A program made the translations under genes and the position numbers. Under the pieces are notes generated by a model. That model was not told the origin of the DNA and did not search any database. It saw nothing but the letters and a program-made list of their open reading frames with translations. Below are positions 1 through 64,000 of a DNA stretch of 64,000 nt, piece by piece (within the stretch, counting starts at the first letter, position 1; each line of letters begins with the position of its first letter). Origin of the DNA: Lachnospiraceae bacterium. Its GTDB lineage: Bacteria > Bacillota > Clostridia > Lachnospirales > Lachnospiraceae. The DNA lies in assembly GCA_022790855.1 (NCBI GenBank), contig JAAVYA010000006.1:62001-126000 (forward strand). Direction: 5' to 3'.

Positions 1-1908
1 CTGAGCCACATGTCCCATCTGAAGCTTTACAGTACCGGAAAATACATGATCATTGACAGCTCCACCAGACGGAACCTGGAGTTGGTGGAAACGCTCCGGG
101 AAAAACAGAAGCGGGGTTCCCTGCTGTGGGTGCTGGATAAAACAAAAACTGCCATGGGAGCCAGGATGCTGCGGAATTTTGTGGAACAGCCCTTAATAGA
201 GAAAAAAGAGATTGAAGAACGCCTGGACGCAATTGAAGAATTGAACGGCCAGTCCATGAACCGGGAAGAATTGCGGGAATACTTAACCCCTGTCTACGAT
301 ATGGAACGGCTGGTGAGCCGGGTCACCTACCAGACCGCCAACCCCAGGGATTTGATCGCATTTAAAAGCTCTCTGTCCATGCTTCCCCATATTAAGGCAG
401 TGCTGGGGGAATTTCATTGTAAAGAATTGAAGCAGATCCAGAAGGAGTTGGATCCTTTAGAAGACCTGTATCAGCTGATCGACGCTTCCATTCTGGAAGA
501 ACCGCCCATTTCCATCCGGGACGGCAATATTTTAAAAGAAGGCTTCCACGAAGAAGTAGACAAGCTGCGCCATGCCAAAACCGAAGGGAAAACCTGGCTG
601 ATGGAGCTGGAAACAAAAGAACGGGAGAAAACCGGAATCAAGAATCTCAGGATCAAATACAACAAAGTGTTCGGCTACTATCTGGAGGTGACCAATTCCT
701 ACCAAAACATGGTGCCGGATTACTATACCAGAAAGCAGACGCTGGCCAATGCAGAGCGTTATATCACCCCGGAATTAAAGGAACTGGAAGATATCATTCT
801 GGGAGCGGAAGACCGGCTGGTATCCCTGGAATACGAAATTTACCGGGAAGTACGGGAAAAAATTGCCGACCAGGTGCTGCGCATCCAGCAGACGGCCAAG
901 GCAGTGGCCAAAGCAGATGTATTTGCCGCCCTGGCAACGGTGGCCAAGCAGAACCATTTCTGCCGTCCCTCCATCAATGAAAAAGGCGTCGTTGACATCA
1001 AGGACGGGCGTCATCCCGTGGTGGAGCAGATGATCACCAACGATATGTTTATTGCCAACGATACGTATCTGGACAACGGCAAACAGCGGATTTCCATTAT
1101 TACAGGCCCCAATATGGCAGGAAAATCCACCTATATGCGTCAGACCGCCCTGATCGTGCTCATGGCCCAGATCGGAAGCTTTGTGCCCGCTGCAACGGCC
1201 AATATCGGGATTGTAGACCGGATTTTTACCAGGGTGGGAGCATCGGACGATCTGGCCTCGGGACAAAGTACCTTTATGGTGGAGATGACGGAAGTAGCCA
1301 ATATCTTAAGGAACGCCACCGCAAACAGCCTGCTGGTACTGGATGAAATCGGCCGGGGCACCAGCACCTTTGACGGGCTTTCCATTGCCTGGGCCGTGGT
1401 AGAGCATATCAGCAATCCAAAGCTTTTAGGGGCAAAAACCTTATTTGCCACCCATTACCACGAACTTACGGAGCTGGAAGGCAAGCTTGACAACGTACAT
1501 AATTACTGTATCGCCGTAAAAGAAAAAGGGGACGACATTGTATTTTTGCGAAAGATCGTAAAAGGAGGGGCGGACCGCAGCTACGGCATTCAGGTGGCCA
1601 AGCTGGCGGGAGTGCCTGAGAGCGTCATTGAACGGGCGAAAGCCATTGCCCAGGAACTCAGTGAAAACGATATTTCCGGCGTAGTCAGCAGCATTGCAAC
1701 GGAAGGGACGCTTTCTGTGCGGGAACCCCGAAAAAAGATGGACGAAGTGGATATGAGCCAGATTTCCCTTTTTGATACCGTAAAAGATGATGATATTATT
1801 GCAGAGATTACGGAAATTGACCTAAGCCGCCTCACCCCCATTGATGCATTAAACAAGCTTTACCAGATTCAGAGTAAAATTAAGAACCGATGGCAATATT
1901 CCGAATAG
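1..1908 (+). CDS. mutS: DNA mismatch repair protein MutS (5' end outside window)
   Basis: MutS recognises mispaired bases and small loops as a dimer and, on binding ATP, recruits MutL. The frame is open from base 1, so the gene enters from the left edge. MutS is usually 850-900 aa and about 635 residues are visible, so the mismatch-binding domain and part of the connector are missing. The visible part starts near the 'STRRNLEL' segment, runs through lever and clamp, and ends in the ABC-type ATPase: Walker A 'TGPNMAGKST' near base 1105 and Walker B/signature 'LDEIGRGTSTFDG' near base 1340. mutL follows 44 bases later with its own GGAGG site, forming a mutS-mutL-miaA unit. No frameshift or missing motif is seen. 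Confidence 0.97.
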   Translation: MSHMSHLKLYSTGKYMIIDSSTRRNLELVETLREKQKRGSLLWVLDKTKTAMGARMLRNFVEQPLIEKKEIEERLDAIEELNGQSMNREELREYLTPVYDMERLVSRVTYQTANPRDLIAFKSSLSMLPHIKAVLGEFHCKELKQIQKELDPLEDLYQLIDASILEEPPISIRDGNILKEGFHEEVDKLRHAKTEGKTWLMELETKEREKTGIKNLRIKYNKVFGYYLEVTNSYQNMVPDYYTRKQTLANAERYITPELKELEDIILGAEDRLVSLEYEIYREVREKIADQVLRIQQTAKAVAKADVFAALATVAKQNHFCRPSINEKGVVDIKDGRHPVVEQMITNDMFIANDTYLDNGKQRISIITGPNMAGKSTYMRQTALIVLMAQIGSFVPAATANIGIVDRIFTRVGASDDLASGQSTFMVEMTEVANILRNATANSLLVLDEIGRGTSTFDGLSIAWAVVEHISNPKLLGAKTLFATHYHELTELEGKLDNVHNYCIAVKEKGDDIVFLRKIVKGGADRSYGIQVAKLAGVPESVIERAKAIAQELSENDISGVVSSIATEGTLSVREPRKKMDEVDMSQISLFDTVKDDDIIAEITEIDLSRLTPIDALNKLYQIQSKIKNRWQYSE

Positions 1909-1952
1909 GAAGCTTTGCATGTTCCAAAAAGAATGCCAGGGAGGAAGTATAG

Positions 1953-3878
1953 ATGCCCAAAATAGAAGTATTGGATGATCAGACCATTGACAAAATTGCC
2001 GCCGGGGAGGTGATCGAACGCCCGGCTTCCGTTGTAAAAGAATTGGTGGAAAACGCCATTGACGCTCAGGCAACAGCCGTAACAGTAGAAATCAAAGAGG
2101 GAGGAATTTCCTTGATTCGGATTACCGATAACGGATACGGCATTCCCAAAGATCAGGTTCCCCTGGCTTTTTTGCGCCATTCCACCAGCAAAATACGAAG
2201 TGTGGAGGATCTTGTGACCGTATCCTCCTTAGGGTTTCGGGGGGAGGCCCTTTCCAGTATTGCGGCAGTTTCCCAGGTAGAGCTGATCACCAAGACCTCC
2301 CAGGAGCTTGGAGGCGTACGGTACGTAATAGAAGGAGGAAAAGAGCAGGGACTGGAAGAAATCGGAGCGCCGGAGGGCACCACCTTTTTGGTAAAAAACC
2401 TTTTTTACAATACCCCTGCAAGGCGGAAATTTTTAAAAACCCCCCAGACGGAGGCCGGATACATCAGCGACCTGATGTCCCATATGGCCCTTTCCCATCC
2501 GGAGATTTCCTTCAAATTCATTGTCAATCATCAGGTGAAGCTTCATACCTCCGGGGATTCCAGCCTGAAAGAAGTCATCTATCATATTTATGGCCGGGAG
2601 ATCGCCGCCAATCTGATTCCCTGTAAGCAGGAGGGCGACGGCTTTTCCATGGAAGGATTTTTGGGCAAACCTTTGATTTCCAGAGGAAACCGCAGTTTCG
2701 AGAATTATTTTATCAATGGACGGTATGTAAAAAGCAGCCTGATCGCAAAAAGCATTGAAGACGGCTATCAATCCTTTGTCATGCAGCACAAATATCCCTT
2801 TGTGGCGCTGCATTTCTCCATCCGGGGAGAATTATTGGATGTGAATGTCCATCCCTCAAAAATGGAACTGCGTTTTCGCAATCAGGAGGAGATTTATGAG
2901 ACTGTAAGCGCTGCCGTCCGGGAGGCCATTAACAGCAGCGAATTGGTCTATGAAGTCTCTCTGTCCCCCAAGGAAGAAGCGCCCCAAACCCTGAAAGAGC
3001 AGGAAAGGGCTGCCAGGAAGCTTCCGGAACCCTTTGAGAAACATAGGATAGAAGCGTTAAAGGCTTCCGTACAAAAGGACAGCCCTTATGAAAAAAAATA
3101 TCCCGAAAGAGAGAAAAAAACAGATACGGCCTATCAGCAGCAGGAGCTTTCACAGCTATTGGTAAAGGAAGAACCCTCTTCCTATCAGGCGAAATCCCTT
3201 ACAGATACGGCTATTGCAAAGGAGGATTTGGAACATACGGCCCCAAAGGTGCAGGAAGCATCCCCGCCTTCCTCCCGCCGCCTTTTGGATGAAGATTCCC
3301 TGAAATACCATGAGATCATCGGACAGTTATTTGATACGTACTGGCTGGTACAAATGGAGGATCATTTATATATTATCGACCAGCACGCAGCCCATGAAAA
3401 GGTGCTGTACGAACGCATGATGGCATCCTTAGAGTCCCGGGAATATACCTCCCAGGCCATATTCCCGCCCCTTCTGTTATCCTTGTCCATGCAGGAGGAA
3501 GCGCTTCTTACAAAATACCGGGAATATTTTGAACAAATCGGCTATGTCATCGAGCACTTTGGGGGAAAGGAATACGCTGTGACTGGTGTGCCCGCCAACC
3601 TGATGGGAATCAACGAACAGACATTGTTCATAGAAATGTTGGACAGCCTAATGCAGCTAAAGGGGCAAGAGACGCCCCAAAGGATTCTGGAAAAAGTGGC
3701 CTCTATGTCCTGCAAAGCGGCGGTGAAAGGAAATCAACGCTTATCCCGTCAGGAAATAGAAGCGCTGATCAAAGAACTTTTGACCCTTGAGAACCCCTAC
3801 CATTGTCCTCACGGACGTCCCACCATTATTTCTATGACAAAATATGAACTGGAAAAAAAGTTTAAGCGGGTGTTATAA
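1953..3878 (+). CDS. mutL: DNA mismatch repair endonuclease MutL
   Basis: MutL links mismatch recognition by MutS to strand nicking. The 641-aa protein has an N-terminal GHKL ATPase ('ELVENAIDAQAT', 'DNGYGIPKDQ', 'RGEALSSIAAV'), a variable charged linker around residues 330-430, and a C-terminal dimerisation/endonuclease domain. The endonuclease motif DQHA-x2-E-x4-E is intact ('DQHAAHEKVLYE', residue ~476), as are 'SCKAAVKGNQ' and 'CPHGRPT', so this is the nicking MutL of bacteria without MutH. The start has a GGAGG site 8-9 bases upstream. The stop overlaps the miaA start by one base (TAATG), which points to translational coupling. Confidence 0.98.
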   Translation: MPKIEVLDDQTIDKIAAGEVIERPASVVKELVENAIDAQATAVTVEIKEGGISLIRITDNGYGIPKDQVPLAFLRHSTSKIRSVEDLVTVSSLGFRGEALSSIAAVSQVELITKTSQELGGVRYVIEGGKEQGLEEIGAPEGTTFLVKNLFYNTPARRKFLKTPQTEAGYISDLMSHMALSHPEISFKFIVNHQVKLHTSGDSSLKEVIYHIYGREIAANLIPCKQEGDGFSMEGFLGKPLISRGNRSFENYFINGRYVKSSLIAKSIEDGYQSFVMQHKYPFVALHFSIRGELLDVNVHPSKMELRFRNQEEIYETVSAAVREAINSSELVYEVSLSPKEEAPQTLKEQERAARKLPEPFEKHRIEALKASVQKDSPYEKKYPEREKKTDTAYQQQELSQLLVKEEPSSYQAKSLTDTAIAKEDLEHTAPKVQEASPPSSRRLLDEDSLKYHEIIGQLFDTYWLVQMEDHLYIIDQHAAHEKVLYERMMASLESREYTSQAIFPPLLLSLSMQEEALLTKYREYFEQIGYVIEHFGGKEYAVTGVPANLMGINEQTLFIEMLDSLMQLKGQETPQRILEKVASMSCKAAVKGNQRLSRQEIEALIKELLTLENPYHCPHGRPTIISMTKYELEKKFKRVL

Positions 3879-4828
3879 TGAAAAAGCCATTGATTATTTT
3901 AACAGGGCCTACGGCAGTGGGCAAAACAAAGCTTTCCCTCTCTCTGGCCAAAGACGTAAAAGGTTCCGTCATTTCGGCGGACTCCATGCAGGTATACCGG
4001 GGCATGGATATCGGCTCCGCCAAAATCAAACCGGAGCAAATGCAGGGGATTCCCCATTACTTGATAGACACCATAGACCCCAGGGAAGAATTTCACGTGG
4101 CCCGGTTCCAGGAGATGGCAAAGGAGGCCATGGAGGAAATTTACGAAATGGGCCGGATCCCCATTTTGACAGGCGGAACCGGGTTTTATATTCAGGCGGT
4201 TTTGTATGATATTGATTTTACAAAGGAAGAAGAGGATACCTCGTACCGGAGCGAGCTGGAAGCCTTGGCAAAAGAACAGGGAGCGGACGCCCTCCACGGC
4301 CTGCTTCGGCAAGTGGATGAAGAAGCGGCAAAAAGTATCCATGCAAACAATGTAAAACGGGTCATCCGTGCCCTGGAATACCACCATCTTACCGGACAGA
4401 AAATTTCGGAGCACAACAGGCAGCAGAGGCAAAAGGAATCACCTTATGCTTTTTGCTACTTTGTCCTCAGCGACCGGCGGGATAAGCTGTACCGTGCCAT
4501 CAATTTCAGAGTGGACCAGATGATGGAAGAAGGGCTTCTGGAAGAAGTAAAAGCCTTGCAACAAGCCGGGCTTTCCAGAAATATGGTATCCATGCAGGGA
4601 CTGGGGTATAAAGAACTGCTTTCTTATCTGGAGGGAGAGCGGACATTGGAGGAAGCTGTTTCTCTGATCAAACAGGACACCAGGCACTTTGCCAAACGCC
4701 AGCTCACTTGGTTTCGCCGGGAACGGGACGTCATCTGGCTGGATAAGCAGGAATTTGGATATGACCACCATAAAATACTGGACTATATGAAACAAAAAAT
4801 GACAGAAGCCGGAATAAACTTACCATAG
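3878..4828 (+). CDS. miaA: tRNA dimethylallyltransferase MiaA
   Basis: MiaA transfers a dimethylallyl group to N6 of A37 in tRNAs that read codons beginning with U; the product is later methylthiolated by MiaB. The 316-aa length is normal. The N-terminal P-loop is 'GPTAVGKTKL' (residues ~9-18), followed by 'ISADSMQVY', the substrate-binding segment 'PHYLIDTIDP', and the C-terminal 'RQLTWFRRERDVIWLD' that contacts tRNA. The gene overlaps mutL by one base; the mutS-mutL-miaA order is common in Firmicutes. A short imperfect hairpin (4837-4863) separates it from the next gene. Confidence 0.97.
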   Translation: MKKPLIILTGPTAVGKTKLSLSLAKDVKGSVISADSMQVYRGMDIGSAKIKPEQMQGIPHYLIDTIDPREEFHVARFQEMAKEAMEEIYEMGRIPILTGGTGFYIQAVLYDIDFTKEEEDTSYRSELEALAKEQGADALHGLLRQVDEEAAKSIHANNVKRVIRALEYHHLTGQKISEHNRQQRQKESPYAFCYFVLSDRRDKLYRAINFRVDQMMEEGLLEEVKALQQAGLSRNMVSMQGLGYKELLSYLEGERTLEEAVSLIKQDTRHFAKRQLTWFRRERDVIWLDKQEFGYDHHKILDYMKQKMTEAGINLP

Positions 4829-4882
4829 AATAACAGTATGTCTGGAAATTCCGGCCGGACATATGCCGAAAAGAGGAGAAGT

Positions 4883-6157
4883 ATGAAACAGATTTATAAG
4901 GAACTGGGAATTGACGAACCCATATATTTACTGGGGAAAGAAGTGGCGCAGAAACTGGATGGGCGGTTTGAAGAAATTGACAAAACGGCAGAATTCAATC
5001 AACTGAAGGTCCTTGGGGCAATGCAGAAACACCGTGTCAGCGCCGAATGCTTTATGGCGACCAATGGTTATGGCTATAACGACTTAGGAAGAGATACGCT
5101 GGAAGAAGTTTATGCAAGCTGCTTTCGGGCAGAAGCGGCTCTGGTGCGCCCTCAGATCACCTGCGGCACCCATGCCCTGGCCCTGGCGCTTATGTCCAAT
5201 TTACGGCCGGGAGACGAGCTTCTCTCCCCGGTGGGAAAACCCTACGATACTTTAGAGGAAGTGATCGGCATAAGGCCCTCCAGAGGCTCTTTGGCAGAAT
5301 ACGGCATTACGTACCGTCAGGTAGATCTTCTTCCGGACGGAGGGTTCGACTATGAAAATATCAAAGCCGCTGTCAATGAGAAAACAAAATTAGTGACCAT
5401 ACAGCGTTCCAAAGGCTATCAGGCCAGGCCCACCCTTTCTGTAGCGCGGATAGAAGAACTCATCGCTTTTGTGAAAAAAATAAAGCCGGATGTGCTGGTA
5501 ATGGTAGACAACTGCTATGGAGAGTTTGTAGAATCAAAAGAGCCTTCAGAAACAGGAGCGGATATGATGGTGGGCTCCCTCATTAAGAATCCCGGAGGAG
5601 GATTGGCGCCAATCGGCGGTTACATTGTCGGCAAAAAGGAATGCATCGAAAACGCCGCCTGCCGGCTGACCTCCCCGGGGCTGGGCAAAGAAGTGGGGGC
5701 TTCCTTAGGAGTGATCCAGTCTTTTTACCAGGGATTGTTCTTGGCGCCTACCGTAACGGCCGCAGCTTTAAAAGGAGCGGTTTTCGCCGCGAATCTTTAT
5801 GAAAAGCTGGGATTTCCTGTGATCCCTAACGGAACGGAATCCCGCCACGACATTATCCAGGCCGTGACCCTCCATTCCCCGGAAGCGTTGATCGCTTTTT
5901 GCAAGGGAATCCAGGCGGCAGCTCCGGTGGACAGCCATGTGACGCCAGAACCCTGGGATATGCCAGGCTATGACAGCCCGGTGATTATGGCGGCGGGAGC
6001 GTTTGTGCAAGGTTCCTCCATCGAACTCAGCGCCGACGGCCCTCTGAAGCCTCCCTATACGGCCTTTTTCCAGGGCGGCCTTACCTGGTATCATGCAAAG
6101 CTTGGAATTTTAATGTCTCTTCAAAAACTCTGGGAAGCAGGACTGGTGCAACTGTAG
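4883..6157 (+). CDS. PLP-dependent methionine gamma-lyase/YnbB-family protein
   Basis: This is a fold-type I PLP enzyme of the family annotated as 'methionine gamma-lyase family' or 'aluminium resistance protein' (B. subtilis YnbB). The conserved core includes 'ECFMATNGYGYNDLGRDTLE', the substrate loop 'RPQITCGTHAL', and the probable PLP lysine in 'SLIKNPGGGLAP'. The ORF track opens at 4838, but an AGAGGAG site just upstream of ATG 4883 gives the usual start 'MKQIYKELGI' and a 424-aa protein. B. subtilis has the same miaA-proximal arrangement (miaA-hfq-...-ynbB). The true substrate is not established for the family, so I do not assign a reaction. Confidence 0.88.
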   Translation: MKQIYKELGIDEPIYLLGKEVAQKLDGRFEEIDKTAEFNQLKVLGAMQKHRVSAECFMATNGYGYNDLGRDTLEEVYASCFRAEAALVRPQITCGTHALALALMSNLRPGDELLSPVGKPYDTLEEVIGIRPSRGSLAEYGITYRQVDLLPDGGFDYENIKAAVNEKTKLVTIQRSKGYQARPTLSVARIEELIAFVKKIKPDVLVMVDNCYGEFVESKEPSETGADMMVGSLIKNPGGGLAPIGGYIVGKKECIENAACRLTSPGLGKEVGASLGVIQSFYQGLFLAPTVTAAALKGAVFAANLYEKLGFPVIPNGTESRHDIIQAVTLHSPEALIAFCKGIQAAAPVDSHVTPEPWDMPGYDSPVIMAAGAFVQGSSIELSADGPLKPPYTAFFQGGLTWYHAKLGILMSLQKLWEAGLVQL

Positions 6158-6290
6158 CGGCTGTCATTTTATTTACAAAAAATTAAGAATTAAAAGCGTG
6201 TACATCCCTGTCCACATGTGCTAGAATAAAATGTAAAACTTTTTCCTTGTGGTTGAGGCCGCTAACATGCGGAGAGTGGAAAGGAAAAGT

Positions 6291-6983
6291 ATGTACAACC
6301 ATTACACAATGAAGGAACTGCCAGAATCCGAACTGCCCTACGAGAAATACCTTCAGATCGGGACAGCAGGACTTTCCGACGCGGATCTGCTGGCAATCAT
6401 CCTGCGCTGCGGGAGCAAAAAGCTTTCCGCCTTGCAGCTGGCCCGGGAAGTACTGTGCCGAAAGCAAAAAAGCCTGCTGAACCTGCACCAGATGTCCGTG
6501 GACGAGCTTATGGACATTCCGGGAATCGGGAAAGTGAAAGCGATTCAGCTAAAATGCATTGCGGAGCTGTCCAAACGGATGGCCGCCATGCCGTACCGAA
6601 AGAACATACAGCTGAACCGGCCGGATACGATTGCCGCCTATTATATGGAGAAACTGCGGCATGAGACGAAAGAGGAATTGTTAATCGTCATGTTTGATGT
6701 GAAGAACCATTTTTTGGAGGACGAAGTTTTATCCATTGGCACTGTAAACGCTTCCTTAGTATCTCCCCGGGAGATTTTTCTGAGAGCGTTAAAGAGCCAG
6801 GCTGTCAATATTATTCTCCTGCACAATCATCCCAGCGGAGACCCGGGTCCCAGCCATGAGGATATCAAAGCTACGCTGCAGGTGGCTGAATGCGGAAAGA
6901 TGCTGGGGATCACATTGGCGGATCACATAATCATCGGCGACCACCAATATATCAGCTTTAGAGAAAAGGGAATGTTGAACTGA
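6291..6983 (+). CDS. radC: RadC family JAB-domain protein
   Basis: RadC/YsxA family, named for DNA repair although its biochemical role is unproven. An N-terminal helix-hairpin-helix segment ('MDIPGIGKVKAIQLKCIAEL') precedes the JAB/MPN metalloprotease-like domain with the zinc-ligand pattern 'LLHNHPSGDPGPSHED'. ATG 6291, preceded by AAGGAAA, gives 230 aa; the upstream Met codons in the ORF track lack a site, and 'MKELPE' at 6309 is a second possibility. It sits 13 bases before the mreB homologue, as radC does in B. subtilis and many Firmicutes (radC-mreBCD-minCD). Confidence 0.93.
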   Translation: MYNHYTMKELPESELPYEKYLQIGTAGLSDADLLAIILRCGSKKLSALQLAREVLCRKQKSLLNLHQMSVDELMDIPGIGKVKAIQLKCIAELSKRMAAMPYRKNIQLNRPDTIAAYYMEKLRHETKEELLIVMFDVKNHFLEDEVLSIGTVNASLVSPREIFLRALKSQAVNIILLHNHPSGDPGPSHEDIKATLQVAECGKMLGITLADHIIIGDHQYISFREKGMLN

Positions 6984-6996
6984 AAGGAACAAGGAT

Positions 6997-8016
6997 ATGT
7001 CAAATAACGTATACGGAATTGATTTGGGGACCTGTAACCTTAAAGTTTTCTGCAAGGCTACGGGAAAAGTGATTAACGAGAAGAATACGATTGCTATCGT
7101 CAATAAGAACCAGCTTTATGCCTTTGGCAACGATGCATATGCAATGTATGAGAAAGCGCCGGAATCCATCCAGGTATCCTTTCCGGTGGTAAGCGGCGTA
7201 ATTGCCGATTATAACAACATGCAGACCATGATCTGTGAGATCCTGGAAAAACATATGAGAAGCCATATCAAGGGCGCGGAATTTATTGTAGCGGTACCTA
7301 CGGATATTACGGAAGTAGAGAAAAAAGCGTTTTTTGACCTGTTCTATAAGAGCCGGTTCAAACCCAAAAACGTGCTTCTCTGTGAGAAACCTATTGCAGA
7401 TGCGGTGGGACTGGATTTGGATGTAAATTCCCCCACAGGATATATGATCGTAAATATGGGAGCCGACACCACAGAGATTTCCGTAATTTCCCTGGGCGGC
7501 CTGGTGTTGAGCGAGCTTCTGCACTTCGGCGGAAAGCGGCTGGATGAATCTATTATGAGCCATTTGAGACGGAATTACAGTCTGCTCATCGGAGAGAAGA
7601 CCGCCAGTTTTTTAAAGGAAGAATTGGGCTGCGCCCTGCCGGATGTGGAAGAAAAATCCTCGGTCATTGTGGGACGTGATGTGGTAAGCGGCCTTCCCAT
7701 TGAGATGGAGGTTTCTGCGGAAATGGTATACGAGGCCATCAAAGAGAACTTAAACAGTATCTGCACCTCCATCAAAATGATCCTGGAGCGGACGCCTCCA
7801 GAGCTGGCGAGGGACATTATCCATTCCGGCATATATCTTACCGGAGGAGCGTCAAAAATTTCCCGTTTGGACGAGCTGTTTTCCCAAATCACCAATATTC
7901 GGGTAAATACGTGTGAATCCCCGGAGGAGAGCGCCGTAAGGGGATTAAACAAAATCGTGTCCGAAGAGCAATATAAGAAGCTGGCCTTCAGCATGAAAAC
8001 GATAATATTCAGATAG
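6997..8016 (+). CDS. mreB: rod shape-determining protein, MreB/Mbl family actin homologue
   Basis: Bacterial actin that forms membrane-attached filaments and positions the elongation machinery (MreC, MreD, RodA, PBP2), all encoded directly downstream. The 339-aa sequence begins with phosphate-1 motif 'YGIDLGTCNLKVF', has the connecting segment 'GYMIVNMGADTTEISVIS' and the adenosine motif 'GIYLTGGASKISRLDELF'. The phosphate-1 motif reads GTCN rather than the usual GTAN. RBS AAAGGAACAAGG precedes ATG. Paralogues (Mbl, MreBH) cannot be told apart from sequence alone, but the mreCD position favours MreB. Confidence 0.94.
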   Translation: MSNNVYGIDLGTCNLKVFCKATGKVINEKNTIAIVNKNQLYAFGNDAYAMYEKAPESIQVSFPVVSGVIADYNNMQTMICEILEKHMRSHIKGAEFIVAVPTDITEVEKKAFFDLFYKSRFKPKNVLLCEKPIADAVGLDLDVNSPTGYMIVNMGADTTEISVISLGGLVLSELLHFGGKRLDESIMSHLRRNYSLLIGEKTASFLKEELGCALPDVEEKSSVIVGRDVVSGLPIEMEVSAEMVYEAIKENLNSICTSIKMILERTPPELARDIIHSGIYLTGGASKISRLDELFSQITNIRVNTCESPEESAVRGLNKIVSEEQYKKLAFSMKTIIFR

Positions 8017-8027
8017 AGGTTATAACA

Positions 8028-8888
8028 TTGAGAGTAAAGCGCAAGCCAAAACATACGATGCCTACAAAATATATACTGCTGATCCTGACTTGCCTGTGCG
8101 TTGTCCTGTTGTTTGTCAGCTTTACGCTGAACATATCGGGAGGCCCCTTAAACACGGCGGCGGGATACGTATTTGTCCCTATGCAAAAGGGGATCAACGC
8201 CATAGGCACATGGTTTTCCGATAAAGCGGATAATCTGAAATCCCTACAGGCGGTTATGAAGGAAAATGAAGAATTGAAAGCCCAGGTGGATGCGCTGACT
8301 ACGGATTTGAATACCATCAAGCTGGAGCAGTATGAATTAGACAATCTGCGGGAGCTTTTAGAACTTGACAAACGCTATCCCAGTTACGAAAAAGTAGGCG
8401 CCCGGGTCATCAGCAAAGACGGGGGCAACTGGTTTTCCACATTTCTGATTGACAAAGGAAGCAAGGACGGCATTGAGAAAGATATGAATGTACTGGCCGG
8501 AAGCGGCTTGGCAGGCATTATCATTGACGTGGGTCCTAATTTTGCGAAAGTCCGGGCTGTGATCGACGACTCCAGCAATATCAGCGGCGCCACCCTGTCC
8601 ACGACGGATTACTGCATTGTCAACGGCAATCTTCAGACCATGAATGAAAACAGAGTCATTGAATTCAGCGGCTTGAAAATCGGAGAGGATACCGTGGAAG
8701 CAGGAGAACAGATTGTTACTTCCAATATCAGCGATAGATATCTCCCGGGGATTTTGATCGGTTATATCCAGCAGATTGACAGGGATCCCAATAACCTGAC
8801 CAGCTCCGGGACGCTTACCCCGGCTGTGGATTTTGAACATTTGGAAGAAGTGCTGGTAATTCTGGAGAAGAAGCAGGTAGGAAAGTAG
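8028..8888 (+). CDS. mreC: rod shape-determining protein MreC
   Basis: Membrane-anchored organiser of the elongasome that binds PBP2 outside the membrane. The 286-aa protein has a basic N-terminus, one transmembrane helix at about residues 13-33, a coiled coil (about 65-105, 'ENEELKAQVDALTTDLNTI') and the beta-rich MreC domain ('VISKDGGNWFSTFLIDKGS', 'GLAGIIIDVGPNFAKV'). The track start is a TTG at 8028 with an AGAGGT-like site in front; the next ATG, at 8058, would remove ten basic residues. It lies 11 bases after mreB. Confidence 0.95.
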   Translation: MRVKRKPKHTMPTKYILLILTCLCVVLLFVSFTLNISGGPLNTAAGYVFVPMQKGINAIGTWFSDKADNLKSLQAVMKENEELKAQVDALTTDLNTIKLEQYELDNLRELLELDKRYPSYEKVGARVISKDGGNWFSTFLIDKGSKDGIEKDMNVLAGSGLAGIIIDVGPNFAKVRAVIDDSSNISGATLSTTDYCIVNGNLQTMNENRVIEFSGLKIGEDTVEAGEQIVTSNISDRYLPGILIGYIQQIDRDPNNLTSSGTLTPAVDFEHLEEVLVILEKKQVGK

Positions 8889-8896
8889 GAATCCAT

Positions 8897-9415
8897 ATGA
8901 GACGTAAAATCACAGTTTTTCTTATTATAGTCATTTGCTTTTTGCTCCAGAGCACCTTGTTCCAGGCATGGTCTTTGGCTTCTGTCTCTCCAAACCTCCT
9001 GGTGGTAGTCACATCCGCCTTTGGATTTATGCGGGGACGGAAGGAAGGCATGTGGATCGGTTTTTTCAGCGGACTGCTTTTGGACATTTTTTTCGGGAAC
9101 GTGCTGGGCTTTTATGCACTGGTATGCATGTATATCGGATATGTCAACGGCTTTTTCCGAAAACGGTTTTTCCCCGAGGATATTAAGCTTCCGATCATAC
9201 TGATTTCCGTCAGCGACCTGGCATATAATTTACTGGTATATTTGTTCCTCTTCCTTTTAAGGAGCAGGTTCCGGATTTTTTACTATTTTGTCCATATTAT
9301 GCTGCCGGAACTGATCTATACCATAGGCGTTACTGTGTTTTTGTATTTTATCCTGCTGAAGATCAATCAAAAGTTAGAAGCAGTGGAACGAAGGAGTGCA
9401 AGTAAATTTGTTTGA
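8897..9415 (+). CDS. mreD: rod shape-determining membrane protein MreD
   Basis: A 172-aa integral membrane protein with about five predicted hydrophobic helices (for example 'ITVFLIIVICFLLQSTLFQ' and 'LIYTIGVTVFLYFILL'), fitting MreD, which bridges MreC to the RodA/PBP2 synthase. Family sequence identity is low, so the assignment leans on length, topology and the mreB-mreC-x-PBP2 position. RBS AAGTAGGAAT lies before ATG 8897. Its last codons overlap the start of the PBP2 gene, whose ribosome-binding site lies inside mreD. Confidence 0.93.
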   Translation: MRRKITVFLIIVICFLLQSTLFQAWSLASVSPNLLVVVTSAFGFMRGRKEGMWIGFFSGLLLDIFFGNVLGFYALVCMYIGYVNGFFRKRFFPEDIKLPIILISVSDLAYNLLVYLFLFLLRSRFRIFYYFVHIMLPELIYTIGVTVFLYFILLKINQKLEAVERRSASKFV

Positions 9416-12320
9416 AGCATTGAAAGACATAGCTAAAAAAATCATAAGTTCCAGATTGTTTGTGTTTTCTCTGGTGATGATTCTGCTGTTTGGCGTACTG
9501 CTGCAGCGTGTTTTTTTCCTGCAGATCGTAAACGGCAAGGAATATGAAGACAAATATTCCCTGACGATCGAAAAAGAACGTACCATCAGCGGTACGCGGG
9601 GGAATATTTTCGACCGGAACGGCAAGCTTTTGGCGTACAATGAACTTTCTTATACGGTAACCATCGAAGACAGCGGCGTTTATGAAAATAACGATTCCAA
9701 AAACAGCAAATTAAACGCCCAATTGTACGATGTCATTCATATGATTGAAGATAATGGAGATACGTTGTCCAACGATTTTTCCATTCAGATGGATGAAAGA
9801 GGGGAATTGGAATTTAATATTTCTGATTCCGCCCTGCAGCGGTTCCGTGCGGACGTTTACGGCTATTCCAAGACAGAAGATTTGAAAAAAAACAAGAACA
9901 AACTGGGATATTCTGAGGAAGAGGCAACTCCCCGGCAGATTTTTGATTATCTGCGCTCTGATAAAAAATTCGGAATCCGCATTGAAGGAGTAGATACCCC
10001 TACGGAAAAGGACAAAAAATACGGCCATAAGTTTTTCAGCATGGAAGACGCCTATAAGATTCTTGTCATCCGGTATTTTATGAACCAAAATAATTACCAG
10101 AAATATATTCTGGTTACCATTGCCCAGGGCGTATCGGAAGAGACGGTAGCTACGATCAAAGAAAATTCCGACCGTCTGGAGGGCGTCGACGTTACGGAAG
10201 ATACTATCCGCAAATACGTGGACAGCGAATATTTTTCCCATATTATCGGATACACCGGTAAGATTTCCCAGGAGGAATACGACGAACTGGTGAAGGAAAA
10301 TGATTCTTATACCTTAACGGATATCGTAGGAAAATCCGGCATTGAGAAAGAGATGGAATCCGTACTCCAGGGTTCGAAAGGATATGAGAAATTCTACGTT
10401 GACAATGTGGGGCGGGTGGTAGAGATCAAGGATCTGATACAAGCCGCTTCGGGGCAGGACGTTTACCTGTCCATTGACAGCGATCTTCAGATTGCCGTTT
10501 ACCACCTTCTGGAACAACAGATCGCAGGTATCGTATATGCGAAGATCGAAAATATCAAGGAATACAATGCGGACAGTAATTCCAGCGCCGCAGATATTGT
10601 AATCCCCATTGACGACGTTTATTTTGCCCTGATCAATAACAATATTATAGATATCGCTTCTTTTTCCGATGAAGACGCAAGCTCCGTAGAACAGGCCGTG
10701 TACCAGGCATTCCTGAATAAGCAGGCTTCCGTGCTGGCCCAGGTGAATGAACAGTTATCCTCACCCACTCCTGCAAACTATGAGGATCTTTCCGATGAAA
10801 TGCAGGCATATATGAGCCATATTTTAAATATGCTCACGGAGCAGAAGATTGTCAATACGTCAGCCATCGATACGGACAGCGAGGTATATCAGAATTGGAA
10901 AAATGATAAGCTCAGCCTGGCAGAATATCTCCGTTACGGGATCTCCAATGAATGGATCGATATCACCGGGTTTGAGACAGATTCCAAATATTCCGATACA
11001 ATGGAATTATATGACTCCCTGCTTCAATATATTCAGGAACAGTTGAAAACAGACAAATCTTTCAGTAAGAAATTATACAAATACATGATTCGGGATAATA
11101 TGGTAGACGGCGTCCAGATCTGCCTGATTTTATTTGAACAGGGCATATTGCCGGAAGACGGGGAAAAATATGCCGGTTTGAGCAACGGCAGTATCAACGG
11201 CTTTGATTTTATGAGAGAAAAAATTAAAAACCTGGAAATTACGCCTGCTCAGCTGGCCCTAGATCCCTGTACCGGTTCCAGCGTTATCATCCAGCCCCAG
11301 ACAGGAGAAGTCTTAGCCTGTGTATCTTATCCGGGATATGACACCAACCGCCTTGCCAACAATATGGATAACGAGTACTTCAACAAACTGCGGGACGATT
11401 TGACGTCGCCCATGTACAGCAACGCCACACAGCAGCGGACGGCGCCCGGATCTACCTTTAAGCCTGTGACGGCTGCGGCCGCGCTGACGGAAGGGATCAT
11501 TGGCACCACAGACCAGATTGAAGACAAAGGTAAGTTTGAACTGGTACAGGACGGCCCGAAATGCTGGATTTATCCCAACAGTACCCATGGAAATGTAAAC
11601 GTATCCGAAGCAATCCGGGATTCTTGTAATTATTTCTTTTACACCCTGGGCTATAATATGAGTTTAAATGGCGAGACATATCAAGAGTCCAAAGGTATTG
11701 CGGCCTTGGAAAAATATGCCAAAATGTTCGGTCTGGGAGACAAGACCGGTATTGAGGTTCCGGAGAGTGAACCGCAGGTTTCCGATGTGCTCCCGATTCC
11801 GTCTGCGATTGGGCAGGGGACGCATAACTTCACCACCACCCAGTTGGCCCGTTATACGGCGGCGATTGCCAGCAGCGGAAAGGTCTATCAGCTTACGCTG
11901 TTGGATAAAGTAACAGATTCTCAGGGAAATCTTGTAACAGATTATAAGCCCGAGGTTATTAGCGATATGGAAGAAATCAATCCCTTTACCTGGGACGCCA
12001 TCCATCAGGGAATGCGGATGATGGTGGAAGATAACCGAACCTTTGAGGGATTTTCTGAGACGATTGCAGTTGCCGGAAAGACAGGTACGGCGCAGCAGAT
12101 TACCACAAGGCCTAACCATGCGTTGTTTATTGGGTATGCGCCTTACGATAATCCGGAAATTGCCATCGCCACGCGAATTGCCTATGGCTATACGTCTGCG
12201 AACGCCGTGGAAGTATCAAGGGATATCCTGGAATATTATTTCCATTTGACTGACGAAAAGGACTTGATTAACGGGCAGGCACAGGATGTTGGAAACAGCG
12301 CAAACAGCGTTACAGACTAA
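9408..12320 (+). CDS. mrdA: penicillin-binding protein 2 (class B transpeptidase), long form
   Basis: Class B PBP that cross-links side-wall peptidoglycan together with RodA. A transmembrane anchor (about residues 14-34) is followed by the dimerisation domain ('TISGTRGNIFDRNGKLLAYN') and the transpeptidase domain. Active-site motifs are complete: SxxK 'GSTFK' (~681), SxN 'SCN' (~738) and 'KTGTAQ' (~889). At about 970 aa it exceeds B. subtilis PbpA (~716) because about 230 acidic residues (~385-615) are inserted between 'SIDSDLQIAVYHLLEQQ' and 'SSVIIQPQTGEVLA'. The track start (GTG 9396) lies within the AAGGAG site, so TTG 9408, eleven bases after that site, is preferred; it overlaps mreD by 8 bases. 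Confidence 0.95.
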   Translation: MFEALKDIAKKIISSRLFVFSLVMILLFGVLLQRVFFLQIVNGKEYEDKYSLTIEKERTISGTRGNIFDRNGKLLAYNELSYTVTIEDSGVYENNDSKNSKLNAQLYDVIHMIEDNGDTLSNDFSIQMDERGELEFNISDSALQRFRADVYGYSKTEDLKKNKNKLGYSEEEATPRQIFDYLRSDKKFGIRIEGVDTPTEKDKKYGHKFFSMEDAYKILVIRYFMNQNNYQKYILVTIAQGVSEETVATIKENSDRLEGVDVTEDTIRKYVDSEYFSHIIGYTGKISQEEYDELVKENDSYTLTDIVGKSGIEKEMESVLQGSKGYEKFYVDNVGRVVEIKDLIQAASGQDVYLSIDSDLQIAVYHLLEQQIAGIVYAKIENIKEYNADSNSSAADIVIPIDDVYFALINNNIIDIASFSDEDASSVEQAVYQAFLNKQASVLAQVNEQLSSPTPANYEDLSDEMQAYMSHILNMLTEQKIVNTSAIDTDSEVYQNWKNDKLSLAEYLRYGISNEWIDITGFETDSKYSDTMELYDSLLQYIQEQLKTDKSFSKKLYKYMIRDNMVDGVQICLILFEQGILPEDGEKYAGLSNGSINGFDFMREKIKNLEITPAQLALDPCTGSSVIIQPQTGEVLACVSYPGYDTNRLANNMDNEYFNKLRDDLTSPMYSNATQQRTAPGSTFKPVTAAAALTEGIIGTTDQIEDKGKFELVQDGPKCWIYPNSTHGNVNVSEAIRDSCNYFFYTLGYNMSLNGETYQESKGIAALEKYAKMFGLGDKTGIEVPESEPQVSDVLPIPSAIGQGTHNFTTTQLARYTAAIASSGKVYQLTLLDKVTDSQGNLVTDYKPEVISDMEEINPFTWDAIHQGMRMMVEDNRTFEGFSETIAVAGKTGTAQQITTRPNHALFIGYAPYDNPEIAIATRIAYGYTSANAVEVSRDILEYYFHLTDEKDLINGQAQDVGNSANSVTD

Positions 12321-12337
12321 TGCCCAGGAGGGAAAAC

Positions 12338-13024
12338 ATGTCACAGACAGTTGTTTTGAAAAGTAATAAATACGGAATCAATCTGATTCTGGATCATTCC
12401 ATTGATTTTGATCAGCTTTTAAAGGATATTGCCGCAAAATTTGAAGAGGCTGCAAGCTTTTTTAAGGGGGCTAAAATGGCCTTATCCTTTGAAGGGCGAA
12501 CGCTTACCCAAGAAGAAGAGCTTCGGATTGTAGATACCATTACCAGCCACAGCCAGCTTGCTATCGTCTGCATTGTAGACAATGACAAGCTGCGGGAACA
12601 GATGATCCGGGAAGCCATAGAGCAGCAGGAAGAAGAGGACGCCGTAAAGACGGGCCAGTTCTACAAAGGGACGCTCCGTTCCGGACAGATTTTGGAATGT
12701 GAAGCCAGTATTATCATTCTGGGGGATGTAAATCCTGGCGCAAAGGTTGTCTGCAGGGGGAACATTGTGGTTCTTGGTTCTCTGAAAGGCAATGCATATG
12801 CGGGCGCCGGAGGCAATGAAACAGCATTTGTCGCCGCGCTGGAGATGGATCCGGTGCAGATTAAGATCGGAGACGTCATTGGGCGCAGCGCGGACAAAGC
12901 ATTTTGGGTAGGTCGTAAAAAAAAGAAAAAGGCAGAACCTGTGATAGACCCTCAGGTAGCAGTTGTCAAAGACGGTAATATCTATATCGAACCGATCACC
13001 AGAGGCCTTTTAAATAATTTATGA
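12338..13024 (+). CDS. minC: septum site-determining protein MinC
   Basis: FtsZ polymerisation inhibitor that keeps septa away from the poles; delivered to the membrane by MinD. The 228-aa protein has a variable N-terminal FtsZ-inhibiting domain ('VVLKSNKYGINLILD...') and a conserved C-terminal beta-helix MinD-binding domain ('GTLRSGQILECEASIIILGDVNPGAKV', 'GNIVVLGSLKGNAYAG'). ATG 12338 is chosen over the track start because CAGGAGG lies 6 bases upstream. Its stop overlaps the leader codons of the minD ORF; the true minD start is 26 bases further on. Confidence 0.96.
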   Translation: MSQTVVLKSNKYGINLILDHSIDFDQLLKDIAAKFEEAASFFKGAKMALSFEGRTLTQEEELRIVDTITSHSQLAIVCIVDNDKLREQMIREAIEQQEEEDAVKTGQFYKGTLRSGQILECEASIIILGDVNPGAKVVCRGNIVVLGSLKGNAYAGAGGNETAFVAALEMDPVQIKIGDVIGRSADKAFWVGRKKKKKAEPVIDPQVAVVKDGNIYIEPITRGLLNNL

Positions 13025-13050
13025 AGAATGTTTCAGGAGGAGATAAGAGT

Positions 13051-13845
13051 ATGAGCGAAGTAATAGTAATAACATCTGGAAAAGGCGGTGTGGGAAAAAC
13101 CACCACGACTGCCAATGTAGGGACGGGGCTTGCCCAGATGGACAAAAAGGTGGTATTAATCGATACCGATATCGGGCTTCGGAACCTGGATGTTGTTATG
13201 GGGTTGGAGAACCGCATCGTCTATAATCTGGTAGACGTCGTAGAAGGGAACTGCCGGATGAAACAAGCCCTGATTAAAGATAAACGGTATCCAAACCTGT
13301 ATTTACTGCCTTCTGCACAGACCAGGGACAAATCAGCCGTGACGCCGGAGCAGATGATGAAGCTGACGGAAGAGCTGCGGGAAGAATTCGATTACATCTT
13401 GTTAGACTGCCCTGCCGGCATAGAACAAGGATTTAAAAATGCCATTGCCGGCGCTGACAGGGCTCTTGTGATCACAACCCCGGAGGTATCTGCCATTCGG
13501 GATGCCGACCGTATCATCGGACTGCTGGAAGCCAATGAAATCAAGCAGATCCATTTGATCGTCAACCGCCTGCGGATGGATATGGTGAGCCGCGGGGATA
13601 TGATGTCCATAGATGATGTAACGGATATACTGGCCATCAAGCTGATTGGTGCAGTTCCGGATGACGAGCAGATCGTCATATCTACCAACCAAGGAGAACC
13701 GTTAGCTGGAAGAACCGATACTTTGGCAGGACAGGCTTATATGAATATCTGCCGGAGGGTTACCGGGGAAGAAGTACCATTGCTGGATCTGGCTGCAAAA
13801 AGCAGCGTCTGGTCCAAAATCGTAAACTTATTTAAAAAAAATTAG
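13051..13845 (+). CDS. minD: septum site-determining ATPase MinD
   Basis: Membrane-cycling ATPase that recruits MinC and is displaced by MinE. The 264-aa protein carries the deviant Walker A 'SGKGGVGKTTTTANVG' near the N-terminus, Walker A' 'VVLIDTDIGLRNLDVVMGLE', Walker B 'YILLDCPAGI' and a C-terminal amphipathic membrane-targeting helix ('SSVWSKIVNLFKKN'). ATG 13051 follows CAGGAGG; the track start at 13021 would add ten non-conserved residues and overlap minC. minE follows after 12 bases, so the organism has the complete oscillating MinCDE system. Confidence 0.98.
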   Translation: MSEVIVITSGKGGVGKTTTTANVGTGLAQMDKKVVLIDTDIGLRNLDVVMGLENRIVYNLVDVVEGNCRMKQALIKDKRYPNLYLLPSAQTRDKSAVTPEQMMKLTEELREEFDYILLDCPAGIEQGFKNAIAGADRALVITTPEVSAIRDADRIIGLLEANEIKQIHLIVNRLRMDMVSRGDMMSIDDVTDILAIKLIGAVPDDEQIVISTNQGEPLAGRTDTLAGQAYMNICRRVTGEEVPLLDLAAKSSVWSKIVNLFKKN

Positions 13846-13857
13846 GAGGAAATCGCT

Positions 13858-14163
13858 GTGGGATTAATGGACTTTTTTAAGAAGAAGAATTCCGGTGATA
13901 TCGCTAAGGACCGTTTGAAATTATTGCTGATTTCCGACCGCGCGAATTGTTCACCGGATGTAATGGAGATGATCAAGAATGATATCATCCAGGTTATTTC
14001 AAAATACATGGAAATAGATGCGGAAGGATTGGATATCCAGATTACTCAGACGGAGTCCGAAGGAAATAACGGCACGGTGCCCGCTTTATATGCCAATATC
14101 CCCATCAAAGACATGCGGCATAAAACCAGCCCTGCTGGGAAAGCCGGCTCTGCCGGAATATAG
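13858..14163 (+). CDS. minE: cell division topological specificity factor MinE
   Basis: Stimulates MinD ATPase and drives the Min gradient. At 101 aa it is slightly longer than the usual 85-95. The N-terminal amphipathic membrane-targeting sequence ('MGLMDFFKKKNSG'), the anti-MinCD segment ('AKDRLKLLLISDRAN') and the C-terminal topology domain ('DIIQVISKYMEIDAEGLDIQIT') are in the expected order. It starts with GTG at 13858 after TAGGAGG. The last ~20 residues ('DMRHKTSPAGKAGSAGI') form a low-complexity tail outside the family domain. Confidence 0.96.
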   Translation: MGLMDFFKKKNSGDIAKDRLKLLLISDRANCSPDVMEMIKNDIIQVISKYMEIDAEGLDIQITQTESEGNNGTVPALYANIPIKDMRHKTSPAGKAGSAGI

Positions 14164-14174
14164 GAATTGGAACC

Positions 14175-15305
14175 ATGTTTAAAGCGTATCATTTCAAACG
14201 CATCCCGGTGCGCCTTCTGTTTTTTGTGATCGCACTGACCGTTCTTGGCGTTGCAGTGGTGGGAAGCGCAAGGGAATCCGTTCAAAATAAGCAGATTATG
14301 GGGATGGGGCTTGGCATTTTCGTTATGATGATCGTTGCCCTTTTTGATTATTCCTTTATTTTAAAATTCAGTTGGCTGATTTATTTCGGAAATATCGGGA
14401 TGCTGTTATTAGTAAAGCTTACCTCTCTGGGAGATTCTGCCCTGGGAGCCCAGCGTTGGATCGATATCGGCGGATTCCGGTTCCAGCCCTCCGAAGTATC
14501 TAAAATATGCATCATCCTGTTTTTTGCATGGTTTTTTGGGAAAGTCCATGAAAAGCTGAATACCTTTTTGATGATCATGCTTTCCGGAATCCTGATTTTT
14601 ATCCCATGGGTACTGATTTTAAAGCAGCCGGATCTGTCTACCAGTATTGTTACGGCGCTGATCTTTCTGGCTATGCTGTTTTTAGCAGGCCTGAGTTATA
14701 AGATCATTTTAGGGGTATTGGCAGTAGCCGTTCCGGCAGGAGCTGTTTTTATTGCCCTGATTTTACAGCCAAACCAAAAAATTTTGAGAGGGTATCAGTA
14801 TACGCGGGTCATGGCCTGGCTGCAGCCGGAGAAATATGCCCAGGATGCGTATCAGCAGCAAAATTCTATTATGGCCATTGGATCCGGCAGGCTTTGGGGA
14901 AAAGGACTGAACAATGACGCTGTCTTTTCTGTAAAAAACGGAAATTTCATACCGGAGCCTCAGACAGATTTTATTTTTGCTGTTGCGGGAGAGGAAATGG
15001 GCTTTGTAGGCGCTGCCACGATTTTGATTTTGCTGTTATTGATCGTACTGGAATGTATTCTAGTAGGGAGAAGGGCAAAAGATCTCCAGGGAAGGCTGAT
15101 CTGCGGCGGTGTTGCGGCTTTTGTGGGATTCCAGGCTTTTATCAATATCTGCGTTGTTACCGGTATGATGCCAAATACCGGGCTTACGCTTCCGTTTGTC
15201 AGCTACGGCCTGACTTCGTTAGTCAGTCTTTATATTGCAATTGGATTGGTTATAAACGTTGCTATTCAACCGACTATACACAGAATGGGGGATGATTTTC
15301 TATGA
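14175..15305 (+). CDS. rodA: SEDS-family peptidoglycan glycosyltransferase RodA
   Basis: Polymerises glycan strands during elongation as partner of the class B PBP encoded upstream. The 376-aa protein has about ten membrane helices. SEDS signatures are present: 'GDSALGAQRWIDIGGFRFQPSEVSKI', 'LKQPDLSTSIVTALIF' with the aspartate expected to be catalytic, 'GSGRLWGKGLNND', and 'FIPEPQTDFIFAVAGEEMGFVG'. It could be an FtsW paralogue by sequence, but the mreBCD-PBP2-min neighbourhood supports RodA. The stop overlaps the mgsA start by 4 bases (ATGA). Confidence 0.94.
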   Translation: MFKAYHFKRIPVRLLFFVIALTVLGVAVVGSARESVQNKQIMGMGLGIFVMMIVALFDYSFILKFSWLIYFGNIGMLLLVKLTSLGDSALGAQRWIDIGGFRFQPSEVSKICIILFFAWFFGKVHEKLNTFLMIMLSGILIFIPWVLILKQPDLSTSIVTALIFLAMLFLAGLSYKIILGVLAVAVPAGAVFIALILQPNQKILRGYQYTRVMAWLQPEKYAQDAYQQQNSIMAIGSGRLWGKGLNNDAVFSVKNGNFIPEPQTDFIFAVAGEEMGFVGAATILILLLLIVLECILVGRRAKDLQGRLICGGVAAFVGFQAFINICVVTGMMPNTGLTLPFVSYGLTSLVSLYIAIGLVINVAIQPTIHRMGDDFL

Positions 15306-15697
15306 ACGTAGGATTAATCGCACATGACTCAAAGAAAAAACTGATGCAGAATTTCTGCATCGCATATCGGGGGATTCTCTCCAAGCATAGTCTCTATGCA
15401 ACTGGCACTACAGGAAGATTGATCGAAGAAGTTGCCAATTTGTCCATCCATAAGTATCTGGCCGGACATCTGGGCGGAGCACAGCAGTTGGGAGCGCAGA
15501 TAGAGCATAATCAAATGGATATGGTGATTTTCCTGCGGGATCCCTTAACGCCTAAATCCCATGAACCGGATGTAAACAGAGTTGTGCGATTATGTGATAC
15601 CTACAATATCCCGTTGGCTACCAATCTTGCAACGGCAGAATTGTTGATCAGAGCCTTAGACAGAGGAGATTTAGAGTGGCGTGAAATGTATCGTTAA
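15302..15697 (+). CDS. mgsA: methylglyoxal synthase family protein with altered catalytic Asp
   Basis: MgsA converts dihydroxyacetone phosphate to methylglyoxal plus phosphate. The 131-aa length fits and the fold motifs align without gaps to E. coli MgsA: 'LYATGTTG', 'VIFLRDPL' (Asp91), 'SHEPDVN' (His98, Asp101) and 'NIPLATNLATAELLI'. However, the catalytic-base position (E. coli Asp71 in 'GGDQQ') is Ala here ('LGGAQQLGAQ'; codon GCA). Membership of the family is therefore clear, activity is not. It overlaps rodA by 4 bases and the following carboxypeptidase gene by 17 bases. Confidence 0.88.
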   Translation: MNVGLIAHDSKKKLMQNFCIAYRGILSKHSLYATGTTGRLIEEVANLSIHKYLAGHLGGAQQLGAQIEHNQMDMVIFLRDPLTPKSHEPDVNRVVRLCDTYNIPLATNLATAELLIRALDRGDLEWREMYR

Positions 15698-16694
15698 GAA
15701 AAGCCTTGGGGCGATTCTGGCTCTTACGCTTGCAGTCGGCGCAGCCGGGTGCGGAGAAAACATAGAGCTGGAAGAATCATATGATTTATATCAGACAACC
15801 AAACAATTTGATATTCAGGTTGAAAAAAAAGAGAACGATGATGCAAAAAAGGAAGAGAAAGAACCGGTCTCTTTTTTCGGGGAGCAGCTTTGCGTTGGAG
15901 GCAATGAGAATACCACGGATGAAGGGGTGACACAAACCCTTTCTTATGCGGCAGGACTATTTGATCTGTCTGGTCATGAAATTCCTTATGCCAGAAATAT
16001 CCATGAACGGGTGTATCCTGCCAGTACCACGAAAATACTTACCGCTTATGTAGCCTTAAAATACGGGGATTTAAACGCCACAGCAACGGTAAGTGAAAAT
16101 GCGCTGATCCTGGAAGAAGGTTCTACCGTAAGCGGTCTTTCCCCAGGGGACCAGATCACTTTAGAACAGCTTTTATATGGATTAATTCTTTGCAGCGGCA
16201 ACGATGCGGCCAATGTAATTGCGGAAATGATTTCCGGCAATACGGAAGAATTTGCCAAACTGATGAACCAGGAAGCACGTGCCCTGGGAGCGACAAATTC
16301 CAATTTTACCAATGCCCATGGACTGCCGGATGAACAGCATTATACCAGCGTATACGATCTCTACCTTATTTTTCAGGCTGCTCTGAAAGAAGAGAACTTC
16401 CGCAAACTCATCGAAACGAAAGAGTATACGGCGGAATTCACCAATAGCCAGGGAGAGACTGTTACAAGGCAATGGGAGACTACTAATCTCTACCTGAAAG
16501 GAGAAAAAGAGATTCCCGAGGGAATCCATGTGGTGGGCGGAAAGACCGGAACTACCAACGATGCCGGCAACTGTCTGGTATTATACAGCGAAAACACAAG
16601 CTCCAAGCCCTATATTTCAATTGTAATGAAGGCGAATAGCAAGGATGAGTTGTATCAGCAGATGACGGAGTTGTTGAAAAAAATTTGGAATTAA
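15681..16694 (+). CDS. D-alanyl-D-alanine carboxypeptidase (DacF/PBP5-like), putative lipoprotein
   Basis: Serine D,D-carboxypeptidase of peptidase family S11 that trims the terminal D-Ala of peptidoglycan stem peptides. All three motifs are present: 'ASTTKILTAY' (SxxK), 'LCSGNDAANV' (SxN variant SGN) and 'GGKTGTTNDAG' (KTG). The N-terminus 'ILALTLAVGAAGCG' ends in a lipobox-like AAGC, so it may be anchored as a lipoprotein rather than by the C-terminal amphipathic helix of PBP5. GTG 15681 is the start, inside the end of mgsA; AGAGGAG lies upstream. At 337 aa it is shorter than DacF (~390), apparently lacking the full C-terminal PBP5_C domain. Confidence 0.9.
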   Translation: MKCIVKKSLGAILALTLAVGAAGCGENIELEESYDLYQTTKQFDIQVEKKENDDAKKEEKEPVSFFGEQLCVGGNENTTDEGVTQTLSYAAGLFDLSGHEIPYARNIHERVYPASTTKILTAYVALKYGDLNATATVSENALILEEGSTVSGLSPGDQITLEQLLYGLILCSGNDAANVIAEMISGNTEEFAKLMNQEARALGATNSNFTNAHGLPDEQHYTSVYDLYLIFQAALKEENFRKLIETKEYTAEFTNSQGETVTRQWETTNLYLKGEKEIPEGIHVVGGKTGTTNDAGNCLVLYSENTSSKPYISIVMKANSKDELYQQMTELLKKIWN

Positions 16695-16697
16695 TCA

Positions 16698-16726
16698 TTG
16701 AATTTTCTGTAAATATGTTCTATAAT
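16698..16726 (+). promoter_or_regulatory. sigma-A-type promoter for the 139-aa P-loop gene
   Basis: TTGAAT (16698-16703), a 17-base spacer and a perfect TATAAT (16721-16726) lie between the carboxypeptidase stop and the next gene, with the expected start of transcription near 16733 and an untranslated leader of about 70 bases. This separates the gene at 16802 from the mre-min operon. Confidence 0.75.
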
Positions 16727-16801
16727 ATGGCTATGAAAAGAAGCGAATTTGTTCAAATTTTACGATATTGAATAAGCGCCAAAAACTAGGAGGAGATTGC
16801 T

Positions 16802-17221
16802 ATGATACAGATAATTGCAGGAGAAAAGGGAAAAGGAAAGACAAAGCATTTATTGGAGAAGGTGAACGAGGCCGTTAAGACAGCAAACGGAAGCATCGTA
16901 TATTTAGATAAGAGCTCCAAGCATATGTATGAGCTCAGTAATAAGGTACGCTTAATCAATGTATCGGATTTTCCGATTTCAAATTGTGATGAATTTTTGG
17001 GATTTTTAAGTGGTATCATTTCCCAGGATCATGACCTGGAAGAGATGTATTTAGACAGTTTTCTGACAATTTCATCTGTAAAAGATGAGGAACTTGGCCA
17101 TGCCATTGAACGGCTGGACGTGATCAGCAGCACATTTCATGTAAACTTTATCTTAAGCGTTTCCAAAAATGAAGCCGATCTACCGGAATGTGCAAAGGCA
17201 AAGATTAATATTTCTCTGTAA
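16802..17221 (+). CDS. small P-loop NTP-binding protein, function unknown
   Basis: A 139-aa cytosolic protein whose first residues 'IIAGEKGKGKTKHLL' form a Walker A motif (GxxxxGKT), so nucleotide binding is likely. The rest ('SIVYLDKSSKHMYELSNKVRLINVSDFPI', 'FILSVSKNEADLPECAK') has the alternating strand/helix look of a minimal RecA-like fold but no obvious Walker B DE pair. Such proteins are sometimes annotated as PilT-like ('twitching motility'), without support here: there is no pilus gene nearby. It has its own promoter, an AGGAGG site 9 bases before ATG, and a terminator downstream, so it is a single-gene unit. Confidence 0.8.
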   Translation: MIQIIAGEKGKGKTKHLLEKVNEAVKTANGSIVYLDKSSKHMYELSNKVRLINVSDFPISNCDEFLGFLSGIISQDHDLEEMYLDSFLTISSVKDEELGHAIERLDVISSTFHVNFILSVSKNEADLPECAKAKINISL

Positions 17222-17299
17222 TGAGAGATGGACAAACAAAGAACATAATGCAGGATTACATAAAAGGATGATTGGCAAGATGCCAAAAGGCATTGGGAG

Positions 17300-17335
17300 A
17301 AGCTGTTGGAAAGAGAATGATTCTGACAGCTTTTT
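17300..17335 (+). terminator. probable terminator of the P-loop gene
   Basis: AAGCTGT (17300-17306) pairs with ACAGCTT (17326-17332), and an inner GAA/TTC pairing extends the stem. The distal arm runs straight into TTTTT, as in a Rho-independent terminator about 80 bases after the stop codon. Confidence 0.55.
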
Positions 17336-17369
17336 CCTGTCATAAAAACATATTTCTTATGACAGGAAA
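17333..17369. repeat. 13-base perfect inverted repeat
   Basis: TTTCCTGTCATAA (17333-17345) and TTATGACAGGAAA (17357-17369) are perfectly complementary around an 11-base loop. The repeat lies between two convergent genes (P-loop protein on plus, DUF378 protein on minus) and is 28 bases past the DUF378 stop. It may terminate the minus-strand transcript, but neither side has a clean T-run on that strand. Confidence 0.5.
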
Positions 17370-17397
17370 TGTCTGTCTTTTGGAAGAAATACTGTTT

Positions 17398-17610
17398 TTA
17401 TGCCTGTTCCATAGAACGGATCCGACCAAACGCGCTGATCAAATACAGGCCGCCGATCCCTACAAGGGCGTAAATAATCCTACTGAGCCAGGACATTTCG
17501 CCGAACAAAAAGGCAACCAGGTCAAATCGGAAGAAACCAATCAGGCCCCAGTTGACTGCGCCAATAATCACAAGTGCCAATAGTGTATAGTCAAGTCCTT
17601 TTGTGTTCAT
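17398..17610 (-). CDS. DUF378 family small membrane protein
   Basis: A 70-aa protein with two hydrophobic helices and the family pattern 'LDYTLLALVIIGAVNWGLIGFF' followed by 'RIIYALVGIGGLYLI' (as in B. subtilis YuzA). Function unknown. The track opens at 17616, but that Met is only one base from the AAAGGAGG site; the third residue (ATG 17610) sits 7 bases from it and is the better start. It is the only minus-strand gene in the first 24.4 kb. Confidence 0.85.
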   Translation of the reverse strand: MNTKGLDYTLLALVIIGAVNWGLIGFFRFDLVAFLFGEMSWLSRIIYALVGIGGLYLISAFGRIRSMEQA

Positions 17611-17689
17611 GATCATACCTCCTTTGTAATTATAGTATTTCAGGAATTACTTTTTTCATGTTGGGAAAAGATGGAAGGAAAGAAAATTT

Positions 17690-19078
17690 GTGGCAGGAAA
17701 AAAGAATCGTAAAATTGTAAAATATCGAAAGCCTTTTCGCATCAACATTGGAATTCTAGTATTCGTATTTATATTTTTGTACATGCTTTATTATATTTAT
17801 GCCTATTTTACGGCAAAGCATATTTCTGTCTATGAGGTCAGCCAGGGAACCATTGCTCAGAACACCTCCGTAGAGGGACTGATCCTGCGGGATGAGACAG
17901 TTTATACTACCGATAGCAGCGGATATGTGAATTATTACTGCAAGGACGGTTCCAAGGCAAGCGTGGGAAGCTATATCTATTCTATCGATGAAACAGGTGA
18001 TTTTTATCAGCGGATGTCTGCTGCCAACGACGGCCAACTGCTTCTTTCCGATGAAGGGTACAGCCAGCTGGAAGCTGTGACAGACCAGTATCTGACCAGT
18101 TATTCTGATATGGACTTTTACCAGGTATACCAATTTAAATATGATATGGAAGGAACTTTAGTGGAGGTCTTAAACTCGGCAGCCCGTCAGGAGCTGGGAA
18201 ATTCTCCCCAGGAAGGCGGAAACGGACTTCATGTATATACGGCCAGTGTGCCTGGCGTTGTAGTCTATCATGTTGACGGCCTTGAGAACGTTACTGTTGA
18301 CAGCTTTACGTCTGAAATGTTTGATTCCCATTCTTATGAGAAAGAGAATTTTCTCAAACGCCAAACCGTTTCTTCCGGAGACGCCGTTTATAAATTGATC
18401 AACAGTGAAATCTGGCAGGTGGTGATCCCCATTGACGATTCTCTGGCCAAGGACCTGTCAGAAGAAGAGAATATCAAAGTCTCTTTTAAGAAGGATCATT
18501 CTTCCGCCTGGGCAACTTCTAAGATTCTGGAACGGGACGGCGGATATTACTTGGTACTGGAATTTCAAAATTCCATGATCCGGTTTGCTATGGACCGTTA
18601 CGTAGACCTGGAACTTTTGCTTACCGATACTTCAGGACTAAAAATTCCAAATACAGCTATTACCCAGAAAGAATTCCTATTAGTTCCCAAGGATTATATT
18701 GCAACAGACAGCGAATCGGACAACAGTGGCGTATTTCTTCTTCGGGAAAACAAGGAAGGAGAGTTTTCCCCCGTATTTACCAATGTAACGCTTTTTTATG
18801 AAACAGAGGAATTTTATTACGTTGACTCCAATGAAATTGGATTGGGAGATACGATTGTACACCCGGATTCTAAGGAGCATTATGTCTTAACGGAACGGGA
18901 AGCTTTAGAAGGCGTTTACAATATCAACCGGGGTTACGCCGTATTTAAGCGTATTGAAAAAGTATTTGAAAATAAAGAGTATACCATTATAAAAAGCGGC
19001 ACTTCTTATGGTGTTTCCTTATATGACCATATTGCGCTGGACAGCGCCGCCGTAAATGAAAATGATATTGTACATTAG
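17690..19078 (+). CDS. HlyD-like single-pass membrane protein, function unknown
   Basis: A 462-aa protein with a basic N-terminus, one transmembrane helix (about residues 23-45, 'ILVFVFIFLYMLYYIYAYF') and an extracytoplasmic part that begins 'VSQGTIAQNTSVEGLILRDETVY', like membrane-fusion/HlyD-type adaptors. The region 'GVVVYHVDGLENV' resembles the lipoyl/barrel-sandwich half. No ABC or RND transporter lies nearby; instead yggS and sepF follow immediately, so a role in envelope assembly or division is as likely as efflux. It starts with GTG 17690 after GGAAGGAAAG. The assignment to the HlyD family is from pattern only. Confidence 0.72.
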   Translation: MAGKKNRKIVKYRKPFRINIGILVFVFIFLYMLYYIYAYFTAKHISVYEVSQGTIAQNTSVEGLILRDETVYTTDSSGYVNYYCKDGSKASVGSYIYSIDETGDFYQRMSAANDGQLLLSDEGYSQLEAVTDQYLTSYSDMDFYQVYQFKYDMEGTLVEVLNSAARQELGNSPQEGGNGLHVYTASVPGVVVYHVDGLENVTVDSFTSEMFDSHSYEKENFLKRQTVSSGDAVYKLINSEIWQVVIPIDDSLAKDLSEEENIKVSFKKDHSSAWATSKILERDGGYYLVLEFQNSMIRFAMDRYVDLELLLTDTSGLKIPNTAITQKEFLLVPKDYIATDSESDNSGVFLLRENKEGEFSPVFTNVTLFYETEEFYYVDSNEIGLGDTIVHPDSKEHYVLTEREALEGVYNINRGYAVFKRIEKVFENKEYTIIKSGTSYGVSLYDHIALDSAAVNENDIVH

Positions 19079-19088
19079 GAGGACAAAC

Positions 19089-19784
19089 ATGTTACGGGAA
19101 AATTTGGAAAACGTAGAAAAAAATATAACACTTGCCTGCGAAAAGGCTGGCAGAGCACGTCAGGAAGTTACGCTGATCGCCGTCAGCAAAACAAAGCCTG
19201 TTTCCATGCTCCAGGAGGTTTATCAGGCGGGAATCCGGGAATTCGGTGAGAATAAGGTTCAGGAATTGTCTGAGAAGCAGCCTAGCCTCCCTCAGGACAT
19301 CCATTGGCATATGATCGGTCATCTTCAGAGAAATAAAGTAAAATATATTGTGGGAACGGTTTCTTTGATACATTCCGTAGATTCCTTGCGGCTCGCGGAA
19401 GAAATCAGCAGCCAGGCAGTAAAGAAATCATTGTGCCAGGATATCTTGGTAGAAGTAAACATTGCCCAGGAAGAATCCAAGTTCGGAATCTCAAAGGAAG
19501 AGACGTTTCAATTGGTGGAGAACATTTCCAAATTGCCTAATATCCATATTTGCGGCCTTATGACGATTGCTCCTTTTGTAGAAAATCCCGAAGAAAACCG
19601 TATCTATTTCCGTAAAATGAGGGATTTATCTGTTGACATCGCCCACAAAAACATTGATAATGTAGATATGGACATTCTGTCCATGGGAATGACCGGTGAT
19701 TATATGGTTGCTATTGAAGAGGGCGCTACCATGGTACGAGTGGGAACCGGAATTTTCGGAGAACGAAATTATCAGATTGTATAG
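19089..19784 (+). CDS. YggS family PLP-binding protein (PLP homeostasis protein)
   Basis: Single-domain PLP-binding barrel related to alanine racemase N-domains; implicated in PLP homeostasis, no catalytic activity known. The 231-aa protein has the PLP-lysine motif 'TLIAVSKTKP', 'FGENKVQEL', 'WHMIGHLQRNKVKYIV' and 'LSMGMTGDYMVAIEEGATMVRVGTGIFG'. ATG 19089 follows TTAGGAGG; the upstream Met codons in the track belong to the end of the preceding gene. Its position in front of sepF is conserved in Gram-positive bacteria (ylmE-sepF-ylmG-ylmH). Confidence 0.96.
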   Translation: MLRENLENVEKNITLACEKAGRARQEVTLIAVSKTKPVSMLQEVYQAGIREFGENKVQELSEKQPSLPQDIHWHMIGHLQRNKVKYIVGTVSLIHSVDSLRLAEEISSQAVKKSLCQDILVEVNIAQEESKFGISKEETFQLVENISKLPNIHICGLMTIAPFVENPEENRIYFRKMRDLSVDIAHKNIDNVDMDILSMGMTGDYMVAIEEGATMVRVGTGIFGERNYQIV

Positions 19785-19804
19785 AACGATAAGGGAGAAT
19801 TATC

Positions 19805-20341
19805 ATGGGCGTATTAGATAAATTTTTGAACGTGATGCGGTTGAATCCGGATGACGAGGACGATTTTTATAATGAAGATTATTATGACGAAGAGGATGAC
19901 TACGAGGAAGAAGAGAAACCGGTAAAGAAACGGAGAAAAGAAAAAGACCTGGACGAAGATTTCTACGAAGATGACAGGAAGGTATCTTCCATCAAAGAGA
20001 AATCTGTGAAGACAACGCCGAAGGTGACGCCTATGCGTCCCCGGAAAACGGGGAACGGTATGGAGGTGTGTGTGATTAAGCCGAATTCCGTTGAAGATTC
20101 CCGGGAGATTACGGAGACATTACTCATGAACCGCACCGTAGTGTTGAATGTAGAAGGGCTGGATTTGGAAATTGCCCAGCGTATTATCGACTTTACATCC
20201 GGTTCCTGTTTTGCCATTAGCGGAAACCTTCAGAAGATTTCCAATTACATATTTATCATAACGCCTCCTAATGTAGATATTTCCGGAGATTTTCTGAATA
20301 TCGTAGACACCTTTGACTCGAATTTGAAAGCAGATTACTGA
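19805..20341 (+). CDS. sepF: cell division protein SepF
   Basis: Membrane-associated FtsZ-binding protein that forms rings and aligns FtsZ filaments. The 178-aa sequence has the N-terminal amphipathic helix 'MGVLDKFLNVMRL', a long acidic low-complexity linker (residues ~17-45), and the conserved DUF552 domain with 'VCVIKPNSVEDSREITETLLMNRTVVLNVEGLD' and 'RIIDFTSGSCFAISGNLQKI'. RBS AAGGGAGAA. The ylmG gene that normally follows in Bacilli is missing; the next gene is ylmH. Confidence 0.97.
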   Translation: MGVLDKFLNVMRLNPDDEDDFYNEDYYDEEDDYEEEEKPVKKRRKEKDLDEDFYEDDRKVSSIKEKSVKTTPKVTPMRPRKTGNGMEVCVIKPNSVEDSREITETLLMNRTVVLNVEGLDLEIAQRIIDFTSGSCFAISGNLQKISNYIFIITPPNVDISGDFLNIVDTFDSNLKADY

Positions 20342-20354
20342 TGAGGGCAGTTGT

Positions 20355-21107
20355 ATGATACAGGAAGAGAGTATGGTTGCCAAACGCCTTCTGGATCTCT
20401 CCAGGCGGGCGTATCAAAAAGGGATCGTCACATTCAGCGATTTTTTAAATCTCAATGAACAGAATATTTTCCACACATGCATCCCTATGCTTGAAAGCAG
20501 CTACCAGATGTCCGGTGGATTCGATTATGCAGAGCGTCAGATGATAGCCTTTCTACCTGATGCTCTTATATTTGAGCCGGAATTTCCTATGACGTGTCTA
20601 AAAATAGTTCCTGTCAATCAAAAATTTGCAGATGTGCTTTCTCATCGTGACGTTTTGGGAAGCTTGATGAGCTTAGGGATTGAACGCGGAAGGCTTGGAG
20701 ATATCATGATCAAAGACCAGCAGATCTATGTCTTCTGTCATAACGCCATCCAATCTTATCTTAGGGAGGAACTGACAAAAATTCGCCACACTCCTGTCTC
20801 CGTTTCCATAGAAACGAATATTCCCGATCTTTGTCCCTCGGTACAAGCTTGTCAGGGCATTATCACTTCCAATCGGCTAGACGCTTTCGTAGCCCATATG
20901 TGCAAACTATCCAGAAGCCGGGCCGGAGATCTGATCAAGGGAGGAAGCGTATTTATCAATGGAAAGGAAATACAAAGCACTAGCATCCGGTGTAAGCCCG
21001 GAGAGATTATTTCCGTCCGGGGAGTGGGACGGTTCCGGTTTTTAGAAAGCTCGGGAGAAACAAAAAAAGGCAGGATCAAGATTCAATATGAGAAATATAC
21101 AGGATAA
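20355..21107 (+). CDS. YlmH family S4-domain RNA-binding protein
   Basis: The 250-aa protein has the YlmH N-terminal part ('AYQKGIVTFSDFLNLNEQN') and a C-terminal S4 RNA-binding domain from about residue 175 ('SNRLDAFVAHMCKLSRSRAGDLIKGGSVFINGKEI'). B. subtilis YlmH/RqcP takes part in ribosome-associated quality control with RqcH, which is also encoded in this window (58,713). The spacing to sepF (13 bases) and aroB (12 bases) indicates co-transcription. The RBS is weak (GAGGGCAGTTGT). Confidence 0.92.
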   Translation: MIQEESMVAKRLLDLSRRAYQKGIVTFSDFLNLNEQNIFHTCIPMLESSYQMSGGFDYAERQMIAFLPDALIFEPEFPMTCLKIVPVNQKFADVLSHRDVLGSLMSLGIERGRLGDIMIKDQQIYVFCHNAIQSYLREELTKIRHTPVSVSIETNIPDLCPSVQACQGIITSNRLDAFVAHMCKLSRSRAGDLIKGGSVFINGKEIQSTSIRCKPGEIISVRGVGRFRFLESSGETKKGRIKIQYEKYTG

Positions 21108-21119
21108 AGAGGGAACATT

Positions 21120-22217
21120 ATGAGCAGATTACTTTCTGTAAGCTATGAACAAAAACCTTGCTACGACATTCACCTGGAGGAGGACTTTGAGGGCCTGATT
21201 CCTGCCCTTGTCAAAGCAGGCTATCACAAGGATAAAAAAGTATGTATCGTTACAGACTCCAATGTTGCGCCTTTGTATGGGGAAGCATTGCAAAAAGAGC
21301 TGGAAAGTCAATATGCCGACGCCAGTATGTATGTATTTCCGGCGGGAGAGGAGCATAAAAATACGGATACCGTGGGAGGAGCCTATGAACATTTTATCCG
21401 CCATTCCATGGACCGAAAGGATTTTGTGGTTGCCCTGGGAGGAGGAGTTGTGGGGGATTTAGCTGGGTTTGCCGCGGCGACATATCTTAGAGGCATTGAC
21501 TTTATACAGATTCCAACCACCTTGCTGTCTCAGGTGGACAGCAGCATCGGAGGCAAAACCGGAGTGGATTTCCTGCAATACAAAAATATGGTAGGCGCAT
21601 TTTATATGCCGAAGCTGGTATATATGAATTTGTCTGTCCTCCGTTCCCTTCCGGAGGAACAATTCTGTTCCGGTATGGGGGAAATTTTAAAGCATGGACA
21701 GATTATGGATGAAAGGTATTTTTCTCAGGTAGCCCAAAGCAGTCGGTCCGTGCAACAGCGTAATCTGGAAGTTCTTCAAGAAATGATCTATGGCAGCTGC
21801 AAGATCAAAAGGGATGTGGTGCAGCGTGATCCAAAAGAGCAGGGAGAGCGGGCGCTTTTAAATTTTGGCCATACCATTGGCCATGCAGTTGAAAAACTGT
21901 CTCATTTTCAACTGCTTCACGGCCAATGTGTCGCCCTGGGGATGGTGAGCGCTGCTTATATATCCCATCGTTTTGGCACATATGAAAAAGAAAGCCTGAA
22001 ACAATTAGAGGAAACCATCGCCTTCTTTGGCCTTCCGGTACGGCTCACACACCCGGATTTTACGCCCCAGGAGGTGCTGGCTGCCACGAAGCTGGATAAA
22101 AAAATGGAGTCGGGCAAAATCAAGTTCATTCTTTTGGAGCATCCCGGAAAAGCCTACATCTCTAAAGAGCTGACAGACCTGCAGATTTTAGAAGGAATTC
22201 AATATCTTTTCACTTAA
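21120..22217 (+). CDS. aroB: 3-dehydroquinate synthase
   Basis: Second step of the shikimate pathway: converts DAHP to 3-dehydroquinate with NAD and a divalent metal. The 365-aa length is typical. Recognisable parts: 'VALGGGVVGDLAGFAAATYLRGIDFIQIPTTLL' (NAD-binding Gly-rich loop), 'SQVDSSIGGKTGVD', 'GMGEILKHGQI' (metal-ligand Glu) and 'LNFGHTIGHAVEKL' plus 'LLHGQCVALGM' (metal-ligand His). RBS GAGGGAAC. Its place inside the sepF-lspA cluster is unusual, since no other shikimate gene is in the window. Confidence 0.97.
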   Translation: MSRLLSVSYEQKPCYDIHLEEDFEGLIPALVKAGYHKDKKVCIVTDSNVAPLYGEALQKELESQYADASMYVFPAGEEHKNTDTVGGAYEHFIRHSMDRKDFVVALGGGVVGDLAGFAAATYLRGIDFIQIPTTLLSQVDSSIGGKTGVDFLQYKNMVGAFYMPKLVYMNLSVLRSLPEEQFCSGMGEILKHGQIMDERYFSQVAQSSRSVQQRNLEVLQEMIYGSCKIKRDVVQRDPKEQGERALLNFGHTIGHAVEKLSHFQLLHGQCVALGMVSAAYISHRFGTYEKESLKQLEETIAFFGLPVRLTHPDFTPQEVLAATKLDKKMESGKIKFILLEHPGKAYISKELTDLQILEGIQYLFT

Positions 22218-22230
22218 TGGGAGGCGGCTT

Positions 22231-22758
22231 ATGAACCAAAAAGTAAAAAATACCGTTACACTCCTGATCTGCGTGATTCTATTGACCGTGCTGGATCAGG
22301 CAACAAAATACCTGGCGGTACTTCACTTATCTCCCCAAGAGGGTGGAACGGATGTGCTTCTCTTAAAAGGGGTGTTCCGGCTTCGGTATCTGGAGAACCG
22401 TGGAGCGGCTTTCGGTATATTCCAGGGGCAAAAGACGATTCTTGTAGTTACCACAGTCGTTGTATTCCTTCTTTTGTGCTGGCTGTTTTTCCACCTTCCT
22501 TTGGAAAAACATTTTTCGCCTCTGCGCTGGCTGATCATTTTTATTTTAGCCGGGGCTGCGGGCAATTTTATTGACCGGATGCGTTTGGGATATGTGATAG
22601 ATTTCTTCTATATTGAATTTATTGATTTCCCCATTTTTAATGTGGCGGACATTTATGTGACTTGCTCCGTTGTCCTGTTGATCATACTGTTTCTATTTTA
22701 TTATAAAGAAGAAGATCTAAACCGCATTTGGCCCGGAAAAAGAAAAGGGGAAGCATAA
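22231..22758 (+). CDS. lspA: lipoprotein signal peptidase (signal peptidase II)
   Basis: Aspartic membrane protease that cleaves prolipoprotein signal peptides after lipidation. The 175-aa protein has four hydrophobic helices and the family motifs 'LENRGAAFGIF', 'LAGAAGNFIDRMRLGYVIDFF' and 'FNVADIYVT', which contain the two catalytic aspartates. It is preceded by GGGAGG and overlaps the following pseudouridine synthase start by one base (TAATG); the lspA-rluD pair is widely conserved. Local substrates could include the lipoproteins at 15,681 and 61,354. Confidence 0.97.
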   Translation: MNQKVKNTVTLLICVILLTVLDQATKYLAVLHLSPQEGGTDVLLLKGVFRLRYLENRGAAFGIFQGQKTILVVTTVVVFLLLCWLFFHLPLEKHFSPLRWLIIFILAGAAGNFIDRMRLGYVIDFFYIEFIDFPIFNVADIYVTCSVVLLIILFLFYYKEEDLNRIWPGKRKGEA

Positions 22759-23666
22759 TGGAACAGCAATTTGAAGCGGAGGTTACCGACGGGGGAGAGC
22801 GTCTGGACAAATACCTTGCCTCTATCTACACCCAGCAGTCCCGGTCTTTTTTTCAAAAATTAATCAAAGACGAGCTGGTGCTGGTCAACGGCAGTTTGTC
22901 AAAAACCAGCTATCGGGTAGAACCGGGGGATACCGTTTCCGTCACGATGCCTAAGGCACAGGAAATTGCGGTGCTGCCGGAGGCAATTCCTCTGGATATT
23001 CTATACGAGGATTTCGATCTGCTGATTGTAAATAAGCCCAAGGGGATGGTGGTGCATCCTTCGGCAGGTCATTTCAGCGGCACGTTGGTAAATGCCGTAC
23101 TTTATCATTGCAAAGACAGTCTTTCCGGTATCAACGGGGAAATCCGCCCCGGAATCGTACACCGGATTGATATGGATACCACAGGAGCGCTTATCGTCTG
23201 TAAAAATGATGCGGCCCATATATGCATCGCTCATCAAATTAAGGAGCACACGGTAACCCGACGTTACCGGGGAATCGTCCTGGGACGCGTCAAGGAGGAT
23301 TCCGGACGGATAGAAGGAGCCATCGGACGCCATCCCACAGAACGAAAAAAAATGGCGGTCAATGAGAAAAACGGAAAACCGGCAGTCACTCATTATCGTG
23401 TATTGCAGCGTTTTCGCCAACATACGTATCTGGAATTCCAACTGGAGACGGGAAGGACACATCAGATCCGCGTTCATATGGCCAGCATGGGTCATCCGCT
23501 TCTGGGAGATGCTTTATATGGCAATGGAAAAAATCCATTTCATCTAAAGGGCCAAACCCTTCATGCCATGGTGATTGGATTTCTGCATCCTTCCAATCAG
23601 GCGTATATGGAATTTACCGCGCCGCTGCCGGAATATTTCCAAGAGCTGTTGGAGAAAAAGCTTTAG
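22758..23666 (+). CDS. RluD/RluA family 23S rRNA pseudouridine synthase
   Basis: Isomerises specific uridines in rRNA. The 302-aa protein has an N-terminal S4 domain ('ERLDKYLASIYTQQSRSFFQKLIKDELVLVNG') and the RluA-type catalytic domain with the essential Asp in 'PGIVHRIDMDTTGALIVCKN', then 'HYRVLQRF', 'LETGRTHQIRVHMASMGHPLLGD'. ATG 22758 overlaps the lspA stop and has an AAAGGGGAAG site; the track start at 22728 is internal to lspA. It corresponds by position to B. subtilis YlyB; the exact target uridine cannot be read from sequence. Confidence 0.94.
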   Translation: MEQQFEAEVTDGGERLDKYLASIYTQQSRSFFQKLIKDELVLVNGSLSKTSYRVEPGDTVSVTMPKAQEIAVLPEAIPLDILYEDFDLLIVNKPKGMVVHPSAGHFSGTLVNAVLYHCKDSLSGINGEIRPGIVHRIDMDTTGALIVCKNDAAHICIAHQIKEHTVTRRYRGIVLGRVKEDSGRIEGAIGRHPTERKKMAVNEKNGKPAVTHYRVLQRFRQHTYLEFQLETGRTHQIRVHMASMGHPLLGDALYGNGKNPFHLKGQTLHAMVIGFLHPSNQAYMEFTAPLPEYFQELLEKKL

Positions 23667-23674
23667 AAATTGTA

Positions 23675-23703
23675 TATACATTTAGAGATATTTATGGTAT
23701 AAT
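23675..23703 (+). promoter_or_regulatory. probable sigma-A promoter for the cytidylate-kinase-like gene
   Basis: TATACA (23675-23680), 17 bases, and a perfect TATAAT (23698-23703) lie in the 80-base gap after the pseudouridine synthase gene. The -35 box matches consensus at four of six positions. Confidence 0.6.
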
Positions 23704-23746
23704 ATCTAAACAGAAACGTGTGTTAGCTAGAAAGGTGGGATTTACT

Positions 23747-24379
23747 ATGGGTAATTATGTAATCACAATTGGAAGAGAGTATGGAAGCGGGGGTATGGAT
23801 ATTGGAAGAATGCTTTCCGAACATCTGGGGATCAAGTGCTATGACAAAGAGCTCTTGCAGTTGGCAGCAAAGGAGAGTGGTTTGTGCGAAGAGATTTTCC
23901 ATAACCACGATGAAAAGCCCACCAATAGTTTTTTATATTCCCTGGTTATGGATACGTATTCCGTCAGCGGTTACACTGCCTCCTCCTATTTGGATATGCC
24001 GCTGAACCATAAAGTTTTTCTGGCACAATTCGACAGCATTAAGAATCTGGCAGAAAAAGAGTCCTGCATCATTGTGGGTCGCTGCGCGGACTATGCATTA
24101 TCGGAATACAAAAACTGCCTCAGCGTATTTGTGCATGCATCCGAAGAATTCCGCATGAAACATCTGGCAGATACTTACGGCTGGACTCCGGAGAAAGCCC
24201 GGGATATGATGCATAAGACAGACAAAAAACGTGCCAGCTACTATAATTACTATTCCAGCAAAAAGTGGGGCGACAGCAGAAGCTATCACCTTTCTTTGGA
24301 CAGCAGCCAGTTCGGAATCGAAGGATGTGTGGAATTAATTTTAAACTGCCTAAAGCTGCGGGGATTAGGCCAACTTTAA
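23747..24379 (+). CDS. cytidylate kinase-like family protein
   Basis: P-loop kinase-like protein of 210 aa with an N-terminal 'VITIGREYGSGGMDIGRMLSEHLGIKCYDKELL', the pattern of the cytidylate-kinase-like family, and a lid-like region 'YGWTPEKARDMMHKTDKKRASYYNYY'. It lacks the classical CMP-kinase core residues, so a nucleotide kinase role is not proven. ATG 23747 follows AAAGGTGGG. It is the last plus-strand gene before the convergence point and ends in a strong terminator. Confidence 0.85.
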   Translation: MGNYVITIGREYGSGGMDIGRMLSEHLGIKCYDKELLQLAAKESGLCEEIFHNHDEKPTNSFLYSLVMDTYSVSGYTASSYLDMPLNHKVFLAQFDSIKNLAEKESCIIVGRCADYALSEYKNCLSVFVHASEEFRMKHLADTYGWTPEKARDMMHKTDKKRASYYNYYSSKKWGDSRSYHLSLDSSQFGIEGCVELILNCLKLRGLGQL

Positions 24380-24396
24380 AATTAATATGATAATTG

Positions 24397-24434
24397 GGGA
24401 GACACGCCAATTTAGGAGGGCGTATCTCCCTTTT
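24397..24434. terminator. terminator at the convergence point
   Basis: GGGAGACACGCC (24397-24408) pairs with GGCGTATCTCCC (24419-24430) with one mismatch, followed by TTTT on the plus strand. It ends the cytidylate-kinase-like transcript. The distal arm doubles as the last codons of the recombinase gene on the other strand, so the two convergent genes share this structure. Confidence 0.82.
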
Positions 24435-25494
24435 GATGTTTCTGGAAAATACTTCCAGAGAAACTTCCCGCCAGACGGCGGCGTTCATCATCGGTGGCAG
24501 CATAATGCTGCCTGGTGGTTTCCACGCTTTTATGTCCCAAGGCATCGGCCACCAGATAAATATCTCCGGTTTCTTTATATAGATTTGTTCCATATGTACT
24601 CCGCAGCTTATGCGGAGTGATTTTCTTGTTGATATGAGCGGCTCCGCTGTATTTTTTGACCAATTTCTCCACGGCACGGGTAGTAAGACGGGTGTATTTT
24701 AAGGACAGAAACAAGGCGTCCGCATGCTCTGGACTTGCTTTTGCTGCAATTTGCTCCCGTTCCAATTCCAAATATTCCATTAAGGCGGCAGACACTTCAT
24801 CTCCAAAATATACCGTAGATTCATTTCCGCCTTTTCGAATCACCCGGATGCATTGGTATTTAAAATTAACGTCTTTTACATCCAGACCTACCAGCTCGGA
24901 CACACGTATCCCGGTTCCCAAAAGAAGCGTTAGGATCGCAGTATCCCGATATTTGGTTTTCTCGTGAAGGGCCAGCTGCTTTGATGTCATGGAGCTTCCG
25001 CTTTCGGCAGCGGTGATCAAATCGGCAACTTCATCCTTATCTAAATGGATAATGCTTTCTTTATGCTTTTTCGGGGTCTCGATCATAGACGGCGGATTGG
25101 TAGTAATAAATTCTTTTTTATAGAAGTAATTATACATGGTGCGAAGAGCGGATAATTTTCTCGCTTTTCCTTTTTCCCCATTGGTTTTCTCAGCGCCTTC
25201 CATATTTTCGTAAAAAGAAAGATACGCTAAGTATTCCTCAATGTCTGTGGAGGTCAGCTGATCTAACAGGGAAATGGGAATGTCATGCATATCCTTATCC
25301 TTAAAAATCGGATTATTCTGCTGTATAAACTGAAAAAATAACCGCAAGTCATATGCATAGGCCAAACGTGTCCTGGAAGATGTATTCCTTGTATCCAGGT
25401 ATCTGAAATAATCACTGCAGAATTTCGGCAGTTCTTTTAAAAGAAGATTTAGCTTGCGTTTGTTTTCCAAATTGATCTGTTGGCTGTATTCCAT
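24412..25494 (-). CDS. xerS: XerS/XerC-D-like tyrosine recombinase
   Basis: Tyrosine site-specific recombinase, most likely the chromosome dimer resolvase. The 360-aa protein has an N-terminal SAM-like core-binding domain ('TSSRTRLAYAYDLRLFFQFI') and a catalytic domain with all active-site residues: Arg in 'GTGIRVSELVGL', Lys in 'RKGGNEST', HxxR in 'TPHKLRSTYG', His in 'LGHKS' and Tyr in 'TRQHYAA'. Length and the adjoining palindrome (25,507-25,540) resemble the single-recombinase XerS/difSL system rather than the ~300-aa XerC/XerD pair; no phage or ICE genes are nearby. ATG 25494 follows AAGGAGG; the track start at 25527 lies in the palindrome. The specific name XerS is an inference. Confidence 0.82.
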   Translation of the reverse strand: MEYSQQINLENKRKLNLLLKELPKFCSDYFRYLDTRNTSSRTRLAYAYDLRLFFQFIQQNNPIFKDKDMHDIPISLLDQLTSTDIEEYLAYLSFYENMEGAEKTNGEKGKARKLSALRTMYNYFYKKEFITTNPPSMIETPKKHKESIIHLDKDEVADLITAAESGSSMTSKQLALHEKTKYRDTAILTLLLGTGIRVSELVGLDVKDVNFKYQCIRVIRKGGNESTVYFGDEVSAALMEYLELEREQIAAKASPEHADALFLSLKYTRLTTRAVEKLVKKYSGAAHINKKITPHKLRSTYGTNLYKETGDIYLVADALGHKSVETTRQHYAATDDERRRLAGSFSGSIFQKHQKGDTPS

Positions 25495-25506
25495 AAAAAC
25501 CTCCTT

Positions 25507-25540
25507 ATCAGTTCGCAAAATCAACATTTCGCGAACTGAT
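25507..25540. other. dif-like 34-base palindrome upstream of the Xer gene
   Basis: ATCAGTTCGC and GCGAACTGAT are perfect outer arms. The inner layout is AGTTCGCAAAA / TCAACA / TTTCGCGAACT, an 11-6-11 pattern as in dif sites. Each arm resembles known dif half-sites: AGTTCGCAAAA matches the E. coli XerC arm GGTGCGCATAA at 8 of 11 positions. It ends 12 bases before the recombinase ATG, next to its AAGGAGG site, so it would also form a hairpin in the mRNA leader. difSL lies next to xerS in streptococci in the same way. Confidence 0.7.
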
Positions 25541-25590
25541 AGATCTATACATATCCTGCTCTCTCCAGCTCCAGGATACCTTATTCTTGT

Positions 25591-26037
25591 TTATAGATGG
25601 TCTGAATCAAGAATGACCGTAAAGGGTCCGTCATTACATAAAGATACCTTCATATCAGCACCGAACTCGCCCATTTGGACTACATCAATTTCAGTTTGGC
25701 AGGCTGCAACGATATGGTCGTATAATTGCTGGGCATGATCCGGAGCTCCGGCATTGATAAAGGACGGACGGTTGCCGCGTTTACAGTCTGCATACAGGGT
25801 GAACTGAGAAATTAACAGTAATTGCCCCTGGACATCCTTAAGAGCCAGGTTTGTCTTGCCGTTTTCGTCTTCAAAAATCCGAAGGCCGATCAGCTTTCGG
25901 ATCATCTTATCCGCGATTTCTTTTGTATCTTCTTTTGAGATGCCAATCAAAACAAGATATCCTTGCTGGATCTCTCCAATAACGTTTTCTTCTATTGATA
26001 CAGATGCCTTTGACACCCGTTGTATTACAAATCTCAT
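25591..26037 (-). CDS. dtd: D-aminoacyl-tRNA deacylase
   Basis: Hydrolyses D-aminoacyl-tRNAs (and mischarged glycyl-tRNA), removing D-amino acids from the translation pool. The 148-aa length is exactly typical. Signature segments are '[19 protein letters not shown]' (SQFTLYA catalytic motif) and '[15 protein letters not shown]', with the N-terminal '[16 protein letters not shown]'. ATG is preceded by AAAGGAG. It lies upstream of the recombinase gene on the same strand, 96 bases away. Confidence 0.97.
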
Positions 26038-26059
26038 GTGGTTACTCCTTTATAATTGT

Positions 26060-26096
26060 AACAGTTCAAGCAAGTGCGCAGACCTTCTGAACTGTT
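26060..26096. repeat. inverted repeat between the cysteine hydrolase and dtd genes
   Basis: AACAGTTCA (26060-26068) and TGAACTGTT (26088-26096) form a perfect 9-base stem around a 19-base loop. It sits just upstream of the dtd ribosome-binding site and overlaps the stop of the preceding gene. There is no T-run in either direction, so an operator or leader hairpin is as likely as a terminator. Confidence 0.4.
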
Positions 26097-26628
26097 AACT
26101 TATAATTTCAATTTGGCACATGCTCATGGCTTCCAAGGCATTTTTATGGCTTTCTGGCGTTACCCCTGCGCAACAGGACGCCTGAATGCGGATGGGCACC
26201 TCCGGCATAAATGCTTTGAAAAGCAAAGCATTGGAGATGACACAAATATCGGTACAAAGGCCGCATAATGTTATAGAAGAAATTCCCTCTGTGGTTTCCT
26301 GCTGATCTCTCAAATAAAATGCCAGTTCTTTGGAGCCAAATGTGCCTTTGTCAAAAACAGGCAGATCTCGTTCTTTTCGTATTTTCCCTAATTCGGGATG
26401 GAGCTCCCACCCCGCAGTTCCCTGGATGCAGTGTTCTACCGGCAGTTTTTTTCCTTCTGCCGTAGACAGATATTCCGTTGAATGGGTATCTCTGGTAAAC
26501 AAAACGTCCCCCGGAAAATTCTTGGCCAACGCTACAACAGAAGAAACAATTCCTTCCGCTTCGTTTGTGCCAAGAGATCCGTCAATAAAATCCTTCTGCA
26601 TATCAACTACAACTAAAATATCTTTCAT
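26095..26628 (-). CDS. nicotinamidase-like cysteine hydrolase (isochorismatase fold)
   Basis: The 177-aa protein has the Asp-Lys-Cys triad layout of nicotinamidase/PncA: 'ILVVVDMQKDFIDG' (Asp), 'VFDKGTFG' (Lys) and 'CGLCTDICVIS' (nucleophile Cys), plus metal-site-like 'RDTHSTEY' and 'LPVEHCIQGTAGWEL'. Conversion of nicotinamide to nicotinate, feeding NAD salvage, is the best guess, and nadD is encoded nearby at 29.3 kb, though related amidases share the fold. ATG 26628 follows AGGAGGGTGAAC; the track start is 7 codons too early. Confidence 0.85.
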   Translation of the reverse strand: MKDILVVVDMQKDFIDGSLGTNEAEGIVSSVVALAKNFPGDVLFTRDTHSTEYLSTAEGKKLPVEHCIQGTAGWELHPELGKIRKERDLPVFDKGTFGSKELAFYLRDQQETTEGISSITLCGLCTDICVISNALLFKAFMPEVPIRIQASCCAGVTPESHKNALEAMSMCQIEIIS

Positions 26629-26652
26629 GTTCACCCTCCTTGAAATCATCTT

Positions 26653-27381
26653 TCAGAGAAGCTTTGTAAAGCTATATTGAGCCATTACCTCTGAAATCCG
26701 TTGTTTTACAATCTCTGCAATGTCTACGGTCTTTAAACCCTTATACTCTTCGTAGTAAAGCGGCTTCAAAAAATGTACCTGAGTTGTAACTTTTCCGAAG
26801 GAGAAGCTGTTGAATACCTTGTAGGAATCAATCAGAGCCACTGGAACAATGGGAGCTTTGGCTTTTACCGCACACTTAAAGCTCCCGGGTTTAAAATCTC
26901 CCAGGATATTTTTATTATTGAATTCATAGCCTCCCTCCGGGAAAACAATGTATTTTCTGCCGCCTTTTACTTCATGGGAAACCTCATTGATGACAGTCAT
27001 AGCCTGACGTACATCATGAATATCCATGCGCTTTCCCTGCACCAGGTCTACAATCTCGCTTACCAAAAGGGTATGGGATTTTTTCTTGTCCATCACAAAA
27101 GAACAAGGCTCTTTATGAGAAATCATAATCCCCAAGGCGTCGTATTTTCCCTGGTGATTGGGGTACATTACATACCCTGCTTCTTCGGGAAGATTCTCTT
27201 CCCCATAAGAACGTGTATGGATCCGTCCACTACGTTTCATTAAGGTAATGGCATGGCGTACCAAATTGTAGCGCTTTAACTCGGAATATTTCTCCGGATG
27301 ATTGGCTTGATACCGCATTTTGGGAATCATATAGGGCGCACGGAATAAATTCATAAATATTACATATAAAAATCTTAGCAT
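26653..27381 (-). CDS. 1-acylglycerol-3-phosphate acyltransferase-like (PlsC family) protein
   Basis: Membrane-associated acyltransferase of phospholipid synthesis. The catalytic HX4D box is 'NHQGKYDALG' and the substrate-binding block is 'IVFPEGGYEF'; a third block 'APIVPVALIDSYK' follows. The 242 aa include an N-terminal hydrophobic stretch ('MLRFLYVIFMNLF'). Related lysophospholipid acyltransferases cannot be excluded. It has an AAGGAGA site and reads away from lexA, from which it is separated by a 245-base divergent region. Confidence 0.88.
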   Translation of the reverse strand: MLRFLYVIFMNLFRAPYMIPKMRYQANHPEKYSELKRYNLVRHAITLMKRSGRIHTRSYGEENLPEEAGYVMYPNHQGKYDALGIMISHKEPCSFVMDKKKSHTLLVSEIVDLVQGKRMDIHDVRQAMTVINEVSHEVKGGRKYIVFPEGGYEFNNKNILGDFKPGSFKCAVKAKAPIVPVALIDSYKVFNSFSFGKVTTQVHFLKPLYYEEYKGLKTVDIAEIVKQRISEVMAQYSFTKLL

Positions 27382-27500
27382 AGTCGTCTTCTCTCCTTAC
27401 CCACTCTTTCTATTATAGTCAAAAACGCTGCAAAAAACAACAGAATTTGCCGAAAAAACGTATCCTCTTTCTCCTGAAAAGCAAATCACACGCCAAAAAA

Positions 27501-27514
27501 CGAACAAATTTTCG
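27501..27514 (+). promoter_or_regulatory. candidate LexA (SOS/Cheo) box
   Basis: CGAACAAATTTTCG matches the Gram-positive SOS box CGAACNNNNGTTCG at all fixed positions except one (T for G). It lies 8 bases upstream of the lexA -35 hexamer, suggesting autoregulation. Only one box is seen. Confidence 0.5.
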
Positions 27515-27522
27515 AATAAATA

Positions 27523-27552
27523 TTTACTTTCCTCACATAGGTGTGCTATACT
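27523..27552 (+). promoter_or_regulatory. lexA promoter
   Basis: TTTACT (27523-27528), 18-base spacer, TATACT (27547-27552); a second TATAAT overlaps at 27553. Both match sigma-A hexamers and lie about 70 bases upstream of the lexA start. Confidence 0.65.
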
Positions 27553-27625
27553 TATAATTGATATCAGACAAGTGAAAAACAAGTAAGATTACAATATCTT
27601 GTGTATCATGATAAGGAGGTTTTTT

Positions 27626-28243
27626 ATGGCATATGGAAAGATCAGTGAGAAGCAGCGGGAGATTTTGGAATTTATCAAAAGTGAAATCTTAAATAAAGGT
27701 TATCCCCCGGCTGTACGGGATATCTGTGAAGCAGTTCACTTAAAGTCTACCTCTTCCGTACACTCCCACTTAGAGACATTGGAGAAGAACGGTTATATCC
27801 GCAGGGATCCCACGAAGCCCAGGGCGATTGAGATCATTGACGATAACTTTAACCTATTAAGGCGGGAGGTGGTAAACGTTCCGTTAATCGGGCGCGTGGC
27901 AGCCGGCCAACCTTTGCTGGCTGTAGAGAACATAGAGACTTATTTCCCGATTCCATCTGAGTACATGCCCAATGCAGAGACTTTTATGCTGAAGGTCAAA
28001 GGGGAAAGTATGATCAACGCCGGGATTTTTGACGGAGACAATATTCTGGTCCAAAAGCAAGCCGATGCGCAGAATGGGGATATGGTGGTGGCTCTAGTGG
28101 AGGATTCCGCCACTGTTAAAACATTTTTTAAGGAGGAAGGGCATTACCGCCTGCAGCCGGAAAATGATACCATGGAGCCGATCATTGTGGATCAGGTGGA
28201 GATCCTTGGAAAGGTATTTGGAATTTTCCGATTCTTTTCGTAA
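27626..28243 (+). CDS. lexA: SOS-response repressor LexA
   Basis: Represses DNA-damage genes and cleaves itself when RecA is activated. The 205-aa protein has an N-terminal winged helix ('ISEKQREILEFI', 'DICEAVHLKSTSSVHSHLETLEKNGYIRR') and an S24 peptidase domain. The self-cleavage bond Ala93-Gly94 is in 'RVAAGQPLL', the catalytic Ser128 in 'KGESMINAG' and Lys165 in 'SATVKTFF'. ATG 27626 follows AAGGAGG; the track start at 27599 is upstream of it. The gene stands alone on the plus strand among minus-strand neighbours. Confidence 0.98.
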   Translation: MAYGKISEKQREILEFIKSEILNKGYPPAVRDICEAVHLKSTSSVHSHLETLEKNGYIRRDPTKPRAIEIIDDNFNLLRREVVNVPLIGRVAAGQPLLAVENIETYFPIPSEYMPNAETFMLKVKGESMINAGIFDGDNILVQKQADAQNGDMVVALVEDSATVKTFFKEEGHYRLQPENDTMEPIIVDQVEILGKVFGIFRFFS

Positions 28244-28278
28244 AAAACACCCCGATTTATGAGTAGGATCAATTTTTA

Positions 28279-28323
28279 AGAAAGCCTCAATGGCATTTAG
28301 AAAGAATGCCAAAGGGGCTTTCT
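28279..28323. terminator. hairpin between convergent lexA and rsfS
   Basis: AGAAAGCCTC pairs with GGGGCTTTCT (one G-U), and an inner stem GGCATT/AATGCC extends it. It is placed between the two convergent stop codons and so may terminate both, but neither strand shows a good T-run. Confidence 0.5.
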
Positions 28324-28346
28324 ATGGGATGGGCACAGATAATTGT

Positions 28347-28697
28347 TTACAGGGCGTCCATATCCAAGGCTTTTCCATCCCGCCAGATGCGTTCCAAATC
28401 GTAGAACAGGCGGTCTTCCCTGGAAAATACATGGACAATAATATCGCCATAATCCATCAGTACCCAACTGGATTGGCGGTTCCCTTCGATTTGCTTTGCC
28501 GAATGGCCGATTTTTGACAGTGATTCTTCTACGGCATCCACCATCGCCTGTATCTGGTTGGGATTCATACCGTTTGCAATAATAAAGTAATCTGCCAGCA
28601 CAGATATTTCACTGATATCAATAATGCGGATATCTTCCGCTTTTTTGTCATTTAAGGCATTGCAGGCTGCTTTTGCCAATTCTCTTGATTCTGTCAT
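28347..28697 (-). CDS. rsfS: ribosome silencing factor RsfS
   Basis: Binds ribosomal protein L14 and blocks joining of the 30S and 50S subunits under starvation. The 116-aa protein shows the RsfS/DUF143 pattern 'DIRIIDISEISVLADYFIIANGMNPNQIQAMVDAVEE' and 'WVLMDYGDIIVHVFSREDRLFYDLERIW'. RBS AGGAGGTAG. It ends the run obgE-yhbY-nadD-yqeK-rsfS, an order conserved in Firmicutes. Confidence 0.97.
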   Translation of the reverse strand: MTESRELAKAACNALNDKKAEDIRIIDISEISVLADYFIIANGMNPNQIQAMVDAVEESLSKIGHSAKQIEGNRQSSWVLMDYGDIIVHVFSREDRLFYDLERIWRDGKALDMDAL

Positions 28698-28749
28698 TTC
28701 CTACCTCCTGACTTTCGTGTTTTACACCTTGCAATCAGTTGCATTGGGT

Positions 28750-29328
28750 TTACTCTTCTTCCTGATTGCTCCGGGTAAAATATTCGTAAGCTTTCATTGT
28801 CATGGGATCAAGCTCCCCTTTCCCCTCTTTTAAGTACTCCAGAGTGTCTTCCAGGATGATCTTCATGGTTTCATTTAAATCTTGAAAAGCCGCTACCCTT
28901 ACATTAGGCAGATCCGGCGCTTTGTCACGATTTGGTTCAATGTAATCGGCAATATAAATGATCTTATCCAAAAGATTCATGTAAGGGGCTCCTGTGGTGT
29001 GTACTTTAATGGCATGGAGAATTTCCAGATCCTTAATCCCATACTGCTCTCTGGCCAAATACGCCCCTAATTTTGCATGAAGTAAGAAGGGGCTCCTCTG
29101 CTCGTAAGGAGTAATCTCGATTTTATTTTTGATGCAAAGCTGCATCTTCTTATCATTGGGAATGCATTTTGCACAGTCATGAAGCAGTCCGGCTATCATG
29201 GCCTTTTCCACATCTCCGCCATGGGCCATCGCAAGGGAAGCGGCGGTATACATCACCCCCATCGTATGGCGGTAGCGCTCTTTATCTAATTCTTTTCGAA
29301 GCTTTTTTTCAATATCAATTTGTTTCAT
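28750..29328 (-). CDS. YqeK family HD-domain Ap4A hydrolase
   Basis: HD-superfamily phosphohydrolase; YqeK homologues hydrolyse diadenosine tetraphosphate to two ADP. The 192-aa protein has the HD metal motif 'MIAGLLHDCAKCIP', the upstream His in 'RYRHTMGVMYTAASLA', 'LHAKLGAYLAREQYGI' and 'IIYIADYIEPNRDKAP'. The gene overlaps the end of nadD by 14 bases, so the two are translationally coupled. Confidence 0.95.
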   Translation of the reverse strand: MKQIDIEKKLRKELDKERYRHTMGVMYTAASLAMAHGGDVEKAMIAGLLHDCAKCIPNDKKMQLCIKNKIEITPYEQRSPFLLHAKLGAYLAREQYGIKDLEILHAIKVHTTGAPYMNLLDKIIYIADYIEPNRDKAPDLPNVRVAAFQDLNETMKIILEDTLEYLKEGKGELDPMTMKAYEYFTRSNQEEE

Positions 29329-29998
29329 ATGATTGATTCCTTATGTTCCGGTCCGGCACATGCCTGGTGGCTGCAGCGCCGTTGTCATATAGTTGATGCT
29401 CCATAATATAGTCTCTCACAGGTTCCGGCAACATATAACGTATGGTTCTTCCACTTCCTGCCCGCTCCCGGATATTTTGGGAAGATACGGAAAAATTGGG
29501 GGTATTTAACCGGAAGATCCGCTCTGTTCCATACCATGCATTCAGTTCATCCTTTTGTCTTTCAAAATTACTGCCGTCCACATCATCCCTTACGGCCGCC
29601 AATATGCAGGAAGCGTCCAGAATTCTTTTTGGATACTTCCAATGGCCAAAATCCTGCAGAGAATCTCCCCCCATAATGAAAAAGAACAGATCCTGGGGAT
29701 ATTGTTCCCTCAATCCTTCCAGTGTCCGATAGGTGTAATTAATACCGGCAGAATGAATCTCAAACAGGGATAAATCAAAGCATGGATTATCCCAAATAGC
29801 AAGACGTATCATTTCGCAGCGGTGGGCAGCGTCTGTCATATGCTGTTTGGTCTTATGGGGCGAATGCCCGCTGGGAATGAAAATAACCTTATCCAGTTGA
29901 TATTGGGCGGCTGCGTTTTCCGCAATCAGCAAGTGGCCGTAATGAATGGGATCGAAGGCTCCGCCCATAATGCCAGTTCTTATTTGCTTTTCACTCAC
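29315..29998 (-). CDS. nadD: nicotinate-nucleotide adenylyltransferase NadD
   Basis: Adenylates nicotinate mononucleotide to deamido-NAD in NAD synthesis. The nucleotidyltransferase signature is 'GIMGGAFDPIHYGHLLIAE' and the ISxxxxR-type motif near the C-terminus is 'FSVSSQNIRERAGSG'. A C-terminal extension ('DNGAAATRHVPDRNIRNQ') goes past the family domain. The track start (GTG 30007) lies 0-1 bases from GGAGG; GTG 29998, eight bases away, gives 'MSEKQIRTGIMGG' and is preferred (227 aa). Confidence 0.95.
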   Translation of the reverse strand: MSEKQIRTGIMGGAFDPIHYGHLLIAENAAAQYQLDKVIFIPSGHSPHKTKQHMTDAAHRCEMIRLAIWDNPCFDLSLFEIHSAGINYTYRTLEGLREQYPQDLFFFIMGGDSLQDFGHWKYPKRILDASCILAAVRDDVDGSNFERQKDELNAWYGTERIFRLNTPNFSVSSQNIRERAGSGRTIRYMLPEPVRDYIMEHQLYDNGAAATRHVPDRNIRNQSYETN

Positions 29999-30012
29999 AG
30001 GATACACCTCCG

Positions 30013-30303
30013 TTACCCTGGTAATTGAATTTTAGGATCCTTTTTGGAAGGACGGTATAAAATGATTTTTTTGCCGATCACATGAACCACCGAGGAATGG
30101 GTACGGCCTGCCAGAGTCTCTGCGATTTCCCCGGGATCGTCAAAACAATTTTTCAGTACGGACAGCTTAATTAATTCTCTTTTTTCCAATGCTTCATCTA
30201 CGGCAGCGGAAAACTCTGGCGTTAAACTGGCCTTTCCCACCTGAAAAATAGGCGTTAAATGGGTAGAGAGCCCTTTTAAGTAGGCTCGCTGTTTGCTTGT
30301 CAT
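30013..30303 (-). CDS. YhbY family (CRM domain) ribosome-associated RNA-binding protein
   Basis: A 96-aa single CRM-domain protein associated with pre-50S ribosomes. Family features: 'LKGLSTHLTPIFQVGKASLTPEF' with the GxxG-like loop, 'ALEKRELIKLSVLKNCFDD', 'VVHVIGKKIILYRPSKKDPKIQLP'. It lies 14 bases before the nadD start and 42 bases after obgE. Confidence 0.96.
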   Translation of the reverse strand: MTSKQRAYLKGLSTHLTPIFQVGKASLTPEFSAAVDEALEKRELIKLSVLKNCFDDPGEIAETLAGRTHSSVVHVIGKKIILYRPSKKDPKIQLPG

Positions 30304-30319
30304 ATAGGTGTTCCTCCTT

Positions 30320-30337
30320 CATGTAATGAATTACATG
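30320..30337. repeat. 18-base palindrome between obgE and yhbY
   Basis: CATGTAAT-GA-ATTACATG is a near-complete palindrome in the 42-base gap between the two genes, just before the yhbY GGAGG site. The stem is AT-rich and not followed by a T-run. Confidence 0.35.
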
Positions 30338-30345
30338 CTATATTT

Positions 30346-31632
30346 CTATTTATAGTAATCAAAGGACAATCCGTACATGCGGACCGTATCCCCTTCTTGG
30401 ATACCTGCCTGTTCCAGGGATTCCAATATGCCCTGTTCTTTAAGAAACTTTTGAAAAAACAGGAATCCTTTTTCTGAATCTATATTGGTATACCCCAGCA
30501 TTTTTTCAATTTTGGGGCCTTCCACGACATAAACGTCTTCTTTCGGCTCGTATTCCACCGTATAAGGTTCATTTTCAAATACGTTAAGCTCTGGAAAGTA
30601 TTCTTGTTCAAATACAATCGGCGTTTCGTCTACCGTGGAAAGAAGGTGGTTTACATGATACAGAAGTTCCTTTAAATTCTGGCCGCTGACTGCGGAAATG
30701 GGAATCACAGAAATTCCCTGGGGTTCAAACTCCTCCTTCAGCTTAGGCAGAAAGCTTTCCTGCTCATCGTAAATGGCATCTATTTTATTGGCGGCGATTA
30801 CTTGAGGTTTTTCCAGCAAGCTTGGATTATAAGCTTTTAGTTCCTTATTAATGGCATAAATGTCCGCTACCGGATCTCTGCCTTCCGTAGCGGCGGCATC
30901 CACCATATGGATCATAACCTTTGTGCGCTCAATATGCTTTAAGAATTCGTGTCCTAAGCCCACGCCCTGGGACGCCCCCTCAATAAGCCCTGGAATATCG
31001 GCAATGACAAAGCCCTGTCCCTGGTCTAGATCCACAACTCCCAGATTTGGATTCAATGTGGTAAAATGGTAATTGGCAATCTTGGGTCTGGCATTGGTGA
31101 CTCTGGACAAAAAAGTGGATTTTCCCACATTGGGAAAGCCTACCAGACCTACGTCTGCGATCACTTTAAGCTCCAGCCGTACTTCCAGTTCCATGGCAGG
31201 CTGCCCGGGCTGGGCATATTTGGGCGCCTGCATTGTAGCTGTGGCAAAATGCTGGTTCCCCATACCGCCTCTTCCGCCTTTTAAGATGACCTGTCTCATG
31301 TTTCCTCCGGATAGATCGGCAATCACTTTATCTGTTGCTGCATCCCGAAGAATGGTTCCTGCCGGCACCTTTAATACCAGATCGGCGCCATTTTTTCCAT
31401 GGCAATTGCGTTTCCCGCCCGGTTCTCCGTTCTCCGCAGCAAATTTGCGTCTGTGGCGGAAGTCCACCAGCGTATTCAGACCCGGATCTACTTCTAGTAT
31501 AATGCTTCCGCCGTTGCCGCCGTCGCCGCCGTCCGGCCCGCCGTTGGGAACATATTTCTCCCGGCGAAAAGAGACATGCCCATCTCCGCCTCTTCCTGAC
31601 TTTATGATAATTTTTGCACTGTCTGCAAACAT
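30346..31632 (-). CDS. obgE: GTPase ObgE/CgtA
   Basis: Essential ribosome-associated GTPase linked to 50S assembly and stress. The 428-aa protein has the Gly-rich Obg fold (residues ~1-158, 'GGDGGNGGSIILEVDPGLNTL'), the G domain (G1 'GFPNVGKSTFLS', G3 'DIPGLIEGA', G4 'NKID') and the C-terminal OCT domain ('YTVEYEPKEDVYVVEGPKIEKML'), which is present in Firmicutes but not in all Obg proteins. It follows the rplU-prp-rpmA genes, which is the conserved order. Confidence 0.98.
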   Translation of the reverse strand: MFADSAKIIIKSGRGGDGHVSFRREKYVPNGGPDGGDGGNGGSIILEVDPGLNTLVDFRHRRKFAAENGEPGGKRNCHGKNGADLVLKVPAGTILRDAATDKVIADLSGGNMRQVILKGGRGGMGNQHFATATMQAPKYAQPGQPAMELEVRLELKVIADVGLVGFPNVGKSTFLSRVTNARPKIANYHFTTLNPNLGVVDLDQGQGFVIADIPGLIEGASQGVGLGHEFLKHIERTKVMIHMVDAAATEGRDPVADIYAINKELKAYNPSLLEKPQVIAANKIDAIYDEQESFLPKLKEEFEPQGISVIPISAVSGQNLKELLYHVNHLLSTVDETPIVFEQEYFPELNVFENEPYTVEYEPKEDVYVVEGPKIEKMLGYTNIDSEKGFLFFQKFLKEQGILESLEQAGIQEGDTVRMYGLSFDYYK

Positions 31633-31684
31633 GGTCTCACCTCTCTTTGGGAAAAATCGCCAGGAACGACAATTTTTCTACAGC

Positions 31685-31723
31685 AAAAAACACAATAGAC
31701 CCGGCTGAAACAGTCGAGTCTAT
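31685..31723 (-). terminator. terminator after rpmA
   Basis: On the minus strand ATAGACTCGACTG pairs with CAGCCGGGTCTAT around a TTT loop (13 positions, one mismatch, one G-U), then TGTGTTTTTT follows. It lies 10 bases past the rpmA stop and would separate the ribosomal-protein transcript from obgE, or attenuate it. Confidence 0.82.
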
Positions 31724-31732
31724 CAAGTCTTA

Positions 31733-32023
31733 TTATTCGTTGCTTGCTACTGGATATACGGAAGCCTGCTTTTTGTCTCTTCCCTTGCGCTCAAACCTAA
31801 GAACGCCGTCCACCTTAGCGAATAAGGTATCGTCTCCGCCTCTTCCAACGTTAACGCCCGGATGGATCTTAGTACCGCGCTGTCTGTATAAAATATTTCC
31901 AGCCTTTACGAATTGTCCGTCAGCTCTTTTCGCACCTAATCTCTTAGATTCGGAATCTCTGCCGTTCTTGGTAGAACCAACTCCCTTTTTATGTGCAAAC
32001 AATTGAAGATTCATATTCAACAT
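31733..32023 (-). CDS. rpmA: 50S ribosomal protein L27 (with cleavable N-terminus)
   Basis: L27 reaches the peptidyl-transferase centre with its N-terminus. The sequence begins '[23 protein letters not shown]'; in Firmicutes the leader ending in LQLF is removed by the protease Prp to expose Ala-His-Lys, and Prp is encoded immediately upstream. ATG 32023 follows CAAGGAGG; the track start at 32068 lies in the prp gene. The core '[39 protein letters not shown]' is fully conserved. Length 96 aa. Confidence 0.98.
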
Positions 32024-32027
32024 ATTC

Positions 32028-32357
32028 TTACACCTCCTTGCATAAAACCGAAATATACTCGTCGCCATAAAATTCCTGTATTCCTTGTAAGCCCAAAAAC
32101 AATGACTTCAGAAGAAGTCTTCCTGCATCGGATGCCGCTTCCTGAAACCGGAAAGAGACCAAACCGGATTCCTCTTCCGTCTTTACCTCATATTTGTCAT
32201 GGGTAAAGGCTTCGATGGAATTCACGGTATTCAATACCAGCGCGGAAACGCCTGCGCATACGATATCTTCCCCTGCCTGGGCATACCCGGCATGTCCGAT
32301 ACTGTCAAAACCCTCATATTCCTGATCATGGTTCTTGTAAATCGTTACATGAATCAT
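32028..32357 (-). CDS. prp: ribosomal-processing cysteine protease Prp
   Basis: Cysteine protease that removes the N-terminal extension of L27. The 109-aa protein has the family active-site pair in '[20 protein letters not shown]' (His and Cys), and its small size and location between rplU and rpmA match the conserved Firmicutes arrangement. It overlaps neither neighbour: 16 bases to rplU and 4 to the rpmA start. Formerly annotated as YsxB. Confidence 0.97.
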
Positions 32358-32373
32358 AATAATTTCCTGTCAA

Positions 32374-32679
32374 TTAGCCGTTAATCTTGTCAATCTTAAC
32401 CTTGGTGAAGGACTGTCTGTGGCCGTTCTTCTTATGATAGCCAGTCTTTCTCTTGTACTTATAGACAATCACTTTCTTGCCTCTGCCGTTGGCTACGACA
32501 GAACCCTCTACAGTTGCATTGGCTACATCTGCTCCAACCTTTAAGGAATCGTTGCTGACGGCTAATACATCGTCAAAAGTAACCTTCTCATCAACTTCCA
32601 AACCAAGCTTTTCAATGGTAATGATATCGCCTTCGGATACTTTGTACTGTTTTCCGCCTGTTGCTATAATTGCGTACAT
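32374..32679 (-). CDS. rplU: 50S ribosomal protein L21
   Basis: Primary 23S rRNA-binding protein. The 101 residues begin '[25 protein letters not shown]' and end with the basic block '[29 protein letters not shown]', both family-typical. ATG 32679 is placed after AGGAGGTGTGCC; the track start is three codons earlier and would sit on the ribosome-binding site. It heads the rplU-prp-rpmA unit and is preceded by a strong promoter and a short structured leader. Confidence 0.98.
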
Positions 32680-32758
32680 ATGGCACACCTCCTATTATCA
32701 TTACTCGCCAGCTTCGGTGCTGCTTTGGCAGTCTTTCTAACCTCGCTGTGCGGCATAC
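32680..32758 (-). ncRNA. putative L21 leader RNA
   Basis: About 80 untranslated bases lie between the promoter and rplU. Possible pairings include ACTGCCA with TGGCGAGT (one bulge). Many Firmicutes have an L21 autoregulatory leader at this place; a covariance-model search (L21_leader) would be needed to confirm it, so this rests on position more than on sequence. Confidence 0.45.
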
Positions 32759-32764
32759 CGTTGT

Positions 32765-32793
32765 ATCATAGCATGAATCTCTCCATTCGTCAA
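32765..32793 (-). promoter_or_regulatory. promoter of the rplU-prp-rpmA operon
   Basis: On the minus strand TTGACG (plus 32788-32793), a 17-base spacer and TATGAT (plus 32765-32770), each one base from consensus. Transcription would start near 32758. Confidence 0.82.
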
Positions 32794-32841
32794 CCTTTAT
32801 TTTGCCGGATTTTTCCTGGTTTTTCCTGCCGTTTTTATGCA

Positions 32842-33045
32842 TTACATCTGATGTCTTACGATTTTATATTCATCGTCCAAACGGTAATAAGGACAATCGT
32901 GAAAGGATCCCGTCAGAAAGCGGCCAAACTCGTCTTCATCCAGGTTTACCATACAGCTATAACATTCATACTCTTCTTCATAACAGTAATTGGCGCAGCT
33001 CTCGCAGTTGGTAGCTGCAGTCTTTCTGTTTCGCCGTTGCTCCAT
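32842..33045 (-). CDS. DUF6472-like small Cys-rich protein
   Basis: A 67-aa acidic protein with the cysteine pattern 'CESCANYCYEEEYECYSC' and a conserved tail 'VNLDEDEFGRFLTGSFHDCPYYR', suggesting metal binding or disulfides. I recognise it as a small conserved family next to rng and rplU in Lachnospiraceae (DUF6472, from memory). Function is unknown. ATG is preceded by AAGGAGCATT. Confidence 0.75.
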   Translation of the reverse strand: MEQRRNRKTAATNCESCANYCYEEEYECYSCMVNLDEDEFGRFLTGSFHDCPYYRLDDEYKIVRHQM

Positions 33046-33112
33046 AATGCTCCTTACCTCATGGGATAAAATTTAGCTTTTGCCATATGTCCTCTTGTTT
33101 CCTGGAATATAG

Positions 33113-33139
33113 AGTTTACATAATTGAATTATGTAAACT
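33113..33139. other. 27-base perfect palindrome with XerD-type dif arms
   Basis: AGTTTACATAATT-G-AATTATGTAAACT is perfect over 13 bases on each side. Read as a Xer site it is AGTTTACATAA-TTGAA-TTATGTAAACT: two inverted copies of TTATGTAAACT, which is the XerD-side arm of B. subtilis dif, with a 5-base centre. It lies between the rng stop and the DUF6472 gene. An operator for a repressor is the main alternative. Confidence 0.6.
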
Positions 33140-33174
33140 TACTATTTTTTTTGAAAGGAAGATGGCCGAATTGA

Positions 33175-34416
33175 TTACATAAACTGCTCTCTTAAGCTTT
33201 TCTTTACTTTCTTTCTAGTCATTTCAACCAGATTTAGTTTTGTAATATCCACCACCTGAACAGGCGTAGGATCCTTTTGGGTAAACCTCCTGAGGTCTTC
33301 CATCAGGCGTTTCTGATCCTCCCGTGATACCATATCAATAAAATCCACCAGGATAATTCCGGAAAGATTCCGCAGCCGCATCTGGAAGGCTATTTCTTCT
33401 GCAGCCTCTAGATTTACCTTAAGATAATGCTTCTGCACATCCCGTTTTCCGATGCTCTTTCCGGAATTTACGTCAATGACAGTCATAGCTTCGGTGGGCT
33501 GAATTACCAGATATCCGCCGGATTTCAGCCAAACACGTTCTTTTAAGGCTTCGTCTAATTTTACCTCAAGGCTATAGCATTTGCTTAAGGACAGAATATC
33601 ATCCTCATAAAATGACAGTTGATCTAAATCCTTCGGCTGATGTTCTTTCAAAAAACTGTGGATTCTCTGGTATAAAAAATCGTCGTCCGTCACGATTTTT
33701 TCAAGGCTCAAAGAAGGAGCATCCTGCAAAACCTGGATAAAATCCGGTTCCTGTTGTTTGACGCAGGAAAAGCAAGTCTGGTAACAGGCTCGTTCCAGCA
33801 AGCGTTCTGCTTCCTGTTTTAGATGAGCCAGTTCTTCCAGAATCTCATTATTTTGGGCAAACTTACAGTTGGTTCTTGCAATGACTCCCAGATTTTTAGG
33901 CTTCACATCCTCCAAAAGAGCCTTCAGGCGGCTGCGGGTCTCCCGGTCCAACTTTTTGGAAATCCCAAGGGAGTGGTTTCCGGTGGTCAGCGCCAGATAC
34001 CGCCCGGTAAAGTTCAGGTTTGTGGTAACTTTAGGAGGCTTCGTCTTCATACTCTCCCGTTCTACCTGAACGTAAAGCTCATCGCCCTGAACTAATTCAG
34101 GATGACTGCTCTTTTTTACAAACACAGGATTGACAAATTCCTCTAAGGGATAATAGCAGGGAACGCCGGGAGCTATTTCAATAAAAGCGGCGTTTAGGCT
34201 TTTCACCACATCTTTTACGCGCCCTACGTAGATATTACCCAGGATTTTTTGAAAGCCATGCTTTTTACGGGGGGAAGGGCGATCTAAGAGAACTTCCGAA
34301 ACCTCTGATTTTAGCTGAGAACTCACCTCCAGCATACGGTTCCCTTCGTAAAAGGCACAGACAATATATTCTTTTTCTTCTCTCGTTACAGTTGTGATAA
34401 CTAGACGTTGTCCCAT
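33175..34416 (-). CDS. rng: RNase E/G family endoribonuclease, zinc-link-less form
   Basis: Single-strand-specific RNA endonuclease of the Rne/Rng family. The 413 aa include the S1 domain ('KILGNIYVGRVKDVVKSLNAAFIEI'), the 5'-sensor/RNase H-like core and the catalytic Mg sites 'AMTVIDVNSGKS' and 'GIILVDFIDM'. The protein stops right after 'VEMTRKKVKKSLREQFM', exactly where E. coli RNase E/G continue into the CPxC zinc-link, so that element and the small domain are missing. The start codon has only a weak GAGAT site. It is followed on the chromosome by the two radical-SAM family genes upstream in transcription. Confidence 0.92.
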   Translation of the reverse strand: MGQRLVITTVTREEKEYIVCAFYEGNRMLEVSSQLKSEVSEVLLDRPSPRKKHGFQKILGNIYVGRVKDVVKSLNAAFIEIAPGVPCYYPLEEFVNPVFVKKSSHPELVQGDELYVQVERESMKTKPPKVTTNLNFTGRYLALTTGNHSLGISKKLDRETRSRLKALLEDVKPKNLGVIARTNCKFAQNNEILEELAHLKQEAERLLERACYQTCFSCVKQQEPDFIQVLQDAPSLSLEKIVTDDDFLYQRIHSFLKEHQPKDLDQLSFYEDDILSLSKCYSLEVKLDEALKERVWLKSGGYLVIQPTEAMTVIDVNSGKSIGKRDVQKHYLKVNLEAAEEIAFQMRLRNLSGIILVDFIDMVSREDQKRLMEDLRRFTQKDPTPVQVVDITKLNLVEMTRKKVKKSLREQFM

Positions 34417-34452
34417 AATCTCATCTTAATCCTTTTACGTTTCATGTATAAT

Positions 34453-35190
34453 CTAAAGAATATCTTCCCCCAAACCTCCCAGAGGAAGAAACCCTCCCTT
34501 TTCATCTCTGGTGTAGACCTCCAGACGGTGGATTTGCATATTCATGCTGCAGTAACCCGGATGAATCTCCCATTCTTTTCGTTTCAAATAATCATAAAAT
34601 GCTTCCAGTACCAGTTCCGGTTTAATATTCTCTCCGCTTCCGGCTGATAATTGTAAAGCAAACCCGGGATTTGCTTCTTCAACCCCTTCCAGCTGATAGA
34701 TCAAGGGCTTCAAGTTTAAGATCCGCTGGCTTTTTTTCGTTTGTTTTGTCATAAGGATTTCTTCTTGACCGTCATAAAAGTCTTTGATTGCTTCTTTCAG
34801 CGCCGGAAGGGAAAAAGGATTCCTGAGAGGGTCCTTATAATGTACGGTATAGGAGGAAGCCGCCACAGAAGACATGGCGTTTGGAGCATGATCCGGCAGG
34901 CGTTTGTATTCCGTAACTTGAACACCTTCTACCATAACTTCATTTAAAGCTCTTAAAGCTTCTTTGGAGCTTCTGGAGCTATGGACTTCTATATCAAAAT
35001 ATTCTCCGTTACTGGTAATGCCAACGCCCAGAGGAGCTGCAAAGGACATAATTTGATGGGGGCTGAACCCTTCTGAATAAGCAATGTCAATATCTGCCCT
35101 GCGCATAGCCTTCTGAAAGTAACGCATCATATCCAGATGGCCGATAAAGCGCATAAGCCCATACTTTCGGAACTTAATCCTTATCTTCAA
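34453..35190 (-). CDS. TIGR03936/DUF2344 family radical SAM-associated protein
   Basis: A 245-aa protein of the DUF2344 family ('KIRIKFRKYGLMRFIGHLDMMRYFQKAMRRADIDIAYSEGFSPHQ'), conserved next to the radical-SAM partner encoded just upstream; function unknown, with suggestions of tRNA or rRNA modification. TTG 35190, eight bases after AAAGGAGG, gives the usual N-terminus 'MKIRIKF'; the track's GTG at 35199 abuts the site. It overlaps the end of the preceding gene by 17 bases. Confidence 0.9.
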   Translation of the reverse strand: MKIRIKFRKYGLMRFIGHLDMMRYFQKAMRRADIDIAYSEGFSPHQIMSFAAPLGVGITSNGEYFDIEVHSSRSSKEALRALNEVMVEGVQVTEYKRLPDHAPNAMSSVAASSYTVHYKDPLRNPFSLPALKEAIKDFYDGQEEILMTKQTKKSQRILNLKPLIYQLEGVEEANPGFALQLSAGSGENIKPELVLEAFYDYLKRKEWEIHPGYCSMNMQIHRLEVYTRDEKGGFLPLGGLGEDIL

Positions 35191-37039
35191 GGCACACACC
35201 TCCTTTGAATTGCAACGCTCCGCAACCGGAACAGCTCTTGCGGCAATTAGGGGTAACTACCCCTTCCTGGGCTCTCTCCCACTCCCGTTTTAAAAATTCC
35301 TTTGATACGCCGCAGTCAATAAAGTCCCAGGGCAGGATCTCATCCATTTCCCGTTTTCTGATATTATAAAAGTCAATAGAAATTCCGGCTTCTTCAAAGG
35401 CTGACATCCACTTTTCATTGTCAAAAAATTCCGTCCATGCGTCAAAGATACAGCCTTTTTCGTATGCAAGCTCCAATACCTTTGCTACGCGGCGGTCTCC
35501 CCTTGCAAAAACGCCTTCCAGCACCGTAACGTCAGCTTCATGCCATTGATACCTTAAGCTCTTCTTATTTTTCTGAAGCTTTAACTCGTCGTTTACTGTC
35601 TTCGCCCTAGCCAAATATTCTTCTCTGGGGCACATGGAGGCCCACTGGAACGGGGTAAAGGGCTTAGGTATGAAAAAAGAAGTACTGATGGTGATCTGGC
35701 ATTTGCCGTTTCGCTGCTCCTTTGGAATCTCGTAATAGCATTCTGCAATTTTCTCCGCCAGTCTTGGGATCTCCTTTTGATCTTCCTGATTTTCCGTAGG
35801 AAGCCCTAACATAAAGTAAAGCTTTACCTTCTGCCAGCCTCCCACAAAGGCTTCTTTCGCCCCTTCCAGTATCGCTTCTTCGGTAAGGCCCTTATTGATG
35901 ACGTCCCGAAGACGCTGAGAACCTGCCTCCGGTGCAAAGGTCAGGCTGCTTTTTTTCACATCCTGCACCTTGCTCATCACGTCCAGGGAAAAAGCGTCGA
36001 TACGCAAAGACGGCAAAGAAATGTTAATGCCCCGCCCCCGGCATTCCTCCAGCAAAAAGGAGGTGAGCTCCGGGAGATGGGAATAATCGCTAGAACTTAA
36101 GGAGCTTAAAGAGATCTCTTCATGCCCGGTGCTTTCAAGCATCTCCCTGGCCCATTCTTTTAACTGTTCTAAGCCTCGTTCCCTGGTAGGCCGGTAAATC
36201 ATGCCGGCCTGGCAGAACCGGCATCCCCTTATGCAGCCCCGCTGGATTTCCAGTACCACACGGTCCTGGGTTACTTTTATAAAAGGAACCAAAGGCTTGG
36301 TGGGATAGCTGGTATGATCCAGGTCCAGGACAATTTCTTTCTTAATTTTTGCAGGAATTCCGTCTACTTTTGGAGAAAACGAAAGAATTGTGCCATCTTC
36401 ATGGTAAGATACCTCATATAACGAGGGAACATAGATACCTGGAAGCTTTGCCGCTTCTCTCAAGAATTCTTTCCGGCTGCAGCTTCTTTCCCTGCAATCT
36501 AAGTATAAGGCAAATAAATCGTCATACCGTGTCTCGCCTTCTCCAATATAAAACAAATCAAAAAAATCCGCCAGAGGCTCCGGATTATACGTACAGGGGC
36601 CGCCGCCAATGACGATGGGATCTGTCATCTCCCGTTCACGGGTATGCAGCGGAATCTGGCTCAAATCCAGGATCTGCAAAATATTGGTATAGCACATTTC
36701 ATATTGAATGGTAATCATTAAAAAATCCATGTCACGTACCGGAGACTGGGTCTCTAAGGTAAACAGAGGGATTTTTTGTTCCTTTAAGATCTTATGAAGG
36801 TCCGGCCAGGGGGCGTAGACCCTTTCACAGTACATATCTGTTCGGCGATTAAACATATCGTATAAAATCTGCATTCCCAAATGGGACATACCAATTTCAT
36901 ACACGTCCGGAAAGCACATAGCCGCCCGCATCTTAACTTGGGCGGGATCTTTTTTTACCATATTCACTTCATTGCCCAAATAGCGGGCCGGCTTGTCCAC
37001 GGACAGTAAAATTTCATCTGATAATGCTGGTTTTATCAT
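35174..37039 (-). CDS. TIGR03960 family B12-binding-domain radical SAM protein
   Basis: The 621-aa protein has an N-terminal cobalamin-binding-like domain ('MCFPDVYEIGMSHLGMQILYDMFN'), a radical-SAM core with the CxxxCxxC cluster motif 'RGCIRGCRFCQAGMIYRP', and a C-terminal Cys-rich element 'CRKSCSGCGALQF'. It is the standard partner of the DUF2344 protein downstream; the pair is conserved in Clostridia. The substrate is unknown. Start at ATG 37039 after AAGGAGAATCC. Confidence 0.94.
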   Translation of the reverse strand: MIKPALSDEILLSVDKPARYLGNEVNMVKKDPAQVKMRAAMCFPDVYEIGMSHLGMQILYDMFNRRTDMYCERVYAPWPDLHKILKEQKIPLFTLETQSPVRDMDFLMITIQYEMCYTNILQILDLSQIPLHTREREMTDPIVIGGGPCTYNPEPLADFFDLFYIGEGETRYDDLFALYLDCRERSCSRKEFLREAAKLPGIYVPSLYEVSYHEDGTILSFSPKVDGIPAKIKKEIVLDLDHTSYPTKPLVPFIKVTQDRVVLEIQRGCIRGCRFCQAGMIYRPTRERGLEQLKEWAREMLESTGHEEISLSSLSSSDYSHLPELTSFLLEECRGRGINISLPSLRIDAFSLDVMSKVQDVKKSSLTFAPEAGSQRLRDVINKGLTEEAILEGAKEAFVGGWQKVKLYFMLGLPTENQEDQKEIPRLAEKIAECYYEIPKEQRNGKCQITISTSFFIPKPFTPFQWASMCPREEYLARAKTVNDELKLQKNKKSLRYQWHEADVTVLEGVFARGDRRVAKVLELAYEKGCIFDAWTEFFDNEKWMSAFEEAGISIDFYNIRKREMDEILPWDFIDCGVSKEFLKREWERAQEGVVTPNCRKSCSGCGALQFKGGVCLEDKD

Positions 37040-37286
37040 GGATTCTCCTTATATTCAGGTGGTTAAATTCATGTACAAGTATAACCGATATATGATAAAA
37101 ACGCAAGATTGGACAATGAAAAGTTCATTGTATGAAAAAGAGAAGATTGAATATGGAAATCAAAAGACACGGGAAATAGCATTAAAAATGTTAAGGCGTA
37201 ATATTATCATCGTAGATATTATGAAGGTTACCGGATTAACGGAAGCCGAGCTTCTCCGCCTTCAGGATGAAAATGCACGATTTTAA
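37038..37286 (+). pseudogene. C-terminal remnant of an Rpn-type PD-(D/E)XK transposase
   Basis: Only the last ~45 residues are recognisable: 'QKTREIALKMLRRNIIIVDIMKVTGLTEAELLRLQDE' has the form of the C-terminal tail of Rpn family recombination-promoting nucleases/transposases. No nuclease domain lies upstream: the start region overlaps the divergent promoter of the radical-SAM gene and has no ribosome-binding site. It is most likely a decayed copy. A second fragment of the same family, from the other end, is at 63,772. Confidence 0.5.
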
Positions 37287-37341
37287 CCAGGACTATAAAA
37301 AATATTGTAATCCGGCGATTCCGTCGCACTAAATCGTATGT

Positions 37342-37384
37342 GAAAGGAGATAATGCCTTTATTGTAAAGCGCTACCTCCTTTTC
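37342..37384. repeat. hairpin downstream of the 99-aa membrane protein gene
   Basis: GAAAGGAG(a)TA pairs with TA(c)CTCCTTTTC, and an inner CTTTA/TAAAG stem extends it. It lies 30 bases past the stop of the minus-strand gene and could end its transcript, but lacks a T-run. Confidence 0.35.
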
Positions 37385-37413
37385 TCCGTTATCCTGCAAT
37401 TCACAGAACCTCT

Positions 37414-37713
37414 TTACGGCAGCTTTTTCATAGCCTCCATAATCTGTTCCGTATCCATATCTGCCTGGATATATTCGCACATCTGATCTGTGGTATATGT
37501 ATAAATATTCACATGATTCTTATCACAATACACAAATGCCGCAAACAACACAGCCGCAATCAAAAGCCGCAGCTTAAAATACCCCATTGCCGGAGCCGTT
37601 TCCTCTCCTCCTGGAGCCACATCCTGATATTGATTTGATTTTCCTGGTTCCTGAAAAGAAGCTTTGATCTGATTAATATAGCGCTTCCGCTCTTCCAACG
37701 TATTCGTCGTCAT
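37414..37713 (-). CDS. small single-pass membrane protein, unknown function
   Basis: A 99-aa protein with a polar N-terminus, one transmembrane helix (about residues 46-63, 'LRLLIAAVLFAAFVYC') and an extracytoplasmic tail 'NIYTYTTDQMCEYIQADMDTEQIMEAMKKLP'. I do not recognise the family. It is judged a real gene because ATG 37713 has a GGAG site six bases upstream and the composition is protein-like. A dif-arm-like palindrome lies 13 bases before its start, which could act as an operator. Confidence 0.65.
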   Translation of the reverse strand: MTTNTLEERKRYINQIKASFQEPGKSNQYQDVAPGGEETAPAMGYFKLRLLIAAVLFAAFVYCDKNHVNIYTYTTDQMCEYIQADMDTEQIMEAMKKLP

Positions 37714-37725
37714 AAAACGCTCCTA

Positions 37726-37752
37726 TGTTTACATAACAAAATTATGTAAATC
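37726..37752. other. second XerD-arm-like palindrome
   Basis: TGTTTACATAA-CAAAA-TTATGTAAATC: arms match those of the 33,113 site at 10 and 9 of 11 positions, and the 5-base centre has the same length. It lies immediately upstream of the 99-aa gene's ribosome-binding site and about 4.6 kb from the first copy. Confidence 0.55.
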
Positions 37753-37894
37753 CTATCGATTTTCTTATTAAAATGTATGTCCAGAACAATATTTTATGAC
37801 AACAATCAGTTTCAGTTTCCACTGAAGTAAACATGGACACCCCTTTGCACATGACAGTAACCGCACCCAGCCGTTTTTATCTTTCGATACCCAG

Positions 37895-37963
37895 ACAATC
37901 CAGGGCCGCTGTTCCTTCACCGTAGTTACCTGCGTTTGTGAAGGAACAGCGGCCCTGAATTGT
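37895..37963. repeat. 26-base inverted repeat downstream of the his operon
   Basis: ACAATC-CAGGGCCGCTGTTCCTTCAC (37895-37920) and GTGAAGGAACAGCGGCCCTG-AATTGT (37938-37963) are complementary at 25 of 26 positions around a 17-base loop. The structure lies 50 bases after the hisIE stop and would be a very stable RNA hairpin, but has no following T-run. The 300-base gap 37,714-38,012 otherwise holds only the palindrome at 37,726 and an unlikely ORF. Confidence 0.8.
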
Positions 37964-38012
37964 CGTTTGTATCCACATACAAAAATGCCGCCGTCCGTAC
38001 CCAAATATACTT

Positions 38013-39293
38013 CTACCTCTGCGCTAACTCCTGAGAAATATCCTCCCACGTAACGCCCTTTTCCACCATCAGCACCATCACATGGTACAAGAAATCCGAG
38101 ATTTCATATTTGATCTCCTCTGCATCCGGGTTTTTCGCGGCAATTACAATCTCCGTGGCTTCCTCTCCCACTTTTTTCAATATCTTATCGATCCCTTTTT
38201 CAAACAAATAATTGGTATAGGAACCTTCTTTTGGGTGCTCCTTCCGGTCTGCAATGACATCATAGACGGTTTCTAATACCTTTAAGGGATTCTTCACCAC
38301 ATAATCTTTTTTCACAAGCTCCTGGAAAAAACAACTTGGGGCTCCGGTATGACAGGCATTTCCCACCTGTGAAACCTTTGCCAGTATCGTATCATTGTCA
38401 CAATCCAACGTCAGGCTCTTCACATATTGATAGTGACCGGAGGTCTCCCCTTTCACCCATAGCTGCTTCCGGCTGCGGCTGTAATACGTCATATTACCAG
38501 ATGCAATGGTGTGGTCAAAGGCTTCCCGGTTCATATAAGCCAGCATCAATACTTCCTGGGTCTGATAATCCTGGACGATCACCGGTATCATGCCGTCGGA
38601 ATTCAGCTTAAAGGTATCAAAGTCCAATGCTGATTCAAACTGCCTGGTATCAATCCCCTGCTGAGACAGATCCGCTTTTAACTTCATCACATCGGTATCT
38701 ATGTGATTGAGACAATCCCCGAAAATACCCCGGACATGCTCCCGCTGAAGCAGTTTCGTCCAGCAGTTTAGGTCATATTGTTCCTGCATGACAATAGAAG
38801 GGATATCTGTTATATTGCTGACGGAATCCACAATCTTCTCATTGATGATAATCATTTCAGAAACACTTTCTTCCATAGCGTCCTTGTGCTTGAACAGGAT
38901 GTCCACATTATTCAAAGACAATGCCAGCTTTTCTGCTCCGAATCTCTGGCAGCCTTCCTTTGCCAATGCAGCCACATCGGACCGTGAGCCGTTGAGCATC
39001 ACCTGTTTGCATCCCGCATACAGAAGCTTTTTGATATCCTCCAAACGGTTGACCCGTCCCCCGGCACATACCGGAAGCTGGATACTACGGTTCCATTCTT
39101 TAATCATACCTAAATGACGTTCGTGTTCCAGGTCGCTGTCGGACAAGTCAAAAATCAGCAGACGGTCAATCCCGTTGTCATTGTACTGCCGAATCCGCTC
39201 ATCAATATCTTCAATGGCCTCATCTAAATCAGGCCCTGCCACGGCTTGTCCATGTTTCAAGTAAATCGAAGCAATCAAATCTTTATGTTTCAT
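38013..39293 (-). CDS. hisIE: HisF/HisA-like barrel fused to HisI and HisE (HisIE)
   Basis: Residues ~234-330 are phosphoribosyl-AMP cyclohydrolase (HisI: '[20 protein letters not shown]', metal site '[22 protein letters not shown]') and ~335-426 phosphoribosyl-ATP pyrophosphatase (HisE: '[19 protein letters not shown]'), which open the imidazole ring path. Residues 1-230 are a HisF/HisA-type barrel: '[19 protein letters not shown]' aligns without gaps to the start of T. maritima HisF, but the catalytic Asp11 is Tyr, and the region matching Asp130 reads '[10 protein letters not shown]'. The barrel is thus probably non-catalytic. No hisA, hisF or hisH lies in this operon. Confidence 0.92.
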
Positions 39294-39301
39294 ACCGTCA
39301 C

Positions 39302-39892
39302 CTATAAGCTTCCTTTCGTAGAAAGTACATCTGTAATACGGGGATCTAATTGGGTGGCCTCGTCTAAGGCTTTGGCAAACGCCTTAAACAGCCCTTCCGC
39401 CATATGATGGCTGTTAGTTCCGGAGAGAATTTTCATATGCAGGTTCATTCCGGCGCTGTAAGAGATGGCATAGAAAAATTCCCGTATCATTTCCGTATCC
39501 ATGTATCCGATTTTTTCCGTGGGAAACGTCCCCTCAAAAGAGAAATACGGTCTCCCGGAAATGTCAATGGCACATAACACCAAGGTCTCATCCATGGGCA
39601 GGATACAGCTTCCATACCGTTTCATGCCCTTTTTATTGCCTACGGCTTTTCGGATGGCGCTTCCTAAGGCAATTCCTGTATCTTCAATGGAATGATGGGT
39701 ATCTACGATCAAGTCCCCGGCCACAGAAAGGGTCAGATCAAACATGCCGTGGCGGGTGAATCCATCCAGCATATGGTCAAAAAAACCGATTCCCGTATCG
39801 ATCTGGGCAGTGCAATGTCCGTCCAGGTTTAGGCTCAGCTTAATTTCTGTTTCTCGTGTTTTGCGGGTTACTTGTGATTTTCGTTCTGCCAT
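39302..39892 (-). CDS. hisB: imidazoleglycerol-phosphate dehydratase
   Basis: Dehydrates imidazoleglycerol phosphate to imidazoleacetol phosphate (monofunctional form, 196 aa). Manganese-ligand motifs: '[19 protein letters not shown]', '[14 protein letters not shown]', '[17 protein letters not shown]'. The histidinol-phosphatase half found in enteric HisB is missing, as usual in Firmicutes. It sits 2 bases from hisD and 8 from hisIE. Confidence 0.98.
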
Positions 39893-39894
39893 GG

Positions 39895-41202
39895 CTATTT
39901 TCTCCTGTCTTCTCCTTCAAATCTCACCTGGATGGAGTTGGCGTGCGCCGTCAACTGCTCGCAGGCTGCAAACTGGGCAATATCTTCGTAAATCGGTTCC
40001 AATGCCTCTCTGGAATAAGAAATAATGCTGGACTTCTTGATAAAATCATCCACGCCCAGAGGAGAGAAAAATTTTGCGGTTCCGTTGGTAGGCAGTACAT
40101 GGTTGGGGCCGGCAAAATAATCTCCCAAGGGCTCGCTGGAATATTCCCCCATAAAAATAGCCCCTGCATGTTTGATCTTCAACATAACGGCAAAAGGATC
40201 CCTGGTAAGAATCTCCAGGTGCTCGGAAGCAATTTCATTGGCCGTTTCTATGGCCTCCTCCAGGTCATAGGCCACCAAGATATAGCCATAATTTTCCAGA
40301 GAGGCTTCTATTATGGCCCTTCGAGAGAGGGTTTGCGTAAATAAATCCACTTCTTTTGATACCTGACGGGCCAGTTTCTCGCTGGTGGTAATTAAAATGG
40401 CGCTGGCCAATTCATCATGCTCCGCCTGGGACAGGAGATCTGCAGCCACAAACCGGGGATTGGCAGTTTCATCCGCTAATACCAGAATCTCGCTGGGCCC
40501 GGCGATAGAATCAATGCTCACATGGCCGAACACTGCTTTTTTGGCCAATGCCACATAAATATTTCCCGGTCCTACGATTTTATCTACCTTGGGAATGCGC
40601 TCGGTTCCAAAGGCCAATGCTGCCACAGCCTGGGCGCCCCCCACTTTGTAAATCTCCGTCACTCCTGCCTCCTGGGCTGCCGCAAGGGTAGCAGGATTCA
40701 CCTTCCCATCCCGGCTGCAGGGAGTCGTCATAATGATCCGCTCTACTCCGGCCACTTTCGCCGGTATGACGTTCATCAGCACAGAGGATGGATAAGCGGC
40801 TTTTCCGCCTGGCACATAGACGCCTACGCTGGATAAGGGAGTCACCTTCTGACCAAGCATCACGCCGTCTTCTCTGCTGTCAAACCAACTATACTGCCGC
40901 TGCTTTTCATGGTAAGCCCGGATATTCACCAGGGCTTTTCGCATCACCTCTAAAAGCTTCGGATCCACCTTCTCATAAGCTTCCTGAATCTCTTCCTTGG
41001 TCACACGAAGGGAATCCTTGGTAAGAGTAACGTGATCAAACTGCTCCGTATAGGAAAAAACAGCCGTATCGCCTTCTTTCCTTACCCGCTCTATAATTTC
41101 TCCCACCTTTGCCTCATATTCCCGATAACTGTTGGGGCTGCGTTTTAAAAGATCTTCCTTCAGGTTCTGTTTCGTCTCCTCTGTCAATGTCAAGATTCTC
41201 AT
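39895..41202 (-). CDS. hisD: histidinol dehydrogenase
   Basis: Zinc- and NAD-dependent oxidation of L-histidinol to histidine, the last step of the pathway. The 435-aa length is normal. Signatures include '[28 protein letters not shown]', '[20 protein letters not shown]', '[32 protein letters not shown]' (zinc-ligand Gln/His) and '[20 protein letters not shown]'. It overlaps the hisG stop by four bases (ATGA). Confidence 0.98.
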
Positions 41203-41849
41203 CTGCCCTGACCCTCCTGTAAGTTCTTTAAGTCCATAATCATCTTAGAAATCCGTTCATGCTCCATCTTCATGCTCACCTGATTTACCACCATCCGGGC
41301 AGACAGGGGGCATATTTCTTCCAACACCTGCAGTCCGTTTTCCTTCAAGGTAGAGCCCGTTTCCACAATGTCCACAATGACTTCGGACAGTCCTACAATG
41401 GGGGCAAGCTCAATGGAACCGTTTAACTTAATGATTTCTACGGTCTGATGCTTTTTATTGTAAAAATAATCTTTGGCAATATTGGGATACTTGGTAGCTA
41501 CCCGGATCAATTCCTGATGCTGTAAGAGTTCCTGGGCGTCCTTCGGCCCGCAGACGCACATTCTGCACTTCCCAAAGCCAAGATCCAGTACCTCATAGAT
41601 GTTGCGTTTTTCTTCCAATATCGTATCCTTGCCTACAATTCCGATATCAGCGGCGCCGTATTCCACATAGGTGGGCACGTCCGGACCCTTGGATAAAAAA
41701 AAGCGCAGCTTTAATTCTTCGTTGACAAAGATCAGCTTTCTGGTATCCGCATCCTTCATCTTTTCACAAGTAATGCCGATTTGTTCAAAGGTTTCTAACG
41801 TCTGTCTGGCAAGGCGACCTTTTCCCAATGCAAATGTCAAATATCTCAT
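41199..41849 (-). CDS. hisG: ATP phosphoribosyltransferase, short form
   Basis: First and regulated step of histidine synthesis, joining ATP and PRPP. At 216 aa it is the short HisG lacking the C-terminal histidine-sensing domain, and therefore needs HisZ, which is encoded just upstream. Features: '[22 protein letters not shown]', '[12 protein letters not shown]' and the PRPP-binding '[16 protein letters not shown]'. It starts 15 bases after the hisZ stop. Confidence 0.98.
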
Positions 41850-41864
41850 GATTTTCCTCCTGTC

Positions 41865-43052
41865 TCACTGGAAAAATACAGGTTCCTGATAGCCAAACCG
41901 TTTTCCGTAAGCCTCATAATCTTCTTTTGTCCTGCCTTCCTGCCATACGTTCAACACAACCTTCTCCCCACGGCCGCGAAGGTCATTCGCTTTTGCTATG
42001 GCTTCCTGTAAGCGGTCAGGAGTATAGATGATACAGCGGCAGCCTTCCGGCAGGGGAAGCATGATCTTCTGCCGGGATAATGCGGCCATTAACTGATCCA
42101 CCACCACGGCAAAGCCAATGGAGGGGGCATGTTTTCCAAAAAAAGGAAGAAGGTCATCGTACCGCCCGCCTTTTACAATAGGTTCTCCGCTGCCAAAGGT
42201 GTAGGCTGCAAAAATAATCCCCGTGTAATAATGAAAGCTGCTACTGATACCAAGCTCCAAAGATACATAAGAATCTGCGCCGTAATAGCCCAAAACCTGA
42301 TACAAAACCGCCAGCCGTTTGACGGCCGCCCAGAGCCGCGGGTAGGGCTCTGCCAGTTTTAAGACGTCCAAAAGCTGCCCGTTATTATCATAGAGAACTC
42401 CCAGGCAGCCAAACAGTGATTTCAATTCCGGCGCCATGGGAAGGGGGCCAACCAACTCTTCTACCCCGAAAAAGTTCTTGTTGGAAATCAAATCCAGGAG
42501 TTCTTCCTGGACGTCCTGGGAAAATCCGGCCTCCTGTATCAGAATCTTTAAAATATCTGCATGGCCAATGGTAATCTGAAACTCCTGTAATCCGGCGGCT
42601 TTCAGGGCATTTACTACAAGAGAGATAATCTCGGCATCCGCATCCACCGAATCATCTCCAATCAATTCGGCTCCCAACTGGGTAGATTCTTTTAAGCGGC
42701 CCTGGTAGCTGCTGTTATTGATAAAGGTATTTCCCTGATACCACAGGCGGATGGGCATGTCCTCCTGGGAAAAATATTTCGTTACGGCCCGGGCGATGGA
42801 CGGGGTGATGTCCGGGCGAAGCACCAGTGTATTTCCTTCCCGGTCAAAAAATTTATACAGATCTTTGGAGGGCGTCGTCCCGATTTCTTTTCCGAAAATA
42901 TCAAAAAATTCAAAGGTAGGGGTCTGGATCGCCCCATATCCGTATTGTTCCATCAGACGCTTCAGACGGTCCTGCAGCTCCATCTTCCGAGCGCATTCCT
43001 GATTATAAATATCCCGTACTCCATCCGGGGTATGTAATAAGCTGTGTGTCAT
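41865..43052 (-). CDS. hisZ: ATP phosphoribosyltransferase regulatory subunit HisZ
   Basis: A histidyl-tRNA synthetase paralogue that completes the short HisG and gives it histidine feedback control. The 395-aa protein keeps class II synthetase motifs 2 and 3 ('DREGNTLVLRPDITPSIAR', 'VKGGRYDDLLPFFGKHAPSIGFAVVVD') but not the anticodon-binding domain of true HisS. It is the first gene of the his operon and lies behind a consensus promoter. Confidence 0.96.
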   Translation of the reverse strand: MTHSLLHTPDGVRDIYNQECARKMELQDRLKRLMEQYGYGAIQTPTFEFFDIFGKEIGTTPSKDLYKFFDREGNTLVLRPDITPSIARAVTKYFSQEDMPIRLWYQGNTFINNSSYQGRLKESTQLGAELIGDDSVDADAEIISLVVNALKAAGLQEFQITIGHADILKILIQEAGFSQDVQEELLDLISNKNFFGVEELVGPLPMAPELKSLFGCLGVLYDNNGQLLDVLKLAEPYPRLWAAVKRLAVLYQVLGYYGADSYVSLELGISSSFHYYTGIIFAAYTFGSGEPIVKGGRYDDLLPFFGKHAPSIGFAVVVDQLMAALSRQKIMLPLPEGCRCIIYTPDRLQEAIAKANDLRGRGEKVVLNVWQEGRTKEDYEAYGKRFGYQEPVFFQ

Positions 43053-43111
43053 AACTGCTCCTTTTATTTCGTCACTTCAATGTGCTACCATGTAAAATCA
43101 AAACTCCACTC

Positions 43112-43140
43112 ATTATACAAAAACTCTGTTGCCTTGTCAA
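43112..43140 (-). promoter_or_regulatory. consensus promoter of the his operon
   Basis: On the minus strand TTGACA (plus 43135-43140), 17 bases, TATAAT (plus 43112-43117): a perfect sigma-A promoter. It overlaps the last codons of recU. The leader is only about 50 bases, with no T-box or his leader peptide that I can see. Confidence 0.9.
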
Positions 43141-43670
43141 CCTCTGGCATCTAAGTCCTGCTGGAGCCCTTCTAAGTAGGGGACAAGAACCCCTCCTCTG
43201 GAATGAAGAAAAAATTCCGGGGACAGCTCCTCGTACCGGAAGCTTTTCCGCCCACCGCCTTTTGCTCTCTCCCAGAATTCCATCAACCGTTTGTGCGGGA
43301 GATAGTAGAATTCATTGCGGTGGGAAAAAAATAGGATTAAGAAAGCAACGCCCCCCTGCTTTTCGAAGTTCTCCATAAACACAATCTGATGCTCATGGAC
43401 GTTTTGCAGAGGAAAGGCATCCGTATGGCATTCCTTGGCGTCAAAGCATACCGGAATGCCTTGGACGGCTCCGATGTAATCCACCGTACTCTTCTGCTCA
43501 AAATACGCCAGCGTAATGTGGCGGCTTTCTTTGTCGATCCGTATGGGGGTGATGGGGGTAGGAACCTTTTGAATCAAGGCAAGGCCGTTTTCCAGATACT
43601 TCTCATTGGTACGGTTTAAAAATTCTTCCAGGGTAGAGCCTCGAAGCCCTCTGGAATTCCAGGTGGGCAT
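43137..43670 (-). CDS. recU: Holliday junction resolvase RecU
   Basis: Resolves four-way junctions in Firmicutes. The 177-aa protein matches RecU: 'NSRGLRGSTLEEFLNRTNEKYLENGLALIQKVPTPITP', the catalytic part 'STVDYIGAVQGIPVCFDAKEC' (Asp/Glu-x-Lys with Asp in place of the more usual Glu) and 'NVHEHQIVFM'. The start at 43670 overlaps the stop of the phosphatase gene by one base. The pbp1 gene that often accompanies recU is not here. Confidence 0.95.
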   Translation of the reverse strand: MPTWNSRGLRGSTLEEFLNRTNEKYLENGLALIQKVPTPITPIRIDKESRHITLAYFEQKSTVDYIGAVQGIPVCFDAKECHTDAFPLQNVHEHQIVFMENFEKQGGVAFLILFFSHRNEFYYLPHKRLMEFWERAKGGGRKSFRYEELSPEFFLHSRGGVLVPYLEGLQQDLDARG

Positions 43671-44314
43671 CAGAGGATTCCTCCCCGCATATGTTTGGCA
43701 TGGTAATATAAGATCCGTTCCTTGATCATGGTAATCTCTCCTCCTGACACTTGGGCAAGATTGACGCTGCAGTTGGGCTGATGGATGTTCCAGTATTCTT
43801 CTAAGGGGAGCTTTCCTATTATACTAAGCAGCGCTCTGAGAATGGCGCCGTGGCATACTACTAAAGCCGCCTCGCATTGTCCCTCCAGGGGAAGGATGTC
43901 TTCCTTCAGAAACGCCCGGGTGCGGGAAAATACTTCTTTATAGCTTTCCGCCGTCCCCTGAGGGACATAATGAACGGGATCTTCAAAGCAAAGGTTAAAG
44001 TCATGATATTTGGGGTTTGTACGGACCTCTGAGAGGCGGACGCCTTCAAAAGAACCAAAGCTCATCTCCCGGATGGTCTCCCGGACCTTTAATTCTTCTT
44101 CTTTCACTCCCCCGATAATCCTTGCCGTCTCTCTGGCGCGGACATAAGGGCTTGTAAACACATGGTCAAAATGAATGCCTTCCGCCCGCATTCCATCCCT
44201 GGTCTGCTCTGCCAGGGCAATTCCATAATCGTTTAGGGGAATATCCGCAGAACCCTGGATGCGGCCTTGCTTGTTCCAGTCTGTTTCCCCATGTCTCATC
44301 ATATATAGCTTCAT
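43670..44314 (-). CDS. histidine phosphatase (phosphoglycerate mutase-like) family protein
   Basis: A 214-aa branch-1 histidine phosphatase with the catalytic 'MMRHGETDWNKQGRIQGSADIPLN' motif and the second His in 'ALVVCHGAILRALL'. The family includes cofactor-dependent mutases and many small-molecule phosphatases (GpmB/CobC-like); the substrate cannot be assigned. It overlaps the neighbouring pseudouridine synthase gene by 4 bases. Confidence 0.92.
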   Translation of the reverse strand: MKLYMMRHGETDWNKQGRIQGSADIPLNDYGIALAEQTRDGMRAEGIHFDHVFTSPYVRARETARIIGGVKEEELKVRETIREMSFGSFEGVRLSEVRTNPKYHDFNLCFEDPVHYVPQGTAESYKEVFSRTRAFLKEDILPLEGQCEAALVVCHGAILRALLSIIGKLPLEEYWNIHQPNCSVNLAQVSGGEITMIKERILYYHAKHMRGGIL

Positions 44315-45279
44315 ACCATTTCCTTCCTTTGTATTTCCGTGATGGCCCGCTGAAAGCTTTTGGGAAGAGGGGCGTTTATCACCGTCTGATCCGGCAGTTC
44401 CATCTGGCAGGCATACAATAGCTGGCTGTGAATATGACAGCTCTCCCGGAATCTGCGGTTGACGTCTGGATTCCCATATTTGGGATCTCCCACAATGGGG
44501 TGTCCCAATGAGGCCAAATGTGCCCGGATCTGATGGGAGCGCCCTGTGATCAGCTGCACGTTAAGGAGCGTGAACCCCGAAATGATTTTTTGGGGATGGA
44601 GGATCGTGCGGATGGGAACGCTGCCTTCTTCCGCTTCTTTTGTAACGACAACACGATTGGTGCCCTCGTCTTTTTTTAGCCAGTCCGTAAGCGTCTGTTC
44701 TTTTCGAATTTCTCCCACCGCCAGGCAGCCGTAATATTTGCCCAGTTCCCTCTGCTTTAACATATGAGACATTTGCTGCAGCCCCTTCATTGTCTTTCCG
44801 GCAGCCAGGATGCCTGAGGTATTCCGGTCTAAGCGGTTCACCACAGAGGGGGTAAAGGTGGCCAGTTCCTCTCTTGTTATGGCTTTTGTGTCCAGTAAGT
44901 AGCCGATGATATATTCATTGGCTGAGATATCGTCTGGCTTTGCTTTTTGGGACAACATGCCGGCAGGCTTATTGATAACCAGAAAATCCTTGGATTCGTA
45001 TAAGATTTCTAAATTGGCAACCGGATATTTTACGAAAGGATCTCCTTCTGCTTTCATGGGCCTTTGGAATTTCTCAATGGTCTCCTGGGATAAAAAGAGA
45101 GTCACCGTATCGCCAACATTCAATTTTTCGCCGCCGTCGGCTTTTTTCTCATTGAGCACAATATTCTTTTTTCGCAGCATCTTATAGAGGAAGCTGCCGG
45201 GAGCCTGGTTCAGCAGCTTTTTCAAATATTTGTCCAGACGCTGCCCGGCCTCATTTTCCCGAATCTGATATTGCCGCAT
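44311..45279 (-). CDS. RluA family pseudouridine synthase (RluC-like)
   Basis: Modifies uridines in 23S rRNA or tRNA. The 322 aa begin with an S4 domain ('GQRLDKYLKKLLNQAPGSFLYKMLRKKNIVLN') and carry the catalytic Asp in 'VVNRLDRNTSGILAAGKT', 'EILYESKDFLVINKPAGM' and 'LITGRSHQIRAHLASLGHPIVGDPKYG'. It is one of three pseudouridine synthases in the window. Confidence 0.94.
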   Translation of the reverse strand: MRQYQIRENEAGQRLDKYLKKLLNQAPGSFLYKMLRKKNIVLNEKKADGGEKLNVGDTVTLFLSQETIEKFQRPMKAEGDPFVKYPVANLEILYESKDFLVINKPAGMLSQKAKPDDISANEYIIGYLLDTKAITREELATFTPSVVNRLDRNTSGILAAGKTMKGLQQMSHMLKQRELGKYYGCLAVGEIRKEQTLTDWLKKDEGTNRVVVTKEAEEGSVPIRTILHPQKIISGFTLLNVQLITGRSHQIRAHLASLGHPIVGDPKYGNPDVNRRFRESCHIHSQLLYACQMELPDQTVINAPLPKSFQRAITEIQRKEMV

Positions 45280-45283
45280 AGGG

Positions 45284-47164
45284 TTACACCTTCTTTTTGT
45301 GAATGTTGCGGATGGTCTTTTTCTTTTTTGGCTTGGAAGCTGTGGGGGCAGAGGGGGGTTTTTGCCCCTTCCTTGGACGGATCAGGCATGTTTTGTCATA
45401 TCCGATCAGATCCGTGCGCTTTGCTTTTATAAGCGCCTCTTCCACCAGCGCGTAATTTTTGGGGTTACGGTACTGGATCAAGGCCCGCTGCATGGCTTTT
45501 TCGTGAGGATTTTTTGCCGTATAGACCGGCTTCATGGTTCTAGGATCCAGCCCCGTATAATACATGCAGGTGGACAAGGTGGAGGGGGTGGGATAAAAAT
45601 CCTGCACCTGCTGGGGCATATAGCCCAAGTCCCGCAGATATTCCGCCAGCTTTATCGCCTCCTTCAAGGTGGAACCGGGGTGAGAGGACATTAAGTATGG
45701 CACCAGATATTGCTTTTTCCCCAGTTGTTGGTTCATATCCTGATATGCCTTTGCAAAACGGCGGTACACAGACGCCTTTGGCTTTCCCATCTTGCTTAAC
45801 ACCTCATCGGAAATATGTTCCGGCGCTACCTTTAACTGTCCGCTGACGTGATGTTCGCATAATTCCCGAAGAAATGTCTGGTCTTTATCGTACATCAGAT
45901 AATCAAAACGAATGCCGGAACGAATGAATACTTTCTTTACCTTAGGCAGCTTTCTCAGCTTCCGGAGAAGGGAAAGGTAATCGGAATGATCAATCTTTAG
46001 ATTCTTACAGGGTTCCGGGAATAAGCACTGCCTCTTGGGACAGGCTCCCCGGGACAACTGGCCGCTACAGGCGGGAGATCTGAAATTGGCGGTAGGGCCT
46101 CCCACATCATGGATATATCCTTTGAAATCCTCCTCCCACACCATCTGTTCGGCTTCATTTAGAATCGACTCATGGCTTCTTGCCTGGATGATACGTCCCT
46201 GATGAAAGGTCAGCGCACAGAAATTGCAGCCTCCGAAGCATCCCCGGCTGCTAAGAAGGCTAAACCGTACTTCTTCAATCGCCGGCACTCCTCCCGCCGC
46301 TTCATAGCTGGGATGGTAGGTACGCATATAAGGCAGTGCATAGACATGGTCCATCTCCTGTTGGCTTAAAGGTTTTGCAGGAGGATTCTGCACCACAAAA
46401 CGCCCGTTTTCGTATTCCTCCGCCAGACGTTTTCCGGAACATGGATCGGTATTACAATACTGCATATAGAAGCTTTCGGCGTAGGTTTTCTTGTCTTTGA
46501 CCAGTTCTGAAAAGGATGGAAGGAACAAGGCGTCGTAGATGTCCTCTTTTTTTCTGGTAACATAGGCTGTTCCATCTATAAACGTGACATCCTGTATGGA
46601 AAGCCCGCTGTCTAATGCTTCTGCAGCCTCCACAATGCTGCGCTCTCCCATGCCGTATAACAGAAGATCCGCGCCGGAATCCAATAAAATAGAGCGTTTC
46701 AGCTGATCGGACCAGTAATCGTAATGAGCCAGGCGCCTTAGGCTGGCTTCAATGCCTCCTATTAGAATCGGAGCTTTGGGATACATGCGCCGGATCATAT
46801 TACAATAGACGATGGTGGCATGATCCGGCCGTTTTCCCATAACGCCTCCCGGGGTAAAAGCGTCCTTTTCCCTGCGTTTTTTGGAAACGGAATAATGATT
46901 CACCATGGAATCCATGTTTCCGGCTGTTACCAGAAATCCCAGCCGGGGGGCTCCGTAAATGGTAATACTCTCAGGATTCTTGTAATTTGGCTGTGAGATG
47001 ATTCCCACAGAATACCCCCTGGATTCCAGGACGCGGCTTATGATGGCATGTCCAAAAGAGGGATGGTCCACATAGGCATCCCCGATGACATAGACAAAAT
47101 CAAATTGTTGTATGCCGCTCTTTCTCATATCTTCCCGGCAAATTGGCAAAAATCCTTTTTTCAT
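45284..47164 (-). CDS. YgiQ family radical SAM protein
   Basis: Large radical-SAM family protein (626 aa) of unknown substrate. It has an N-terminal UPF0313 domain ('[27 protein letters not shown]', '[33 protein letters not shown]'), the cluster-binding '[20 protein letters not shown]' and '[18 protein letters not shown]'. A Lys-rich tail ends the protein ('[17 protein letters not shown]'). ATG 47164 overlaps the HAD gene stop (ATGA) and follows GGGAGG; the track start 32 codons earlier lies within that gene. Confidence 0.95.
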
Positions 47165-47811
47165 GAGGGAATCGCCTCCCGATAGTCGTGAATGTAAAAA
47201 TCCGCCAAGCGTTGTTTTTCTTGCCTGTACTCCGATGAAAATGCGTCTTCCACGGCGCAAACTGCCATTCCGGCACGTTTTCCGGCCAAAATCCCTGCCG
47301 GTACGTCTTCAAATACCAGACAGTCCTTAGGGAGGGTTTTAAGCTGCCTGGCGGCTTCTAGGTAGACGTCCGGCGCCGGTTTGCCGCGGTTTACGTCGCA
47401 GGAGGTCACCACAAGGCTGATATAGCGGTCCAAGCCCTGGGCTTTCATCAACGTATTTACCAGCTCTCTGGAATTGCTGGTGGCAATCCCCATGGGGATG
47501 TTTTGGGCCTTACAATGGAGCAAAAATTCTTCTGCGCCGGGCTTTAAAAATACTTCATGCTGGTATTTGTCCCGAGCCATTTCTGTCCAAATCTGTTTTA
47601 GCTCTTCCACCGTCTCGGAAAGATGAAAACGTTCAATACTGTAACAGGCCGTCTCGGTAAAGCTCATGCCTTCGATTTCTTTCTGATAGTCGTCCGGAAG
47701 GGCAATTCCTCTGGCTCCCAGAAATTCCAGATCAATCTCCTGCCACACCCACATGGAATCCACCAAAGATCCGTCCAAGTCAAAAATTACTGCTTTTTTA
47801 TGATGCAACAT
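47161..47811 (-). CDS. HAD family phosphatase, beta-phosphoglucomutase-like
   Basis: A 216-aa haloacid-dehalogenase hydrolase: motif I '[21 protein letters not shown]', motif II '[11 protein letters not shown]', motif III/IV '[16 protein letters not shown]' and '[19 protein letters not shown]'. Subclass I cap domain. The substrate is unknown; beta-phosphoglucomutase and small sugar-phosphate phosphatases share this layout. It overlaps the neighbouring RsuA-family gene by 25 bases. Confidence 0.93.
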
Positions 47812-48524
47812 ATATTTTCCTCATTTTTTAATTGTGCAATTTCTTCCGGCGTCAAGGGACGGTACTGCCCAGGAGCCAGGGAATCATCCAAAGCCAGGGG
47901 GCCAAAGGAAACGCGTTTTAAATATTCCAGAGGATGCCCCAGCACATGACACATGCGTTTTATTTGATGGTATCGTCCTTCTGTAATGGTGAGCAACAGT
48001 TCCGAGGATTCCCCGGCGGATAAAATTTCAAGAAGCGCAGGTTTCGTGGGCTTTTCGTCTCCGATATCCAGACCCAGGCGGCAGAGATCTATCGCATCTT
48101 CCCTCACGCATCCCGACACCCTTACAAAATATGATTTCGGCACATGATGTGCAGGGGATAACAGGCGGTGGCTGAGCGCTCCGTCGTTGGTAATGACCAG
48201 CAGCCCTTCTGTATCGCGGTCCAGCCTTCCGGCGGGAAATAGATCGTCCCGCCTGCTGTCTATGTAATCCAATACGGTTTTGTGCTCCGAATCCCTGGTG
48301 GCGCTGACGCATCCGGCAGGCTTATTCAGCATGTAGTACTCATATTTTGTGTAAGCGACAGCTTTCCCCTGAAAAAGGATCAAATCTTCCCCAGGCGTTA
48401 CTTTCTGTTCCGGCCGCTTTTGTATCTGGCCGTTGACGGTTACCATCCCTTTTTTCAAATACTGCTTTACCTGGCTTCGGGTGCCGATTCCTGCGTCCGC
48501 CAGGTATTTATCCAATCTTATCAT
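47787..48524 (-). CDS. RsuA/RluB family 16S/23S rRNA pseudouridine synthase
   Basis: The 245-aa protein has an S4 domain ('IRLDKYLADAGIGTRSQVKQYLKKGMVTVNGQI') and the RsuA-type core with catalytic Asp in 'FPAGRLDRDTEGLLVITND', plus 'GRYHQIKRMCHVLGHPLEYLKRVSFGPL'. RsuA itself modifies U516 of 16S rRNA; the exact target here is not certain. ATG 48524 (after GAGGATGGT) is preferred to the track's TTG 48539. Confidence 0.93.
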   Translation of the reverse strand: MIRLDKYLADAGIGTRSQVKQYLKKGMVTVNGQIQKRPEQKVTPGEDLILFQGKAVAYTKYEYYMLNKPAGCVSATRDSEHKTVLDYIDSRRDDLFPAGRLDRDTEGLLVITNDGALSHRLLSPAHHVPKSYFVRVSGCVREDAIDLCRLGLDIGDEKPTKPALLEILSAGESSELLLTITEGRYHQIKRMCHVLGHPLEYLKRVSFGPLALDDSLAPGQYRPLTPEEIAQLKNEENICCIIKKQ

Positions 48525-48531
48525 ACCATCC

Positions 48532-49371
48532 TCAATCAAATATGTAGTTTAGCTTTTTGTCTTCCAGATACTGAAGTATGACATAAGGATTGATGCTCAT
48601 TTCTTCCCCGTCGGGCCGGTTGACATAAATCCCAAGGTGGAGATGTACATCAAAATTCCCCACCGTCCCTTCCACCTCGCTGTAGCCGCTGTCTCCCATA
48701 AATCCAATCCATTCCCCAGCCTTTATGGTGTCCCCCGGCTGAAAATCCCTGGCGTAATCATACAGATGGGCATAATAAAAATACCCGCCGTGGGGAGAAC
48801 GGATGCCCAGACGGTATCCGCCTTTGGTAAGCCATCCTACTTTTTCCACAACACCGTCTGTGATGCTGACAATGGGATATCTGCCTCTCTGGTTGACGCT
48901 GGCCATCAGATCCGTGCCCTCATGGCCCCGCTTCCCTCCAAAGGTGCGCTCATACATCCAGGAATCCACGTAGGAAACATTGGCGTCGCTGACAGAGGAC
49001 AAGGGTACGGGAAAATATTTCAGATCCTCCCAGACAGCCGAAAGATATCCGGTAAACACCTTACATTCTTCCGGTTTATATTCTTTTAACTGTCTGTAAT
49101 ACCATTCCAATTCTTTCTTTGATTCCGTTCCTGTGATCAAATAGGCGCTAAGATATTCCAGACAGGAGAGGCCGTCCTCTTTGCTTCCCCACTCTCGAAA
49201 GTCTGACAACAGCTCCAAAGAAATCTTATGTTCCCTGATTTTCTCCACCGTATCTTCCGTCAACAGCAGACGGTTCAGCTTTCCAAGGCTGCCGCAGTAA
49301 TCCTGCATCCAAAGGATGAATAGTACCGCTGCGGCAATGGAAATCAAGTAGGCAGCTCTCCTGTTTTTCAA
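48532..49371 (-). CDS. M23 family (LytM-type) membrane-anchored peptidase
   Basis: A 279-aa cell-wall endopeptidase candidate with an N-terminal membrane anchor (about residues 5-22, 'RAAYLISIAAAVLFILWM') and a C-terminal LytM domain. Zinc motifs are complete: 'RGHEGTDLMA' (HxxxD) and 'NFDVHLHLGIY' (HxH), so it is probably active rather than a degenerate regulator. Such proteins act in wall remodelling or in the spore envelope (SpoIIQ-like forms are usually degenerate). It is translated close to the pepD stop (1 base gap). Confidence 0.92.
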   Translation of the reverse strand: MKNRRAAYLISIAAAVLFILWMQDYCGSLGKLNRLLLTEDTVEKIREHKISLELLSDFREWGSKEDGLSCLEYLSAYLITGTESKKELEWYYRQLKEYKPEECKVFTGYLSAVWEDLKYFPVPLSSVSDANVSYVDSWMYERTFGGKRGHEGTDLMASVNQRGRYPIVSITDGVVEKVGWLTKGGYRLGIRSPHGGYFYYAHLYDYARDFQPGDTIKAGEWIGFMGDSGYSEVEGTVGNFDVHLHLGIYVNRPDGEEMSINPYVILQYLEDKKLNYIFD

Positions 49372-49372
49372 T

Positions 49373-50821
49373 TTATTTCGCCCTTCTTAAAAATTCCAGA
49401 ATTAAGTTCCACACGCGCTCTGTGGAGGAAATACTCAAGCGTTCCTGGGGGGTGTGTATGTCAAAATTATTGGGGCCGAAGGAAATACAGTCCAATCCCG
49501 CAAGCTTGCCGGAAAGCAGGCCGCATTCCAGGCCGGCGTGGATGGCTTCCATCTTGGGTTCTTTTCCAAACAAGTCCCGGTAGCATTCCGCCATCAGCTC
49601 CCGCAAGGGAGAGCTTTCTTGATACTCCCAGGCCGGATAATCCCCGGAACGAAGCGCAGTCCCGCCCAAAAACTCCGTCAAAAATTCCAGACGGTCAGCG
49701 GCTTCTATTTTACGACTGGTCACGCTGCTTCGGATAGAAGTATGCACGTTTAAAGCTTCTTTTGTAAGGAGCAGAATCCCTGGGTTTAACGACGTCTCCA
49801 CCAGGCCGGGTACGTCCAGGCTCATATGCTGTACACCGTAAGGAATACTCCGCAAAAACAGCAGTGTTTTCACAAATGAGCCGGAATCCAAAACATCATA
49901 TGTTCCATGCTCTAAAGGAGAGACGGCCATGGACAATCCGGGGTCAGATATATGATACTCCTTCTGAAGCGTCTGTTCCCAGGACAACAATGCATTCTTT
50001 AGAGCTTCTTCTTTTTCAGGCTCTATCACGACAGAAGCCTCCACTTCTCTTGGAATGGCGTTGTCCATAAGGCCGCCCCTGAGTTCTGCAAGGGAAATCC
50101 CCACCGTATCCTGAAGGGATTTTAAGATCCTTCCCGCCTCTACAATGGCGTTGGCTCGTTCCTTATGAATCTCAGCGCCGGAATGTCCTCCGGTAAGTCC
50201 GGTCAGCTTCCAGGAAATGCAAATCCCCTCCGCCTTCGTATAGGTAACCGGAATCTCACAGTCCATCCGAAGCCCCCCGGCGCAGCCTGCCAAAAACACC
50301 CCTTCTTCATCGGAATCAATATTCAAAAGCTTCCGGCCTTTGAGCATGGACACGTCAATGGAATTGGCTCCCAGCATCCCGGTCTCTTCATCTACGGTAA
50401 ACACCGCTTCAATGGGAGGATGGGGAATATCGCTGCTGTTTAAGATGGCAAGGGCATAAGCAAGGGCAATGCCGTCGTCGCCCCCTAAGGTGGTTCCTTT
50501 TGCTTTCAGGAAATCCCCGTCCACGTAAAGCTCCAGGCCGTCTTTGGAAAAGTCTATGTCTGCGTCCGCCTCTTTTTCACAGACCATGTCCATATGTCCC
50601 TGGATGATCACCGGATCTGACGTTTCATAACCTTTCGTCCCGTCTTTGAAAATAATCACATTATTGTGGTCGTCCTGACAATAGGAAAGGCCCCGCTCTT
50701 TGGCAAAGGAAACGCAATAGTCGCTGATTTCCTTTGTATTGCCGGAGCCGTGGGGGATCTTTGAGAGTTCCTCAAAATACTGAAATACTTGTTTTGGTTC
50801 CAAATTGTTACAAATATCCAT
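49373..50821 (-). CDS. pepD: aminoacyl-histidine dipeptidase (PepD/M20 family)
   Basis: Zinc dipeptidase that hydrolyses Xaa-His and other dipeptides. The 482-aa length and motifs fit: 'VIIQGHMDMVCEKEADA', 'GTTLGGDDGIALAYALAIL', 'FTVDEETGMLGA', 'AIHAGLECGLLSGK' and 'GPNNFDIHTPQERLSISS', which supply the metal ligands and general base. RBS AAGGAGGTAGAAT. It faces away from ylbJ, sharing a 47-base divergent region. Confidence 0.95.
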   Translation of the reverse strand: MDICNNLEPKQVFQYFEELSKIPHGSGNTKEISDYCVSFAKERGLSYCQDDHNNVIIFKDGTKGYETSDPVIIQGHMDMVCEKEADADIDFSKDGLELYVDGDFLKAKGTTLGGDDGIALAYALAILNSSDIPHPPIEAVFTVDEETGMLGANSIDVSMLKGRKLLNIDSDEEGVFLAGCAGGLRMDCEIPVTYTKAEGICISWKLTGLTGGHSGAEIHKERANAIVEAGRILKSLQDTVGISLAELRGGLMDNAIPREVEASVVIEPEKEEALKNALLSWEQTLQKEYHISDPGLSMAVSPLEHGTYDVLDSGSFVKTLLFLRSIPYGVQHMSLDVPGLVETSLNPGILLLTKEALNVHTSIRSSVTSRKIEAADRLEFLTEFLGGTALRSGDYPAWEYQESSPLRELMAECYRDLFGKEPKMEAIHAGLECGLLSGKLAGLDCISFGPNNFDIHTPQERLSISSTERVWNLILEFLRRAK

Positions 50822-50835
50822 ATTCTACCTCCTTA

Positions 50836-50863
50836 GCATATTTATGGCTTTCGTCCATATAAT
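50836..50863 (+). promoter_or_regulatory. sigma-E-like promoter for the ylbJ-like gene
   Basis: GCATATT (50836-50842), a 13-base spacer and CATATAAT (50856-50863) match the sporulation sigma-E pattern (about GNATATT-N13/14-CATACANT) with a single mismatch in the -10 element. Its 3' end is 5 bases from the annotated ATG, leaving almost no leader. Confidence 0.62.
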
Positions 50864-50868
50864 ATACT

Positions 50869-51789
50869 ATGAAAAAAATTGTGTATAGTATTATCTTATC
50901 CACTCTTGTATTTTACATACTGTGTTTCCCAAAAGACGCCATACAGGCGGCTTCCTTTGGGTTGGTGCTGTGGTATACAAAAATGCTGCCCACTCTGTTG
51001 CCTTTTGCCATTCTTTCTTATATATTTGTGGCTTCCGGCCTTTTAGAGACTCCCTGCCGCCTGCTTCACCGATGCATCAAATGGCTGATTCCCGTAAGCC
51101 CGGAAGGGGTATATCCACTGTTTGCAGGATTTTTGTTTGGTTTCCCTTTGGGAAGCAAGATTACGGCCCAGCTTGTGGAGGAAGGCCGCATGAGTTATGG
51201 GGAAGGCAATCGTCTGTTTGCCATATGCAACAACATAAGTCCTGTTTTTATCAGTGGTTTTATCCTCCAGACTTCCTTACAGCGCCCGGATTTAACTGCC
51301 AAAACATTGTTGATCCTCTATCTGCCGCCCTTGTTTTACTTTGTCATAACCGCACGGTTATTTCCCGGGAAAGAGGATGTTATGATACCGCAAAAAAAAG
51401 CGGCACCAAGATCTCAAATAAGCTTTAAAATCATCGATGCCGGCATTATGAGCGGTTTTGAAACTTTAACCAGGCTGGGAGGCTATATTATGCTGTTTGC
51501 CATCCTGTCCCAAATCGTCACAGTGCTCCCGTTTCAGAATCCTGCCCTCAGCAGCCTTCTTGTGGGTATCACGGAAATCACCAACGGAACCTCGCATCTT
51601 GCAAAAGCGCCTCTTCCCTTTCGGGAAATATACTTGCTGACGGTCTTTTGCACAGCATTGGGCGGGCTGTCCGGTTTTGCCCAAACGGCCTCCATGGTAC
51701 GAAAAGCGGGGCTTTCTATGGGGTCCTATGTAAAAACAAAGGTGATCTGCAGCCTGATGTCCGCAGCCTTAGCCGTTCTTCTGCCGTAA
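50869..51789 (+). CDS. ylbJ: YlbJ-like sporulation integral membrane protein (Gate domain)
   Basis: A 306-aa protein with about eight membrane helices and the nucleoside-recognition (Gate) pattern: 'MLPTLLPFAILSYIFVASGL', 'LFAGFLFGFPLGSKITAQLVEEG', 'ICNNISPVFISGFIL'. B. subtilis YlbJ is a sigma-E-controlled sporulation protein. A sigma-E-like promoter lies directly upstream. The usual start ATG 50869 has no ribosome-binding site and would be nearly leaderless; GTG 50881 is an alternative. The gene lies alone on the plus strand amid minus-strand genes. Confidence 0.85.
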   Translation: MKKIVYSIILSTLVFYILCFPKDAIQAASFGLVLWYTKMLPTLLPFAILSYIFVASGLLETPCRLLHRCIKWLIPVSPEGVYPLFAGFLFGFPLGSKITAQLVEEGRMSYGEGNRLFAICNNISPVFISGFILQTSLQRPDLTAKTLLILYLPPLFYFVITARLFPGKEDVMIPQKKAAPRSQISFKIIDAGIMSGFETLTRLGGYIMLFAILSQIVTVLPFQNPALSSLLVGITEITNGTSHLAKAPLPFREIYLLTVFCTALGGLSGFAQTASMVRKAGLSMGSYVKTKVICSLMSAALAVLLP

Positions 51790-51792
51790 GGG

Positions 51793-52374
51793 TTAGCCCT
51801 GGGGGTCTTCTTCTATGGGCTGGGGAGACGGCTCCTCCATGGGCATCAGTTCGCTTCGGTTGGAATTCACCATATCATAACAGTTCTGTAAGGAAGCTAA
51901 CAAGCTTTCGCTCCTGGCCTTTGTGGAATCCATGGCATGTCCGATAATCGTTCCCAGGTTTTTCAAAATATCATCGGTATACTGAATGGCCGCCAGCCGG
52001 ATACTGTTGGCGTCGTTGGTGGCATTGTCCAGGATTTCCTGGGCCTGGTTGGAGGCCGTCATCACAATCTCATTTGCCTGGGCGTATGCCTGCTGCATAA
52101 TCTGATGTTCATTGATCAGCTCCGAGGTCTGTACCTGGGCCTGGGCGATAATGGTGTCTGCTTTTGACTGGGCGTCCGCCAAAATGGCCTCTTTATTACT
52201 GATGATCTTCTGATACCGCTTGATTTCGTCCGGCGTCTTCATGCGAAGCTCCGATAAAAGCTCTTCCAGTTCTTCTTTATTTACAATGATTTTCGTATTG
52301 GAAAAGGACTGGTATTTGCATCCTTCGATATATTCTTCAATTTCATCAATCACCTGTTCAATTCTGCTGCTCAT
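51793..52374 (-). CDS. DivIVA/ATPase-H-like coiled-coil protein
   Basis: A 193-aa protein that is nearly all helical: residues ~30-160 form heptad-like Ala/Gln/Glu-rich coiled coils ('[34 protein letters not shown]'), followed by an acidic proline-rich tail ('[15 protein letters not shown]'). Homologues are often annotated as V-type ATPase subunit H-like or DivIVA-like, which reflects composition only. It overlaps the coaD start by 4 bases. Function unknown; no ATPase operon is present. Confidence 0.75.
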
Positions 52375-52862
52375 TGTTTGATTTCCTTTCTGTACTTATG
52401 ATAAATGAGCTCGATTAACTGCTTCGGTACGAAATGGGAAATATCTCCGCCGTAAGAGGCGACTTCTTTTACGATCGTTGAGCTTAAATATGCATATTCC
52501 AGGCTGGTAGTCAGAAACAGAGTATCCACTCCCGGTTCTACAATACGGTTTGTCTGTGCCATCTGTAATTCATATTCGAAATCTGTTACTGCCCGCAGTC
52601 CCCGGATAATGATCGTCGCTCCCACGCTTTTTGCATAGTCAATCAAGAGTCCGTCAAATGATTGTACCGCAACATTCGGGATATTTTTTGTCATTTCTTC
52701 TAACATACTAACACGTTCTTCCGTAGAAAACAACGGATTTTTTGCGTTGTTTCGCAAAACAGCCACGATCAGCTGATCTACTACTTTTGCGGAACGTTCG
52801 ATCATATCCAGGTGTCCGAAGGTCACCGGGTCAAAACTGCCCGGGTATATTGCTTTTTTCAT
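52371..52862 (-). CDS. coaD: phosphopantetheine adenylyltransferase
   Basis: Fourth step of coenzyme A synthesis: pantetheine-4'-phosphate plus ATP gives dephospho-CoA. The 163-aa protein has the nucleotidyltransferase motif '[19 protein letters not shown]', '[22 protein letters not shown]' and the ISxxxR-like '[19 protein letters not shown]'. Downstream of rsmD by 15 bases, a widely conserved pair. Confidence 0.98.
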
Positions 52863-52877
52863 AAAAGCCTCCTGCCT

Positions 52878-53438
52878 TTATGCCCTCTTTCGTATAAATG
52901 TGTGGACATTTGTTTTATATAGTTTTATTTTTTCCAGTTCATACCCCAAATCTTCCAAATAGGAAAAATCTGTCTCTCTGGAAGCTTCTGCAATCAAAAG
53001 CGTATGTTCTGCAATCAAATGGGAAGTAAGAAGCGCCTCCATTACCTGCTTCTCCAAGAGCTGATGATAGGGCGGATCCATGAACACAATGTCGAAGGGC
53101 TCCTGCTCTTGATGTTCTAGTTCTCTAAGAGCCGCAAAAACATCCATGCAATAAAGCCTGCCGCCGGATGCAAGCTTTGTAAATTCCATATTTTCCCGGA
53201 TCACGGCGGCCGCTTTTTTGTTTCGTTCCACAAATACCGCTTCTTTGGCGCCGCGGCTTAAGGCTTCCAAACCAATACTTCCGCTTCCGGCAAATAAATC
53301 CAGAAACCGGCACCCGGTAAGATATGGGTGAATCATATTAAATAAGGTTTCTTTGATGCGGTCTGTGGTCGGTCGGGTCTCTGAACCGGGAAGTGTTTTT
53401 AAAGGAAGGCTTTTGGCCTCTCCTGCGATAATCCTCAT
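52878..53438 (-). CDS. rsmD: 16S rRNA (guanine966-N2)-methyltransferase RsmD
   Basis: SAM-dependent methyltransferase for G966 of 16S rRNA. The 186-aa protein has the Gly-rich SAM motif 'FLDLFAGSGSIGLEALSRGAKEAVFVE', the catalytic 'DIVFMDPPYHQLLEK' (NPPY-type DPPY) and starts 'MRIIAGEAKSLPLKTLPGSETRPTTDRIKETLFNM'. ATG 53438 follows GGAGGAAACAGGCAA and overlaps the cinA stop; the track start is 43 codons too early. Confidence 0.97.
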   Translation of the reverse strand: MRIIAGEAKSLPLKTLPGSETRPTTDRIKETLFNMIHPYLTGCRFLDLFAGSGSIGLEALSRGAKEAVFVERNKKAAAVIRENMEFTKLASGGRLYCMDVFAALRELEHQEQEPFDIVFMDPPYHQLLEKQVMEALLTSHLIAEHTLLIAEASRETDFSYLEDLGYELEKIKLYKTNVHTFIRKRA

Positions 53439-54682
53439 TTGCCTGTTTCCTCCAAAATGGCGGACCGAAGCAGATTCAGGGCCTGGGCTACAGAGCTTTC
53501 CCGTACACGGCTGCGGTTTCCACGAAACCGAAATTCTTTTACATACGTGTTTCCCATGCAGCAGCATCCAATGTAAACCAGCCCCACCGGCTTGTCTTTT
53601 GTTCCACCGTCCGGCCCAGCCACACCGGTAATACCGACGCCGATATCAGAACCAGCCGCCTTCCTGCAGCCTTCTGCCATCTCTTTTGCCGTCTCAGGAC
53701 TTACGGCGCCGAAATTTTGAAGCGTCCTATGGGAAACATGAAGCAGCTTTTCCTTGGCCTCATTGGAATAAGTAATATATCCTTCTTTAAAATATTCCGA
53801 AATACCGGGAACGTTCACCAGCCGTCCGGACAGAAGTCCCCCGGTACAGGATTCTGCCGTGGAAATGGTAAGGGATCGTTCCTTCAAAAGCGCTGCGATG
53901 GCTTCTTCTAAAGTTACGGCCTCTTCGTCCGTATAGATATGGCTTCCAAAACGGCGGTACAGCTCCTCTTCCATAGGCCGTATCAAGTGCATGGCGGCTT
54001 CCTGGTTCTTCGCTTTTGCCGTAATCCGAAGATGTACCTCCGCAGTCTTGGCATAAGTGGCAATCGTAGGATTGTCCTGGCCTTCAATCAGATCCAGGAT
54101 TTCTGTCTCCACACGGCTCTCTCCAATGCCGGAGAGCTTTACCATCTTAGAGCAGATAACCTCTGGCTGAAGTTTATGAAGGTAAGGATATACTTGTTGC
54201 TCAAACATAGGAATCAGCTCTCCCGGCGGTCCCGGAAGCAGAATCATAGTGCAGCCGTCCCCTTCCATAATAATGCCGGGAGCGGTCCCGTTCTTGTTAT
54301 ACAATACGATAGCGTCCTGAGGAACCATGGCTTGTTTCCAGTTATTCTCGGTAATGGAATGGTGCATCTGATTTAAATACTTCTCAATCTCTTTCCTGGC
54401 TCTCTCATCCATCACCAGGGTTTTCCCCATCACCTGAGCAGCCGTCTCTTTGGTCAAGTCGTCCTGGGTAGGCCCAAGGCCGCCGCAGAGAATGATGATT
54501 TCGGACCGTTCTTTTGCTGTCTCAAGAAGTTTTTGCAGACGCCCCGGATTATCTCCCACCACACTTTGATAATACATAGAGAGTCCCAGTGCGGCGCATT
54601 TCTCTGATAAATACGCTGCGTTGGTGTTTACAATATTTCCAAGGAGCAGTTCTGTTCCCACACAGATCAATTCTACTGTCAT
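53435..54682 (-). CDS. cinA: competence/damage-inducible protein CinA (NMN amidohydrolase type)
   Basis: The 415 aa combine an N-terminal MoaB/COG1058 domain ('MTVELICVGTELLLGNIVNTNAAYLSEKCAALG', 'CGGLGPTQDDLTKETAAQVMG', 'LLPGPPGELIPMFE') with a C-terminal CinA amidohydrolase domain ('LTISTAESCTGGLLSGRLVNVPGISEYFKEG', 'GITGVAGPDGG'), which can deamidate nicotinamide mononucleotide and link to pyridine nucleotide salvage. It is followed by rsmD with a 4-base overlap; recA, its partner in Bacilli, is not present. Confidence 0.96.
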   Translation of the reverse strand: MTVELICVGTELLLGNIVNTNAAYLSEKCAALGLSMYYQSVVGDNPGRLQKLLETAKERSEIIILCGGLGPTQDDLTKETAAQVMGKTLVMDERARKEIEKYLNQMHHSITENNWKQAMVPQDAIVLYNKNGTAPGIIMEGDGCTMILLPGPPGELIPMFEQQVYPYLHKLQPEVICSKMVKLSGIGESRVETEILDLIEGQDNPTIATYAKTAEVHLRITAKAKNQEAAMHLIRPMEEELYRRFGSHIYTDEEAVTLEEAIAALLKERSLTISTAESCTGGLLSGRLVNVPGISEYFKEGYITYSNEAKEKLLHVSHRTLQNFGAVSPETAKEMAEGCRKAAGSDIGVGITGVAGPDGGTKDKPVGLVYIGCCCMGNTYVKEFRFRGNRSRVRESSVAQALNLLRSAILEETGK

Positions 54683-54716
54683 ATCATTCCTCTTTTCTTT
54701 TGGAATCTATCATTCC

Positions 54717-55265
54717 TCAATGCTGTTCCTTTAATACTTCCCGGTTTTTCCAAATACAATCCGCCAAAGAAATCACCGTCAGGGCCAGAGCCAGATAGGA
54801 AACAATCTGACAGGCCATCTTGTACGCCGGGTGGTCAAAGTTTAAAATCAGCATAATAATCATTACCATCTGAAAGGTGGTCTTAAATTTGCCCCAGTAA
54901 TCGGCGGCAATCACCACTCCGTTGTCGGAAGCCACCAAACGGAACCCGCTGATGATAAAATCACGGCTGATAATGATAATCACAAACCAAGGGGCAAGCT
55001 GTCCGGTGGCAATCAGACAGATCAGGGCCCCGTTTACCAGAAGTTTATCTGCCAGAGGATCCATAAATTTGCCGAAATTGGTAACTAGATTGTATTTTCT
55101 GGCAATCTTCCCATCCGCCAAATCGGTCAGGCTGGCTACAATAAAAATAGCCGCTGCAAGATATCTTCTTGTGGCGTCAAGCTCCGGCAACAGCAGGCAG
55201 ACCACAAAGGGAACGATCAGAACTACCCGAAAAACCGTAAGCTTATTAGGTAAATTCATTTTCAT
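54717..55265 (-). CDS. pgsA: CDP-diacylglycerol-glycerol-3-phosphate 3-phosphatidyltransferase
   Basis: Makes phosphatidylglycerol phosphate, the precursor of PG and cardiolipin. The 182-aa membrane protein carries the CDP-alcohol transferase motif Dx2DGx2ARx8Gx3Dx3D intact in 'DLADGKIARKYNLVTNFGKFMDPLADK' and several transmembrane helices. Its ATG overlaps the rimO stop by 4 bases. Confidence 0.97.
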   Translation of the reverse strand: MKMNLPNKLTVFRVVLIVPFVVCLLLPELDATRRYLAAAIFIVASLTDLADGKIARKYNLVTNFGKFMDPLADKLLVNGALICLIATGQLAPWFVIIIISRDFIISGFRLVASDNGVVIAADYWGKFKTTFQMVMIIMLILNFDHPAYKMACQIVSYLALALTVISLADCIWKNREVLKEQH

Positions 55266-56590
55266 GGCGTAACAACCTCTCCTATCAAATCATATTCATA
55301 TGCACCGGTAATGCGTACTTTCACAAAATCACCGCTCATCAACTCTTCCTCCGTATGAATAAACACATAGCCGTCAATATCCGGCGCATCCCGGTAAGTT
55401 CTGCCTACGTAAGCATGTTCCTGTTCTACCTTGCCTTCTACCATAACCCAAAGCTCGGCTCCAGCCATGGTTTCATTCTTGTCAAAAATAATCTCCTGCT
55501 GCAGCTCCATGACTTCTTCCTGCCAGGTTTCCTTTTGTTCCTGAGAAATCTGATCCGAAAATCCTGCCGCCGGTGTATCTTCCTCTGGAGAATACGTAAA
55601 GGCTCCCAGACGGTCAAATTCCATCTCATTGAGAAAATACATCAATGCTTCATGGTCTTCCTCGGTTTCACCGGGAAACCCGCAGATAACTGTGGTGCGC
55701 AGCGTGATATCCGGTATTTCCTGGCGCAGGGAACAAATCCGGTCGGTAAGTTCTTCTTGGGTGGTCCGCCTCCCCATACGCTGTAAAATCCGGTTGCTCA
55801 CATGCTGGATGGGCATATCTAAATAGTGGCATATTTTTTTACTGTGCTTTATGGTTTGGATCAGTTCCTCGTAAATCTCTTCCGGATAACAATAAAGTAT
55901 CCGAATCCATCGAATCCCGGGAAGCTCCTCCAAGGCGTTCAAGAGGCGGTGAAGGGATTTTTCCCCGTAAAGGTCTACGCCGTAAAGGGTCGTCTCCTGA
56001 GCCACCAGAATCAATTCCTTTACCCCGGCCTCCGCCAGTTCCCGGGCCTGGGCAAGCAACTCTTCCATGGGAACGCTCCGGTAATTTCCGCGGATTTTGG
56101 GGATAATACAATAACTGCAGTGTTTGTCGCATCCCTCTGCGATTTTTAAATGGGCGTAATGTCCTCCGGTGGTCAGGGAACGCTTTGCCGATGGTTTCGG
56201 AAGACCCGATAGGGGACGATACAATTCAAATGCATGGCCTTTTAACGCTTCCTGTACTGCCGCTGTAACCTCTTCATAAGAATTGGTTCCCAGCACGGCG
56301 TCCACTTGAGGGATTTCCTTTCGGATCTCCTGCTGATACCGCTGGGCCAAACATCCAGTTACCAGCAACGCACGGCATGTCCCGGCGTCTTTATATTCCG
56401 CCATCTCCAAAATCGTCTGAATGCTCTCTTCCTTGGCGTCATTGATAAAGCAGCAGGTATTGATCACAATGACATCCGCTTCTCTTTCATCATCGGTAAA
56501 AGAAAATCCTTCTTTCCCCAGAAGCCCCAGCATATACTCCGTATCCACCAGGTTCTTATCACAGCCAAGGGAAACAAAAAGCAGCTTCAT
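55262..56590 (-). CDS. rimO: ribosomal protein S12 methylthiotransferase RimO
   Basis: Radical-SAM enzyme that methylthiolates Asp of ribosomal protein S12. The 442-aa protein has the MTTase N-domain ('LFVSLGCDKNLVDTEYMLGLL', 'VINTCCFINDAKEESIQTI'), the radical-SAM cluster motif 'EGCDKHCSYCIIPKIRGNYRS' and a C-terminal TRAM domain ('VEGKVEQEHAYVGRTYRDAPDIDGYVFIHT'). ATG 56590 (GGAAC site) starts the usual 'MKLLFVSLGC'; the track start is 37 codons upstream in the repeat region and is not real. Confidence 0.97.
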   Translation of the reverse strand: MKLLFVSLGCDKNLVDTEYMLGLLGKEGFSFTDDEREADVIVINTCCFINDAKEESIQTILEMAEYKDAGTCRALLVTGCLAQRYQQEIRKEIPQVDAVLGTNSYEEVTAAVQEALKGHAFELYRPLSGLPKPSAKRSLTTGGHYAHLKIAEGCDKHCSYCIIPKIRGNYRSVPMEELLAQARELAEAGVKELILVAQETTLYGVDLYGEKSLHRLLNALEELPGIRWIRILYCYPEEIYEELIQTIKHSKKICHYLDMPIQHVSNRILQRMGRRTTQEELTDRICSLRQEIPDITLRTTVICGFPGETEEDHEALMYFLNEMEFDRLGAFTYSPEEDTPAAGFSDQISQEQKETWQEEVMELQQEIIFDKNETMAGAELWVMVEGKVEQEHAYVGRTYRDAPDIDGYVFIHTEEELMSGDFVKVRITGAYEYDLIGEVVTP

Positions 56591-56614
56591 AATCTGTTCC
56601 TTTCTATACTTTAA

Positions 56615-56695
56615 GCGCCCACCCAATGGGCGTGGCATACGGTGTGCCCTTTGGGCATAAGTCAAATACCCCGCAGCCTGCTGCGGGGCATAAGT
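56615..56695. repeat. three tandem GC-rich hairpins between rpoZ and rimO
   Basis: Three stem-loops follow one another: CGCCCA...TGGGCG (56616-56632), TGCCC-TTT-GGGCA (56645-56657) and CCCCGCAG-CCTG-CTGCGGGG (56669-56688). The last two are each followed by GGCATAAGT, the first by GGCATACGGT, so the units look related. They fill most of the 111-base gap and could be a repeated palindromic element or terminators. Confidence 0.6.
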
Positions 56696-56701
56696 ATACA
56701 T

Positions 56702-57019
56702 CTATTCTTCTGTTGCGTCGATCATCACAGATTCGGATGTCTGTTCCAACTCTTTGGCAGTCTTTTCCTCTGAGTCTTCCTCCGTATCTTCTTCTCCCAG
56801 AATCTTTACCTTTCCTTTGTACAATTCATCTACCGCAATGGAAAAAGGCTTCTTACCTGCAGCCCCTTCCACCATCGGCTCATCTCCGGCAATGATCTGC
56901 CTTGCCCGTTTTGCGGTGGCGATCACAATGGAATAACGGCTGTTTACCACCGGCTCTTCCCCGATCTCCACATCGCTGTTTACTACTTTCATTAAATCCG
57001 TATAGGATGGATGCAACAT
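56702..57019 (-). CDS. rpoZ: DNA-directed RNA polymerase subunit omega
   Basis: Small RNA polymerase subunit that helps assembly of beta'. The 105-aa protein starts 'MLHPSYTDLMKVVNSDVEIGEEPVVNSRYSIVIATAKRARQII', the conserved omega core, and 'GKKPFSIAVDELYKGKVKIL'. The last ~30 residues are a Glu/Thr-rich tail. It follows gmk by 3 bases, the standard gmk-rpoZ order. Confidence 0.96.
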   Translation of the reverse strand: MLHPSYTDLMKVVNSDVEIGEEPVVNSRYSIVIATAKRARQIIAGDEPMVEGAAGKKPFSIAVDELYKGKVKILGEEDTEEDSEEKTAKELEQTSESVMIDATEE

Positions 57020-57022
57020 AAT

Positions 57023-57664
57023 TTATTCTCCTTTCACAAACCCCGTAAGCTCCTGCCTCATGCTGTTGATCTTCTCTTGATTCCTTGCAATCCTGTCATG
57101 CTCGCATTCGATCATATCATGCACCTTTTTGGTGCACTGATTCAAATCATCGTTCACTACAAGATAATCGTAAGCTTCTATCCCCTGGGCTTCCTGCACG
57201 GCCCGGGAAAGCCTGCTGGCTATGGTAGCCTCATCTTCCGTCCCTCTGCCTTTTAAGCGGTTTTTCAATTCCTGGGCGGAAGGCGGCGTTACAAACAACA
57301 GCAAGGTATCCGGGTTGTTTTTTTTGATCTGCAGTGCGCCTTGTATCTCAATCTCTAAAATGACGTCTTTCCCAAGAGCCAGCTTCTCTTCCACATATTT
57401 TCTTGGCGTCCCGTAATAGTGATTGACGTATTTTGCATATTCAATTAACTGTCCGTCCCGGATCATGGCCTGAAATTCTTCTTCCGATACGAAAAAATAT
57501 TCCCTTCCGTGAACTTCTCCCGGCCTGGGGCTTCGTGTGGTAGCCGAAACAGACAATGCGTACTGTTCTTCATGCTCTAAAAGGAGCTGCTTCATAATGG
57601 TCCCTTTTCCTGCCCCGGAAAATCCGGATACAACGATTAATATACCTTTTCTTTCCGTATTCAT
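57023..57664 (-). CDS. gmk: guanylate kinase
   Basis: Phosphorylates GMP to GDP. The 213-aa protein has the P-loop 'VVSGFSGAGKGTIMKQLL', the GMP-binding segment 'ALSVSATTRSPRPGEVHGREYFFVSEEEF' and the lid 'NRLKGRGTEDEATIASRLSRA'. It lies 8 bases after the YicC-family gene. The DUF370 (remA-like) gene that often lies between the two is missing. Confidence 0.98.
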   Translation of the reverse strand: MNTERKGILIVVSGFSGAGKGTIMKQLLLEHEEQYALSVSATTRSPRPGEVHGREYFFVSEEEFQAMIRDGQLIEYAKYVNHYYGTPRKYVEEKLALGKDVILEIEIQGALQIKKNNPDTLLLFVTPPSAQELKNRLKGRGTEDEATIASRLSRAVQEAQGIEAYDYLVVNDDLNQCTKKVHDMIECEHDRIARNQEKINSMRQELTGFVKGE

Positions 57665-57672
57665 GTCTGCAC

Positions 57673-58554
57673 CTATTCTATATTTTGTATCTGTTCCCGT
57701 ACCTTTTCAATCTCCGTCTTCAAGTCGATGGCGATCTGGGAAACGGTAAGGTCGTTTGCTTTTGATAAAATGGTATTGGCTTCCCGGTTCATCTCCTGGG
57801 CAATAAAGTCTAGCTTGCGGCCAATGCCCTCTCCTTGTTCCAGAGCGGCCGCCATACTGTCCACATGGCTTTTCAGGCGGACGGCTTCTTCATCGGTACA
57901 AATCTTATCTGAAAAAAAAACGATCTCCGCCGCTAAGCGCCCTTCTTCTATCACCTGGGTATCTCCCAAAAGCTCCTGGGCCTTGGCAGTCAGCTTGGCA
58001 CGGTATTCCTCCAAAATCTGGGGAGAACGTTCTTCCACCAGTTCCACCAGACGTTTGATGTTTGCAAGCTTTTTCATCAAGTCCTGATATAAGTTCTGGC
58101 CTTCCCTGCTTCTGGCTTCCACCAGGCTCTCGCAGGCTTCCTTCAGGGCTGTTTGCACATGTTCCCAAAGCTTCTGTTCATCTACTGGAGCCTCCTCCAT
58201 GGTAAATACATCGGGAAATCTGGCAAGGCGGGCCGCCGTTAAATCGTCCTCCAGTCCAAACTCCTTCACCATCTGCCGGATATCCTCCACATACTCTGCG
58301 GCAACCTCTTTGTGGTAATGAAGATTTGCCGTGCGTTCCGTGTAATCTTCATAGGAGACAAACACATCGACTTTGCCGCGTTGTATGTATTGTTTCAGGA
58401 AACTGCGTATGGCGCTGTCAAAAAAGTTTAATTTCTTCGGTATGCGGATGCCGGTTTCCAGATACCGATGGTTTACTGCCTTGATCTCTACCGTAATTCT
58501 GCGCTCTTCACTGACAAGCTCACAGCGTCCAAAGCCAGTCATGCTTTTTATCAT
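57673..58554 (-). CDS. YicC family endoribonuclease-like protein
   Basis: A 293-aa YicC/YloC protein with the conserved N-terminus 'MIKSMTGFGRCE' and 'INVEIKAVNHRYLETGIRIP'-type core ('VEIKAVNHRYLETGIRIPKKLN'), a helical middle and the conserved C-terminal 'GRKLDFIAQEMNREANTILSKAND'. YicC homologues have been shown to be RNases; activity here is inferred. First gene of the yicC-gmk-rpoZ unit, with a strong promoter upstream. Confidence 0.95.
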   Translation of the reverse strand: MIKSMTGFGRCELVSEERRITVEIKAVNHRYLETGIRIPKKLNFFDSAIRSFLKQYIQRGKVDVFVSYEDYTERTANLHYHKEVAAEYVEDIRQMVKEFGLEDDLTAARLARFPDVFTMEEAPVDEQKLWEHVQTALKEACESLVEARSREGQNLYQDLMKKLANIKRLVELVEERSPQILEEYRAKLTAKAQELLGDTQVIEEGRLAAEIVFFSDKICTDEEAVRLKSHVDSMAAALEQGEGIGRKLDFIAQEMNREANTILSKANDLTVSQIAIDLKTEIEKVREQIQNIE

Positions 58555-58593
58555 AAGAACCTCCTGAATTGAGTTTCATGCATAAGTAAAAGT

Positions 58594-58622
58594 ATTATAA
58601 AACAAATTTTCCCATTAGTCAA
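58594..58622 (-). promoter_or_regulatory. promoter of the yicC-gmk-rpoZ operon
   Basis: On the minus strand TTGACT (plus 58617-58622), 17 bases, perfect TATAAT (plus 58594-58599). It shares the 158-base divergent region with the rqcH promoter. Confidence 0.85.
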
Positions 58623-58631
58623 ATTTCTTTT

Positions 58632-58660
58632 TTGCTTTTTGTGGAAAAATACGGTATACT
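58632..58660 (+). promoter_or_regulatory. promoter of rqcH
   Basis: TTGCTT (58632-58637), 17-base spacer, TATACT (58655-58660). It is back-to-back with the yicC promoter; the start of the leader would be near 58667, about 45 bases before the ATG. Confidence 0.7.
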
Positions 58661-58712
58661 AATGAGAATTGTATCTGGAAGATAACTTCCTAACATCGAA
58701 AGGAGAATTCTT

Positions 58713-60449
58713 ATGGCTTTTGACGGAATTGTGATTTCCAATTTAGTAAAAGAATTAAATGCATATATGTTAAACGGGCGCATCAGCAAAATCGCCCAGC
58801 CGGAAAATGATGAACTGCTGCTGACAGTCAAGGGAAGCCAGGGCCAGGTGCGCCTGCTCTTATCTGCCAGCGCTTCTCTTCCCCTGATTTACCTTACCAA
58901 GCAGAATAAGCAAAGTCCTATGACTGCCCCAAACTTCTGTATGCTGCTGCGCAAGCACATTGCCAACGGCCGGATCATATCTATCACCCAGCCGGATATG
59001 GAGCGTATTATCAATTTTGAAATCGAACATCTGAATGATTTGGGAGATCTATGCAAAAAGACGCTGGTTATGGAGCTTATGGGCAAGCACAGCAATTTGA
59101 TTTTCTGCGAGGAAGACGGCACCATCATCGACAGTATCAAACATATCTCCGGCCATGTAAGCACGGTTCGGGAAGTCCTTCCCGGCCGGCCCTATTTTAT
59201 TCCGAAGACACAGGAAAAAATCAGCCCTCTTTTTGCAGATTCCAAACACTTTTTAGAACAAGTTTTGTCGAAACCTGTTTCTGTTACAAAGGCAATCTAT
59301 GGCTCCTACAACGGCGTCAGCCCATTGATTGCATCGGAAATCTGCCATCGGGCTTCCATTGACGGAGAGATGCCCACCCAGAGTCTTTCCGGGGATGAAA
59401 AGCTGCATCTCTTCCGCCAGTTTGAACTCTTTATGGAAGACATACAAGGGGGGAACTTTTTTCCCAATCTTGTGAAAAAGGGCAAGGAGCCGGTGGAATT
59501 TTCCTCCGTACATCTGTCCCAATATGAGGATTATGAGGAATTCCCTTATGATTCCATCTCGGAGGCGTTGGAGGATTACTATGCTCAAAAAAACAGCTAT
59601 ACCCGCATCCGGCAGCGTTCTTTTGATCTGCGCCGCGTTGTGCAGACTGCTTTGGAACGGTGCCGGAAAAAATATGATTTACAAAAGAAACAGCTAAAAG
59701 ATACGGAAAAGCGGGAAAAATACAAGGTATACGGAGAACTGATCAACACCTATGGCTACGGCCTTTTGGAAGGGGCAAAGGAGCTTTGCGCCGTCAATTA
59801 TTACAACAACGAACCTGTAAAAATACCCCTGGATCCAACGAAGACCCCGGCTCAGAACGCCCAGAAATATTTTGACCGCTATAATAAGCAAAAACGGACC
59901 TTTGAAGCATTATCCCAACTGATTACAGATACCAAAAGCGAAATCCAGCATTTGGAATCCATCTCTACTGCCCTGGATATCGCTCTTTCCGAAGCAGACC
60001 TTTCCCAGATCCGAGAAGAACTGGTGCAGTACGGCTATATCAAAAAGAGGGGAACCGGAAAAAAGGAACGTGACAAAAGCAAACCTTTTCATTATCTTTC
60101 CTCTGACGGCTACCATATGTACGTGGGGAAGAATAATTTTCAAAACGACGAGCTGACCTTCAAGTTTGCTTCCGGAGGCGACTGGTGGTTCCACGCCAAG
60201 GGAATCCCCGGTTCTCATGTGGTGGTAAAGAGCCAGGGCGAGCCCCTTCCCGACCGGGTATTTGAGGAGGCCGGACGCCTTGCGGCCTATTATTCTAAGT
60301 CCCGGGGCAGCGATAAGGTAGAGATCGACTACCTGGAGCGGAAGAATGTAAAAAAGCCTAACGGCAGCAAGCCTGGCTTTGTGGTATATTATACCAATTA
60401 CTCTCTCACCATCGACTCGGATATTTCCGGGCTCACGTTGATAGAATAA
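58713..60449 (+). CDS. rqcH: NFACT family ribosome-quality-control factor RqcH
   Basis: Bacterial Rqc2/NEMF homologue that adds Ala tails to nascent chains on split 50S subunits and marks them for degradation. The 578-aa protein has an NFACT-N domain ('MAFDGIVISNLVKELNAYMLNGRISKIAQP'), a coiled-coil middle (about 290-440) and the NFACT-R domain ('SSDGYHMYVGKNNFQNDELTFKFA', 'DWWFHAKGIPGSHVVVKS'). It has its own promoter and an AAAGGAG site. The YlmH/RqcP partner is encoded at 20.4 kb. Former names: FbpA/YloA (fibronectin-binding). Confidence 0.96.
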   Translation: MAFDGIVISNLVKELNAYMLNGRISKIAQPENDELLLTVKGSQGQVRLLLSASASLPLIYLTKQNKQSPMTAPNFCMLLRKHIANGRIISITQPDMERIINFEIEHLNDLGDLCKKTLVMELMGKHSNLIFCEEDGTIIDSIKHISGHVSTVREVLPGRPYFIPKTQEKISPLFADSKHFLEQVLSKPVSVTKAIYGSYNGVSPLIASEICHRASIDGEMPTQSLSGDEKLHLFRQFELFMEDIQGGNFFPNLVKKGKEPVEFSSVHLSQYEDYEEFPYDSISEALEDYYAQKNSYTRIRQRSFDLRRVVQTALERCRKKYDLQKKQLKDTEKREKYKVYGELINTYGYGLLEGAKELCAVNYYNNEPVKIPLDPTKTPAQNAQKYFDRYNKQKRTFEALSQLITDTKSEIQHLESISTALDIALSEADLSQIREELVQYGYIKKRGTGKKERDKSKPFHYLSSDGYHMYVGKNNFQNDELTFKFASGGDWWFHAKGIPGSHVVVKSQGEPLPDRVFEEAGRLAAYYSKSRGSDKVEIDYLERKNVKKPNGSKPGFVVYYTNYSLTIDSDISGLTLIE

Positions 60450-60463
60450 AGTGCGTACGCACT
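60450..60463. repeat. 14-base palindrome after rqcH
   Basis: AGTGCGTACGCACT is a perfect palindrome directly after the rqcH stop codon, followed by ACGTTTTC. It may be a weak terminator, but the loop would be very small. Confidence 0.35.
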
Positions 60464-60499
60464 ACGTTTTCAACCCTAATTACGGAAAGGATACAAGAT

Positions 60500-61306
60500 A
60501 TGGAGTTACAGGAATTTTACCATAGTATTTTACTGCAGCCGGAAATGATTTCCCGACTGGAGCAAGCAAAAAGAGAAGTTGATTTGGAATCTCTGGAAAT
60601 ACCTCTTCAAAACTTAATGAATCAAGACACGGCAAAGGAAACGTATCTTTCCCTGAAGGACTTATTCCAGGAAGATACGGATCATATATGTCTGTTGTAC
60701 TGCCAACTGGAATGTGCCAGACGCAGCGGAATGCGCTATCAAAAATTAGGCATTCCGAAAAAAATTTTTCTGGATACCATGAAATGCTTCTCCCGGTTTC
60801 TGGAAGAAAGTAAGAAAAAGAACGGCCGCCTCTGCTTTGACCGTGGGTGGTGGACATACCGGCAAATCAGTATGCAGATATTTCGTATTGGAGCGTTGGA
60901 GTATGAACTGAAGGAATATCAGAGCCTTCCGGTCATTGCCCTGCATATCCCATCGGATGCGGATCTGTCCCCTCAAGCGGTGGATGAATCTCTGGCGGAG
61001 GCCAAAAGATTTTTCCGGAGCTTCTACCCCAACTATTACTGCCGAGCTTATATTTGCGATTCCTGGCTCTTATCCCCCAGCTTGCGGCCCTTTTTGCCTT
61101 CCGAATCTCATATTCTGGCCTTTCAAAACAGGTTTCAGATTCTGGATGAGGACCCGGAGAATCTGGAATATCTGGAATGGCTGTTTCAGGTACATAAGGA
61201 GACGCCGGTATGTGAGCTGCCGGAAGGAACACGGCTTCAGCAACAGGTAAAAGAAGCCATGATGAAAGGGGAAAAGATTGGGAGCGCCTTTGGTATTATG
61301 AGATAA
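60500..61306 (+). CDS. GNAT-like acyltransferase domain protein (DUF5596 type), substrate unknown
   Basis: A 268-aa protein that I assign, from the pattern 'LGIPKKIFLDTMKCFSRFLEESKKKNG' and 'ALEYELKEY...VIALHIPSDADLSPQAVDESLAEAKRFFRSFYP', to a family with an N-terminal helical domain and a C-terminal GNAT-like domain, often called 'acyltransferase domain-containing'. The middle 'YYCRAYICDSWLLSPSLRPFL' is conserved. Substrate and role are unknown. RBS ACGGAAAGG, 50 bases after rqcH. Confidence 0.75.
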   Translation: MELQEFYHSILLQPEMISRLEQAKREVDLESLEIPLQNLMNQDTAKETYLSLKDLFQEDTDHICLLYCQLECARRSGMRYQKLGIPKKIFLDTMKCFSRFLEESKKKNGRLCFDRGWWTYRQISMQIFRIGALEYELKEYQSLPVIALHIPSDADLSPQAVDESLAEAKRFFRSFYPNYYCRAYICDSWLLSPSLRPFLPSESHILAFQNRFQILDEDPENLEYLEWLFQVHKETPVCELPEGTRLQQQVKEAMMKGEKIGSAFGIMR

Positions 61307-61353
61307 GCTTTCCAAAGGAATCATGCCCTCAGTGTACAAGGAGGCATAAAAAA

Positions 61354-61824
61354 ATGGACACTTACAATATGAAAAAGATAAAAATGGTATTGATTGGCTC
61401 TTTATGCTTACTTTTCGCAGCATGTAGTAATGATTTTGCGAAACAGGAGTATGATTCAACGGAAAAAATTTTGCATCAAAAAGACCACTACGCAAAAGAA
61501 TTTTCTGTTTTTCATTCCATAGATGGAGGATATTCACTAACCGTCTCTAAATTTGACGGACGTGAAACATTATGGACCAAAACAATAAAAGAAAATTATG
61601 AGATGGAAATAGACGTTTCCTTCTATCTTTCCAGAGGGCAGGCAAAAATTGTGCATATTGATGGCAGCGGAACGGTTACGACAGTCATCGAATGTTCTCC
61701 CGAAACCGCAACGGATGAATTTGTAACAAAGACCATATCATTAAAAAGTGGTCAAAACAGATTGAAGATTGTGGGGTATGATTGTGAAGATATTGATTTA
61801 AAAATGCTTTTTATAGAACCGTAA
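61354..61824 (+). CDS. small secreted lipoprotein, unknown function
   Basis: A 156-aa protein with a lipoprotein signal sequence: basic start, hydrophobic stretch 'MVLIGSLCLLFAAC' and a lipobox LFAAC with the cysteine near residue 24. The mature part ('IDGGYSLTVSKFDGRETLWTKTIKENYEMEIDVSFYLSRGQAKIVHIDG') looks like beta-sandwich; a family is not recognised. It uses ATG 61354 nine bases after AAGGAGG. Confidence 0.75.
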   Translation: MDTYNMKKIKMVLIGSLCLLFAACSNDFAKQEYDSTEKILHQKDHYAKEFSVFHSIDGGYSLTVSKFDGRETLWTKTIKENYEMEIDVSFYLSRGQAKIVHIDGSGTVTTVIECSPETATDEFVTKTISLKSGQNRLKIVGYDCEDIDLKMLFIEP

Positions 61825-61880
61825 TTTACTCCGCAGTTTCTTAGCTTTTACAGATTATGTAAATGTATGTAAAAACTTCA

Positions 61881-61909
61881 TGTTTACTTCCTTTGGCAGC
61901 CACATATAA
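61881..61909 (+). promoter_or_regulatory. possible sigma-G promoter of the SASP gene
   Basis: TGTTTA (61881-61886), 16 bases, CATATAA (61903-61909) resemble the forespore sigma-G pattern (TGAATA / CATNNTA) with two and one mismatches. The assignment depends on the gene being an SASP; a sigma-A reading is possible. Confidence 0.38.
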
Positions 61910-61954
61910 TAGTACCGTAGCAAAATGCTGCAAACAACAAAGGAGGTTTTTACT

Positions 61955-62158
61955 ATGTCTAACAGTTCTAACAAGGCAGTAGTACCTGAGGCAAAAAGCG
62001 CATTAAACAGATTCAAATATGAAGTAGCAAGCGAATTGGGCGTCCCCCTTTCTGACGGCTATAACGGAAACCTGACATCCAAACAGAACGGTTCTGTGGG
62101 CGGCTATATGGTTAAAAAAATGATCGAAGCCCAGGAAAAACAGATGGCCGGGAAATAA
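61955..62158 (+). CDS. alpha/beta-type small acid-soluble spore protein
   Basis: DNA-binding spore protein that protects forespore DNA and is degraded by the GPR protease at germination. The 67 residues contain the family patterns 'LNRFKYEVASELGVPLSDGYNGNLTSKQNGSVGGYMVKKMIEAQEKQM'; the GPR cleavage region 'KYEVASELGV' is present. ATG 61955 follows AAAGGAGG; the track start is 10 codons too early. It shows that the organism is a spore former. Confidence 0.95.
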   Translation: MSNSSNKAVVPEAKSALNRFKYEVASELGVPLSDGYNGNLTSKQNGSVGGYMVKKMIEAQEKQMAGK

Positions 62159-62191
62159 TTACAACTGAAAAAAGCAATGAACTGATGTAAC

Positions 62192-62250
62192 AAGGAAAAA
62201 CAACTGTTTATGGATCCTCTTTTAGAGATTATAAACAGTTGTTTTTCCTT
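62192..62250. terminator. long-stem bidirectional terminator
   Basis: AAGGAAAAACAACTGTTTAT (62192-62211) and ATAAACAGTTGTTTTTCCTT (62231-62250) are perfectly complementary over 20 bases, and the loop has an inner CTCT/AGAG pairing. Both strands carry a T-rich segment in the distal arm. It ends the SASP transcript and the convergent rmuC transcript. Confidence 0.8.
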
Positions 62251-62256
62251 TCCCAT

Positions 62257-63663
62257 TTATTCATCCGCTGAATCTTCTAATTCTAGCAGGGAAGACTCGC
62301 TCGTTTCTGTCAGCTCTTCTACGCTGCGCAGCGTACGGTTAATGGCTCTTGTACGTCTGCCGACAATTTCGGTGAGTGTTTTATCGGCAGTCTGCAGTTG
62401 TTTTTGCGCTTTTTCAAGCATGTCTCCAAACTTTGTAAACTCTGATTTCACCGCGCGGAGCGTGTCCCATACCTCTTGTGAACGCTGTTCGATCGCAAGC
62501 GTCTTAAAGCCCATTTGCAGGGATGAAAGAAACGCAGAAAGCGTAGTGGAGCCGACGGCCGTAATCTTATACTTATCCCTAAGTTCTTCGAACAAGGCTG
62601 CATTTTGAACCACTTCTGCATATAATCCTTCTGTTGGCAGAAACATCAAAGCAAAATCTGTGGTCTTAGGAGGTACAATATATTTATCATGAATCTCTTT
62701 CGCGAAAATGCGGATTTTGGCTGTAAGGGATCGCCTGGCGTCGTCAATGGACTGTTTGTCCTCAGCATCCAGCAGCCTGTTATAATCTTCAATGGGGAAT
62801 TTGCTGTCCACTGGCAAAAGCAGCGGCGTATCGCCGTTTCCAGGGAGTTTGATGGCGAACTCCACTCGTTTGCCATTTGCAATCTCCACATTCATTTCAT
62901 ACTGACTTGGGGCAAGAATATCAGAGAGGAGTTTTTCAAGGCGGACCTCGCCATAGGTACCTCGCTCTTTTACATTTATCAGAGCATTTTTCAATGATTT
63001 TGCATCCGCAGCCAGCGCTTTCATCTCACCAAGCCCCTGGCCTACGCTTTCCAGCTGCTTACTAACCAGTTCAAAGGACTGGGAAAGGCGGGTTTCCAGT
63101 GTTTTCTGAAGCTTTTCATCTACCACGCCCTGAATCTGTTCCAGCCGTTTCTCATTACTTTCTTGTAATAACTGTATGTTCCGCTCCAGGGTTGTGTTAA
63201 TTTTTTCAATATTTTCAATATTAGTACGTTGAATTGCTAAAAGACGGCTGTCGACTTGAGCCCCAAATGTATGAATCTGCTTGTTCTGCTCCTCACGGCT
63301 CGTCTGCAAAGCGGCCGTTACGCTTCTGCCAATCAGTTCGTTACTGTCAGTCCCCGCTTTTTGAATGGCCGTTAATTGTGTTCTCATCTGCTGTTGAAAC
63401 TCCGCAAGCTGTTGGTTGACTTCCCTGCGGTTTTCTGAAAGCGTATCCTGAATGCTTTTTTGAATCACACGGAAACGCTCAAACTGCTCCGTCGCGCCAT
63501 TTGAAATCTGTTTTTGCACAACGTCCCGTTGTTCTTCCGCAGTACGTCTTAATAAGCTCATGATTTCATCCGTGTCAGATTTCTTATGCCCCATCATCTG
63601 CAAGATGATAACCAATAAAAGCAAAACAATTGTTATGATACCAAAAATTTCTGGCAATCCCAT
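62257..63663 (-). CDS. rmuC: DNA recombination protein RmuC
   Basis: Membrane-anchored coiled-coil protein with a nuclease-like C-terminal domain that limits inversion of short repeats. The 468-aa protein has an N-terminal anchor ('IFGIITIVLLLLVIILQMMG'), a long coiled coil (about 35-200), and the RmuC domain ('VKERGTYGEVRLEKLLSDILAPSQYE', 'DSKFPIEDYNRLLDA', 'DFALMFLPTEGLYAEVVQN', 'VGSTTLSAFLSSLQMG'). An AAGGAGAGCG site precedes ATG 63663. Confidence 0.95.
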   Translation of the reverse strand: MGLPEIFGIITIVLLLLVIILQMMGHKKSDTDEIMSLLRRTAEEQRDVVQKQISNGATEQFERFRVIQKSIQDTLSENRREVNQQLAEFQQQMRTQLTAIQKAGTDSNELIGRSVTAALQTSREEQNKQIHTFGAQVDSRLLAIQRTNIENIEKINTTLERNIQLLQESNEKRLEQIQGVVDEKLQKTLETRLSQSFELVSKQLESVGQGLGEMKALAADAKSLKNALINVKERGTYGEVRLEKLLSDILAPSQYEMNVEIANGKRVEFAIKLPGNGDTPLLLPVDSKFPIEDYNRLLDAEDKQSIDDARRSLTAKIRIFAKEIHDKYIVPPKTTDFALMFLPTEGLYAEVVQNAALFEELRDKYKITAVGSTTLSAFLSSLQMGFKTLAIEQRSQEVWDTLRAVKSEFTKFGDMLEKAQKQLQTADKTLTEIVGRRTRAINRTLRSVEELTETSESSLLELEDSADE

Positions 63664-63771
63664 TTTTTACGCTCTCCTTAATCTTATCGTTTGTTTTAAA
63701 TCATGCTCCTTGTAACATATCAAAATTACTTAAATTACACATAAGCGACACCTCACTTTCCAAAGCTAAAG

Positions 63772-63918
63772 TCATTCTAATATGAAAACTTCCAGGCAAT
63801 TCTTCATAATCCATGCTAAAATAATCTTTTCCGAAAGCAGCCGCTTACAGGCCGCATCATAGCTGGCTTTCTCATCGGCCACACGGATATTTTTCGCAAT
63901 GGTAGTGTTTGTATTCAT
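63772..63918 (-). pseudogene. N-terminal fragment of an Rpn-type PD-(D/E)XK transposase
   Basis: A 48-codon frame beginning 'MNTNTTIAKNIRVADEKASYDAACKRLLSEKIILAWIMKNCLEVF' has the N-terminal form of Rpn family recombination-promoting nucleases common in Lachnospiraceae, then ends at 'VFILE' where the family continues into the nuclease domain. ATG 63918 has a good GGAGATGAGG site, so initiation would be possible. The following 108 bases up to rmuC show no continuation in any frame that I recognise. Likely a decayed copy. Confidence 0.55.
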
Positions 63919-64000
63919 GGCCTCATCTCCTGCTTTTATTCGCATTTTACCATACTTCATCCAAACAAGCCACTATATTTTTCTTCTTTCCACTCTTTGT

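Follow-up and report, generated by a model that had tools for sequence, protein, structure and literature searches.

In this work, a palindrome was found directly upstream of a gene for a Xer-type tyrosine recombinase in the window, i.e. the whole 64-kb stretch of Lachnospiraceae DNA that was analysed. Judged from its sequence, position and conservation, the palindrome is very probably a chromosomal dif site, and the adjacent gene would encode the cognate Xer recombinase that resolves chromosome dimers. This dif-type site (25506..25541, no strand assigned) consists of two near-identical inverted arms and a 6-bp centre and was recognized by repeat search, by its single copy and by its retention in relatives. 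The inverted repeat (25,506-25,521 / 25,526-25,541) has 16-nt arms with 15/16 pairs (94% complementary) and a 4-nt spacer, and it is also readable as a 12-6-12 or 11-6-11 layout around the 6-bp centre; on the gene strand it is TATCAGTTCGCGAAA TGTTGA TTTTGCGAACTGATA. Palindromes of 15/16 pairs with a spacer of 3-8 nt occur at just two places in the window, where the mean chance expectation from first-order Markov versions is 0.03, and the 34-base 11-6-11 palindrome reported in the first-pass annotation was thus borne out. The only other such palindrome (17333-17369, 5-nt spacer) lies between ORFs and is probably a terminator. An arm match to E. coli dif at 8 of 11 positions, also reported earlier, was confirmed for one arm against the E. 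coli dif sequence, and it carries little weight alone.

The recombinase gene (24412..25494, minus strand), defined by its ORF, profile models, alignment and a structure model, encodes 360 aa with the catalytic set R-K-H-R-H-Y. Its start is the ATG at 25,494, with the ribosome-binding site AGGAGG (25500..25505, minus strand, read from the sequence) five bases ahead of it and abutting the palindrome; with this start, the previously described interval of 12 bases between palindrome and gene is correct. A longer, 371-aa ORF from 25,527 begins within the palindrome and finds no support in near relatives, in which the site lies ~65-150 bp upstream. All catalytic residues are present as had been claimed (R197, K221, H295, R298, H321, and Y331, numbered from the Met at 25,494), and they are invariant in 38 relatives. 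The AlphaFold model of the protein (mean pLDDT 87.6, pTM 0.62) matches XerA, XerD, and XerH structures. The upstream neighbour of the site is a dtd-like gene (25591..26037, minus strand), which was named by eye from the sequence and is retained in near relatives. A match to the recombinase was detected in 195 of 200 Lachnospiraceae genomes, mostly as an orthologue with ~50% identity or more.

Copy number and location both agree with the general features of dif/Xer sites, in that the site occurs once per chromosome, between genes, and at the shift point of the GC skew. The genome to which the window belongs (3.2 Mb, 72 contigs, 92% complete) carries the window on a 175.5-kb contig, and pattern searches of this genome at up to 3 mismatches, which had been proposed as a check, returned a single copy and no second one. 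On this 175.5-kb contig, cumulative GC skew climbs until window position 24,716 and drops from there on, and large ORFs are mostly on the plus strand before ~24.4 kb and mostly on the minus strand after it; skew and ORF orientation together mark 24716 (no strand assigned) as the replication terminus. The site was placed at the terminus because it lies only 0.8 kb from this turning point. Across 11 genome regions, the median distance of the skew maximum was 486 bp to the site vs 9.9 kb to the gene, and in one genome (G144), in which the gene is 56 kb off, it was 113 bp from the site centre. The skew peak therefore stays near the site even where 10-56 kb separate it from the gene, which means that the terminus goes with the site. 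The recombinase gene itself lies at 0.47-0.51 of the chromosome from dnaA in seven genomes, and at ~0.34 of the contig in an eighth (G178), the assembly of which splits dnaA.

In the closest relatives, the palindrome is kept between dtd and the recombinase gene while its flanks have diverged, and in two loci (L007 and L013) both arms are altered together, CAGTTCG/CGAACTG having become CACTTCG/CGAAGTG. Three more site classes were recognized near the recombinase orthologues of relatives, namely the first ATGTCGCAAAATCATAATTTTACGACAT, the second CAACTATTCGCGAAAGTCTAGTTTAACGAATAGTTG, and the third TCTATACGACAAATACCGATTTTTCCAAAAGA; a seed profile built from six sites missed other classes, and wider patterns were used instead. 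The second class is present in 70 of the 200 Lachnospiraceae genomes, in 68 of them as a single copy (backward pattern 0/200), and the third occurs once each in 28 other genomes (backward pattern 1/200), so that these two patterns together place a site in 98/200 genomes. The window's class or the first class was found in ten further genomes, including the window's own. Related sites thus occur in at least half of the sample; about half of the 200 genomes had no site by the patterns used. Outside Lachnospiraceae, such a site lies upstream of the recombinase orthologue in three genomes (G241, G271, and G322). As in dif/Xer systems generally, two inverted arms surround a short variable centre: 48 different central hexamers were counted among 65 sites, the arms of which are partly fixed by the search pattern.

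The first-pass annotation had proposed a dimer-resolution system with one recombinase. A dif-type site with a dedicated adjacent recombinase is strongly upheld by the single copy, the terminus, the conserved and co-varying arms in relatives, the conserved recombinase, and the failure to find a classical dif. As for the single recombinase, the near-symmetric arms and the relatives described below speak for it, but the window's own genome keeps a second protein above the curated XerD cut-off (L002, G000:C18:106973-107833). When other xer genes were sought, as had been advised, no XerC-like candidate of the clostridial kind was found in this genome beside XerD. The curated XerC cut-off was not used as a test, since 0/148 Clostridia genomes reach it. 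It may be supposed that in the window's genome the site is a true dif recombined by the encoded recombinase together with the retained XerD, one per arm. XerD above its cut-off in the own genome and in 4/13 genomes tested would suit such a division of labour; however, the arms of the site are almost identical and co-vary, and relatives with the same arrangement have no comparable XerD, which makes the participation of two proteins improbable. In five genomes (G035, G138, G178, G185, and G191), no protein scored clearly above the window-type recombinase on XerC or XerD models. Several complete relatives are therefore without a better XerC/XerD candidate, and one recombinase should suffice there. 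In the window's genome, the single recombinase likely acts alone, although we only infer its exclusivity since the XerD gene is retained. A classical dif elsewhere, accompanied by xerC/xerD, had been named as evidence that would speak against one recombinase; with the one pattern tried, the classical Firmicutes dif at up to 2 mismatches was no more frequent than the backward pattern. Two side observations concern the recombinase repertoire of other genomes. About forty XerD-like recombinases of ~300 aa each are scattered through one Lachnospiraceae genome (G149), and in another locus (L218, G229:C1:130900-133700) the window-type recombinase adjoins a clostridial XerC-like gene, possibly an intermediate between the systems.

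We hypothesize that when sister chromosomes are fused into a dimer, the two site copies would be brought to the septum by FtsK, each copy would be bound by two protomers of one recombinase, and the recombinase would exchange strands where the arms border on the 6-bp centre, by which two monomers would be restored. FtsK with a gamma domain is encoded in all seven genomes tested, the own one included. What the data show is this domain, the site and its single copy at the terminus, the conserved arms with a variable centre, and the co-occurrence of the recombinase; binding and recombination of the site by the recombinase, its partner-free action, and the drive by FtsK are what we infer.

The first-pass annotation had also suggested autoregulation through the mRNA leader, and this was set against the position of the site in relatives. 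The site and gene were both located in 94 genomes, on the same contig in 86, with the site upstream in 84 and on the opposite side in two. The 84 upstream sites were within 500 bp of the gene in 34 genomes, at 0.5-2 kb in 29, at 2-10 kb in 16, and beyond 10 kb in 5. A prophage inserted at the site was rejected as the cause of large gaps, because no second copy was found in G144, G024, G193, G190, G087, or G177. The comparison of leaders across orthologues, which had been recommended, thus gave a divided result: the closest relatives keep the palindrome between dtd and the gene, but most relatives do not have it in the leader. Autoregulation found no support, as in most relatives the site lies outside the leader, 0.5-56 kb off and twice on the other side, and therefore repression would be at best a by-product in the window's species. 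More generally, the palindrome could be an operator only, bound by the recombinase or another regulator that controls the gene, with no recombination there. Such a role would fit a palindrome that abuts the ribosome-binding site in the window and is no more than 500 bp upstream of the recombinase gene in 34/94 genomes. In other genomes, however, the site is separated from the gene by 0.5-56 kb, is found on a different contig, or lies to the opposite side of it, the skew peak tracks the site and not the gene, and the site also stands beside phage terminase genes with no such recombinase; its occurrence once per genome and a 6-bp centre that varies suit a crossover site. Since the terminus goes with the site and not with the gene, little is left for an operator without recombination, and we regard it as very unlikely. 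The site is thus very probably a terminus-borne recombination site and not an obligate operator. An RNA role, in which the recombinase mRNA would use the palindrome as a terminator or a leader hairpin, is hardly credible, for although the near-perfect 16-bp stem in the 5′ leader would fold, no T-run follows the palindrome, and it is the coincidence with the skew peak that is conserved and not the position or orientation relative to the gene.

The dif-type site was also found beyond the main chromosome. A second site copy in one genome (G076; L361:9694-9723) is on a contig (C51) that encodes an apparent Rep_3-type initiator, and the skew maximum of this contig is 15 bp from the copy, as would be expected if the contig were a second replicon that has a dif of its own. 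The second-class pattern CAACTATTCGCGAAAGTCTAGTTTAACGAATAGTTG matched at least 120 viral contigs (L230-L349), and its backward pattern matched 0. Many of the site-bearing viral contigs encode a large terminase, a P22-like portal, and head proteins, as tailed phages do, and ~40 bp separate the site from a small terminase gene in several of them; examples of viral sites are L252:8971-9000, L261:4761-4790, and L305:4014-4043. The small viral contigs were considered as inovirus, and this was rejected, for they are mostly pieces of tailed phages and in a few cases pieces of host chromosome (L233, L283, and L287). Integrase families were absent from the 25 commonest families among 95 near-site proteins of 11 viral contigs, no pair of sites flanking a prophage was found in 200 genomes, and the site was not present in three phages with a related terminase from the annotated collection. 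One site-bearing phage contig encodes an FtsK/SpoIIIE-like protein (L339:5758-6498), and this family was seen in 14 of the viral loci examined. It seems to us an evenly balanced proposition that Lachnospiraceae and several other families of Clostridia possess an old, separate single-recombinase Xer/dif lineage, and that the site on tailed phages and secondary replicons lets the host recombinase resolve their multimers or integrate them. If true, tailed phages would have a host-type dif next to their small terminase gene.

Lachnospiraceae belong to the dominant bacteria of the gut and rumen, and the site could serve as an exact terminus marker for their genomes and predict which mobile elements could use it. 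A further lineage would also be a test case for the ordering of strand exchange by one recombinase at a near-symmetric site, and through the genome in which a XerC-like gene and the new type are adjacent (G229), a switch between the systems becomes studiable. No published description of this site type was found in the dif/Xer literature searched, including PMC3025954, PMC2731167, PMC5357621, and PMC8138268; further papers may exist. In the reviews and surveys consulted, single-recombinase dimer resolution is described for streptococci/lactococci, epsilon-proteobacteria, and archaea only.

By comparison with the XerCD/dif system of most bacteria, other Clostridia among them, the single-copy terminus site, its two arms and 6-bp centre, and the FtsK gamma domain are alike. 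On the other hand, XerCD/dif combines an XerC-type and an XerD-type protein, whereas only XerD and no XerC-type partner was found in the own genome; the arms of the window site are nearly equal, and the one pattern tried gave no classical Firmicutes dif above its control. Furthermore, a clade that unites the XerC-like and XerD proteins of Clostridia excludes the window recombinase and is separate from its group with 97/93 support; this support applies to that split and not to the deeper order, XerS included. The XerS row of the tree, a sequence that scores 558.9 bits on the XerS model, has a very long branch and was given no weight. With the XerH/difH system, the window system shares a single recombinase of similar length and inverted arms around a variable hexamer near the terminus, and difH in the epsilon-proteobacteria is in many cases, though not in all, next to its gene (PMC2731167). 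The arm sequence is different, however, and identity is ~21% in the fold alignment; XerH matched the window recombinase by phmmer (6.6e-12) over residues 184-351 only, and the tree has no XerH row. The XerS/difSL system of streptococci and lactococci, with which the first-pass annotation had drawn a parallel, is alike in its one recombinase of ~356-360 aa, its site next to the gene, and its location at the terminus. XerS is also the best NCBIfam model for the window recombinase (212 bits; four relatives 180-203), but these scores of 180-212 bits are under its cut-off of 267 bits. Moreover, difSL spans 31 bp and has arms that differ in length around an 11-bp centre (PMC5357621), while the window site has a 6-bp centre and near-equal arms, and relatives often have their window-type site at a large distance from the gene. 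The parallel is strongly upheld for a dif-type site with a dedicated recombinase encoded beside it. Given the sub-cut-off XerS score and the different layout of difSL, the window system is therefore best placed as a single-recombinase variant of Xer/dif and not as a member of XerS.
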